This document shows, piece after piece, positions 1 through 37,915 of a stretch of DNA of 37,915 nucleotides. The notes beneath the pieces were generated by a model. The model had not been told where the DNA came from. It saw only the letters and a program-made list of their open reading frames with translations, and made no database searches. Positions within the stretch are counted from its first letter, which is position 1. The number at the start of each line of letters is the position of its first letter. The translations under genes and the position numbers were made by a program. Source of the DNA: Nitrospirota bacterium (GTDB taxonomy: Bacteria > Nitrospirota > Thermodesulfovibrionia > SZUA-242); assembly GCA_027021335.1 (NCBI GenBank), contig JALUUO010000088.1, positions 1-37,915 on the forward strand, written 5' to 3'.

Positions 1-188
1 TTTAGTGGGGTTTTGAATTTACGGGTTGCAACATTCAGAAACTCCTGAACAACTTGATAACTGATAATACCTTCATTTGATGAAAGAGAATCAGCAACTA
101 TATCTCTGGATATTTTTTGCTTCCTCTTAGACCTGTTATCAAAAGTGTATACAAAAATGTTAGTGTCTATAAAATATCTATCGCTCAT
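1..188 (-). CDS. PIN-domain toxin (VapC-like), partial
   Basis: The reading frame starts at an ATG at 186-188 and runs off the window edge, so only about the first 62 residues are visible. It opens with the PIN-fold signature (Tyr-Phe-Ile-Asp-Thr-Asn-Ile-Phe near residues 5-12, the Asp being the first metal ligand) and has Gln-Glu-Phe-Leu-Asn around residues 51-55, as in the VapC/PIN ribonuclease family. VapC toxins cleave RNA and are held inactive by the antitoxin encoded just upstream. The start overlaps the last 11 bases of that antitoxin gene, the usual translational coupling of such pairs. The remaining acidic residues lie outside the window, so activity cannot be judged. Confidence 0.8.
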   Translation of the reverse strand, partial: MSDRYFIDTNIFVYTFDNRSKRKQKISRDIVADSLSSNEGIISYQVVQEFLNVATRKFKTPL

Positions 189-399
189 TCATTTCATCTC
201 TTGAAAACTTGCCGCCTGATTTTGCGTAGGAAAGTCGTTTCATAATCTCACCATACTCATCAGACGATGTTGAGTTTCCAGAATAACGCTTTAACCATTT
301 GCGAAACAAGGCGTTAAGTGTTGTATTTTCAGCAGCAGCTTGCTGCCTTGCTTTATTAATCAGGCTTTCTTCTGCGCTGAGAGTAATATTTCTAAGCAT
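178..399 (-). CDS. Antitoxin of a VapBC-type pair
   Basis: A 73-residue protein: short beta-strand start (Leu-Arg-Asn-Ile-Thr-Leu), then a helix rich in Ala/Glu/Lys, as in ribbon-helix-helix type antitoxins, and a charged tail that would wrap the toxin. I start it at the ATG at 397-399 because a good ribosome site (GGAGGT) lies just ahead; a longer frame to 423 has no such site. It overlaps the PIN toxin gene by 11 bases. Proteins of this class bind their own promoter, and a palindrome sits directly upstream. The assignment to a ribbon-helix-helix family is by pattern and partner; sequence similarity could not be tested. Confidence 0.75.
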   Translation of the reverse strand: MLRNITLSAEESLINKARQQAAAENTTLNALFRKWLKRYSGNSTSSDEYGEIMKRLSYAKSGGKFSRDEMNER

Positions 400-410
400 G
401 ACAACCTCCA

Positions 411-435
411 ATATAGTGTACACTAATATAGTGTA
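411..435 (-). promoter_or_regulatory. Probable autoregulatory operator of the toxin-antitoxin pair
   Basis: TAGTGTACACTA at 414-425 is a perfect 12-base palindrome, and ATATAGTGTA occurs twice as a direct repeat (411-420 and 426-435) with a 15-base period. It lies 12 bases upstream of the antitoxin start codon in very AT-rich DNA, where antitoxin dimers normally bind. The sequence symmetry is seen; the operator role is inferred. Confidence 0.6.
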
Positions 436-568
436 GTATTATATATTATTGCTGTCAAGAATGTCTGGGAATCAGAAACAGCTTCTGCGACTTACTACGA
501 ATAATCAGGGCAGACACGCAGATATGCCCATACAAAATCCGTGGCGGGGAGCATTTTTTCTAAGAGAT

Positions 569-1144
569 CTAAGCACACCTGTTCTCTGTGTATTGGCAGG
601 AATGTTCTATTCCGTCATAAGCCATTAATATGCGCTTTTCGGCTTCCAGTTGTTTTTCAGGTAAAGCAGTGAAATTCAGGGTGTCGAATTTAGAAAGCAG
701 GGTTTTTCTGGATGGGATTTTATCTAGGCCTGTGCTTATCGGTTTTCCAGACTGCACGTCCAGGATTTCGGCATCAAGGCCATTGGTTACTACAGCTATA
801 GGTACGGTGTAAGAGGGTACTATGGTGCGTGCGGCGGCCAACGCAGGTCTTTCACGGGTAACCAAGGATCCTGGACCATATTTTATTATCATTACCGTGC
901 GTTGTTTGATATTCACCACTATATCGGTTATGGAGTATCCCCGCAAGTCTCCACAGTTCATATCGTGACGGACTTTTGTCATTAGGTCTTTCTTGAAGTA
1001 GCCGAGTTTTTCTACCATAAATACGGCTATCTTCTGGCGAATCCGTTCGTCATATGTATCTGCTATAGTTTCTCCTGTGATGTAGTCGGTTGTTCTGCCA
1101 AGTATCAGGTGATGTCCTTTCTGATCGACATTGAATTTATCCAA
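569..1144 (-). CDS. HsdR N-terminal-like (HSDR_N_2 type) protein
   Basis: A 191-residue single-domain protein resembling the stand-alone 'type I restriction enzyme R protein N-terminal domain' family. These share a PD-(D/E)xK nuclease-like fold, but no helicase or HsdM/HsdS partner is nearby. The Asp of the fold is at residue 74 (Thr-Asp-Ile-Val-Val) and a Lys at 88, but the expected Glu two residues before the Lys is Ile86, so the catalytic triad looks incomplete. The start is a TTG at 1142-1144; no in-frame ATG fits better and the ribosome site is weak (GAGAGAA). It follows FxsA by 10 bases. Its role is unknown; restriction activity is unlikely. Confidence 0.6.
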   Translation of the reverse strand: MDKFNVDQKGHHLILGRTTDYITGETIADTYDERIRQKIAVFMVEKLGYFKKDLMTKVRHDMNCGDLRGYSITDIVVNIKQRTVMIIKYGPGSLVTRERPALAAARTIVPSYTVPIAVVTNGLDAEILDVQSGKPISTGLDKIPSRKTLLSKFDTLNFTALPEKQLEAEKRILMAYDGIEHSCQYTENRCA

Positions 1145-1154
1145 GATAGTTCTC

Positions 1155-1532
1155 TCATAGCTGGGTATAATCCAGCCGGTTTCTGATATATTTTTTGACC
1201 CATAACTTTATAACCGCTCTTGAGCTGGGGAAAACAAAAAGAAAACCTAGCAGATCGGTTACAAAACCCGGTGTAAGCAGTAAAGCTCCGGCAATCAACA
1301 CCATTACACCGTCAATCAGTTCATCCGCCGGAAACACTCCCATACCGATACTGTTTTGAAGACGATAGAGAACATTAATTCCTTCTAATTTTACCAGGTA
1401 GGCCCCAACAGCAGCAGTAAAAAGAACAATAGCAATTGTATTGAAGGATCCGATAACCGAGCCGACTTTAATCAGAAATGCCAACTCGACCACAGGAACC
1501 AGAGTAAAAACGACAAAAAGTTTAAAGAACAT
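1155..1532 (-). CDS. fxsA: FxsA family membrane protein
   Basis: A 125-residue protein with three hydrophobic segments (about residues 3-18, 28-48 and 72-100) and the family pattern Pro-Val-Val-Glu-Leu near residue 13, Gly-x-x-Leu-Val-Lys-Leu-Glu-Gly near 45 and Leu-Leu-Thr-Pro-Gly-Phe-Val-Thr-Asp near 85. FxsA proteins are inner-membrane proteins; in E. coli overproduction suppresses exclusion of phage T7 by the F plasmid, but the normal role is not established. Length is typical. It has no clear ribosome site, lies 37 bases after the kinase-like gene, and may share its transcript. Confidence 0.85.
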   Translation of the reverse strand: MFFKLFVVFTLVPVVELAFLIKVGSVIGSFNTIAIVLFTAAVGAYLVKLEGINVLYRLQNSIGMGVFPADELIDGVMVLIAGALLLTPGFVTDLLGFLFVFPSSRAVIKLWVKKYIRNRLDYTQL

Positions 1533-1569
1533 TTATTTGTTGTAGAGACAGTTTACCTGGAAGGGTTTC

Positions 1570-2310
1570 CTAGAAACCTCTAGTACTCAAGAAGCAGATA
1601 ACGGCCTCGGTCATTTCTGAAACGGTGAACTTGTCGTTGTTGAGCATTAAATGGTAAAACTTAGGGTCTGATGCTGAGGGCAGACCAAACCTCTCAACAA
1701 AGGTATCTCTTTTTTTACTTTCCTTTGCAATAAAGGCGGCGATTTCATCGGGATCGTCAGGCAGGTCCGACATGCACTCTTTGATGCGTTTTACTTTAAA
1801 AGCTTCACCCGCGTAGACTCTAACGTGAATTCCATGTCTGAATCCCTGTGTAATAATTGGCGCACCCCGGCCAATAAGCACGACATTACCCCGTTTTGCA
1901 AGTGTTGTCATAGTGGCTACAAGGTATTGAAAGACCTCATAATCATCAGGTTTATCTACAAGAACTTTGCCTAGGTACTGTTCAACTTCACCACGCTTAT
2001 GTCCTTCGGCTGCCAGAATTATTTCCTTTGCCAAATTATGATCTTCAGCCAACTTGTCCAGGAACGCTTTATCATAGTACATCCATCTTTCTTCTTCCGG
2101 AAGATTCAGCCTCTTGTTTAGCGTATCGGTCAGACTTTTGGCCAAATCTGTGCCTTCACATCCAAACTCTCTGGAGATTGTTATAAATGGATGAACTTTT
2201 TCTCCCTTTTCCCGTAGCTTACCGCGAACATGATCCTGAAGGATCTGGATAGCCTGTCCCATAATATTAGCATCAAGAAGTTTTTGTTCTGCATGATCTT
2301 CTTTTTTCAT
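1570..2310 (-). CDS. Cytidylate kinase-like family protein
   Basis: A 246-residue P-loop-type protein of the cytidylate-kinase-like family (Cytidylate_kin2). Family features seen are Ile-Ser-Arg-Glu-Phe-Gly-Cys-Glu-Gly around residues 46-54, where the nucleotide loop lies, and Val-Val-Leu-Ile-Gly-Arg-Gly-Ala around 143-150. It is not the canonical Cmk, which is shorter and has a Gly-rich GPxGxGKS loop, so nucleotide monophosphate phosphorylation is a family-level guess. The ATG start has a G-rich stretch 8-14 bases upstream. Its upstream neighbour is the DUF4912 gene, 235 bases away on the same strand. Confidence 0.7.
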   Translation of the reverse strand: MKKEDHAEQKLLDANIMGQAIQILQDHVRGKLREKGEKVHPFITISREFGCEGTDLAKSLTDTLNKRLNLPEEERWMYYDKAFLDKLAEDHNLAKEIILAAEGHKRGEVEQYLGKVLVDKPDDYEVFQYLVATMTTLAKRGNVVLIGRGAPIITQGFRHGIHVRVYAGEAFKVKRIKECMSDLPDDPDEIAAFIAKESKKRDTFVERFGLPSASDPKFYHLMLNNDKFTVSEMTEAVICFLSTRGF

Positions 2311-2545
2311 TCAATACCCCCCCAATATATTCTTGCCCAAATTAAGCGGCAAAGCGAGCAACTTGTATGTTATAAAATTAAGTTATATCCATCTGGAAAT
2401 TCATCTGTCTAGTACCTATTTACCTACTTTCCTTTTACTACAGATTAAGCAAAAATGCAAGCCGAAAACCAGTTTTTACAGAGCAGATTTTTCTACCAAC
2501 TTTTATTTCCATGCTGTCTGAGTGAGGCCGCTTCTGTTATCTGGG

Positions 2546-3310
2546 CTATTTACTTGAGGCAAAGGTGAGGTAGATGTCTTTAAGACGTAATTCTTCGTCT
2601 TGGTACAGGCCAAATGACTCCCTGTAGAAACTCTCCGCTTCTGCTGGGAAACCACTCAACCTGTCCGGTGGCGTTTCTATCTCTTTTGATCTTGCCAGTG
2701 CCAGAAATTCGCCTTTGTCCGTAATAACACCTATTTCACAGATAAACCTGTGTCCTGGAAGACGCATTTCGATGTAGCGATTACCGACACGGTCTGTAAC
2801 TGGTATGTCGTAATAATCCCTGCCGGTTCCAGAGTTTTCTCCAGCCAGTAAATCATAGAGACGAAGGTTGAGATATCTCCATTCTTTAATATCCGTCTGC
2901 TTTGCTCTGATGTTGGAGATGCTCCAGTATGCAAATAAAGTGCTGGCGTCACGAACCATGAGGGTTATTCTGTTTTTTAACGGATTAGTTCTTGTGACAT
3001 GTTTTTCAGTTTCTCTTTTTTTAGTATTGATGGATTTGCTTGCCGTTGTACTTGAAGTTTTTTTAAGATTGCCTGTCTTTAGTTTTTTCGGAGATTTTTT
3101 TAGCGCCGTTTTTTTCTGCTTCTTTTTTGAAGCGGCAGTTGATGACTTTACCAAGGGTTTCGGCTTTCTTCCGCGTTTTGGGCCGGTCATACGTATGATT
3201 GCGGTAACAATTTCCGCCTTTGACCAGTTGCGTCTTAGTGAAACTCCGTTTTTGTGAGCAAGGCTGCGCAGCTCTGTTATTTTAAGCGCTTCCAGCTCCT
3301 TTTTCTTCAT
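2546..3310 (-). CDS. DUF4912 protein with Rho-N/SAP-like head and basic linker
   Basis: A 254-residue protein in three parts. Residues 1-42 form a small helical module resembling the N-terminal domain of Rho or SAP (Leu-Lys-Ile-Thr-Glu-Leu-Arg-Ser-Leu-Ala, then Ser-Lys-Ala-Glu-Ile-Val), a nucleic-acid-binding type. Residues 43-112 form a Lys/Ser/Thr-rich disordered linker. Residues 113-250 match DUF4912, starting at Ile-Thr-Leu-Met-Val-Arg-Asp and containing Leu-Phe-Ala-Tyr-Trp. The start has a G-rich ribosome site. Function is unknown; the head and basic linker suggest DNA or RNA binding. Proteins of this build occur beside glycogen or surface-polysaccharide genes in other bacteria, but the neighbours here do not help. 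Confidence 0.7.
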   Translation of the reverse strand: MKKKELEALKITELRSLAHKNGVSLRRNWSKAEIVTAIIRMTGPKRGRKPKPLVKSSTAASKKKQKKTALKKSPKKLKTGNLKKTSSTTASKSINTKKRETEKHVTRTNPLKNRITLMVRDASTLFAYWSISNIRAKQTDIKEWRYLNLRLYDLLAGENSGTGRDYYDIPVTDRVGNRYIEMRLPGHRFICEIGVITDKGEFLALARSKEIETPPDRLSGFPAEAESFYRESFGLYQDEELRLKDIYLTFASSK

Positions 3311-3771
3311 AGGATGGTCCCCCCTTGTTCAAGCAAAAGTTATTACAGTAATTATAACACCCAGGTTGAGCTATTTTCCTGCTTGACAGGGCAAAGATTA
3401 TGATTAAAAACGTTTGAACCACGGTAACGAAGAATGTCTGAAGGACGGATTACAGAATAAAACCCCGGAAGGGGGAGGGTCGTCAAGGAAAAGGATTCTA
3501 CTTGGGTGCCTCGATGAATGCCTCAGGCTTCCCCTGGTTATTGGGGCATGCACAACAGCTATTCAAGACCTGGCTCCGTTTGTTAATGAATTCCTCTGTC
3601 CGAGCCCTTGCTTCCGGGGCCGTGCACTTCCATGCTCTTAATTCACCTATCGGATGTAATTGAAGATACTTTAATTTTGCCCACTATGACTTCTGATTCC
3701 GGACCCAGCTCCTGTTTTCCGGCCTGTACGCTTCACAGCCGTTGCTTGAATATGCGATGATATTTATTATC
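3311..3771. other. Gene-free block with several small hairpins, origin unknown
   Basis: About 460 bases separate divergent genes. Between roughly 3410 and 3660 the sequence looks richer in G+C than the flanks and has short self-complementary pieces: CCCC-GGAA-GGGG near 3462-3475, and CCCC...GGGG near 3530-3547. A 75-codon frame at 3414-3641 has no ribosome site and an odd composition (many Cys, Gly, Arg and Leu), so I do not call it a gene. It could be a decayed mobile element, a repeat of this genome or a structured RNA; I cannot identify it. Confidence 0.4.
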
Positions 3772-4182
3772 ATGGCTGGAAAAATAAAACAAACTTTTAC
3801 CGAAAAAGTTCGGAGAGAACTTACATGTGACGGGTGTGGTGAATGCTGTCATTACGTGGCACTTGAGATCGATAGGCCTAGGAGCAAACGTGACTACTCA
3901 GACCTGTTTTGGCACCTTTTGCATGAAAAAGTTTCTATTTATATCGGTCATGACAGAAGCTGGAACATGGAGTTTATGACCAAATGTGTCAATTTGACCA
4001 AAGATGGCATGTGCGGCGATTACGAAAACCGGCCGGTTATCTGTAGGCAATACAGTCTTGATAATTGTACAAGACATTCCGATGGGAAATATTATCTTCA
4101 CAAATTCCGCTCGCCAGAGGAACTTAAGACATACCTAAAAGGCAGAAAGGTGGATTTCGAGTTTAAGCGTAGAAGAAAGTAG
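3772..4182 (+). CDS. YkgJ family cysteine-cluster protein
   Basis: A 136-residue protein with the YkgJ/CxxCxxCC pattern: Cys19, Cys22, Cys25 and Cys26 at the N-terminus and Cys72, Cys81, Cys91 and Cys99 further on (Asp-Tyr-Glu-x-Arg-Pro-x-x-Cys-Arg around 83-92). These eight cysteines are taken to bind zinc or an Fe-S cluster; the biochemical role is unknown. Starts at 3742 (TTG) and 3757 (ATG) are open in frame; none has a clear ribosome site, and I chose the ATG nearest the conserved part. It is followed 22 bases later by the release-factor-like gene. Confidence 0.8.
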   Translation: MAGKIKQTFTEKVRRELTCDGCGECCHYVALEIDRPRSKRDYSDLFWHLLHEKVSIYIGHDRSWNMEFMTKCVNLTKDGMCGDYENRPVICRQYSLDNCTRHSDGKYYLHKFRSPEELKTYLKGRKVDFEFKRRRK

Positions 4183-4204
4183 GTTCCGGGTACTGAGGTT
4201 ATTT

Positions 4205-4585
4205 ATGATTGGCGTCGATGGTAAGTTTCCGGTACGGCCTGAGAAGGTCCGGGAACTGTATGAACAAATGCATAGGCTTTCGATTCTAGAAGAAGATCTG
4301 GAAGAGACTTTTATACGTTGCAGTGGGCGTGGTGGACAGAAAGTCAATAAAACATCTTCAGGTGTGCGGCTTTATCACAGATCGACAGGATTGGAGGTAA
4401 AATGCACAAAGGAACGTTCCCAGTCGTTAAACAGGTTTTTTGCCAGGCGAATGCTTGTAGAAAAAATTATGGAAAAAATTGAGGCTGGTACTTCAGGGAT
4501 GAGTCAGGGAGAAATAAAAGCGGCCCGTATTAGAAAACAGAAACAGAAAAGACGTGCCCGCAGGCGCAAGTCTGATGGAGCTTAA
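4205..4585 (+). CDS. Peptide chain release factor-like protein (GGQ, no codon-recognition domain)
   Basis: A 126-residue protein with the class-I release factor catalytic loop: Gly-Gly-Gln at residues 43-45 within Ser-Gly-Arg-Gly-Gly-Gln-Lys-Val-Asn-Lys, which hydrolyses peptidyl-tRNA on the ribosome. It lacks the stop-codon recognition domains of RF1/RF2 and ends in a Lys/Arg-rich tail, the layout of ArfB/YaeJ and related rescue factors, whose tail sits in the empty mRNA channel. Rescue of stalled ribosomes is therefore likely but unproven. A TGAGG ribosome site precedes the ATG. Its last 11 bases overlap the start of the MinD-like gene. Confidence 0.8.
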   Translation: MIGVDGKFPVRPEKVRELYEQMHRLSILEEDLEETFIRCSGRGGQKVNKTSSGVRLYHRSTGLEVKCTKERSQSLNRFFARRMLVEKIMEKIEAGTSGMSQGEIKAARIRKQKQKRRARRRKSDGA

Positions 4586-5759
4586 AAGTATAGGTAGCGG
4601 CTCGGCGGGACGGATACTCGCTGTGGCAGGTGGTAAGGGTGGGGTTGGTAAAAGCGTCGTCTCTATAGTTCTGGCAGCAGCGTTTTCCGAGAGGGGCGAT
4701 AATGTTGTACTTGTTGATTTAGACCTTGGCTCGGCCAATTTGCACACTTACCTTGGCATTCACGATGATATGCCCGGTGTTGCGGATTTTTTGCTGAAAA
4801 AGGTTCGGAGCCTTTCCGATCTTCTTGTTGACACCTCTATTGAGCGTGTAAAATTGATAAGCGGTGCAAGGTTTTTCCCTGGCATGGCCAACCCTCCATA
4901 CCAAACAAAGTTAAAACTGATCCGGCACCTGAAGGGACTTTGTGCGGATGTAGTGATAGTGGATCTTGGAGCCGGTGTGCATTTTAATACCCTGGATTTT
5001 TTTGCTGTAGGCAGACCAGGGCTGATAACCCTGGCGCCCGAGCCAGGTGCAGTGCTAAACGCCTATTCTTTTATAAAGGCCGGCCTGTTCAGGCATCTGA
5101 TGAGCATATTCGGACGGCATCCGCAAGTGCGGTCTTTTCTGGATGAGGTAAGAACAAAAGGAGATGACGAAAACGGCAAAAGTTCTTTCACTCTGGAGTC
5201 ATTTTTAGATAATATTAAGAGAGTGGATATATCTCTTGTGCCGCTGGTCGAAGAGGTTATTGGTGTTTTACAGCCTGCTATGGTTATGAACCAGGTAACA
5301 GACCTTGTATCAGCGGTCTATGCCGACAATCTCCAAAAGCTCATTTTAAAACGATTAGCGCTCAAGGTGCACTACCTTGGAAATTTACCCTGGATCGAAC
5401 GGCTTTCGCAGCATATTGTTGGGCTTCCGGGGTTCTTCTCCAGCAACAAGCCCGGTAAAAAACTTCTTGCAGCAGCCGGAGAGTTACTGGTTGACCTGGA
5501 TAAGTATTTTCCTGCCGAAAGAGTAGGTATGCATACTGTGACAACTTCTATGGAGCATTGCCGGAGAGAAGATTTTGATGAAGATGATTTAAATACCCTT
5601 TCTGATCTGCTGGATGAGATGAAAGATGATGTTTTTAAGGATTTGTCGAAGACCGCCTGGAAACTTAGGCTCTATTATAGACCTGCGGAAGTCGTGCGGT
5701 TTCTTATGAAACACGGGGTAAGTCACCCGGTATTTTTTTTAGATTCAACAAGTCAATAG
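4575..5759 (+). CDS. MinD/ParA-family P-loop ATPase (FlhG-like, unplaced)
   Basis: A 394-residue ATPase with the deviant Walker A loop Gly-Lys-Gly-Gly-Val-Gly-Lys-Ser at residues 20-27, Asp-Leu-Asp-Leu-Gly-Ser-Ala-Asn at about 49-56 and Val-Asp-Leu-Gly-Ala-Gly at about 133-138, as in the MinD/FlhG branch. It is about 110 residues longer than the FlhG at 21535-22383, with an acidic helical C-terminal region (about 325-394) that I do not recognise. A start at the ATG overlapping the release-factor stop is preferred; a GTG 21 bases upstream is also open. Its target is unknown; positioning of a surface structure or a polysaccharide machine would fit the family, and galU follows. Confidence 0.7.
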   Translation: MELKSIGSGSAGRILAVAGGKGGVGKSVVSIVLAAAFSERGDNVVLVDLDLGSANLHTYLGIHDDMPGVADFLLKKVRSLSDLLVDTSIERVKLISGARFFPGMANPPYQTKLKLIRHLKGLCADVVIVDLGAGVHFNTLDFFAVGRPGLITLAPEPGAVLNAYSFIKAGLFRHLMSIFGRHPQVRSFLDEVRTKGDDENGKSSFTLESFLDNIKRVDISLVPLVEEVIGVLQPAMVMNQVTDLVSAVYADNLQKLILKRLALKVHYLGNLPWIERLSQHIVGLPGFFSSNKPGKKLLAAAGELLVDLDKYFPAERVGMHTVTTSMEHCRREDFDEDDLNTLSDLLDEMKDDVFKDLSKTAWKLRLYYRPAEVVRFLMKHGVSHPVFFLDSTSQ

Positions 5760-5815
5760 TTAGATTGTAGTTAAACCGGGGGGTGGGTTAAAAATTCTAT
5801 CAAAGCAGTACTGGA

Positions 5816-5831
5816 GTGTCCACTTTGACAC
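5816..5831. repeat. Inverted repeat over the galU -35 box
   Basis: GTGTC (5816-5820) and GACAC (5827-5831) are inverted copies with a 6-base gap; two outer G-C pairs extend the symmetry. The right arm covers most of the -35 hexamer, where a repressor would block RNA polymerase. No regulator gene is adjacent, so the operator role is only a guess. Confidence 0.4.
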
Positions 5832-5853
5832 CCCGCTTTGTTTTGAATATAAT
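5825..5853 (+). promoter_or_regulatory. Consensus sigma-70 promoter of galU
   Basis: TTGACA at 5825-5830, a 17-base spacer and TATAAT at 5848-5853 match the housekeeping consensus at all 12 positions with optimal spacing. Transcription should start near 5859-5861, which is the galU start codon itself, so the message would have almost no leader. Confidence 0.85.
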
Positions 5854-5858
5854 ATTTT

Positions 5859-6734
5859 ATGTCAAAAAAATATATTACTAAGGCTGTTTTTCCGGCTGCC
5901 GGTCTTGGCACGCGTTTTTTGCCGGCTACCAAGGCATCTCCCAAAGAAATGCTTCCGATTGTGGATATCCCACAGATAGAATATGCAGTGGAAGAGGCTC
6001 TGGGGTGTGATATTGAAGATTTTATTATCATAACCGGAAAAAACAAGCGGGCGATCGAAGATCATTTTGATTTTGCCTTGGAGCTTGAAGAGACCTTAAG
6101 CAACAAGGGCAAGCAAAAACTCATTGAGCAGGTTAACAGGTTCAGTGAACACAATTTTGCCTATATTCGGCAGGGGCGTCCTCTTGGTTTGGGGCATGCT
6201 GTTTTGTGCGCCAGGCCGTTTGTGCAGGATGAGCCGTTTGCTGTTTTATTAAGCGATGATATTATTGACCCGGATGATACGTTGCTTAAGGTCATGGTAA
6301 GTCATTATGCCGAAAAGCAGTCTCCTGTACTGGCCCTGATGGAGGTGCCGCCGCAGGATGTCGATAAGTATGGCATCGTTCGTGCTGAAGCCGTAGCCGA
6401 TGATCTTTTCAGGATAACGGATCTTGTTGAAAAACCGAGTCCTGAAGAGGCTCCATCAAATCTTGCAATCATTGGACGCTATATACTGACATCTGATATT
6501 TTCGAACATCTTCAGCATCTTAACCCCGGTGCTGGAGGCGAGATCCAACTAACCGATGGAATAAAAAGCCTTCTTTCAAAACGGCCCGTTTTTGGATGTC
6601 TATTCCGGGGCAAGCGTTATGACGCAGGAGATAAGCTGGGATTTCTTAAGGCAACCACGGAGTTGGCTCTTAAAAATCCGGTGCTAAAAGATTCATTCCG
6701 CAAGTACCTGATCGAACTTACCGGTCGTTTATGA
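5859..6734 (+). CDS. galU: UTP-glucose-1-phosphate uridylyltransferase
   Basis: A 291-residue enzyme of normal GalU length that makes UDP-glucose from UTP and glucose-1-phosphate in the cytoplasm, feeding lipopolysaccharide, exopolysaccharide and trehalose/glycogen pathways. The nucleotide-binding start Ala-Ala-Gly-Leu-Gly-Thr-Arg (13-19) runs into Lys-Ala-Ser-Pro-Lys-Glu-Met-Leu-Pro (25-33). Val-Glu-Lys-Pro follows at about 190 and Gly-Gly-Glu-Ile-Gln-Leu-Thr-Asp at about 226. The start ATG lies only eight codons before the conserved core and has no ribosome site; it sits at the predicted transcription start. The Hsp20 gene follows after 9 bases and probably shares the message. Confidence 0.95.
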   Translation: MSKKYITKAVFPAAGLGTRFLPATKASPKEMLPIVDIPQIEYAVEEALGCDIEDFIIITGKNKRAIEDHFDFALELEETLSNKGKQKLIEQVNRFSEHNFAYIRQGRPLGLGHAVLCARPFVQDEPFAVLLSDDIIDPDDTLLKVMVSHYAEKQSPVLALMEVPPQDVDKYGIVRAEAVADDLFRITDLVEKPSPEEAPSNLAIIGRYILTSDIFEHLQHLNPGAGGEIQLTDGIKSLLSKRPVFGCLFRGKRYDAGDKLGFLKATTELALKNPVLKDSFRKYLIELTGRL

Positions 6735-6743
6735 TTATATGAG

Positions 6744-7142
6744 ATGAGGCACCTGGAACTGGACATATTCGGGTTGACAGTAGATGAGCAGGATGAGCAG
6801 GGCTATCCGCTTTTGGACCTGCTGGAGACATCATCTGAAATAGTAATCGAAGCTGATTTGCCTGGAGTGGCTGTGGAGGATATTTCGCTTCAGTATCTGG
6901 AAGGAACCCTGCTTATAGAAGCACGCAAACGGGAGAATCCTGAGAAAAACAGGGTGCGTTATCTTTGCCTGGAGCGTGTTTTCGATAGATTCAGGCGTGT
7001 TGTGAAAATCCCTGTGCCTGTTAATGCCGGAAGCTCCCATGCCTGTTTCAGCAATGGAGTGTTGACAATAACCTTTTCAAAAGTAAGCGAAAAACGTGGG
7101 CGTCCCATACCCATTAAGATCGAACGAGGCCCCTTACCCTAA
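6744..7142 (+). CDS. Hsp20/alpha-crystallin family small heat-shock protein
   Basis: A 132-residue ATP-independent chaperone that holds unfolding proteins. The alpha-crystallin domain spans about residues 25-120: Glu-Ala-Asp-Leu-Pro-Gly-Val begins it, Arg-Lys-Arg-Glu-Asn lies mid-domain, and Phe-Ser-Asn-Gly-Val-Leu-Thr-Ile near 106-113 is the signature end strand. The N-terminal arm is short and the usual C-terminal Ile-x-Ile anchor is present as Ile-Pro-Ile-Lys-Ile. It starts 9 bases after galU without an obvious ribosome site, so translation may depend on galU. No heat-shock promoter was seen, which is unusual for this family. Confidence 0.85.
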   Translation: MRHLELDIFGLTVDEQDEQGYPLLDLLETSSEIVIEADLPGVAVEDISLQYLEGTLLIEARKRENPEKNRVRYLCLERVFDRFRRVVKIPVPVNAGSSHACFSNGVLTITFSKVSEKRGRPIPIKIERGPLP

Positions 7143-7162
7143 ACTTTTCATTATAAGCTGTT

Positions 7163-7786
7163 TTATAAGCCAAACTCCTCTATTGCTTTTATAGCATTAT
7201 AGTGGGCTTTGGCAATACGGTCTCTGCCTTCGTGGGTCATAAGGTAAGTTTTACACTCGTGCTCATTATCCATAAAAAAATTTTCAGTCAATACTGCCGG
7301 CATCTTAGTGTTTTTAAGCACATAAAAGTCGGCTTCTTTATCCGGGTCGTTGTCTAAAGTGTCTACGCGCATATTTGCCTCTGGAAACTCTCCCTTGAAT
7401 TTATCAAAGAAAATGGTTGCAGCCTTATCCGAAAGTGTTTCTCCTTTTGATGTGTAAATTTCATATCCCTTGCCGCCTCCGGCATTAGAGTGAACCGAGA
7501 GAAATACGCAGTTCAACTGTTCGTCAGATTGTTGGTAATAAGTGTTCGCCCTTCGCACCCTTTCATTGAGCGAAATGTCTTCGTATTCCGGTGTAATATT
7601 CACGTAGTTGATATGATCAATGGTTAACATTTCTACAAGACGGTTGATAATCGCTCTGTTAAACTCACCTTCATACAAGATGCTTCCATCACTCCACAGG
7701 GGGCTTCGCTTACCAGGGGTTTGGTAAAGTCCATCAATAACACCACCGTGACCATTGTCCAGTAACCAAAGGTATTTGTTTGCCAT
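7163..7786 (-). CDS. N-acetylmuramoyl-L-alanine amidase, signal-less (Amidase_3 type)
   Basis: A 207-residue single-domain zinc amidase that cuts the amide between muramic acid and the stem peptide. Zinc/catalytic positions are visible: Asp-Asn-Gly-His-Gly-Gly near 10-15, Glu in Glu-Gly-Glu-Phe-Asn-Arg near 39-44, Ser-Val-His-Ser-Asn near 98-102, and Thr-Glu-Asn-Phe-Phe-Met near 168-173. The start is the ATG with AGGAG ten bases ahead; a longer open frame to 7906 lacks that support. It has no signal peptide and no anchoring domain, which suits a phage-type endolysin or a cargo protein rather than a division amidase. It stops 20 bases from the convergent Hsp20 gene. Confidence 0.8.
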   Translation of the reverse strand: MANKYLWLLDNGHGGVIDGLYQTPGKRSPLWSDGSILYEGEFNRAIINRLVEMLTIDHINYVNITPEYEDISLNERVRRANTYYQQSDEQLNCVFLSVHSNAGGGKGYEIYTSKGETLSDKAATIFFDKFKGEFPEANMRVDTLDNDPDKEADFYVLKNTKMPAVLTENFFMDNEHECKTYLMTHEGRDRIAKAHYNAIKAIEEFGL

Positions 7787-8346
7787 AGTTCGGATCTCCT
7801 TTATTGTCATACAAGTTGTTTTTGCGCTAAAAAAATCTTGGGTTTCATAGAAAGTTTCGATAAGTTTTTCAAGAGTGCCTGAGTCTTTAAAAAGTTTTTC
7901 TATCAAGATCTTAGCATATTTTTTTACGACAAATCGCTTAACCAGTCTATTGCTTTGGATGTGGGGTGCAATATACCTGAGAATTTTGATAAGCTTTTAT
8001 TCGATTAAAAATTGGCAAACAATGTAGCGGTACTCTATAATATTTTTACGGAATTTGCGATTACCTAAATAATAGCAGAATTGTAAACCGGTGTTTATTG
8101 GTATAAAGCTCGATCTTCGATTATTCCTAGATATTTTTAGCATCCGGTTATAAATCCATTACCATGCTTTCCGCTTGCTCATATCATGCATTACTATGCA
8201 TTATTGAAGAGCTACCAGCAGAGTTGCTGGTGTTACCAGTCATGTTTTCTATGGTAATGACATAACCTTTTTCCGCACAATCGCCGTGCTTGCCTGTTAC
8301 TGTCATTGCTCTTGTAACTGTTTTTTATTATGGAGGAATAAAATAG
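7787..8346. other. AT-rich intergenic region with two adjacent hairpins
   Basis: No convincing gene is seen in 560 bases. Near the lipoprotein end, ATGCATTA occurs twice (8186 and 8196). It is followed by a 7-base-pair stem ACCAGCA-GAGT-TGCTGGT (8214-8231) and then TTACCA...TGGTAA (8233-8257). These could belong to the leader or promoter of the lipoprotein gene; no function can be assigned. Confidence 0.4.
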
Positions 8347-9231
8347 ATGAAAAAGATTATTCTAAGTCTGAGCTGTATATTGGTTTTAGCCGTTATTACA
8401 GGTTGTGGCCTGACTAGTAAACAGGTAGTTAAAACCCGGTCGTTCGGTACCGCTACATCGAAGATAGGCCGGTTTGGTGAAAGAGAGTTTTTAAATATTA
8501 GAAATGGTATTATCGAAATGAATAAAGAACTAGTTTCTATCGATAACACTAAACTGGTTAAAAGTCTGAAATTAGATCGTCCTGCTTCAGTTGAAGCTAC
8601 AGCAAAAAGAGTTGCTGCTAGCAAGGCACTTAGACTGTATGGAGAGTTGCTTGTAAAATTAGTGACAGAGGGCAAAACAGAGAACCTGCAAAAAATTGCT
8701 GATTCCCTTCTTGAAAGTACATCTGTTGCACTGAAAGAAGAAATTTCGGATAAAAAAAAGGATGCGGTAAAAAAAATTATTATAGGCCTGGGATCTTTTT
8801 TTGTTGATAAGAAAAAGGCGGATGCGGTAAAAAAAATAATTCCGGCATACCAGCAGACAGTTGATAACCTTGCGGAGTTGCTGCTCAAAGACTTCTCATT
8901 AACAGAAGACGGTTCGTTTGGTTTTTTGAAGGCCTATGAGACTACGGCAAAGAGGTTAAAGAACGCTTCAATGCGTTTAGTAAATGCAGGAGAAAAGTAT
9001 ACGGTACTTGAAAGATACCAAGCTGTTCAAGCTTTTGTGATAGCGGAAAAAGCTATTTCCAGGGCTGCCGAAATTTCTAAAAAAACAGAAAAGACTATTA
9101 CCGGCTTTAAAAAAGCAAATGCCGAACTTGTTAAAGTTATAAAAAATAAAAAATATTCAACAGATGATATCAAGGTATATGCAAAGCAGATAGAAGCATT
9201 AGTAGCGATATATCAGGTTATAGATAACTAA
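8347..9231 (+). CDS. Lipoprotein of unknown function
   Basis: A 294-residue protein with a lipoprotein signal peptide: Lys-Lys start, hydrophobic stretch 4-17 and lipobox Val-Ile-Thr-Gly-Cys with Cys20 as the lipidated residue. The mature part is Lys-, Glu- and Ala-rich and looks almost wholly helical, with possible coiled coil towards the end. I recognise no family. A short internal duplication is visible: Asp-Ala-Val-Lys-Lys-Ile-Ile occurs twice, 20 residues apart, from a 16-base identical DNA repeat at 8761 and 8821. The ribosome site GGAGG is good. The small coiled-coil gene follows after 18 bases, so the two probably act together in or at the envelope. Confidence 0.75.
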   Translation: MKKIILSLSCILVLAVITGCGLTSKQVVKTRSFGTATSKIGRFGEREFLNIRNGIIEMNKELVSIDNTKLVKSLKLDRPASVEATAKRVAASKALRLYGELLVKLVTEGKTENLQKIADSLLESTSVALKEEISDKKKDAVKKIIIGLGSFFVDKKKADAVKKIIPAYQQTVDNLAELLLKDFSLTEDGSFGFLKAYETTAKRLKNASMRLVNAGEKYTVLERYQAVQAFVIAEKAISRAAEISKKTEKTITGFKKANAELVKVIKNKKYSTDDIKVYAKQIEALVAIYQVIDN

Positions 9232-9249
9232 ACTTAAAGGAGACTACTT

Positions 9250-9555
9250 ATGACGACCCTGGGCAAAGAGTTTCAAAATACAATTAAAAACCTTGAGAAA
9301 CTTAGAGATTCTCAAAATCATCCTTCTAACGAGTTGTTGTCTAAGCTAGACATAATGTATGGACAGCAGATTGATTTAATCGATGCAAGTATTAAAAAGG
9401 ATACCCAAGAGTATAAGGAAGCAACAGAGGCGATGAAGGAAGCTGCAAAAAAAAGCAAAGAAGCTGTTGACGGTCTGGCAAAACTGGATAAGATACTAGG
9501 AAAAATTGCAAATGCTACGGTAAAAGTTACTAAACTGTTATCAAAAGTAGCCTAA
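9250..9555 (+). CDS. Small helical coiled-coil protein, unknown function
   Basis: A 101-residue protein, strongly charged (Lys/Glu/Asp) with Leu, Ile and Ala at heptad-like spacing, no signal peptide and no cysteine. It has a clear AAAGGAG ribosome site and lies 18 bases behind the lipoprotein gene, whose helical, Lys-rich character it shares. I do not recognise it. It may be the cytoplasmic partner of the lipoprotein, though how the two would meet across the membrane is unclear. Confidence 0.65.
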   Translation: MTTLGKEFQNTIKNLEKLRDSQNHPSNELLSKLDIMYGQQIDLIDASIKKDTQEYKEATEAMKEAAKKSKEAVDGLAKLDKILGKIANATVKVTKLLSKVA

Positions 9556-9586
9556 AATGAAAAAATATTAGTATCTATACTCCATT

Positions 9587-10036
9587 ATGAGTTTAAATAA
9601 AACTATAACAAAAGCGATAATCTTACTTGTTTTTTTCACTCTGGTTGCGCCCACTTACGCTTCAGATAAAGTGGCTGATTTTTTTCCTAAAATAGTTATT
9701 CAAATAGAGAATCATGAGCTTGTTGTGGAATTAGCAAATAACCCTCTTTTACGGCAACGTGGCTTGATGTTTAGAAGGTTGTTGCAGGATGACCATGGAA
9801 TGCTTTTCATTTTTGAAGAAAGCGGTCTGCATGGTTTTTGGATGAAGAATACATATATTCCTTTGGATATAGGTTTTTTTGACGAAAACAAGGTTTTAAT
9901 TGAAGTCCATTCGATGAAGCCGCATTCATTAGATATCACAAGACCATCTAAAAAGGCTAAATATGCACTGGAAGTTGCTCAAGGTTGGTTTAAAAAGAAT
10001 AAAATTAAACCGGGTTCCAAGTTTGTTTTTAAGTAA
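9587..10036 (+). CDS. DUF192 family secreted protein
   Basis: A 149-residue protein with a signal peptide (hydrophobic 9-22, Ala-Pro-Thr-Tyr-Ala-Ser cleavage region) and a DUF192 domain from about 35 to 147. Family marks are Arg-Gly-Leu-Met-Phe-Arg near 58-63, Met-Leu-Phe-Ile-Phe near 72-76 and Gly-Phe-Trp-Met-Lys-Asn-Thr near 83-89. The family has no agreed function and is usually periplasmic or extracellular. No ribosome site precedes the ATG; instead TATACT lies 5 bases upstream, so this may be another start with little or no leader, though no -35 box matches. Confidence 0.85.
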   Translation: MSLNKTITKAIILLVFFTLVAPTYASDKVADFFPKIVIQIENHELVVELANNPLLRQRGLMFRRLLQDDHGMLFIFEESGLHGFWMKNTYIPLDIGFFDENKVLIEVHSMKPHSLDITRPSKKAKYALEVAQGWFKKNKIKPGSKFVFK

Positions 10037-10370
10037 GGTTAATAATATAGCAACTTCAATTAAAAGCCCCTGTATTTAAGCCTTTATATCGATCCTCCCC
10101 TTTTTCGGGGGAGAGTGCTTATCATTATGTCTTTTTTTCTGCTGCCTGTCTTTTTCAGGATGTTTTTCTCCCTTTTTTATTTCTCTGACTTGGGGGATAC
10201 TTAAGATTGGTTTAAAAGAGATATCAACCATTAGTCCGGCTCACTTCAGATTTGAGTTGTTTTATTAGTAACCATCCGTAACAAAGAACTTTTGTGTAGT
10301 TCTCTGAACTTCAAAATATATATTCATGATAAATGGCTCAACTTGGAGGTTTCCTTAACAGTTATGAAAA
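10037..10370. other. Convergent intergenic region with a C/G-rich hairpin
   Basis: This is the region between the converging DUF192 and HDOD genes. CTCCCC (10095-10100) pairs with GGGGAG (10108-10113) around a T-rich loop, but the nearest T-run on the plus strand (10131-10138) is too far off for a textbook terminator. AGTTC-TCT-GAACT at 10298-10310 is a second small inverted repeat. One or both may end transcription here. Confidence 0.35.
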
Positions 10371-11204
10371 CTATATGAACTTCAGTTTTTCCGTCAAAAA
10401 TTTCTCTTTGAATTCGTTCACAAAGTTGAGAAGTTCCTCCTGGCTGATAATATTTGCTCCGTCCAGCTCTGTAGCCACAGGTTCGCCACCACCAATGCCC
10501 AGACTCTTGCATATACCGTCTGTAAGTTTAATTAATTCGCAAAGGGATGTATATTCCTTTTCTTCCTCAGGAATCCTGTCGGGGTAATGATGATAGGCTA
10601 TAGCTGCAATCAAAGATGGGGACAGCTTCCATTTTTTAGCTACAAGCTCTCCCACCTGACAGTGGTTAAAGCCGATTTCCGAGTCTTCAATCTCGTATGC
10701 GTGAACATTTTCGCTGTAGACTGTCTCAATAATATTGGAATATCTCTCCGGCATTCTGTTATTAATGACAACTTTGCCGATGTCATGCAGCAATCCTGCG
10801 GTAGCGGCCTCGTCTTGTCTTACCCCAAATTGCTTGGCAAGCATTCCGGCTGACATGGAAACACCCAGAGAATGTTCCCACGACATTTTTTCAAACAGCC
10901 CGAAATGTTTATAAACCTGTTTAATCGAAGATGCCAGCACCATATTTTTAAGGGTATCAAATCCCATCGTCATTACTGCGGCTTCAGCCGAATCGATTTG
11001 CCGTTTGCCCCCGGAATAAAATGAAGAGTTGGCAATGCGCAGCAACCGTGACACGACCGCCGGATCACCACTGATAACTTCTTGTAACTCTTGCAGTGAG
11101 CAGTTTGGCGACTCGATAAGCCGCATGACTTTGGCAGCAACCATTGGGACCGCCGGAATGTCCACTGTTTTTAGTATTATTTCATCGAGTGTATTGACTG
11201 ACAT
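10371..11204 (-). CDS. HDOD domain protein
   Basis: A 277-residue protein made almost entirely of one HDOD domain (about 12-210): Pro-Ala-Val-Pro near 17-20, Ile-Ala-Asn-Ser near 57-60 and His-Asp-Ile-Gly-Lys at 140-144. HDOD proteins are HD-fold relatives that usually lack nuclease or phosphodiesterase activity and act in signalling, often with c-di-GMP or chemotaxis systems; here the His-Asp pair is kept. A GGGAGG ribosome site precedes the ATG. It is the last gene of the chemotaxis block, 36 bases after motB, so it is probably made with the stator and Che proteins and may adjust their output. Confidence 0.85.
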   Translation of the reverse strand: MSVNTLDEIILKTVDIPAVPMVAAKVMRLIESPNCSLQELQEVISGDPAVVSRLLRIANSSFYSGGKRQIDSAEAAVMTMGFDTLKNMVLASSIKQVYKHFGLFEKMSWEHSLGVSMSAGMLAKQFGVRQDEAATAGLLHDIGKVVINNRMPERYSNIIETVYSENVHAYEIEDSEIGFNHCQVGELVAKKWKLSPSLIAAIAYHHYPDRIPEEEKEYTSLCELIKLTDGICKSLGIGGGEPVATELDGANIISQEELLNFVNEFKEKFLTEKLKFI

Positions 11205-11240
11205 TTAATACCCTCCCGAGATATGGTATATAAAATAAAC

Positions 11241-12119
11241 CTACTTCTGTCCTTCCGTTTTCTTAACGGAATCCAGGCGTTCAGGTTTAGTATTTATCAG
11301 CTTATTTCTGCTGCTTTGCTCTTCCGGGACCTCATCAAGCAATATAATAGTTATCCGTCTGTTTCTAGGATCCATAGGAACATCTTGAACAAGCCGTTCA
11401 GTGTTGGCATACCCTGCAACCCTGGCAATTCTATCTACTTGTACTCCAGCTTTAACCAGCAGTCTTCTTATTGCATTAGCACGGTCTGAGGACAGTTCCC
11501 AATTGGTATAGTTGCCGCCGTTTTTAAAACCATAGGAATCCGTATGTCCTTCAATCATGATTTTATTGGGCAGATCGACTATGCTTTTGGCTATGACGTT
11601 AACAATTTTTTTGGCTAAAGGCCTGGGAGTGGCACTGCCGAGTTTAAACATTGCGCGTCCATCCCTGTCGGTCACCTGTATTCTGAGTCCTCCTTCCACT
11701 CTGTCTATCAGTACCTGTTCACCGGTTTCCTCTCCAAGACGTTCTGTTATAGCGTATTTTAAATCATGTTCAAGCCTTTCATGCGTTGTAAGATCTGTAA
11801 CTTTCGACATGCTGCCGGGCTTAGTTCTATCGGAAGGAGAGTTAAGCTGTTCCTGTCCCTGTCCTGAAAGGCTTACTGTTTCGCCCTCGGCACCTATGGC
11901 GACAGCGCCGCTTTTTTCGAAGATACTGAAGTTCTTGTAGTAATAGGCCAAGCGCACACGCTGCTCATGAGAACTCATATTCAGCAGCCACATAAGGAGA
12001 AAAAACGCCATCATAGCGGTAACAAAATCGGCATAGGCCACCTTCCAGGCGCCTCCGTGATGACCTCCATGTCCTTTTTTAATCTTTTTTATGATAATCG
12101 GCTGTTTCTGACTGCTCAT
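11241..12119 (-). CDS. motB: Flagellar stator protein MotB
   Basis: A 292-residue protein: short basic cytoplasmic tail, one membrane helix at about 28-46 beginning Ala-Tyr-Ala-Asp-Phe-Val-Thr-Ala-Met-Met, and a periplasmic OmpA-like peptidoglycan-binding domain at about 160-270 (Ile-Glu-Gly-His-Thr-Asp, then Leu-Ser-x-x-Arg-Ala). Asp31 is the conserved ion-carrying aspartate of the stator channel. With MotA it converts ion flow into torque and anchors to the cell wall. A GAGGT ribosome site is present. The gene lies 21 bases after motA. The coupling ion (H+ or Na+) cannot be fixed from what is visible. Confidence 0.93.
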   Translation of the reverse strand: MSSQKQPIIIKKIKKGHGGHHGGAWKVAYADFVTAMMAFFLLMWLLNMSSHEQRVRLAYYYKNFSIFEKSGAVAIGAEGETVSLSGQGQEQLNSPSDRTKPGSMSKVTDLTTHERLEHDLKYAITERLGEETGEQVLIDRVEGGLRIQVTDRDGRAMFKLGSATPRPLAKKIVNVIAKSIVDLPNKIMIEGHTDSYGFKNGGNYTNWELSSDRANAIRRLLVKAGVQVDRIARVAGYANTERLVQDVPMDPRNRRITIILLDEVPEEQSSRNKLINTKPERLDSVKKTEGQK

Positions 12120-12140
12120 AATTGATACCTCAATGCGTTT

Positions 12141-12989
12141 TTACTTGTTTCTTAAGGCTTCCTCCAATTCTAAAAAGTCCGGTTTTCCATTACCGGAAAC
12201 CACTCTGCGCCCGAACTCCACGGCTACCTGTGGAGCACTGCCTCCCACAAAGGCTACCAGTGCTACTTTTATTATGTGGTACAAGATCGCACTTTCTCTT
12301 GCTTTGTACTCCAGGTTTGTGCCGATAGGACCCACAAAACCATATGCAAGCAATACCCCCAGAAAAGTTCCTACCAGGGCGGCTCCTATGCTGTGGCCAA
12401 GGACCTCCGGTGGCTCTGATATTTTACCCATAGTTATTACCACACCTAAAACGGCTGCGACTATTCCAAGGGCCGGCAGGCCATCGGCAATTCTGGTTAT
12501 CGCCTGGGCCGGAATCATTGCCTCTTCATGATGGCTGTCCAGCTCCATATCCATAACAGCTTCAAGCTCGTGTGGCGAAATATTTGTTGTCATAATAACT
12601 CTCAGGTTGTCACACAAAAAAGTTACAACATGATGGTTTTTAAGCAACCCGGGAGCTTGGGTAAACATCGGGCTTTCATGAGGGTTTTCCACGTCTTCTT
12701 CTATAGAGACAAGACCCTCCTTCCTGATTTTCGCAAATATACGATTCATCAAGGTAAGCAGTTCCAGGTACTGAGCCTTAGCTGGTTCTCCCCCGAAGAT
12801 AGTAGCTATTGTTTTAAGTGTCGTGAAGATGACACCAGACGGTGATGCAATAAAAAAAGATCCCAAAGCAGCACCCCCTATAATAAGAAGTTCTATGGGT
12901 TGATAGAGCACGTGCAGGTTGCCGTCCTCCAGGACATATCCTCCGACCACCGACCCAAGAACTACTATAAATCCAATGACTGCAAACAT
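12141..12989 (-). CDS. motA: Flagellar stator protein MotA
   Basis: A 282-residue protein with four membrane helices (about 1-20, 32-52, 170-190 and 200-222) and a cytoplasmic loop between the second and third that carries the charged residues contacting FliG. The ExbB/MotA pattern is clear: Asp-Gly-Leu-Pro-Ala-Leu-Gly-Ile-Val-Ala holds the functional proline, followed by Ala-Leu-Val-Gly-Thr-Phe-Leu-Gly. It forms the pentameric ring around MotB. The ATG shares one base with the stop of the PilZ gene (TAATG), so translation is coupled; this links a likely c-di-GMP sensor with the stator. Confidence 0.94.
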   Translation of the reverse strand: MFAVIGFIVVLGSVVGGYVLEDGNLHVLYQPIELLIIGGAALGSFFIASPSGVIFTTLKTIATIFGGEPAKAQYLELLTLMNRIFAKIRKEGLVSIEEDVENPHESPMFTQAPGLLKNHHVVTFLCDNLRVIMTTNISPHELEAVMDMELDSHHEEAMIPAQAITRIADGLPALGIVAAVLGVVITMGKISEPPEVLGHSIGAALVGTFLGVLLAYGFVGPIGTNLEYKARESAILYHIIKVALVAFVGGSAPQVAVEFGRRVVSGNGKPDFLELEEALRNK

Positions 12990-13546
12990 TACGACTGCTC
13001 TCTTTTGGCTCTGAGGAGCTCCCTCTGCCTGTCAAAAATATATCGCACTATTTCTTCCTGTATATCTTCGCCCATAGATATAAACTTGGCGGCTACGTCA
13101 TATTTGCCGCTCTCTTTTGGGCCTTCTGCCCTTAGTACCTCAGCATAGGCGCATATGGAAACCGGCGGGGAGCCGGGTAGTAGCATTTTTATCTCTACAA
13201 GATCTCCCTCATCAGGCTTTACAGACATAGGAAAATTAATGCCGCAAGCGCTTAGATTTACACTCTGGTTATCAAAACCTTCGAGGGAACTGTAGTCGGA
13301 AACAAGATGTTTTATCAGCAGGTCCAGCTTTGAGTTGATCGCTGCAAGGTAACGAAGGGTTTTGGAATCTTCTGTTTCATAGTCTTTGGATAAAAGTCTT
13401 TCAAGGGGTGCAGGCATTAACAATTCCCTTGCACGAACCGATTTTCTTTTTGCAGGATCGACTAAGTTTGCTTCAAGCCCAATAGTATCGTCAATCCTAA
13501 CGAATTCTCTTCTCTCACTATTATCAACTTTAGAATTATCAGCCAT
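12989..13546 (-). CDS. PilZ domain protein with long helical insertion (tPilZ-like)
   Basis: A 185-residue candidate c-di-GMP receptor. The RxxxR motif is Arg12-Arg16 and the (D/N)xSxxG motif is Asn97-Leu-Ser99-x-x-Gly102, but they lie about 80 residues apart instead of the usual 20-30. The insertion contains an amphipathic helix around 62-83 (Leu-Arg-Tyr-Leu-Ala-Ala-Ile...Leu-Asp-Leu-Leu-Ile). A similar layout is known in atypical tetramer-forming PilZ proteins. It is coupled to motA by a TAATG overlap and follows cheW by 23 bases, so it probably adjusts the motor or chemotaxis signalling to c-di-GMP. Confidence 0.75.
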   Translation of the reverse strand: MADNSKVDNSERREFVRIDDTIGLEANLVDPAKRKSVRARELLMPAPLERLLSKDYETEDSKTLRYLAAINSKLDLLIKHLVSDYSSLEGFDNQSVNLSACGINFPMSVKPDEGDLVEIKMLLPGSPPVSICAYAEVLRAEGPKESGKYDVAAKFISMGEDIQEEIVRYIFDRQRELLRAKREQS

Positions 13547-13569
13547 ACTCTCCTCTTTTAGCCGTGTTC

Positions 13570-14013
13570 TTATACAAAAGACAGAACACCATCGTCTCCG
13601 AAAACCTTTTCCAAATCCAGCAGTATCAGCAAGCGGTCTTCCAGGCGGCCTACAGACTGAATGTATTCGGTATCCATACCGCCTTCCATTATGGGCGGCG
13701 GCGGTTCTACAACATCTTCGCTGAGTCTCAGTACCTCTGATACGCTGTCCACTAAAAGGCCCAGAGTTATGTTGTTTAGGTTTACCACAACTATACGTGT
13801 GTTATTGTTTTGCTCGGTTGTTGGCTTGTTGAACCTGGTGCGAAGATTCACAACAGGAATTACCTTGCCTCTGAGATTAATAACACCTTCCATATAGCCC
13901 GGCATTTTGGGTACGACAGTAATTTCAACCGTTCGAATAATCTCCTGGACTTTAAGTATATCCACGCCGAACTCTTCTTCATCCAGCTTGAATGTGACTA
14001 GTTGATAATCCAT
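13570..14013 (-). CDS. cheW: Chemotaxis coupling protein CheW
   Basis: A 147-residue protein of usual CheW length, a double SH3-like fold that joins chemoreceptors to CheA. Seen: Phe-Gly-Val-Asp-Ile-Leu-Lys-Val-Gln-Glu-Ile-Ile at 16-27, Gly-Val-Ile-Asn-Leu-Arg-Gly-Lys-Val-Ile-Pro-Val-Val-Asn-Leu at 43-57 (the receptor-binding groove), and Leu-Leu-Ile-Leu-Leu-Asp-Leu-Glu-Lys near the end. It lies between cheB and the PilZ gene on the same strand. Confidence 0.95.
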   Translation of the reverse strand: MDYQLVTFKLDEEEFGVDILKVQEIIRTVEITVVPKMPGYMEGVINLRGKVIPVVNLRTRFNKPTTEQNNNTRIVVVNLNNITLGLLVDSVSEVLRLSEDVVEPPPPIMEGGMDTEYIQSVGRLEDRLLILLDLEKVFGDDGVLSFV

Positions 14014-14080
14014 TTCTGCCCTCCATTTCCAATAGGAATCAGCACAAAAAATATAGCTTTATTTTGACGCAAATTCCAAA

Positions 14081-15139
14081 CTACACAGCATTTATAAGTT
14101 CACCGACCATAGTATCAATCGGAAGCACCTTGTCAGCAAGGTTATCATCTACCACTGCACGTGGCATACCGTAGACGACAGAACTTTCTTCGTCCTGGGC
14201 AAAAGCCTTTCCGCCGCTTTGCTTGATAGCTTTTATTCCGGCATGACCGTCATTACCCATGCCGGTGAGAATTACGCCAAGTGCTCTGCCGGGGTAAAAC
14301 TCGGCCACAGAGAGCATCAATTCGTTAACCGAAGGCTTGTAGAGAGCTGTTTTGGGTTCATCTGATATAACAACCCTGGTTTCAATAGCCCCGATTCGTT
14401 TTACCCTCATATGTTTTCCACCTGGGGCCACCAGAACAACACCCTGTTTGATTATGTCTCCATTTACGGCTTCGCGGATTTCCAGTTGGCTAATTTTATT
14501 TAAGCGTTGGGCGAACGTGCCTGTAAAGGCGGCCGGCATGTGTTGAGCCACTACGACCCCCACCGGAAGGTTGGCAGGCAGATAAGGCAGTATCTTCTGA
14601 AGTGCCATGGGGCCTCCTGTTGAGGTTCCGATAGAGATTATGCCTATGCGCCGCTGGCTGGTATAGGAGTCAAATTTTTTCGATAAGGTAGAGATATTAG
14701 GTCGTTTAACTGCTTGTCTTTTTACCGGCCGGCCCAGCTTCTTCTTTGCCAGCAACTTAACTTTTTTAAGCAGATCTTCCTTAACTTTAAGGATATTTAC
14801 CGACATCTCAGATAAATTTTTCGGGATAAAGTCCAGTGCGCCAAGTTCCATAGCTTCAAGAGTAACATTGGCCCCCTCACTGGTAAGAGAACTAACCATT
14901 AAAACCGGCGTAGGACGTTTTTCCATAATAAGCCTGAGGGCATCAAGACCGTTCATTTTAGGCATCTCGATATCCATGGTGACCAGGTCCGGCCGCAGTT
15001 GTACAGTTTTCTCCACCGCCTCACTGCCGTCACGCGCAGTATCGATTACAACAATATCCGGATCGCTTTCAAGCATCTGTTTGAGAGCCCTTCTCATAAA
15101 AGCCGAATCATCAACAACCAGTATGCGTGTCTGTTTCAT
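14081..15139 (-). CDS. cheB: Chemotaxis protein-glutamate methylesterase CheB
   Basis: A 352-residue response regulator with effector. The receiver domain (1-120) has the Asp10/Asp11 pair, phospho-acceptor Asp56 and Lys107. The methylesterase domain (about 163-350) has the Ser-His-Asp triad Ser173 (Gly-Thr-Ser-Thr-Gly-Gly), His200 (Gln-His-Met-Pro) and Asp297 (Gly-Asn-Asp-Gly). It removes methyl groups from, and deamidates, receptor glutamines, opposing CheR for adaptation. I start at the second ATG, which has AAGGA about 10 bases ahead; the first ATG, three codons earlier, has the same site too close. It lies 45 bases after cheA. Confidence 0.94.
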   Translation of the reverse strand: MKQTRILVVDDSAFMRRALKQMLESDPDIVVIDTARDGSEAVEKTVQLRPDLVTMDIEMPKMNGLDALRLIMEKRPTPVLMVSSLTSEGANVTLEAMELGALDFIPKNLSEMSVNILKVKEDLLKKVKLLAKKKLGRPVKRQAVKRPNISTLSKKFDSYTSQRRIGIISIGTSTGGPMALQKILPYLPANLPVGVVVAQHMPAAFTGTFAQRLNKISQLEIREAVNGDIIKQGVVLVAPGGKHMRVKRIGAIETRVVISDEPKTALYKPSVNELMLSVAEFYPGRALGVILTGMGNDGHAGIKAIKQSGGKAFAQDEESSVVYGMPRAVVDDNLADKVLPIDTMVGELINAV

Positions 15140-15184
15140 CCGTAACATCCTTATTTACTGAACACCGAGCACAGTTTGCCCGAA

Positions 15185-17029
15185 CTATGCCATTGCCGTT
15201 TGCATCATTTCTCTTAGCAAAACAGTTAAATCAACAATGAGAACTACCCTGCCGTCTCCTGTTATTGTAGCGCCTGCAATCCCCTCTTTTTCAGCATTCA
15301 AGCCCTTCATGTTTTTTATAACGATCTCCTCTTTTCCTATAAGCCGGTCTACCATAATCGAGAATTTTCGATCTCCGAGAGAAACAACCACAAGGTAAAC
15401 ATCGTCATTGCCTTCGGGAGTTATTTCAAGGCCTGAAACATCAAATACCCTGCCTAGATCCACTACAGGAATTACCTGGCCCCGCATGGTTATCACCGGT
15501 CTTCCATCGATGGTTTTTATATCCGAGCGGCGGAGTTTAAGTGTTTCGTTGACCGGTGAAAGAGGCAGTGCGTACGTTTGGTCTCCAACGCTCACCATCA
15601 ATGCCTGAACAATTGCAAGTGTTAGTGGAAGAGTGATCTTTATCCGAGTCCCCTTGCCTTTCTCAGTTGATGCTTCTACATATCCGTTTAAACGGGCAAT
15701 GTGAGTCTTGACTACATCCATTCCAACACCGCGCCCGCTTAATTCCGTCTGTTTCTCAGCCGTGGAAAATCCGGCCATGAAGATGAAGTCAAGCACCTGT
15801 TTATCATCCATCCTTGCCGCTTCGGCCTCAGAAACAAGACCCCTTTCAACAGCCTTTTGCCTGATACGTTCCAGCGGCATGCCCTTGCCGTCGTCCCGAA
15901 TCTCTATCAAAATATGATCGCCTTCCTGTGAGGCGTTCAACTCTATCTTTCCCGCACGGGGTTTTCCTGCTGCAAGTCGTTCTTCCGGAGGCTCTATGCC
16001 ATGATCAATCGTGTTTCGAATCATATGCACCAGTGGATCTCCCAACTCTTCGATCACTGATTTATCGAGTTCCGTATCTTCGCCGAAAATATGCAGTTCC
16101 GCCTCCTTGTTCAGCTTACGGCTTAGATCACGGACAATGCGGGGAAACTTACTAAAAACTTTGCGTACAGGCTGCATCCGGGTTTTCATAACCGCAATCT
16201 GCAGGTCTGTGGTTACAAGACTTATGAACGAGAGATTATCAAGAAGTACCTGTACATCTAGGTCATCCGGATAGCTCTTTTCAAGGCGTGATCCTATATT
16301 AATAAGCCGGTTCCTGCCCAGGACCATTTCGCCCACAAGGTTCATTACGGAATCAAGTCGTTTCACGTCTACACGAATGTTATGGGAAACCTCTTTTTCT
16401 GCTTTTTCCGCTTCATTTTTCTTTTGATCCAGGTTCTTCTGTTGGTTCAGGGCTTTTTGTACGAATTCAGGTTCTATACCTTTTTGGTCGATCAGAATCT
16501 CACCTATTTTCCTCTCTCGATCTTGTTCCTCGAGAGCATTGTCAAGATCCTCACGGCTTATTGTCTTTTCTTCCACCAGGATTTCGCCTATACGAGGTGT
16601 TGCTTCCGGTTCGGCATCAGGTGTTGACTGGCTGGGTTCTATCGCCGGCTCGGCAGCTGATTCCAGTACGCGAAGAAGAAGATCTATATCCTCCTGAACA
16701 CCATCTCTGGCTTTAACATGATCAATCAACACTTTTAAGGTGTCAACAGCCTTAAGAACAACATCGGTGATTTCCCGGGTTAAGCTCATTTCACCATCAC
16801 GAATCTTTTTAAGAAGTGTCTCTGCACGGTGTGACACATCGACTATCTGTTGAAAGCCAAGAAAACCGGCCGCCCCTTTAACAGTGTGAACCGAACGGAA
16901 TATCTCGTTTATAAGATCAGGATCTTCGCCGCGGCTTTCAAGATCCACAAACTTTTCATCCAGACCATCCAGCACTTCCTGTGTCTCAATGATAAAGTCG
17001 TTTATTATCTCTTCCATTTCATCCGGCAT
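15185..17029 (-). CDS. cheA: Chemotaxis histidine kinase CheA with MshEN-like linker
   Basis: A 614-residue kinase. Domains in order: Hpt with phospho-His48 (Ser-Val-His-Thr-Val-Lys-Gly); a linker with two MshEN-like motifs at 146-169 and 174-197; dimerisation helices at about 216-285; an ATPase domain with N-box His335-x-x-Arg-Asn...Asp-His-Gly-Ile-Glu, Asp-Asp-Gly-Lys-Gly-Met at 379-384 and Gly-Arg-Gly-Val-Gly-Met at 432-437; and a CheW-like domain at about 475-610. The usual CheY/CheB-binding P2 domain is not evident, so the repeated linker occupies its place. It phosphorylates CheY and CheB in response to receptors and sits between a cheY and cheB. Confidence 0.95.
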   Translation of the reverse strand: MPDEMEEIINDFIIETQEVLDGLDEKFVDLESRGEDPDLINEIFRSVHTVKGAAGFLGFQQIVDVSHRAETLLKKIRDGEMSLTREITDVVLKAVDTLKVLIDHVKARDGVQEDIDLLLRVLESAAEPAIEPSQSTPDAEPEATPRIGEILVEEKTISREDLDNALEEQDRERKIGEILIDQKGIEPEFVQKALNQQKNLDQKKNEAEKAEKEVSHNIRVDVKRLDSVMNLVGEMVLGRNRLINIGSRLEKSYPDDLDVQVLLDNLSFISLVTTDLQIAVMKTRMQPVRKVFSKFPRIVRDLSRKLNKEAELHIFGEDTELDKSVIEELGDPLVHMIRNTIDHGIEPPEERLAAGKPRAGKIELNASQEGDHILIEIRDDGKGMPLERIRQKAVERGLVSEAEAARMDDKQVLDFIFMAGFSTAEKQTELSGRGVGMDVVKTHIARLNGYVEASTEKGKGTRIKITLPLTLAIVQALMVSVGDQTYALPLSPVNETLKLRRSDIKTIDGRPVITMRGQVIPVVDLGRVFDVSGLEITPEGNDDVYLVVVSLGDRKFSIMVDRLIGKEEIVIKNMKGLNAEKEGIAGATITGDGRVVLIVDLTVLLREMMQTAMA

Positions 17030-17101
17030 TGGTTTTGTTTTCCTTTTCTAAATTAGGGACGAATCTCCTGTCCGCTCATTAAACTGCTTTTTAAAATTAA
17101 T

Positions 17102-17139
17102 AGCCTTCTATGATTATACTGATAAGGCTTTTCTAACGA
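17102..17139 (-). other. Hairpin between cheY and cheA
   Basis: AGCCTT (17102-17107) and AAGGCT (17134-17139) are inverted copies. Read on the minus strand the stem is followed by TATTAATTTT, a weak terminator-like run. The cheY-cheA gap is 119 bases, the longest inside the chemotaxis block, so partial termination or processing here is possible. Confidence 0.35.
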
Positions 17140-17148
17140 ATTAACTAA

Positions 17149-17541
17149 CTAAGCCAGTCCGTGTTTTTCGAGGACCTTATCCATTTTTTCCTTAAGAATT
17201 TCTGCTGTAAACGGCTTAACAATGTAGTTGCTGACACCGGCTCCGATAGCTGCCATGATATTTTCTTTTTCAGATTCTGCAGTAACCATAAGGAACGGTA
17301 TCTCCTTTAACTGAGAATCATTCCTGACACTTTTAAGAAGTTCCAGCCCGTCCATTTTCGGCATGTTCCAGTCACTTATTATGAATTGAACCGGCTTCTC
17401 CCTTAATTTACTGAGAGCATGTTCTCCATCTTCGGCCTCTTCTATTTCCGTATATCCGAGCTGTTTAAGTATGTTTTTAACAATCCGTCTCATGGTGGAG
17501 AAGTCGTCAATCACCATAATTCTCATCTTAAGATCAACCAT
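17149..17541 (-). CDS. cheY: Chemotaxis response regulator CheY
   Basis: A 130-residue stand-alone receiver domain. Every functional residue falls at E. coli CheY numbering: Asp12, Asp13, phospho-acceptor Asp57, Thr87, Tyr106 and Lys109. Phosphorylated CheY binds FliM and changes flagellar rotation. The start ATG has GGGAGG upstream; a second ATG five codons in is less well placed. It lies one base after the other receiver gene and upstream of cheA. Of the two receivers in this operon, this one has the better claim to be the motor-binding CheY. Confidence 0.93.
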   Translation of the reverse strand: MVDLKMRIMVIDDFSTMRRIVKNILKQLGYTEIEEAEDGEHALSKLREKPVQFIISDWNMPKMDGLELLKSVRNDSQLKEIPFLMVTAESEKENIMAAIGAGVSNYIVKPFTAEILKEKMDKVLEKHGLA

Positions 17542-17542
17542 A

Positions 17543-17944
17543 TCAAGCGAGCCTCCCGGAAAAAAATTGTTTGAGTATATCCTTTACATTGTCAGTGACC
17601 ACATCTCCTGTCACAGGCTTTACCAGGTAGGCGGTAGCCCCTGCATCTTGGGCCATCTTTTTTTCCTCCTCGTCAGCCTCTGTTGAGATCATCATGACAG
17701 GAATATCGGCATAGTCAGGACTGGCCTTCAGGTTTTTGATTAGTTCGATCCCATCCATGTTCGGCATGTTTAAGTCGGTCATTATAAGATTCACCCGCTC
17801 TGTTGCCAGCTTCTCAAGAGCATCAAGTCCGTTTTCAGCCGTTACCACATCAAAGCCCTTCTGCCTGACATACATTCCAAGAATCTTTCTGGTTGTAGAG
17901 TCATCATCCACAATCAATATTCTCATTTTCATAACAATCATCAC
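17543..17944 (-). CDS. Second CheY-like response regulator
   Basis: A 133-residue stand-alone receiver with the acidic triple Asp13-15, phospho-acceptor Asp57, Ser87 in place of the switch Thr, Tyr106 and Lys109. It is clearly diverged from its neighbour (for example Asn-Gly-Leu-Asp-Ala-Leu-Glu instead of Asp-Gly-Glu-His-Ala-Leu-Ser). The ATG overlaps the cheR stop (TGATG) and has an AGGGG ribosome site. Tandem receivers in one che operon often divide work between motor binding and acting as a phosphate sink or adaptor; which applies here cannot be told from sequence. Confidence 0.85.
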   Translation of the reverse strand: MMIVMKMRILIVDDDSTTRKILGMYVRQKGFDVVTAENGLDALEKLATERVNLIMTDLNMPNMDGIELIKNLKASPDYADIPVMMISTEADEEEKKMAQDAGATAYLVKPVTGDVVTDNVKDILKQFFSGRLA

Positions 17945-18759
17945 CCCTTTTTATAGACGACAGCCTTGTTTATAGCCATCGGCTTGAATGCCCTTGAGAC
18001 AGAGTGCAGACTCTCAGATGCTCCCACAAAAAGATAACCTCCAGGGCTTAGAGAGTCATAATAAAATGAAACAACTTTTTGCTTTACACTATTATCAAAA
18101 TAAATCATTGTATTACGGCAGAAGATGAAATCCATTCCTCGTACTCCACGCATCGCCCGTTCGTCTGTCAGGTTCATCTCTTTGAATTGCACCAATTTTT
18201 TTACTGTTGGAGATACTGTGAGACCTCCGGCTGTTTTAGTAAAATATTTTTTCAGAAACTCCGGTGTTGCATTACGAAGGGAATAATCTCCGTAAACAGC
18301 GCGCTTTGCACTTGCTATTGCGTCACTGCTTAGGTCTGTGCCAAGTATCTTGGCATTGCTTCGGCCTCCGCTGTACTCGAGCAGATACATGGCCAGGGTA
18401 TATGGTTCTTCTCCTGTTGAACACCCGGCAGACCAAATGTTTATCGGTTTTCCTGCTTTGGATTTTGACACCTGTGGCAGAAGCACTTTGTAAAAGGCCT
18501 CAAGAAGCAGCGGCTCCCTGAAAAAACTTGTTTCACGTGTTGTAATAAGGTTAAACAGTTGTGTCTGCTCGTTTTTGTCGTATTGAAGCAAGTAGAGATA
18601 ATCTTCGAAACTCCTCAGATTTTTTTCTTGTAAACGTTTTTGCAGACGGTTTTCGACCAGGTATTTTTTTGTGTCCTGAATGTAAATACCACACTTGCTG
18701 TAAATATAGTCCCGTGCCTTATGAAATGTTTCGTTAGAAAGTTTTACAGAGTTGAACAT
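17941..18759 (-). CDS. cheR: Chemotaxis protein methyltransferase CheR
   Basis: A 272-residue S-adenosylmethionine-dependent enzyme that methylates receptor glutamates. The N-terminal helical domain (1-75) has Thr-Thr-Arg-Glu-Thr-Ser-Phe-Phe-Arg at 73-81. The SAM-binding loop is Trp-Ser-Ala-Gly-Cys-Ser-Thr-Gly-Glu-Glu-Pro-Tyr at about 109-120, and Phe-Cys-Arg-Asn lies at about 213. No TPR extension or pentapeptide-binding insert stands out. Its ATG shares one base with the stop of the HEAT-repeat gene (TAATG), so the two are translationally coupled. Confidence 0.94.
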   Translation of the reverse strand: MFNSVKLSNETFHKARDYIYSKCGIYIQDTKKYLVENRLQKRLQEKNLRSFEDYLYLLQYDKNEQTQLFNLITTRETSFFREPLLLEAFYKVLLPQVSKSKAGKPINIWSAGCSTGEEPYTLAMYLLEYSGGRSNAKILGTDLSSDAIASAKRAVYGDYSLRNATPEFLKKYFTKTAGGLTVSPTVKKLVQFKEMNLTDERAMRGVRGMDFIFCRNTMIYFDNSVKQKVVSFYYDSLSPGGYLFVGASESLHSVSRAFKPMAINKAVVYKKG

Positions 18760-20609
18760 TAGTTTGTTTCCTCTGCTTCCATGGATTCGATAGCGTAGAT
18801 CGCTTCGTCTCTTACAAGAGGATCGGTATCTTTAGTGTATTTGGATAAGTCCTCTTTGGTTCCAAATCGTCCTAGGTAGCGTACGGCCGCGATTCTAACC
18901 GGACCTTCTTCCCGAACGGCAAGCAACTTACGCACAGCACTTACAGCCGAAGGCTCATCAAGATCCGCCAGTGCGTCGATTGCGAACATCTTCACCCACA
19001 TATCCTTATCCGACAGGCACTTTACAAGAGCTTTGCGGCAGCCTTTGTCTCCGATTGCACCTAGTCCACGAACAGCAGCCTTACGCACTTCCACTTCCGT
19101 ATCGGTTATAAGTTTAGCGAGTATTTCTCCAGCCTTAGGATCATCGTCCTGGCCAAGCGACAAAACAGCAGCAACTCTCACGTCAGAATCCTTATCACGG
19201 ACCAATGGCAGCAGTTCTTTCCCACGCGCAAGACGTGCAATAACCTGCCTTACAGAGTTTTTCTTGCTTTTAGTCAGACGGCCAAGCACAGACTCATCCA
19301 GGGAAACAGCAGCTTCAATGGCATCTTCAAGCACGTCCGGATAAGTTTCTTTACGAATAATATCCAGCAGCGCAGGCAAGGCCTTCTTTTCACCTATTCT
19401 GCCCAGGGCACGTGCTGCGGATCTGCGAACATGGCCGTCTTCATCTGTAAGTCCGTCACCCATCAGACCGGTGGCAGATGCATCTTCGGCAATATTGGCC
19501 TGAGCCCGTGCAGCGGCGCGTCGAACCTCCCGCTGAGGACTTTTCAGACAATTCAAAAGAGGTTTTACTGCTATCCGGCTTTGAAGACTTCCCAACGCAT
19601 CTATAACAGCTACTTTTGCCCGGTATTTAAGTTCCTTATTTTTTTCAAGAAGACGCGCAAGTCCGGCAGCGTCACCTATGTGAACTATAGCCTCCATCAA
19701 CACCCTGTAGAGTTCTTCCTCCTCAGGATTGGACGCATCCTGAGCACCGGCAAGTTCCACCATTAGGGCGACGGCTTTCGCGGATTTTAAATCTGTAAGA
19801 CCTTGTGCGGCAATGATTCTATCCTCGTGCCCGCCGCTTTTTAATAAATCCATAAGCACGGATTCCAGGCCCATGGTATTGCTGATACCGATTCTAACCA
19901 GGCTCTTGGCAACCAGTTTTTTTTCTTCGCTATTCACCTTCTCCAAAGTGTTGAATAACGCGCTGGTTGCAAGCGGCGACCTTATTTCTCCCAATGCTTC
20001 TATCGCCATGGTTTTTAACGGCAGCGATGGTCCGTCAAGCAGAGAAGTTATGGCGTTTACCGCCTCTTCATCAGCAATATTTCCAAGCGCCTCGACAGCG
20101 CCGAAGGCGACCCATTCCTCGTCCTCCAAAAGTCTGACAAGATGCGGAACCGCCTCCTTTACGCCCAACATACCTAGTGACTTTGCAGCAGAGGCGCGCA
20201 CGTTGGCATTTTCGTCTGAAAGAGCCTCTATAAGAGGAGGCACCACCTGATCACCGCCCACAACTCCGAATACATCGGTCAGGAATTTTCTGACATCCGG
20301 ATCCTTGTCTATAAGCATTTTAGCCATAAATGGTACAACCTTGGGGCCGATACGAGTCAGAATTTCTATCGCCATGTTGCGTCTGGGAGCGTCTTCTCTC
20401 AAAAGAGGCAGCACCGCCCATACGGTTGCCTCATCCGCAAAACTTGACAGAGAGTTTACAGCCGCTTCCTGCACACCCGGACTTTCATCCCATAGGGATT
20501 TAATCAGGGGGTAGATGGCTCGGCCGTCTGTTTCTCCTAGCCTTGCCGCTGCATCACGGCGCACAGAGGAATCTTCAGATTCAAGCTGTTTAAGCAACTC
20601 TTTGATCAT
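18759..20609 (-). CDS. HEAT-repeat protein, first gene of the chemotaxis block
   Basis: A 616-residue protein made almost wholly of HEAT/PBS-lyase-type helical repeats of about 30 residues, with signatures such as Asp-x-x-x-x-Val-Arg-x-x-Ala-Ala-x-x-Leu-Gly recurring from residue 12 to 610 (roughly 18-20 copies). No catalytic domain, signal peptide or membrane segment is seen. Such solenoids bind other proteins. It lies behind a sigma-28-type promoter and is coupled to cheR by TAATG, so it is made with the Che proteins. A scaffold or receptor/CheR adaptor role is inferred. I start at the ATG at 20607-20609; a TTG two codons upstream is equally open. Confidence 0.85.
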   Translation of the reverse strand: MIKELLKQLESEDSSVRRDAAARLGETDGRAIYPLIKSLWDESPGVQEAAVNSLSSFADEATVWAVLPLLREDAPRRNMAIEILTRIGPKVVPFMAKMLIDKDPDVRKFLTDVFGVVGGDQVVPPLIEALSDENANVRASAAKSLGMLGVKEAVPHLVRLLEDEEWVAFGAVEALGNIADEEAVNAITSLLDGPSLPLKTMAIEALGEIRSPLATSALFNTLEKVNSEEKKLVAKSLVRIGISNTMGLESVLMDLLKSGGHEDRIIAAQGLTDLKSAKAVALMVELAGAQDASNPEEEELYRVLMEAIVHIGDAAGLARLLEKNKELKYRAKVAVIDALGSLQSRIAVKPLLNCLKSPQREVRRAAARAQANIAEDASATGLMGDGLTDEDGHVRRSAARALGRIGEKKALPALLDIIRKETYPDVLEDAIEAAVSLDESVLGRLTKSKKNSVRQVIARLARGKELLPLVRDKDSDVRVAAVLSLGQDDDPKAGEILAKLITDTEVEVRKAAVRGLGAIGDKGCRKALVKCLSDKDMWVKMFAIDALADLDEPSAVSAVRKLLAVREEGPVRIAAVRYLGRFGTKEDLSKYTKDTDPLVRDEAIYAIESMEAEETN

Positions 20610-20643
20610 TGTCAATGTTTCCTCTTCTTAGGTTATCGGGTTC

Positions 20644-20670
20644 ACCGCTCAAAGTTGACTTTTTAGCGGT
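20644..20670 (-). other. Hairpin in the leader of the HEAT-che transcript
   Basis: ACCGCT (20644-20649) pairs with AGCGGT (20665-20670), with an inner AAAGT/ACTTT stem (20651-20662). It lies about 35 bases before the HEAT-gene start and 110 bases beyond the fliA stop. It could stabilise the leader or partly end transcripts coming from fliA; there is no long T-run. Confidence 0.45.
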
Positions 20671-20723
20671 TCAAGGTTATCTTTAAACCTTAAATTTTAA
20701 ACCTGTAATTACGATATTTTTAT

Positions 20724-20750
20724 TTATCGGCAGAAACATTTTGTTTATTA
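20724..20750 (-). promoter_or_regulatory. Sigma-28 (FliA) promoter of the HEAT-che-mot block
   Basis: Read on the minus strand: TAAT, 15 bases, then GCCGATAA. The -10 element matches the flagellar sigma-28 consensus (TAAA-N15-GCCGATAA) at 8 of 8 positions and the -35 at 3 of 4, with exact spacing. Transcription would start near 20716, giving a leader of about 105 bases to the HEAT gene. fliA itself is the gene just upstream. Confidence 0.75.
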
Positions 20751-20779
20751 AAGCCCAAACGTACGAAATGCAAAAGTCT

Positions 20780-21538
20780 TTAAAACCCCACTTTTTCTCT
20801 AGAGCCCTTCAACACCTCAACCTTATCCCTAAGACGTAGAAGCGCCTGAGCATTAAGCTGGCAAACCCTGGATTCTGTCAGACCCAGCACAGCCCCAATC
20901 TCTTTCATGGTCATTTCTTCATAGTAGTAAAGAGTCATAACAAGACGTTCTTTTTCCGGAAGACTATCTATCTGCTTTCCGAGAATGGTTTTCACCTCCA
21001 GCAGGTCCATGGCTGCTGCCGGACCTCCCTTCTGTTTGTCTGATATACATTCCATGATATCCATATCTCCATCTCCTCCATGCGGCAGTAGATCCTCAAA
21101 GTTTAGAAGCACCGACATACCGGCTTCACTTGTCTGCTTATGAAACTCCTCGAGACTCAGACCCAGGTAATCAGCCACCTCGTCCTCTTCCGCATGTCGT
21201 CCCAGTCTTTTTTCTAGGACCGAGTAGGCTTTCTTTACATCGGCCATTCTCTTCTTCATCCCCCTTGATCCCCATTGCATAGAGCGAATCTCATCAAGCA
21301 TAGCTCCTTTGATTCTGAATTCTGCATAAGTGGTAAGCCTTGCATTCCGTGAAGCGTCGTACTTATCCATCGCGTCTATAAGGCCGATAACTCCAACACT
21401 TATCAGGTCATCCATGCTTAGGCCTGTCGGCAGCGTAGCGCTTAGACGGGAAGCCAGGTATTTAATCTTAGGGATAAACTCCTGAACAAGAAGATCTCTC
21501 TCCCTCTCTTTCTCTTCGGTGTTGACAGAGACGCTCAT
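20780..21538 (-). CDS. fliA: Flagellar sigma-28 factor FliA
   Basis: A 252-residue sigma factor of the sigma-28 class, which directs RNA polymerase to late flagellar, motor and chemotaxis genes. Region 2 runs from about 20 to 95 (Asp-Asp-Leu-Ile-Ser-Val-Gly-Val-Ile-Gly-Leu, then Thr-Tyr-Ala-Glu-Phe-Arg-Ile-Lys-Gly-Ala-Met-Leu-Asp-Glu-Ile-Arg). Region 3 follows, and region 4 ends with Gly-Leu-Thr-Glu-Ser-Arg-Val-Cys-Gln-Leu. The start overlaps the flhG stop by four bases. A downstream promoter with the matching consensus suggests a direct cascade. No flgM (anti-sigma) gene is in the window. Confidence 0.95.
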   Translation of the reverse strand: MSVSVNTEEKERERDLLVQEFIPKIKYLASRLSATLPTGLSMDDLISVGVIGLIDAMDKYDASRNARLTTYAEFRIKGAMLDEIRSMQWGSRGMKKRMADVKKAYSVLEKRLGRHAEEDEVADYLGLSLEEFHKQTSEAGMSVLLNFEDLLPHGGDGDMDIMECISDKQKGGPAAAMDLLEVKTILGKQIDSLPEKERLVMTLYYYEEMTMKEIGAVLGLTESRVCQLNAQALLRLRDKVEVLKGSREKVGF

Positions 21539-22383
21539 GCTGAAATACCTCCAAAAATTCTTCTGAAAAAGAACTGCATTCCGCCTTTTACCTCAGGAAC
21601 GGACTCGTTCTGAAGGGCACGGCCTACGGCCATGACATCTTTCGAAACCTGGGCACCAGGATAACGCTCCAGGAAAGAGTTCTGACTGCGAACCGCCTTG
21701 GGCACCAGGGGATCATTCGAAAAGTAACCAAGATAATCAAGAGATACGTTTAAAAACCTGTCAGCTACGAGGGAAAGTCTGCGAAAGGTTTCAAGAGCGT
21801 CGCTAGAGCCGGAAGCCATATTAACGAGAACTCTGAACTTGCGTTCGCCGTAGTTCTGAGACATCACTTTTACAAGAGCATAAGCATCTGTTATAGATGT
21901 TGGCTCTGGTGTGACCACAACAATGATTTCCTGAGAAGCCTCACAGAAAAACAGGACATTTGATGCAATTCCTGCTCCTGTATCAACCAGCAAGATATCA
22001 ATGTCTTCATCAAAATCGTCAAGTTCTCCCAGGAGTTTTATCTTTTGCTCCTCGTTAAGGTGTGTAAGCCACTGGCTGCCTGAGCTGGCCGGCAGAATCC
22101 GTACATTTTGAGGACCGTTGACCACGACTTCGGAAAGCCTTCTTTCGCCCGCAAGAACATTCTCGATATTGTACTTAGGGCTGATGCCGAACAGGACGTC
22201 TATATTGCTCAAGCCCAGGTCAGCATCCAGAATCATAACCTTCTTGCCTTGACGGGCAAAGTAGAGAGAAAAGGCTCCCACTATGTTGGTCTTGCCCACG
22301 CCCCCTTTACCGCTGGTCACGGCGATGACCCTGGTGGCTTTCTGTATTTTCATCTTCTCGGGCAAGACAGACTCTTCTATCAT
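21535..22383 (-). CDS. flhG: Flagellar number regulator FlhG (MinD-like ATPase)
   Basis: A 282-residue ParA/MinD ATPase with the deviant Walker A Gly-Lys-Gly-Gly-Val-Gly-Lys-Thr at 25-32, Asp-Ala-Asp-Leu-Gly-Leu-Ser-Asn at about 54-61 and Val-Asp-Thr-Gly-Ala-Gly at about 112-117. FlhG (YlxH/FleN) stimulates the FlhF GTPase and limits the number of flagella. The N-terminal extension is short, without the Gln-rich DQAxxLR activator helix in a clear form. It overlaps flhF by four bases (ATGA) and fliA by four, so the three are tightly coupled. Confidence 0.93.
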   Translation of the reverse strand: MIEESVLPEKMKIQKATRVIAVTSGKGGVGKTNIVGAFSLYFARQGKKVMILDADLGLSNIDVLFGISPKYNIENVLAGERRLSEVVVNGPQNVRILPASSGSQWLTHLNEEQKIKLLGELDDFDEDIDILLVDTGAGIASNVLFFCEASQEIIVVVTPEPTSITDAYALVKVMSQNYGERKFRVLVNMASGSSDALETFRRLSLVADRFLNVSLDYLGYFSNDPLVPKAVRSQNSFLERYPGAQVSKDVMAVGRALQNESVPEVKGGMQFFFRRIFGGISA

Positions 22384-23504
22384 GTTTGGTTTCCTCCGAA
22401 TAAACTGTTTTCCATAATTAAATCTGCCAGCTCCTCATTGCTTGGTGTCATAATGTCGTCAGGCACGTTCTGGCCGGTCGTAAGATGCGAGACCGGCTTG
22501 CCGGAGGCAAGAGCGAGGTTATAAAGAGATCCAAAGCGTACCCCCTCATCCACTTTTGTGAATATCAGGGAATCCATATGTAGACCTTCATACTTTTTAT
22601 ATACGGACATATTGGCCTCTGGATCGGTATTTGCGCTCAGTAGCAGGTAAGTGTTAATCGGCATATCAGTAAACTGGAACGATAAAAGTCCATCCAGGAA
22701 GCCTTTGTCTCCAGGAGAACGTCCAGGTGTATCTATGAAAATTTTGTCGTTTGTATGAGTAAGAAGGTCGAAAAGCTCTCCCATAGACCCGAGAGTTTTG
22801 AAGAACACGCCATTTCCTAATTTATCTGCATAAGAGCGCAACTGTGCTTCACCTCCGGGTCGAAAGAGATCAAAGGTGGTGATTACAACCTGGTTGCCTT
22901 TCCGAACGCAGTCGGCAGCGATTTTAGCCAAAGTTGTTGTTTTTCCCACACCGGTAGGGCCTGCAAAAATATGAACGCGTTTGCTGGAATCAGGAGGATC
23001 CGCTTTTTTAAAATCGTTGGAAATAGTTTTTTTCAGAGTTTCCTTGTCTGAGCCGCCTGCCCGGCTTACAAGCTGTGCGGCCAACTCCCGGTCTATACCA
23101 CTACGTACAAGAGGGTAGAGACTTTTTTGTTCCAAGCCTGTAAGAACAGGCGTGAGATCTCCTCTTAGTGATCTTATCTCTTCCAGAACGGCTTCAATCT
23201 TGTTATTGTCGATACCTTTATTTATAGCTTCATCCAGGTTGTTGACAAAGGATCCTTTATCGTCTAATTCAAATATCTCGGCATTGCCTTCGGCGATAGT
23301 CATAGCCTTTTTTTTCCTGACCTGTGGACTGACAGGAGGCTGCACATAATCCAGAGCCGCTGTTATCTCCACGCGGTCTTTCATCAGGCCAAAGCCTTTT
23401 TTTATGGTGCGGGCGGACATAATCACAGCGTCCGGACCGAGTTCCCGTTTTACCAGTGCCAGAGTCTCCTTGAAATCATTACCGATAAATTGCCTAATCT
23501 TCAT
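22380..23504 (-). CDS. flhF: Flagellar biosynthesis GTPase FlhF
   Basis: A 374-residue SRP-type GTPase that decides where the flagellum is placed. The N-terminal B region (1-110) starts with the family's Met-Lys-Ile-Arg-x-Phe; the N domain covers about 120-165. The G domain has Gly-Pro-Thr-Gly-Val-Gly-Lys-Thr-Thr at 182-190, Asp-Thr-Pro-Gly-Arg (G3, with Pro where Ala is usual) and Thr-Lys-Val-Asp (G4). Length is normal for proteins with a short B domain. It overlaps the end of flhA by 11 bases. The FlhF/FlhG pair suggests polar or otherwise number-controlled flagella. Confidence 0.94.
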   Translation of the reverse strand: MKIRQFIGNDFKETLALVKRELGPDAVIMSARTIKKGFGLMKDRVEITAALDYVQPPVSPQVRKKKAMTIAEGNAEIFELDDKGSFVNNLDEAINKGIDNNKIEAVLEEIRSLRGDLTPVLTGLEQKSLYPLVRSGIDRELAAQLVSRAGGSDKETLKKTISNDFKKADPPDSSKRVHIFAGPTGVGKTTTLAKIAADCVRKGNQVVITTFDLFRPGGEAQLRSYADKLGNGVFFKTLGSMGELFDLLTHTNDKIFIDTPGRSPGDKGFLDGLLSFQFTDMPINTYLLLSANTDPEANMSVYKKYEGLHMDSLIFTKVDEGVRFGSLYNLALASGKPVSHLTTGQNVPDDIMTPSNEELADLIMENSLFGGNQT

Positions 23505-25557
23505 CAGACAACCTCACTACACCAACGGATTGAAGCTGAGTGCTTGGCAGAAGTTCATTATGCGAAAGGACAGCCATACCCGGCACCACTCTTTCCGTCA
23601 TCTTTTTAAGTGGTCTTCTGATAAGTGGAGAGCAAAGAAGTACCGGCTGATAGCCCATCCCGGCTGCTTCTGCTTGCAGCGCTCTGATTTTTTCAAGTAT
23701 CTGCTGTATAACCGCAGGCTCCAGTGTCAGGTATGAGCCGCGCGGAGTACTTTGAAGCGCCTCCCCAAGCGTGCGTTCAAGAGACGGCTCAAGGCTTATG
23801 ACTGCAACAACGCCATCAGGCCCCTGATGCTGTTTTGTGATATTTCTTGCCAGGGCTTGTCTGACATAATCGGTCAGAGCCTCGTGGTCTTTGGTTATTG
23901 TTCCATACTCTGAAAGGGTTTCCAGAATAGTTGACATGTCCCTGATAGATACTCTTTCCCGAAGCAGATCCTGAAGTACTCTCTGTACCGTACCCAGCGT
24001 AAGCAGGCTAGGTACAACTTCCTCGACAACTTTGGGATTTACTTTAGCTAGGTTATCCAGCAGTCCCTGAACCTCTTGTTTTCCGAGTATTTCAGCAGAG
24101 TGTGTTTTTATGATCTCCGTGATATGAGTTGCGACAACAGTGGATGTGTCAACCACTGTGTAACCGGCAAGCTGAGCCCGTTCCAGGTCTTTTTTCTCTA
24201 CCCAGAAAGCGGGCAGTCCAAAAGCAGGGTCTTTTGTCTCCAAAGCCCCTTCTATCGGTCGCTTAACTCCACCTGGATCAAGCGCCATATAGTAATCCGG
24301 CATCACCTCACCTCCGGCTACTTCAATCCCCTTTATCAATAAACTGTACTCGTTAGGTTTAAGCGAAAGATTGTCCTTTATATGTATCGGAGGAACTATG
24401 AATCCCATATCCAGGGCTTCCTGTCTCCTTATGGCCTTAATGCGGCTTAAAAGTCCTCCCTCTTCCTCTACAAGAGGAATTAATCCGTAGCCGATCTGAA
24501 GGGCCAGAGCGTCAAGAGGCAGAAGTGATTCAATGCTTTCCGTAGGAGGCTCGGCCTCTGGTGCAACCTCCAACTCCAAAGCTTTTTCCTCGGTCTTCTT
24601 CTTAAACGAGGTTAAGAAATAAGCCGCTGTTCCTGCGCCTGCGGCCAGGAGAATAAATGGAATGTGTGGTAATCCCGGTACAAGCCCCAGAAGCACCAGC
24701 ACGCCTGATGTTGTGCCGAGAGCCTTTGGCTGCATAAATACCTGTTGCGACATATCAGTGGAAAGACTGTTTTCGGTAGCTGAGCGGCTTACTACTATAC
24801 CGGCGGCAGTTGAGACTATAAGAGCCGGTATCTGGGCAACCAATCCTTCGCCGATAGTAAGGATCGTATAAGTTGTAGCGGCATCACCCACAGCCATTGA
24901 CTTCTGCAAAACGCCTATCAGGAGGCCCCCCACTATGTTTACCGCCATGATTACAATGGCGGCTATTGCATCGCCACGCACAAATTTGCTTGCACCGTCC
25001 ATGGCTCCATAGAAATCCGCCTCCTGCGAAGTCTCTTTTCGTCGGCGCTTTGCTTCTGTTTCGTCAATAAGTCCCGCGTTTAAGTCAGCGTCTATACTCA
25101 TCTGTTTGCCGGGCAGAGCGTCCAGGGTGAACCGGGCCGAGACCTCTGCTATACGACCTGCGCCTTTGGTTATAACCACAAAGTTAATGAGAACGAGTAT
25201 GAGAAATACTATCGCCCCTACCGCGAAATTCCCTCCAACTACAAAGCCGCCAAAGGCCTTGATTACCCCGCCTGCGGCTCCGGAGCCTTCATCGCCGTGA
25301 AGCAGAATCAGCCGTGTTGCCGCTATATTCATTGCCAGTCTGAAAAGCGTCACTATAAGCAGAAGCGGGGGAAATACGGAAAACTCCAAGGGGGTTTTTA
25401 TATACGTGGATATCAGAAGGATCATAATTGATATGGAGATACTTAGGGTAAGGAACAGATCGAGCAGTATGGTGGGAAGAGGGATAATCATTACCCCGAT
25501 TACCATTACTACGGCAAGCGCCAGGACAATATCGTTACTTATCTTTAAACGTGCCAT
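23494..25557 (-). CDS. flhA: Flagellar export gate protein FlhA
   Basis: A 687-residue protein: about eight membrane helices in the first 310 residues with the FHIPEP loop between them (Gly-Ala-Gly-Arg-Ile-Ala-Glu-Val-Ser-Ala-Arg-Phe-Thr-Leu-Asp-Ala-Leu-Pro-Gly-Lys), then a large cytoplasmic domain that docks export chaperones. It forms the nonameric ring of the flagellar type III export gate. I start at the ATG before Ala-Arg-Leu-Lys because the membrane part follows directly; a GTG at 25617 would add 20 polar residues. Neither start has a good ribosome site. Confidence 0.94.
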   Translation of the reverse strand: MARLKISNDIVLALAVVMVIGVMIIPLPTILLDLFLTLSISISIMILLISTYIKTPLEFSVFPPLLLIVTLFRLAMNIAATRLILLHGDEGSGAAGGVIKAFGGFVVGGNFAVGAIVFLILVLINFVVITKGAGRIAEVSARFTLDALPGKQMSIDADLNAGLIDETEAKRRRKETSQEADFYGAMDGASKFVRGDAIAAIVIMAVNIVGGLLIGVLQKSMAVGDAATTYTILTIGEGLVAQIPALIVSTAAGIVVSRSATENSLSTDMSQQVFMQPKALGTTSGVLVLLGLVPGLPHIPFILLAAGAGTAAYFLTSFKKKTEEKALELEVAPEAEPPTESIESLLPLDALALQIGYGLIPLVEEEGGLLSRIKAIRRQEALDMGFIVPPIHIKDNLSLKPNEYSLLIKGIEVAGGEVMPDYYMALDPGGVKRPIEGALETKDPAFGLPAFWVEKKDLERAQLAGYTVVDTSTVVATHITEIIKTHSAEILGKQEVQGLLDNLAKVNPKVVEEVVPSLLTLGTVQRVLQDLLRERVSIRDMSTILETLSEYGTITKDHEALTDYVRQALARNITKQHQGPDGVVAVISLEPSLERTLGEALQSTPRGSYLTLEPAVIQQILEKIRALQAEAAGMGYQPVLLCSPLIRRPLKKMTERVVPGMAVLSHNELLPSTQLQSVGVVRLSDED

Positions 25558-25631
25558 AATATTAATATTTGTTTTTAGGGGGCGCTCAGCAACCAGGGAT
25601 CGGTTTTCTGTGAACACCCATTAAACGTCCA

Positions 25632-25654
25632 ACCGGTTAGTGTTTAGTACCGGT
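25632..25654 (-). repeat. ACCGGT hairpin between flhB and flhA
   Basis: ACCGGT occurs at 25632-25637 and again at 25649-25654; being self-complementary, the copies can pair as a 6-base-pair stem with an 11-base loop. It lies in the 166-base gap between flhB and flhA, the longest gap in the fli-flh block, with no T-run. A processing or attenuation site is possible. Confidence 0.4.
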
Positions 25655-25723
25655 GTCATTGATATTGACATCCATCCAAATTTATGACGCATCGTATTTT
25701 GGTCCAATAAGCAGGTTCTATCC

Positions 25724-26806
25724 CTATGCAGGCGCTTGTATAGGCTGATTTACAGCCCGTTTTCTGCCGTAAACGTATGCCAGAACCTGTGCCACTGATT
25801 TGTACATGTCTTCAGATATTTCCTCTCCTAAGTTAAGCTTATGCAATGCCCTTGCCAGGGGCTTGTTCTCCATCACGGGTACTCCGGCCTGGCGTGCTGT
25901 TTCCTTAATTTTTTCCGCCAGCCATCCGGCACCCTTGGCAACAACACGTGGTGCACTCATTTCTGGGGTGTATTTGAGTGCTACGGCAATGTGTGTCGGG
26001 TTTGTGAGCACGACTGTTGCTTCAGGAACGTCAGCCATCATCCGCTTGCGCGCCATTTCTTTTTGTATGCTTCGTACGCGTGCGCGAATCATGGGGTCGC
26101 CTTCCTGCTCCTTGTTTTCCTCCTTAATATCCTGGCGGCTCATCCTTTGCTTTCGTTCGAAATCCCAAATTTGAAATGCATAATCGGCAACCGCAAAAAT
26201 CAGGTATGCCAACATGCCGACCAGTAACACCAGCCAGAGGGTTTCAAATATAACTCTTGCTATATCCATTATGGAAAGAAAGGGTATGTCGGCCATTTCC
26301 GGAATTTTGTTTTCAAGCACTCCTTTTAAAATGTAGACAAGTGCCACAACCTTGAAAACTCCTTTAAGGGTTTCTGCAAGGCTCTGGAAACTGAAAATTT
26401 TCTTAAATCCTTTTATCGGATCAATTTTTTCGAGTTTAGGTGTCAGCGGCTCTGTGCTGAAGAGAAAACCCACCTGGATCATATGTGCAAGAAGGGCAAC
26501 AAACATAGCAGTGGCAACAGGTGGAGTTATAACCATAAGAAGAGAAGCCATGGCTTCGCGTGCCAGTACGGGCAATCCGGTTTCTGAAATAACGATCCGG
26601 CCGCAGTTGCTGAAGTAGTTGCTGAAGATCATCTTGCCCTGTGAAAGAAGGTTACTGCCAAACAGAAAGAAAAATACCAGAAGAGCTACTAAACCCAGTG
26701 TGGAAGTGAGGTCCTTACTTTTAGGAACTTCGCCTTTTTCCCGCGCTTTCTGTTTTTTACTGGAGGTAGCTTGTTCTGTTTTCTCCTGACCCTCTTCTTC
26801 AGCCAC
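25724..26806 (-). CDS. flhB: Flagellar export switch protein FlhB
   Basis: A 360-residue protein with a basic N-terminus, four membrane helices (about 33-52, 86-112, 145-165 and 185-212) and a cytoplasmic tail with the self-cleavage site Asn269-Pro-Thr-His272. Cleavage there switches export from rod/hook to filament proteins. The start is a GTG at 26804-26806 with GGAGG overlapping the fliR stop, five bases away. The length is normal, with no fusion to fliR. Confidence 0.95.
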   Translation of the reverse strand: MAEEEGQEKTEQATSSKKQKAREKGEVPKSKDLTSTLGLVALLVFFFLFGSNLLSQGKMIFSNYFSNCGRIVISETGLPVLAREAMASLLMVITPPVATAMFVALLAHMIQVGFLFSTEPLTPKLEKIDPIKGFKKIFSFQSLAETLKGVFKVVALVYILKGVLENKIPEMADIPFLSIMDIARVIFETLWLVLLVGMLAYLIFAVADYAFQIWDFERKQRMSRQDIKEENKEQEGDPMIRARVRSIQKEMARKRMMADVPEATVVLTNPTHIAVALKYTPEMSAPRVVAKGAGWLAEKIKETARQAGVPVMENKPLARALHKLNLGEEISEDMYKSVAQVLAYVYGRKRAVNQPIQAPA

Positions 26807-26811
26807 AGCGG

Positions 26812-27507
26812 TTACCTCCAGTTGGGAATGAAGTCTAGGTGTCCAATAACCTGGATAATAAACGGCAGGAAAAGCAATAATCCCAGAAACCCGAGACCGA
26901 GATTAAGAGGAAATCCAACAGCCAGCAGGTTTGCCTGCGGCATGGCCTTGGCCACGAACCCGAGGATAAGATTTGTCATAATCTCGATCAAAATAATGGG
27001 CATGGCTAATTTAAAAGCTGTTATAAAAAGTATGCGAACCATTTCCACAACACCGGCCGCAAGCGAGGCGTTGGATGGCAGTATGTCAAAGGTCTGGGCG
27101 ATTGCCAGAATTACTTGGTGATGAAGGTCAAATGTAAAAAACGCCACAATAGCCATAAAATTCATCATCTGTGCTACCGGAGAAGCGATTCCGCCTATTG
27201 TAGGATCAAAGGCACTCGCCATTGTCAGTCCCATCATAAAGCTTATCCACTGAGCCGCCATTATCACTGAGGTGAAAACCACGGTTACTGAAAAACCTAT
27301 TGCGCCGCCCAGTAATACCTCCCTGGCTATCCGCAGGTAGATGGGACCTTCCATCTGCACTTCCACCAGTGGTGTAAGAAAATAGGCAACAGCCAGGATC
27401 ATGCCCACTTTGAACTGCGCTGGAACCATTCTCCCGCCAAAGACAGGTAAGAGCGGTATCAATATAGCAACCCTCAGAAATACCAACAGGAATTTTTCTA
27501 GTTCCAT
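26812..27507 (-). CDS. fliR: Flagellar export protein FliR
   Basis: A 231-residue, very hydrophobic protein with six or so membrane segments, part of the FliP5-FliQ4-FliR1 export core. Family marks include Arg-Val-Ala-Ile-Leu-Ile-Pro-Leu-Leu-Pro-Val-Phe-Gly near the start and Gln-Ala-Asn-Leu-Leu-Ala-Val-Gly-Phe-Pro near residue 184. I start at the second ATG, which has AGGAA nine bases ahead; the upstream ATG would add eight polar residues. Confidence 0.93.
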   Translation of the reverse strand: MELEKFLLVFLRVAILIPLLPVFGGRMVPAQFKVGMILAVAYFLTPLVEVQMEGPIYLRIAREVLLGGAIGFSVTVVFTSVIMAAQWISFMMGLTMASAFDPTIGGIASPVAQMMNFMAIVAFFTFDLHHQVILAIAQTFDILPSNASLAAGVVEMVRILFITAFKLAMPIILIEIMTNLILGFVAKAMPQANLLAVGFPLNLGLGFLGLLLFLPFIIQVIGHLDFIPNWR

Positions 27508-27586
27508 GGCTTTTATTTCCTGGGCGGGCATAGCTTTAAGGCAAGGTCCCGATGCCGTGTCTTAAAGTTGGAATCTGGTTTGCTTT

Positions 27587-27856
27587 TCATCGTCCGACCT
27601 CAGGAATATAACGGATAATCTCTGTGGTGAACTCAACCATTATGCGAGTCATCCATGGCAGGAGAATAAATATACTTAGAAATACCGCAAGTATCTTTGG
27701 AACAAAGGTCAGAGTAAACTCCTGAACCTGGGTGATCGCTTGAAACAGGCTTATAAACAACCCTACAACCATGCTGACCAGCAGTATGGGACCGGCCACA
27801 ATAAGTGTGGTTTCTATTGTCTGCTTGGCTATCTGGTTTAAAAATTCAACTGTCAC
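27587..27856 (-). CDS. fliQ: Flagellar export protein FliQ
   Basis: An 89-residue protein with two membrane helices, exactly the usual FliQ length when begun at the GTG at 27854-27856, which has AAGGAG just upstream. A longer open frame to 27934 runs into fliP and has no such support. The motif Ser-Met-Val-Val-Gly-Leu-Phe-Ile-Ser-Leu-Phe-Gln-Ala-Ile-Thr-Gln, then Gln-Glu-Phe-Thr-Leu-Thr-Phe-Val-Pro-Lys, is diagnostic. It sits between fliP and fliR as in most flagellar operons. Confidence 0.95.
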   Translation of the reverse strand: MTVEFLNQIAKQTIETTLIVAGPILLVSMVVGLFISLFQAITQVQEFTLTFVPKILAVFLSIFILLPWMTRIMVEFTTEIIRYIPEVGR

Positions 27857-27891
27857 TACTTCTCCTTTTCTTAGCCTTTCGCTTGTTCTCA

Positions 27892-28662
27892 CTATCCAAA
27901 GCTTGTCACCAGAGAGCCGATAATCAAGTTCCAACCATCGACAAGAACAAATAGAAGAAGTTTAAAGGGCAAGGCAACCATTATCGGTGGAACCATCATC
28001 ATGCCCATTGAAAGCATTATGCTGGCCACAACCATATCGACCATTAGAAACGGCAGGTATATAAGAAATCCTATTTCGAAAGCCCTTCGTAATTCTCCTA
28101 TCGTGAAGGCTGGAACAAGCACGCTGAGTTTAATTTCTTCGGGTAAAGATGGTGTCTGTGATTTTGAGATTTTCAGGAAAAGAGCAAGGTCTTTCTCTCT
28201 TACCTGCCGCATCATAAAAGTTTTTAATGGAGCGGCGGCTTTTTCGATTGCGGTGTTATAGGAGATTTCTTCCTTAAGATATGGCTTCAGCGCTTCTTGA
28301 TTAATTTCTTCGAGGGTAGGGGTCATTATAAAAGCGGTGAGAAACAAAGCCAAACCTATCAGCACGGGATTGGGCGGGGTCTGTTGTGCACCCACCGCTT
28401 GTCTTAGAAAGCCAAGAACAATAATTATTCTGGTAAAAGACGTAAACATCACCAGGATAGCTGGGATGAAACTTAAAACACTTAGAAAAATCAGTATTTC
28501 TATCGGAAGCGGCAGCCTTTCTTTGAAGCCCAGAAAATCCAGGCCTCCCTGCTGTTGGGCTGCTGCCGTTGCCGGCAGAGTCATGAAAAGAATTTGGATG
28601 ATAAAAGTTGCGAGCCTGTTGTTGCCCGTTTCTTTTGAGCTTTTAGATTTCGTGCAGGTCAT
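27892..28662 (-). CDS. fliP: Flagellar export protein FliP
   Basis: A 256-residue protein with a cleavable signal sequence (hydrophobic 18-30, Ala-Thr-Ala-Ala-Ala near 32-36), which is peculiar to FliP among the export proteins, followed by four membrane helices. Seen: Thr-Ser-Phe-Thr-Arg-Ile-Ile-Ile-Val-Leu-Gly-Phe-Leu-Arg and Gly-Met-Met-Met-Val-Pro-Pro. It forms the pentamer at the heart of the export pore. The start overlaps the end of fliO by four bases. Confidence 0.95.
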   Translation of the reverse strand: MTCTKSKSSKETGNNRLATFIIQILFMTLPATAAAQQQGGLDFLGFKERLPLPIEILIFLSVLSFIPAILVMFTSFTRIIIVLGFLRQAVGAQQTPPNPVLIGLALFLTAFIMTPTLEEINQEALKPYLKEEISYNTAIEKAAAPLKTFMMRQVREKDLALFLKISKSQTPSLPEEIKLSVLVPAFTIGELRRAFEIGFLIYLPFLMVDMVVASIMLSMGMMMVPPIMVALPFKLLLFVLVDGWNLIIGSLVTSFG

Positions 28663-28961
28663 TTAAGCCTTCCTAGTATGGCTTTGAAATCTAAAGGGTT
28701 GCTGCCACTTTGCTCCGGTTCTGGCTTAACCTTGTCAGCCGGAAAACTTTTGAGTAGTTGTATGTTTTGAGGCGTTACACCTAGCACCAGCACTTCGTCG
28801 TAAACTTTTAGCGCCGCCACACCTTTTCTCGGCCCCAGGGGGTAGTAGCGGAGAAGGTTCATATCACCTGCCGTTGTTTTTCTCTTCTTAAGAAACCAAA
28901 CAGCCGCAAATAAAATGCCCACTATTAAAATAAGGGCCGCTATTATTCTTAAAAGATCCAT
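28659..28961 (-). CDS. fliO: Flagellar export assembly protein FliO
   Basis: A 100-residue protein with one membrane helix at about 5-26 (followed by Lys-Lys-Arg-Lys) and a small cytoplasmic domain (Leu-Gly-Pro-Arg-Lys-Gly-Val-Ala and Leu-Val-Leu-Gly-Val-Thr are typical). FliO helps assemble the FliP ring. Its ATG shares a base with the fliN stop (TAATG), and it overlaps fliP by four bases. Sequence conservation in this family is low, and position supports the call. Confidence 0.88.
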   Translation of the reverse strand: MDLLRIIAALILIVGILFAAVWFLKKRKTTAGDMNLLRYYPLGPRKGVAALKVYDEVLVLGVTPQNIQLLKSFPADKVKPEPEQSGSNPLDFKAILGRLK

Positions 28962-29335
28962 TAACCTAACTGTTTAAGGCGTTCCGTCGGGCTCAGGATG
29001 TCTGTAAGTCTTACCCCGAACTTTTCGTTTACCACGACAACCTCGCCCCGGGCGATCATTTTGTCGTTAACAAAAATATCCATCGGTTCGCCGGCAAGTT
29101 TGTCCAGCTCTATCACCGAACCCTGAGTAAGAGAAAGAAGGTCTTTGATTATCATCCTGGACTGGCCAAGCTTAACCGTTACTTCCAGAGGAATATCCAG
29201 CAGAAACTCAATATCCTTTTCCTTGCTTCCATCTTTGCCTGTGGAATCAAGCTCCTCAAAGTCAGCCTGTTGAGCCGGCTCCGGAGGTGTTTCCTGTACG
29301 GCGGCATTTGTGTTGTCGGTTTCATTTTCAGCCAT
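28961..29335 (-). CDS. fliN: Flagellar motor switch protein FliN
   Basis: A 124-residue protein: acidic, disordered N-terminus (1-40), then a SpoA/surface-presentation domain (about 47-122) with Pro-Leu-Glu-Val-Thr-Val-Lys-Leu-Gly, Gly-Ser-Val-Ile-Glu-Leu-Asp-Lys-Leu-Ala and Val-Val-Asn-Glu-Lys-Phe-Gly-Val-Arg. It forms the lower C-ring with FliM. GGGAGG precedes the ATG. Confidence 0.95.
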   Translation of the reverse strand: MAENETDNTNAAVQETPPEPAQQADFEELDSTGKDGSKEKDIEFLLDIPLEVTVKLGQSRMIIKDLLSLTQGSVIELDKLAGEPMDIFVNDKMIARGEVVVVNEKFGVRLTDILSPTERLKQLG

Positions 29336-29377
29336 TATTAAAACCTCCCTTTAAAAATTCATGTGTGCCGGTCTTTG

Positions 29378-30361
29378 TTAAAAATCCTTTTGGGACAAAA
29401 CACTGGTTATCTTTACAGCTTGGGCACCATGATACATGCCGGGTCGGACGGAAAACTTCGGAACTCCTTCAACGCATAGAGGCAGTTCACTGTTTTTGTC
29501 CGTGTTTAGAACAAGTACATCGTTCTCTTTAAGTTCTTTAAGTTCACCGATAGTCAGTTGTGTGCTGCCCAGAGGTACTGAAAGATCGACACTTGATTGA
29601 AACAGTAGTTTTTTGATAGCGCCTACCCATCGGTCATCCTGTGCCAGTTTATCGCTTTGAAAACTGCTGTGAAGCTTTTCCTTGACCGGCTCAACCATCG
29701 AGTAAGGGATACAGATTAGGATTTTATCGGAAAATGCCTCTACTTCAACCGATAGTTCGATCTTTAATACCAGTTCTGTAGGGGCTACGATGTTGACAAA
29801 TTGAGGATTCATTTCGGAACCGACATATTCTGTTTTTATAGGAATTATCATTTGCCATGCGTCTTCGATGTTACTTAAGAACATTAGAACTATCTTATTG
29901 ATTATCGTTTGTTCAATCGGCGTAAATTCCCGGCCTTCAGTCTTGGTTCGGCTTTTGCCGCTGCCACCAAAAAAAAGCTCTATTAACGTAAATACAATGG
30001 GAGCCCCTAATACCAGAAGAGCTGTGCCGGTTAGAGGACGCATTTTAAAAAGGTTTATGCTGGAAGGCAACGGTATCGTACGTATAAAATCCACAAACTT
30101 GGTTATTCCGACAGAGACACCTACCACCTCGACCATACGTCTAAGCACGGAAGACAGAGACAGTCTCAAGTGACGGGCCAGCCGTTCATTGGCCATCTCC
30201 ATAGCAGGCATGCGGCCACGAATTATTCTCTCCTGGCTGGTCAGGTCATAAGGTGTTGTCTGAGAGCCTGCCTCGGCCTTATCTGATGATACATCTACGT
30301 CACCACTGCTTACCCCATGCAACAGGGCATCGACTTCATCTTGTGATAAAATGTTCGACAT
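29378..30361 (-). CDS. fliM: Flagellar motor switch protein FliM
   Basis: A 327-residue protein of normal length. The N-terminal CheY-P-binding peptide Leu-Ser-Gln-Asp-Glu-Val-Asp-Ala-Leu-Leu is at 5-14, the middle CheC-like domain contains the FliG-contact loop with a Gly-Gly-Ser-Gly stretch near 152-155, and a C-terminal SpoA domain occupies about 245-325. It receives the chemotaxis signal at the C-ring. It starts two bases after the fliL stop and leads into fliN. Confidence 0.95.
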   Translation of the reverse strand: MSNILSQDEVDALLHGVSSGDVDVSSDKAEAGSQTTPYDLTSQERIIRGRMPAMEMANERLARHLRLSLSSVLRRMVEVVGVSVGITKFVDFIRTIPLPSSINLFKMRPLTGTALLVLGAPIVFTLIELFFGGSGKSRTKTEGREFTPIEQTIINKIVLMFLSNIEDAWQMIIPIKTEYVGSEMNPQFVNIVAPTELVLKIELSVEVEAFSDKILICIPYSMVEPVKEKLHSSFQSDKLAQDDRWVGAIKKLLFQSSVDLSVPLGSTQLTIGELKELKENDVLVLNTDKNSELPLCVEGVPKFSVRPGMYHGAQAVKITSVLSQKDF

Positions 30362-30363
30362 GC

Positions 30364-30855
30364 TTATTGCATTACAAATTCTGTAAAGTAGACGTTTCGA
30401 ATAAGATCTTTGCCCAGGGCCTGGTTAATACGCACATTTATATCATCCTTAAGTTGTAGTTTTCCTGCAGGAGATGACACAGATTCGGCGGTTTTGCTGC
30501 TAAGAAGGATAACGATGCTGTCCCTGATAGGAGCCAGTCGGCTTTCCAGGTATTGTTTGTCTTCAGGGAGCGTCATCTCAAGTTGGATAGTTAGTTTTAG
30601 AAAATTTGACGGTCCGCCCAGGTTTACCACAAATGGATCAAGAGGAAATATCAGCTCTTTGGGATCCATTACTTCTACCTCTTCAGGCTTTTCATCTTTT
30701 TGTTGATCTGCTGCAAAAAACTTGAAATAGGCAAACGCTCCGCTTCCTGCAGTAATGAGTAGTGCTGAAACAATAACTATTATTTTCAGCAGGTTGGATT
30801 GCTTCGGCTTTTTTTCATCTTTTTCATCATTTTCATCTTGATTCTCATCAGCCAT
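30364..30855 (-). CDS. fliL: Flagellar basal-body protein FliL
   Basis: A 163-residue protein: acidic/basic cytoplasmic tail, one membrane helix at about 23-44, and a periplasmic FliL domain with Phe-Val-Val-Asn-Leu and Leu-Lys-Leu-Thr-Ile-Gln-Leu-Glu near residue 90. FliL rings surround the stator and support torque. I start at the ATG with GGAGGT nine bases ahead; the frame is open to 30906, but that extension reaches into the sigma-54 promoter. It is the first gene of the fli-flh block. Confidence 0.92.
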   Translation of the reverse strand: MADENQDENDEKDEKKPKQSNLLKIIVIVSALLITAGSGAFAYFKFFAADQQKDEKPEEVEVMDPKELIFPLDPFVVNLGGPSNFLKLTIQLEMTLPEDKQYLESRLAPIRDSIVILLSSKTAESVSSPAGKLQLKDDINVRINQALGKDLIRNVYFTEFVMQ

Positions 30856-30899
30856 ACAGTCCACCTCCAAGATATTTTTCGCTACAGACAACTTCATAA

Positions 30900-30916
30900 G
30901 GCACATCCCGTGCCAA
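30900..30916 (-). promoter_or_regulatory. Sigma-54 promoter of the fliL-fliA block
   Basis: On the minus strand, TTGGCACG with GTGCC downstream gives GG and GC exactly 10 bases apart, the invariant -24/-12 pair of RpoN promoters (consensus TGGCAC-N5-TTGC; here GTGC). The start would fall near 30889, leaving a 34-base leader with a strong ribosome site before fliL. The same bases also form the inverted repeat GGCAC-ATCCC-GTGCC. The activator gene and its binding sites are not in view. Confidence 0.7.
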
Positions 30917-31062
30917 GCGTTTAGTATGAAAAAACAGGGCTTTTAAGGGCGTCTACAGTCTATTTGGGTCATTTTTTTGACATGCAGACGCAGCCTGTCT
31001 AAGCTTTTGTTGCCTTTTTGACGTTATGGGTATTGACTGTATTTCAGTATTAGAATATGTTT

Positions 31063-31119
31063 TTGTCCCACTGATACGCCCATTTATAATTTGACAAGAT
31101 TTTTGTTCTCCGGTAACAT
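31063..31119 (+). promoter_or_regulatory. Tandem sigma-70-type promoters of infC
   Basis: TTGTCC (31063), 16 bases, then perfect TATAAT (31085-31090) overlaps a second pair: perfect TTGACA (31091-31096), 17 bases, TAACAT (31114-31119). The downstream pair would start transcription near 31126, about 36 bases before the infC start. Each pair has one perfect and one partial element. Confidence 0.55.
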
Positions 31120-31161
31120 TGGAACATCACATTTTTTTAAGTAAGAAAGGAGAAAACTACA

Positions 31162-31698
31162 ATAGCTACTCACAGACGAGCTATGCCTACCAGGGTTGTT
31201 GACAGAACCCGTATAAATAATCAGATACGGGCTAAAGAAGTACGGGTTGTTGCTGACGAAGGCCAGGTAGGCATAATGGATGTTCAAAGCGCCTTAAAAA
31301 TAGCGGTTGAACGGGATCTGGACCTTGTAGAGATAAGCCCTGATTCCAATCCGCCTGTTTGCAAGGTTATGGACTATGGAAAGTTCAAGTTTGAAAAAGG
31401 TAAAAAGCTTCGGGAATCAAAGAAAAGACAGGCCACGGTAACTCTTAAAGAAATCAAGATGCGCCCTATGATAGATACGCATGACTACGAGTTCAAGAAG
31501 CGTAACGCCATAAAGTTTATCAAACAAGGGGACAAGGTGAAGGTAACAGTACGGTTCCGTGGGCGTGAAATGGCCAGGCAGGAACTCGGCGTAAAAGTTT
31601 TAAGAAAACTGGCCGATGAGATGAATGATGTCGCCAAAATAGAAACCCATCCCAAAATGGAGGGGCGTCAAATGGTGATGATACTCGTAGCATTGTAA
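31162..31698 (+). CDS. infC: Translation initiation factor IF-3
   Basis: A 178-residue IF-3 with both domains: N-domain with Ile-Arg-Ala-Lys-Glu-Val-Arg-Val and Pro-Pro-Val-Cys-Lys-Val-Met-Asp-Tyr-Gly-Lys, and C-domain with Arg-Phe-Arg-Gly-Arg-Glu-Met and Glu-Gly-Arg-Gln-Met-Val-Met. It binds the 30S subunit and checks start codons. The only ribosome site (AAAGGAG at 31147-31153) is correctly spaced for an in-frame ATA at 31162, not for the ATG at 31183, 30 bases away. Non-AUG starts let IF-3 limit its own synthesis. The usual rpmI-rplT genes do not follow; murI converges 16 bases later. Confidence 0.93.
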   Translation: MATHRRAMPTRVVDRTRINNQIRAKEVRVVADEGQVGIMDVQSALKIAVERDLDLVEISPDSNPPVCKVMDYGKFKFEKGKKLRESKKRQATVTLKEIKMRPMIDTHDYEFKKRNAIKFIKQGDKVKVTVRFRGREMARQELGVKVLRKLADEMNDVAKIETHPKMEGRQMVMILVAL

Positions 31699-31714
31699 AG
31701 ATTAAGAGCTTATC

Positions 31715-32518
31715 CTAAAGATCTACTTTGGAGAGGTTTTCAGCGCTGTGCCCCAGAAACCGTTCTACAAGTTCATAGAACTTTTGCGGCATATCGGTTA
31801 CATAGTATTCGTGCTTACCCGGTTTATCGTCCTGCCTGTTTTTGCTTCTCAACGTTCCGGCACTAGTAAGGACAGACATGACTTCCCGGGCTGTTTCTAA
31901 TGCTGAGTCTATAAGTGGAACTGTACCCATCACCTCGCCAATTACTGCTCTAAGCAACGGGTAGTGGGTACATCCTAGAACCAGCGCATCCACATTTCGT
32001 AGATCAAGCAGGTACTTTTCCGCCACAAGTTTTGCCACTTCGTTGTCAATCCAGCCTTCTTCAACCAAAGGTACGAACAATGGACACGCTCTGCTTTCTA
32101 CTTTAACCGTAGTGTCCAGCTCTTTTATGGCCTTTTGATAAGCGCCGCTTTTAATAGTGGTTTCTGTTCCTATAACAGCAATATTGTTTTGCGCTGCTGA
32201 AATAGCAGCCCTGGCTCCCGGCTCTATTACGCCTATAACCGGAATGCCTATACTTTCGCGAATACGTTCTATAGCGATAGACGAGGCTGTATTGCAGGCG
32301 ACTACCAGGAGTTTTATTTCTCTGTCCATTAGGAACCTGACATTTTCAAAACAGTACTTAAGAACTGTTTCATTCGATCGAATTCCGTAAGGCACTCGTG
32401 CTGTGTCACCTAAATATACGGTGTTTTCTTCCGGTAGAGCATGGTGAATTTCCTTTAAAACTGTTAATCCTCCAAGGCCTGAGTCAAATACTCCTATAGG
32501 AGAATCACAATTCTTCAT
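31715..32518 (-). CDS. murI: Glutamate racemase
   Basis: A 267-residue enzyme that makes D-glutamate for peptidoglycan. Both catalytic cysteines are present: Cys75 in Val-Ala-Cys-Asn-Thr-Ala-Ser and Cys183 in Leu-Gly-Cys-Thr-His-Tyr-Pro. The Asp-Ser-Gly-Leu-Gly-Gly loop lies at 12-17. A GGAGG ribosome site precedes the ATG, which overlaps the end of the GerMN gene by 14 bases, so it belongs to a cell-wall operon with that gene and the amidase. Confidence 0.95.
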   Translation of the reverse strand: MKNCDSPIGVFDSGLGGLTVLKEIHHALPEENTVYLGDTARVPYGIRSNETVLKYCFENVRFLMDREIKLLVVACNTASSIAIERIRESIGIPVIGVIEPGARAAISAAQNNIAVIGTETTIKSGAYQKAIKELDTTVKVESRACPLFVPLVEEGWIDNEVAKLVAEKYLLDLRNVDALVLGCTHYPLLRAVIGEVMGTVPLIDSALETAREVMSVLTSAGTLRSKNRQDDKPGKHEYYVTDMPQKFYELVERFLGHSAENLSKVDL

Positions 32519-33083
32519 AACTTTGCCTCCAGGGGCTGGCAGCGCCTATGTGTCCCCATAGGGTGTCGACTTCCTTCGAGTCTATCAGGAATTTCACGGC
32601 TTTGATGTCTTGGATATTCTTTTTTAGACTTTGAAAAAAACTCTGTATTGCCAGGTACTCTTCAAACGCGTCTTTTGGTAAACCAAGGGCTTGGCGGTCA
32701 AGATCGATGTAGGCGACGCCGTCTGTGTCAAGATAGAAAGCCTTTAATTCGGCTCCAAGCGGAACGACCCTCTTGAGAGAAGCCTCCTCCGGACCTGATA
32801 ACAGTTCCCGGACTATATCTTCTCCAAGCGATAATCTGTCGCCTCTTTCAGTTACTTCCCTGGTTTCAACCGCTAATTTTTCTGTGGTGGGAAAAAACAG
32901 AATTATAGAGATACTGTTTTTTCTGGAAGAGTAAACAGGTTCAGGTCTTTTAGTGCTGGTAACACTTTTACCCCAGTAGAGTCCGCCCGCGATAGTGACA
33001 ACAATTAAAATAGCCGCATGGACGAGCCATACAATTTTAATACCCGGTTTCTTCTGTATATGGTAGTGATAATTCCGGTTCAT
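32505..33083 (-). CDS. GerMN domain membrane protein
   Basis: A 192-residue protein with one membrane anchor at about 18-38 and an extracytoplasmic GerMN (sporulation/spore germination-type) domain at about 55-180, seen in Leu-Leu-Ser-Gly-Pro near 109-113 and the Val-Ala-Tyr-Ile-Asp-Leu strand near 132-137. GerMN proteins act at the cell wall, and in Gram-negatives they commonly sit between an amidase and murI or rph, as here. The chosen ATG lies inside the end of the amidase gene (47-base overlap); an earlier start at 33167 is less likely. Confidence 0.8.
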   Translation of the reverse strand: MNRNYHYHIQKKPGIKIVWLVHAAILIVVTIAGGLYWGKSVTSTKRPEPVYSSRKNSISIILFFPTTEKLAVETREVTERGDRLSLGEDIVRELLSGPEEASLKRVVPLGAELKAFYLDTDGVAYIDLDRQALGLPKDAFEEYLAIQSFFQSLKKNIQDIKAVKFLIDSKEVDTLWGHIGAASPWRQSYEEL

Positions 33084-33729
33084 TTTCTGTGATCGAAAAA
33101 ACAATCGCCTGAAGCAGCGCTGATCTTGTTTCGGCATCTGTAAAATCAATATCAGATGGGACCTCAAGCACTACCCCTGGTGTTGGAATGTTATCTGCCA
33201 GGTAGACTGGGAAACGCCGGTCCAAAACCTTGTCCGCCCCGAAAGAGGTTGATAAGGCATCGATTATACGGTTTTTAATTCTTATACTGTCGATAAGGAC
33301 TTCCTTACTAGTCATGTTGAAGACCGAGAAAAAACGCCGGCCGACATGAAGGCTGATAAACAGGTTGGGGTTCTCTTTAATTACCAGCTCGACTCTTTCA
33401 GGAAGCGTTAAGTATCTATTTGAAGTCCGCGTGAGAACTACCTCTGTTCCTTTTTGAGTAAAAACTTCTTCGAGACGCCGGGCCAGCTCCAGAACAAGCT
33501 CTTTTTCGCCAGGAAGCCCTGGGTCATATCCGCCGTGGCCTGGATCTATTACCAGCTTATCTATTCCCGCTATTTTCTCTATCATCATCTTTTCAGCCGA
33601 TCTTACGGGGCCTGAAAATTGCCAGCCCTTTTCTTCCTGCAAGGCGCGACGCGACGATGTGGCAGCATACGCTGTTGTTACGGCGATAAGCAAAAGGCTC
33701 AAGAACGATATTGAAAAAAGCTTTTTCAC
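33037..33729 (-). CDS. Exported N-acetylmuramoyl-L-alanine amidase, diverged
   Basis: A 230-residue Amidase_3-type enzyme with a signal peptide (hydrophobic 5-21, Ala-Tyr-Ala-Ala). Zinc ligands seen are His in Asp-Pro-Gly-His-Gly-Gly-Tyr-Asp at about 62-69, Glu in Lys-Glu-Leu-Val-Leu-Glu and His in Ser-Leu-His-Val-Gly (usually Ser-Ile-His-Ala-Asn). The final Glu lies in Val-Val-Leu-Glu-Val-Pro. The domain is shorter than in AmiC. The start is a GTG without a ribosome site; TATAAT lies seven bases upstream, so the message may have almost no leader. Confidence 0.8.
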   Translation of the reverse strand: MKKLFSISFLSLLLIAVTTAYAATSSRRALQEEKGWQFSGPVRSAEKMMIEKIAGIDKLVIDPGHGGYDPGLPGEKELVLELARRLEEVFTQKGTEVVLTRTSNRYLTLPERVELVIKENPNLFISLHVGRRFFSVFNMTSKEVLIDSIRIKNRIIDALSTSFGADKVLDRRFPVYLADNIPTPGVVLEVPSDIDFTDAETRSALLQAIVFSITENEPELSLPYTEETGY

Positions 33730-33830
33730 TCTGGTTATTATAGAACAGAGATATAATAAATGTGACTACTTTGGAATTTAGACGGAATATTGAAGCTTAT
33801 GAATGAGTTCTGCTTTGACTATGAAAAAAG

Positions 33831-33859
33831 TTGCAGTCACATGGGCGCTTGCGTAAACT
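33831..33859 (+). promoter_or_regulatory. Possible promoter of tRNA-Sec
   Basis: TTGCAG (33831-33836), 17 bases, TAAACT (33854-33859) is a weak sigma-70-like pair that would start transcription about 7 bases before the tRNA. Matches are only 3 and 4 of 6, so the position carries most of the support. Confidence 0.35.
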
Positions 33860-33872
33860 AGTTAGACGGTAA

Positions 33873-33970
33873 GGGAGCGGATAGGGCTCTGGTGTCCCTC
33901 ACGGACTTCAAATCCGATGTTGAGCCCCAAAAGGGTTCAGGGTGGGTTCGATTCCCACACGCTCCCGCCA
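33873..33970 (+). tRNA. selC: Selenocysteine tRNA (anticodon TCA)
   Basis: A 98-base tRNA with encoded CCA. The anticodon loop CTTCAAA carries TCA at 33908-33910, read against UGA. The long variable arm (TTGAGCCC...GGGTTCAG), the extended D stem and the 5-base-pair T stem GTGGG-TTCGATT-CCCAC are those of bacterial tRNA-Sec. The acceptor stem shows seven pairs (GGGAGCG/CGCTCCC); the eighth position is G opposite A, a small departure from the typical 8-pair stem. It implies that the organism inserts selenocysteine at UGA codons, so stop calls at TGA elsewhere in this genome need care. No selA, selB or selD is in the window. Confidence 0.95.
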
Positions 33971-33999
33971 ATATCGATAACCTGGCTGTCACAGGCTCA

Positions 34000-34040
34000 C
34001 CCCTAAGGTGTGTGTACACCACCTTAGGGGGTAGTTTTTT
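34000..34040 (+). terminator. Terminator behind tRNA-Sec
   Basis: CCCCTAAGGTG (34000-34010) pairs perfectly with CACCTTAGGGG (34020-34030) over a 9-base loop and is followed by TTTTTT at 34035-34040. It ends the tRNA transcript just before the convergent rhodanese gene. Confidence 0.9.
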
Positions 34041-34048
34041 GGCTGCAC

Positions 34049-34633
34049 CTATTTAAGATCAGGCTGATACATCAATTTATGATCCATCTTGTATGTCCAG
34101 GGCAGGCCTTCAAGGCGCCATCCGCCAATCATTCGTTTTCCGTAATTTGGGCTGTTTTTATCCTTCACCTTATCTCCTTCAAAGCCGCCAAGCACGTTAA
34201 ATACTTTATCTTCCTTAAATCCGCAATCAACCGCAGCTGTTGATGAAGCGACCGTTCTTTTTGCGCTTCGGCATAGCATCAGCAGAGTGTCTGTTTCTGT
34301 ATTGAACCTTGCTTTCAGGTCTCTGCAGAAGTTCTTATTCAATACTTTTTTATATCCACGTTTACCAACCTTGGTGGTCAAAAACAGCCATGGAATATTG
34401 TAAGCGCCAACAGGATGACCGATATCCTGGTACTCGGACCTGGTTCTTACGTCCACCAAAAAGGTATGTTTCGGGTCTTTTTTAAGCATCTCATAGGCCT
34501 CTTTTGGCGTTACGTCTCCACCTTTGTGCTTTCCCTTGATCGGATATTTTTCCTGACTGGAGGCAAAGGCGAGTGAACTGAAAGCAAACCCAAGAACCAA
34601 CGTCAACAGCAATGTTTTTTTCACCTGTTTCAT
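34049..34633 (-). CDS. Exported rhodanese-like sulfurtransferase
   Basis: A 194-residue protein with a signal peptide (hydrophobic 8-21, Ala-Phe-Ala-Ser cleavage region) and one rhodanese domain. The domain starts at Val-Asp-Val-Arg-Thr-Arg-Ser-Glu-Tyr, and its active loop is Cys-Arg-Ser-Ala-Lys-Arg near residue 120, a normal persulfide-forming cysteine. It would move sulfane sulfur or act as a redox/thiosulfate enzyme in the periplasm. The ribosome site AAGGAG is good. The 146 bases upstream hold an inverted repeat, a TTGACA box and a sigma-28-like site. It diverges from the TusA-like gene and may work with it, although they act on opposite sides of the membrane. Confidence 0.85.
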   Translation of the reverse strand: MKQVKKTLLLTLVLGFAFSSLAFASSQEKYPIKGKHKGGDVTPKEAYEMLKKDPKHTFLVDVRTRSEYQDIGHPVGAYNIPWLFLTTKVGKRGYKKVLNKNFCRDLKARFNTETDTLLMLCRSAKRTVASSTAAVDCGFKEDKVFNVLGGFEGDKVKDKNSPNYGKRMIGGWRLEGLPWTYKMDHKLMYQPDLK

Positions 34634-34708
34634 CTTCTTCTCCTTTTTAGACGGTAAAAAATCTCTTTCCTGGCACGGAAAGTTGAAACGCTTCGGGGTC
34701 GCTGTTAT

Positions 34709-34724
34709 GTCCTATATTTAGGAC
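34709..34724. repeat. Inverted repeat upstream of the rhodanese gene
   Basis: GTCCTA-TATT-TAGGAC is a perfect 6-base inverted repeat about 80 bases before the rhodanese start. On the minus strand it sits where the -10/start region of a TTGACA promoter (34746-34751) would be, so a regulator, perhaps sulfur-responsive, could bind here. This is inferred from position only. Confidence 0.4.
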
Positions 34725-34778
34725 ACTAGCAGTCATATAAACCCTTGTCAAGCAACCTGTTTTACCGGGTATAAAATT

Positions 34779-34805
34779 TTATCGGCAATATTTGTTAACA
34801 TATTA
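34779..34805 (-). promoter_or_regulatory. Sigma-28-like promoter facing the rhodanese gene
   Basis: On the minus strand TAAT, 15 bases, GCCGATAA: identical in both elements and spacing to the site before the HEAT-che block. The leader to the rhodanese start would be about 140 bases. A lone GCCGATAA is expected about once by chance in a window of this size counting both strands, so this is a candidate only. Confidence 0.45.
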
Positions 34806-34844
34806 AATAGTGAGTTTAAGTTTATTTAAAAAAGGAGGTCGCAG

Positions 34845-35069
34845 ATGGCAAAAACCGAACTTAATTTCAAGGGTATGTCTTGTCCCATGCCGATTATGAA
34901 AACGGCTATCGCTTTTAAAAAGGCAGCGTCAGGAGACGTTTTTGAGGTTGTCTCTAACGATCCGGGGTTTGAGGCTGATATTACTGCTTGGTGTAGCGAA
35001 ACAAAAAACAGATTGGATGGCATTAAGAAGGTGGGTGGGGACATTATTGCTACAATCACTAAAAAATGA
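34845..35069 (+). CDS. TusA-like sulfur carrier protein
   Basis: A 74-residue protein of usual TusA length with the active motif Gly-Met-Ser-Cys-Pro-Met-Pro at 10-16; the cysteine carries a persulfide passed between sulfurtransferases. A strong AAAGGAGG ribosome site precedes the ATG. DsrE2 follows after 55 bases on the same strand; tusA-dsrE2 pairs, often with a rhodanese, form the cytoplasmic sulfur-trafficking module of sulfur-oxidising and sulfate-reducing bacteria. It is not necessarily the tRNA-thiolation TusA of E. coli. Confidence 0.88.
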   Translation: MAKTELNFKGMSCPMPIMKTAIAFKKAASGDVFEVVSNDPGFEADITAWCSETKNRLDGIKKVGGDIIATITKK

Positions 35070-35124
35070 TTACGAGCTTAAAGTAAACAGGTTGACAAAT
35101 CAAAACAGCAAAGGAGCTATCAAT

Positions 35125-35664
35125 ATGAGTGACAGCGATATTGCAGAAAAGGTCAAAGAGCTTGAGGAGCGCATTGCCCAGCTTGAGAGCGACAAGGACA
35201 ATTTAACCATGATACTCTTTAGCGGGGATTTCGATAAGGCCATGGCCGCTTTTGTCATTGCTAACGGTGCCCTGGCCATGGGAAAAAACGTTACGATATT
35301 TGTAACCTTCTGGGGCCTTGACGCTATTAAGAAACCAGCCTTCAGCACGGCGGGAAGGGCATTCCTGGAGAAGATGGTCTTAATGATGAGGCCCAAGGGA
35401 CCGAAGAAACTGAGTACATCAAAAATGAATTTTGGGGGCATAGGCCCGAAACTTTTCAGTTATATGATGGGCAAAAAGAATGTGGAGACACTTCCATCCT
35501 TGATCGAAATGGCAACTGAATTCGGAGTTAATATAATAGCCTGTCAGATGTCTATGGATGTGATGGGAATTAAAAAGGAAGATTTGATTGACGGCGTTGA
35601 AGTAGGGGGCGTGGCAGCCTTCCTTAGCAATTCATTCAAAAGTCAGAGCACCTTGTTTATATAA
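35125..35664 (+). CDS. DsrE2-like sulfurtransferase (DsrE/DsrF/DrsH family)
   Basis: A 179-residue protein with an N-terminal coiled coil (1-25), then the DsrE fold: Gly-Asp-Phe-Asp-Lys-Ala-Met-Ala-Ala near 33-41, Phe-Val-Thr-Phe-Trp-Gly-Leu near 61-67, and Ile-Ile-Ala-Cys-Gln-Met-Ser-Met-Asp-Val-Met-Gly near 135-146, whose cysteine is the sulfur-binding residue of DsrE2. A hydrophobic stretch near 35-65 fits the membrane association of DsrE2 proteins. It follows the TusA-like gene with its own AAGGAG site and ends before a strong terminator. Confidence 0.85.
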   Translation: MSDSDIAEKVKELEERIAQLESDKDNLTMILFSGDFDKAMAAFVIANGALAMGKNVTIFVTFWGLDAIKKPAFSTAGRAFLEKMVLMMRPKGPKKLSTSKMNFGGIGPKLFSYMMGKKNVETLPSLIEMATEFGVNIIACQMSMDVMGIKKEDLIDGVEVGGVAAFLSNSFKSQSTLFI

Positions 35665-35698
35665 TTTAAGTGTGAAGAAATTCAGCTAATGTAGGAGG

Positions 35699-35725
35699 AA
35701 GGGGCAGCCTATTGCTGCCCCTTTT
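35699..35725. terminator. Bidirectional terminator between dsrE2 and fadL genes
   Basis: GGGGCAGC (35701-35708) and GCTGCCCC (35714-35721) form a perfect 8-base-pair stem over CTATT, with TTTT after it on the plus strand and A bases before it, so it can act for both converging transcripts; the plus-strand side is the better match. Confidence 0.88.
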
Positions 35726-35751
35726 GATTTGAGGTTGGTTTTGTTTGGTTT

Positions 35752-37155
35752 TTAGAAAAGGTAACTAAGCTGTATGCCCACCGAGTCTTCTTCCAGGGAA
35801 ATCTTTGCACCTGAGTCCGTTTTAAATGGCGTTGCATCCTGGAAACCTTGCGGTACATCGTTTTTTCCTATTAAATCTTCCTTCATTGCCTTCATGTACG
35901 TAAAAGCAACCCCCCAGTGCTCGCCCAGCATGTAATCAAGACCAAAGGTTATATGATGCTCAACAATGGCAGGGAGAATAAGGTTGTTAAATACATCGGC
36001 TTCATCAATTGGCGCCTTTGCATAATTATATCCGGCGCGAAGAGAGAGTCCCTTAACTGGTGGTATGTATTGTACTCCCAGTGCATATACCCACTGATCT
36101 TTCCATCCGAAGTCTAGTGTTGTTTTATTTGTAGGCCCGCTGCTTGTCATAAAAGCGCCGTCAGGTCCTGTAAAATCGACCTTGTCGTGAGTAGATGACC
36201 AGTTAAGCCACTTGACATCCATGGCAACCAGCAGAGTTTTCATCGGTTTTAGAGATACACCGATAGCAGCCTGCTGCGGATAATCCAGGTCCATTTTATA
36301 TGTGCCTGCCTGGCCTGTAGCTCCATTAAAATTCTGGACATCACCTGTGCCTACACGAAACTCACTATCACTGAACATCTGCTTGGAAGAGTACGAAGCT
36401 CCAAGCGTGACCCAGTCGGTGACATCATACATAACACCGAGTGTTGCACCAAAACCCATCTGGTTTGTTGGACGGCCCAAGTCCAGGTTTACATCCATCT
36501 GGGTGACACCTGCTGCCTGATTTGTTGGGTTGTTCCAGAAGGGGATGTTTCGAATTTTTTCCTGGATAGTGACCGACTGGTAGTCCATGTTAAGCGCCAC
36601 GCCAATGCTAAGGGATTCGTCCACGTTCCATGCAATTGTCGGTGCCATTTTCCAGAATTGTATCGCTGAAAAACCGCTGAAAGTGACATCACTAAAGGTT
36701 CCTGAAGTAGCTCTGAAACCTTGATCAAGAGCGGCGCCGGGCTGAAAAATTGTCTGATCATAATCCACACCGAGTCCCGAAGTAACGTACATGCCGCCGC
36801 CAAAGAAAACATCCTTTTTCCCAAAGGCTGGAGCCACCCAGCCAAGAGAAGGAATCCCGTAGAGCTTAGCTCCACCTTCAGTACTGCCGCCGCCCAGGGT
36901 CGGTGCAGTGAAGTCGACAGAACGTTTTGGCATGAATGCTTCTACGCTAAAGTCCGCCCTCTTGCCTATACGTGCCATGCCTGCAGGATTTGAAATAGCA
37001 GTCATCGCATCCATTGGGGCTGCTGTGACCGCGCCACCCATACTCTTCTGTTTTGCACCGATACCAATCAATTGATAACCATTGGTGGCCATTGCAGTGC
37101 CGGCCAGACTGAAGACCATAAACGACGCCAGAATAAATACATACGATTTTTTCAT
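35752..37155 (-). CDS. OmpP1/FadL/TodX family outer-membrane transporter
   Basis: A 467-residue beta-barrel protein that takes hydrophobic substrates such as fatty acids or aromatics through the outer membrane. The signal peptide ends near Ala-Met-Ala-Thr (about 21-24), and the family N-terminus follows: Gly-Tyr-Gln-Leu-Ile-Gly-Ile-Gly-Ala-Lys-Gln-Lys-Ser-Met-Gly-Gly-Ala, then Asn-Pro-Ala-Gly-Met-Ala near 55-60. The C-terminus ends in a Phe, the usual barrel signal (Gln-Leu-Ser-Tyr-Leu-Phe). I start at the ATG, with AAGGAG ahead; a GTG one codon upstream is also open. The substrate cannot be told. Confidence 0.92.
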   Translation of the reverse strand: MKKSYVFILASFMVFSLAGTAMATNGYQLIGIGAKQKSMGGAVTAAPMDAMTAISNPAGMARIGKRADFSVEAFMPKRSVDFTAPTLGGGSTEGGAKLYGIPSLGWVAPAFGKKDVFFGGGMYVTSGLGVDYDQTIFQPGAALDQGFRATSGTFSDVTFSGFSAIQFWKMAPTIAWNVDESLSIGVALNMDYQSVTIQEKIRNIPFWNNPTNQAAGVTQMDVNLDLGRPTNQMGFGATLGVMYDVTDWVTLGASYSSKQMFSDSEFRVGTGDVQNFNGATGQAGTYKMDLDYPQQAAIGVSLKPMKTLLVAMDVKWLNWSSTHDKVDFTGPDGAFMTSSGPTNKTTLDFGWKDQWVYALGVQYIPPVKGLSLRAGYNYAKAPIDEADVFNNLILPAIVEHHITFGLDYMLGEHWGVAFTYMKAMKEDLIGKNDVPQGFQDATPFKTDSGAKISLEEDSVGIQLSYLF

Positions 37156-37193
37156 CACATTTTCTCCTTGTAGAAGTAGTTTTTAGCCTATAA

Positions 37194-37217
37194 CAACACT
37201 CTGCTCTTCAAGTGTTG
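37194..37217. repeat. Inverted repeat in the fadL/dsrE intergenic region
   Basis: CAACACT (37194-37200) and AGTGTTG (37211-37217) are perfect inverted copies with a 10-base gap, 39 bases upstream of the fadL-family start. It could be an operator or a leader hairpin of the porin gene. Confidence 0.35.
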
Positions 37218-37369
37218 CAAGACATTCCTCCAGCTTCTGGAATTACGGCTAGTTTATCAGAAGTTTTTTCCATGAGCAATAGAGCAGGTACGTACTGTCT
37301 TTCTATGTGTTAAAATAATAATAATTGAACCTTAAATTCACAGTTACAGTTAAGAAGGAGAAACTACCC

Positions 37370-37738
37370 ATGGCACAAAAAATTGTATACGTACTTACCA
37401 AAAATCCCAAAGAGAAGTCTGAGATAGTATCTTCTGTTTTCGCACAAGCTCTTACGTCCCTGTCTTTTGGTTATGAAACCGAAATATTTCTTATGGACGC
37501 TGCTGTAGAAATTGCAAGGAAAGGGGTGCTTGATGGAGTCAAGGCACCCACATTTGAGCCGATAGCTGAAATGCTCAGTAACTATCTTGAAATGGAAGGA
37601 ATATTGTACATCTGCCACCCGTCAAGCGATGCCCGTGAAATAAAGGAGAGCGATTGTATTGAGGGAATTGCAAAGTTCGTAAATGCTTCCAAGCTTCTTG
37701 AAAGCTCAATTCAGGCGGACGCCCTCTTTACGTACTGA
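37370..37738 (+). CDS. DsrE family protein
   Basis: A 122-residue small DsrE-fold protein: Lys-Ile-Val-Tyr-Val-Leu-Thr-Lys-Asn at the start, Glu-Ile-Phe-Leu-Met-Asp-Ala-Ala-Val near 41-49, and Gly-Ile-Leu-Tyr-Ile-Cys-His-Pro-Ser near 78-86 with a candidate sulfur-binding cysteine. AAGGAG lies correctly before the ATG; the frame is open 45 bases further up but without support. It ends at a TGA; reading through as selenocysteine would add only a short unconserved tail, so I treat TGA as the stop. It probably belongs with the sulfur-transfer genes upstream. Confidence 0.8.
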   Translation: MAQKIVYVLTKNPKEKSEIVSSVFAQALTSLSFGYETEIFLMDAAVEIARKGVLDGVKAPTFEPIAEMLSNYLEMEGILYICHPSSDAREIKESDCIEGIAKFVNASKLLESSIQADALFTY

Positions 37739-37764
37739 TACTTTAGTGCTCCCTATGCCGTCTC

Positions 37765-37792
37765 TAAAGCTGGTTATATATATTGCCGATAA
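37765..37792 (+). promoter_or_regulatory. Sigma-28-like promoter at the right edge
   Basis: TAAA (37765-37768), 16 bases, GCCGATAA (37785-37792): both elements match the flagellar sigma-28 consensus fully, with spacing one base over the optimum. It lies in a non-coding gap just after the DsrE gene and points at a frame opening at 37857. Confidence 0.6.
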
Positions 37793-37856
37793 ATTTCTTA
37801 ATGTGGAAACTGTAGCTAAAGACAGTCTTTAAAAAAATGGTAATAGGTATGACATT

Positions 37857-37915
37857 ATGTTCAGAGGGGCTAAAATAAAAGGTGGTCTGTTTTCGCCAAA
37901 AGCAATTTTGGCTAT
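37857..37915 (+). CDS. Start of a gene cut by the window end
   Basis: An ATG at 37857 opens a frame (Met-Phe-Arg-Gly-Ala-Lys-Ile-Lys-Gly-Gly) that stays open to the last base, only 19 full codons. No strong ribosome site precedes it. The sigma-28-type promoter 65 bases upstream suggests a late flagellar or chemoreceptor gene, but the visible residues do not identify it. Confidence 0.3.
   Translation, partial: MFRGAKIKGGLFSPKAILA

Follow-up and report, generated by a model that had tools for sequence, protein, structure and literature searches.

Organization of the HEAT-cheR locus

The window, a 37,915-nt stretch of DNA, comes from a Nitrospirota bacterium of the class Thermodesulfovibrionia, and not from Desulfobacterota, where the earlier note had placed the host. 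Its minus strand carries a flagellar and chemotaxis operon in the order flhA-flhF-flhG-fliA-HEAT-cheR-cheY1-cheY2-cheA-cheB-cheW-PilZ-motA-motB-HDOD. The HEAT-repeat gene (18759..20609), an ORF with its ATG at 20609 and its TAA at 18761-18759, encodes a protein of 616 aa. Upstream of it lie fliA for the sigma-28 factor (20780..21538, family profile matches) and flhG (21535..22383, Pfam and homology). The stop codon of the HEAT gene and the start codon of cheR (17941..18759, chemoreceptor methyltransferase by Pfam and by similarity to solved CheRs) share one nucleotide in a TAATG motif (18757..18761), an arrangement expected to couple their translation and already recognized in the earlier note. 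Two single-domain response regulators, cheY1 (17543..17944) and cheY2 (17149..17541), and the histidine kinase gene cheA (15185..17029) follow, all assigned by Pfam. The methylesterase gene cheB (14081..15148) was assigned by homology searches and its receiver and methylesterase sequence, and cheW for the coupling protein (13570..14013) by its ORF translation and homology searches.

Two further genes of the operon were recorded. A PilZ-domain protein (12989-13546, minus strand) is encoded between cheW and motA and is a candidate c-di-GMP motor brake or MapZ-like CheR regulator. An HDOD protein (10371-11204, minus strand) is encoded last in the che operon; in the Desulfobacterota loci L187, L189, L192, L194 and L199, an HDOD gene lies between the HEAT gene and cheR.

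A sigma-28-like site, TAAT-N15-GCCGATAA (20724..20750, minus strand), matches the consensus 122 nt 5' of the HEAT ATG and is a putative promoter, with a perfect -10 element and one mismatch in the -35 element. It is not a one-off, because nearly perfect or close TAAAGTAAT...TCCGATAA sites precede the HEAT homologue in the loci of five relatives (L010, L012, L017, L022 and L023). Many other relatives yielded no site of this kind before the homologue, and the gene directly follows flhG-fliA there. The description of the HEAT gene as the first behind a sigma-28 promoter therefore suits this genome, by consensus match, but not the family as a whole.

Two other sigma-28-like sites were observed in the window. 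One (TAAAGC...GCCGATAA; 37758-37792, plus strand; 0 mismatches, spacing 16) lies near its end. Just past the window, the contig encodes a chemoreceptor signalling domain (C88:38397-38867), which is what one expects of a late flagellar gene. The other, with a perfect GCCGATAA (34779-34805, minus strand), precedes a rhodanese-like ORF (34633..34049) by ~150 nt; this ORF would be an unexpected member of the flagellar regulon if the site is functional.

Predicted fold and conserved signature of the HEAT protein

Pfam assigned HEAT/ARM-type repeats alone across the full length of the protein (HEAT_2, 5e-81; HEAT_PBS, 1e-32). An AlphaFold2 model built from a 23-sequence alignment (mean pLDDT of 93.5, pTM of 0.74) contained 40 helices arranged as 20 hairpins and no other domain. 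By both analyses the protein is a HEAT-repeat solenoid, with tandem two-helix hairpins forming a superhelix, in agreement with the 18-20 repeats and nothing else that had been counted in its 616 residues. The best Foldseek matches of the model were SF3B1, PP2A-A, importins and alphaRep, all of them generic HEAT solenoids, and designed alphaReps were the closest solved sequences.

The best NCBIfam names for the protein were NblB and CpcE, which could be taken to indicate an enzyme relative of the phycobilin-lyase/NblB type or an unrelated HEAT protein that travels passively with the operon. The repeat type is indeed the same as in the HEAT_PBS proteins NblB, CpcE and alphaRep. However, these have no che association, and the equivalog cut-offs were missed by far (124.6 vs 300 and 122.6 vs 330 bits for NblB and CpcE, respectively), which refutes the phycobilin-lyase annotation. 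As che linkage is also conserved over two phyla, as described below, we consider this explanation hardly credible.

Alignment of 143 family members, 414 to 692 aa in length (the shorter ones 414-475 aa), revealed a signature in residues 75-169 (20103..20387, minus strand), corresponding to repeats 3-6: R77-N78 ... F109 ... N136-V-R ... W166. N136 is retained in 143/143 members and N78, F109 and W166 in ~142/143, from both operon types and both phyla, while R77 and G146 are each 99% conserved. All signature residues are present in the window protein, as proposed for a CheR-linked HEAT family. Some of the conserved D, R and W positions presumably reflect the general HEAT consensus, to which, to our knowledge, N78, F109 and N136 do not belong. 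By DSSP analysis of the model, the signature residues open consecutive B helices in repeats 3-6, and HEAT geometry suggests that together they line a single stretch of the inner face of the superhelix. A second conserved motif, D-x-D-G-H-V-R, occupies residues 388-395 in repeat 13 (19425..19448, minus strand).

Conservation of the HEAT-cheR pair

A scan of contigs from 84,980 species yielded 80 HEAT loci that were kept. Wherever the contig extends past the HEAT gene (79/79 loci), the next recognized gene was cheR, so the adjacency is not peculiar to this genome, the outcome that the earlier note had named as fatal to its proposal. The pair cheY1-cheY2 followed cheR in 77/80 loci. On the 5' side, fliA was found in 56 loci and an inverted fliR in 14, and these two contexts show that the HEAT-cheR-cheY-cheY block survives rearrangement. 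Likewise, the best 22 homologues among 40 relatives all preceded cheR-cheY1-cheY2, with one contig ending short of cheY2.

Pooling both searches gave 103 loci, in which some genomes appear twice (83 of the 89 loci with all four genes are distinct). With every junction treated alike, using the start codon closest to the stop, the HEAT and cheR ORFs overlapped in 82/102 loci, mostly by 4 or 7 nt, and lay no more than 10 nt apart in 100/102. The corresponding overlaps were 8/101 for cheR-cheY1, 27/99 for cheY1-cheY2, 8/75 for cheY2-cheA and 1/70 for fliA-HEAT. The tight overlap is therefore a trait of the HEAT/cheR pair and not of the operon, and the directly adjoining cheR with overlapping or nearly overlapping ORFs is what we propose, next to the signature, as the mark of the family. 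HEAT and cheR were never in the same frame in the 103 loci, and no natural HEAT-CheR fusion was seen; the long frames among weaker matches in the fusion search appeared to be HEAT-only.

Co-occurrence with flagella, a paralogue and a second phylum

Among 160 genomes of the class, the HEAT gene was present in 85/95 with FlhA vs 2/65 without it (Fisher p of 4e-31, with genomes counted as independent and kinship ignored). The ten flagellated genomes lacking it comprised six with a paralogue beside cheR-cheB, one with a contig edge, two that are fragmentary, and G149. The last has FlhA and carries cheR genes without a HEAT neighbour (L122, L128 and L134), and it appears to be the only clear exception among genomes of the class, a natural knock-out.

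This tracking of flagella, the position behind flhF-flhG-fliA in most genomes and the elongated 20-repeat solenoid would all suit a structural scaffold of the receptor array, the flagellar pole or the motor, with no specific enzyme partner and with the cheR adjacency serving co-expression only. A paralogue argues against it. The window genome has a second che operon, cheA-cheW-mcp-mcp-cheW-HEAT(692 aa)-cheR-cheB-cheY, in which the HEAT gene again lies directly before cheR despite the different gene order. The che operons of this paralogue contain no flagellar genes and often occur in genomes without the flagellar HEAT copy. Moreover, cheR is retained in the block when flagellar genes are rearranged, and members of 414-475 aa indicate that the length is not fixed. 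We thus regard a pure scaffold as improbable. No che genes were found near the other HEAT_2-matching proteins of the window genome.

The family recurs in Desulfobacterota, where the earlier note had proposed to look for HEAT genes beside cheR. This phylum was entered via a Syntrophorhabdaceae contig, and 56/247 genomes matched a two-family profile at 1e-40. The HEAT genes were located in che clusters in 48/49 loci and within 1.6 kb of cheR in 44/49, in several gene orders; 3/49 loci were from genomes already in the contig scan. In one Desulfobacterota genome, two clusters (L210 and L211) have the HEAT gene flanked on both sides by cheR.

Two other explanations of the gene order were rejected. 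A passenger or chance adjacency is inconsistent with the conserved cheR neighbour, the ORF overlap and the recurrence in Desulfobacterota. Generic synteny of flagellar operons as the sole cause is inconsistent with the persistence of HEAT beside cheR despite upstream rearrangement and in the second-type operons.

CheR and its receptors

The window CheR was most similar to Pseudomonas CheR1 among solved structures, and it lacks the 3-residue loop of Salmonella CheR, which presumably places it in the pentapeptide-independent class. No NWETF-type tail was found among the receptors of the window genome. A CheR of this type together with receptors lacking such tails makes a trans-acting tether or regulator plausible. 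About 90% of receptors are without a pentapeptide (PMC7390727). Two receptors of the same genome (L167 and L168) have similar, acidic tails, ...DDEFEKY and ...DDEFERA, and the EFEKY tail fits the x-[aromatic]-x-x-[aromatic] pentapeptide pattern, which speaks against the CheR-partner reading proposed below.

R16, D17, E76, Q85 and R162 were common to HEAT-linked CheRs and infrequent among the CheRs of this class that have no HEAT link, although these residues may mark descent or a CheR subfamily rather than contact. HEAT-linked CheRs formed one tree group, with a support of 86 in one sampling and 7 in another, so that the grouping is only suggestive of co-inheritance. The partial correlation of tree distances with HEAT was highest for CheR (0.57), followed by CheY1 (0.42) and CheY2 (0.25), and the shortness of the CheYs alone lowers their values.

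Proposed role of the HEAT protein

Between the operon types, the surroundings of the HEAT gene vary: the system is flagellar or of another kind, either cheY or cheB lies downstream, and the upstream gene is either fliA or cheW. FliA, the motor proteins and CheW are thereby disfavoured as the constant partner, and CheR remains. The genetic association is strong, and from it we infer, with confidence divided about evenly, that the HEAT protein is a dedicated partner of CheR and either positions the methyltransferase or regulates it. The earlier note had suggested a stoichiometric partner of the chemotaxis machinery with CheR as the first candidate; the association is borne out by adjacency, overlap and flagellar co-occurrence, and by its recurrence both in another che system and in another phylum, and CheR is the putative binding partner.

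In the proposed mechanism, the HEAT protein would be made in step with CheR through translational coupling and would fold as a 20-hairpin superhelix. A conserved groove formed by repeats 3-6 (residues 77-169), within the N-terminal third, would hold the constant partner, most likely CheR, while the remaining solenoid, variable in length, could extend to another component, either of the array or of the motor. The protein would thereby bring CheR to the receptors in trans or tune its activity. In other systems this task falls to the C-terminal pentapeptide of receptors, to MapZ or to TPR domains that are fused with CheR.

The main rival is a CheY effector, in which phosphorylated CheY1 or CheY2 would bind the solenoid and act on the motor or another target, or would use it as a phosphate sink. 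The near-constant cheY1-cheY2 pair behind cheR suits this idea, as does the Cpc7-CheY7 precedent in Myxococcus (PMC11514114). In addition, four Desulfobacterota loci have HEAT-cheY-cheY2 without cheR within about 5-10 kb, and the HEAT signature was retained in the three of them that were checked. However, the conserved ORF overlap involves cheR and not cheY, the second-family operons read cheW-HEAT-cheR-cheB with no adjoining cheY, and the tree correlation was lower for the CheYs. A CheY effector is accordingly rather unlikely in our estimate.

The four cheR-less loci are nevertheless the chief difficulty for a CheR partner and leave room for CheY binding, or for a protein that takes both as partners. 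A solenoid holding CheR and CheY could alter CheR activity with the signalling state, a feedback of CheY-P on methylation for which CheC-CheD-CheY in Bacillus is the model. Such feedback would reconcile the constant cheR coupling with the cheY-only loci, and CheD was present in only 6/25 genomes searched, so that CheD-based feedback is not general here. On the other hand, binding of two partners is a supposition, and CheD and a CheC-like match are present in the window genome itself, making this scheme decidedly improbable.

Returning to the dedicated CheR partner, we put forward a broader version only tentatively, as we think it probably goes too far. The solenoid would carry CheR in trans, link methylation to the signalling state or array position, and take the place of the pentapeptide as a tether in both Nitrospirota and Desulfobacterota, as a widespread, undescribed adaptation component common to flagellar and second-type systems. 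Few signalling pathways are regarded as better understood than chemotaxis, whose list of parts is taken as settled. If true, a CheR-tied HEAT solenoid would be an extra part in its adaptation arm, and the link would bear on how CheRs reach pentapeptide-less receptors. The taxa concerned are many Desulfobacterota and almost all Thermodesulfovibrionia with flagella, the magnetotactic Magnetobacterium among them.

Comparison with known systems

The cheR-linked HEAT family is real and conserved, and its members probably function as solenoid accessory proteins of chemosensory systems. It is apparently undescribed: no account of such a family in bacteria was found in the open literature, and neither the 2008 Geobacter survey nor the 2010 survey of che operons in 206 species mentioned HEAT. 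In Pseudomonas, MapZ, a small PilZ c-di-GMP receptor, acts on CheR1. It resembles the proposed arrangement as a separate accessory protein for a CheR of the window type, whereas its PilZ fold is unrelated to that of the HEAT protein. Judged by its separate ORF, its HEAT rather than TPR or PilZ fold, its bacterial gene context and its NblB/CpcE scores under the cut-offs, the window protein falls into none of the known groups compared here.

The earlier statement that no standard chemotaxis role exists for such a protein holds for bacteria but must be qualified by two functional precedents, OE2401F (PMC2666748) and Cpc7 (cited in PMC11514114). OE2401F of Halobacterium salinarum is a HEAT_PBS protein of the che/fla region with CheD and OE2402F, a CheF protein, as binding partners, and its deletion abolishes switching and taxis (PMC2666748). 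Like the window protein, it consists of HEAT repeats only and is encoded in a chemotaxis cluster. Unlike it, OE2401F belongs to an archaellum system, adjoins the archaea-specific CheF (DUF439), is confined to haloarchaea in PMC2666748 and has no reported cheR coupling. The window ORFs form a bacterial flagellar/che operon in which the neighbours of HEAT are fliA and cheR.

Cpc7 of Myxococcus xanthus is a HEAT-repeat protein that binds CheY7 (Darnell et al. 2014, cited in PMC11514114). Like the window protein, it is part of a chemosensory cluster. Its physical partner is the single-domain CheY7, and it differs from the window protein in controlling development and not flagella. We know of no cheR overlap for Cpc7.

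A helical-repeat solenoid attached to a chemoreceptor methyltransferase is also seen in the CheR-TPR fusions FrzF and WspC, and the TPR part of FrzF limits methylation (PMC3447774). The window HEAT protein and CheR are separate ORFs, and the CheR matches only CheR and general methyltransferase families in Pfam, with no TPR. The CheR-TPR proteins are fused, have 1-4 repeats and serve mostly alternative-function systems, whereas the HEAT protein is separate, has 20 repeats and is found mostly in flagellar operons.
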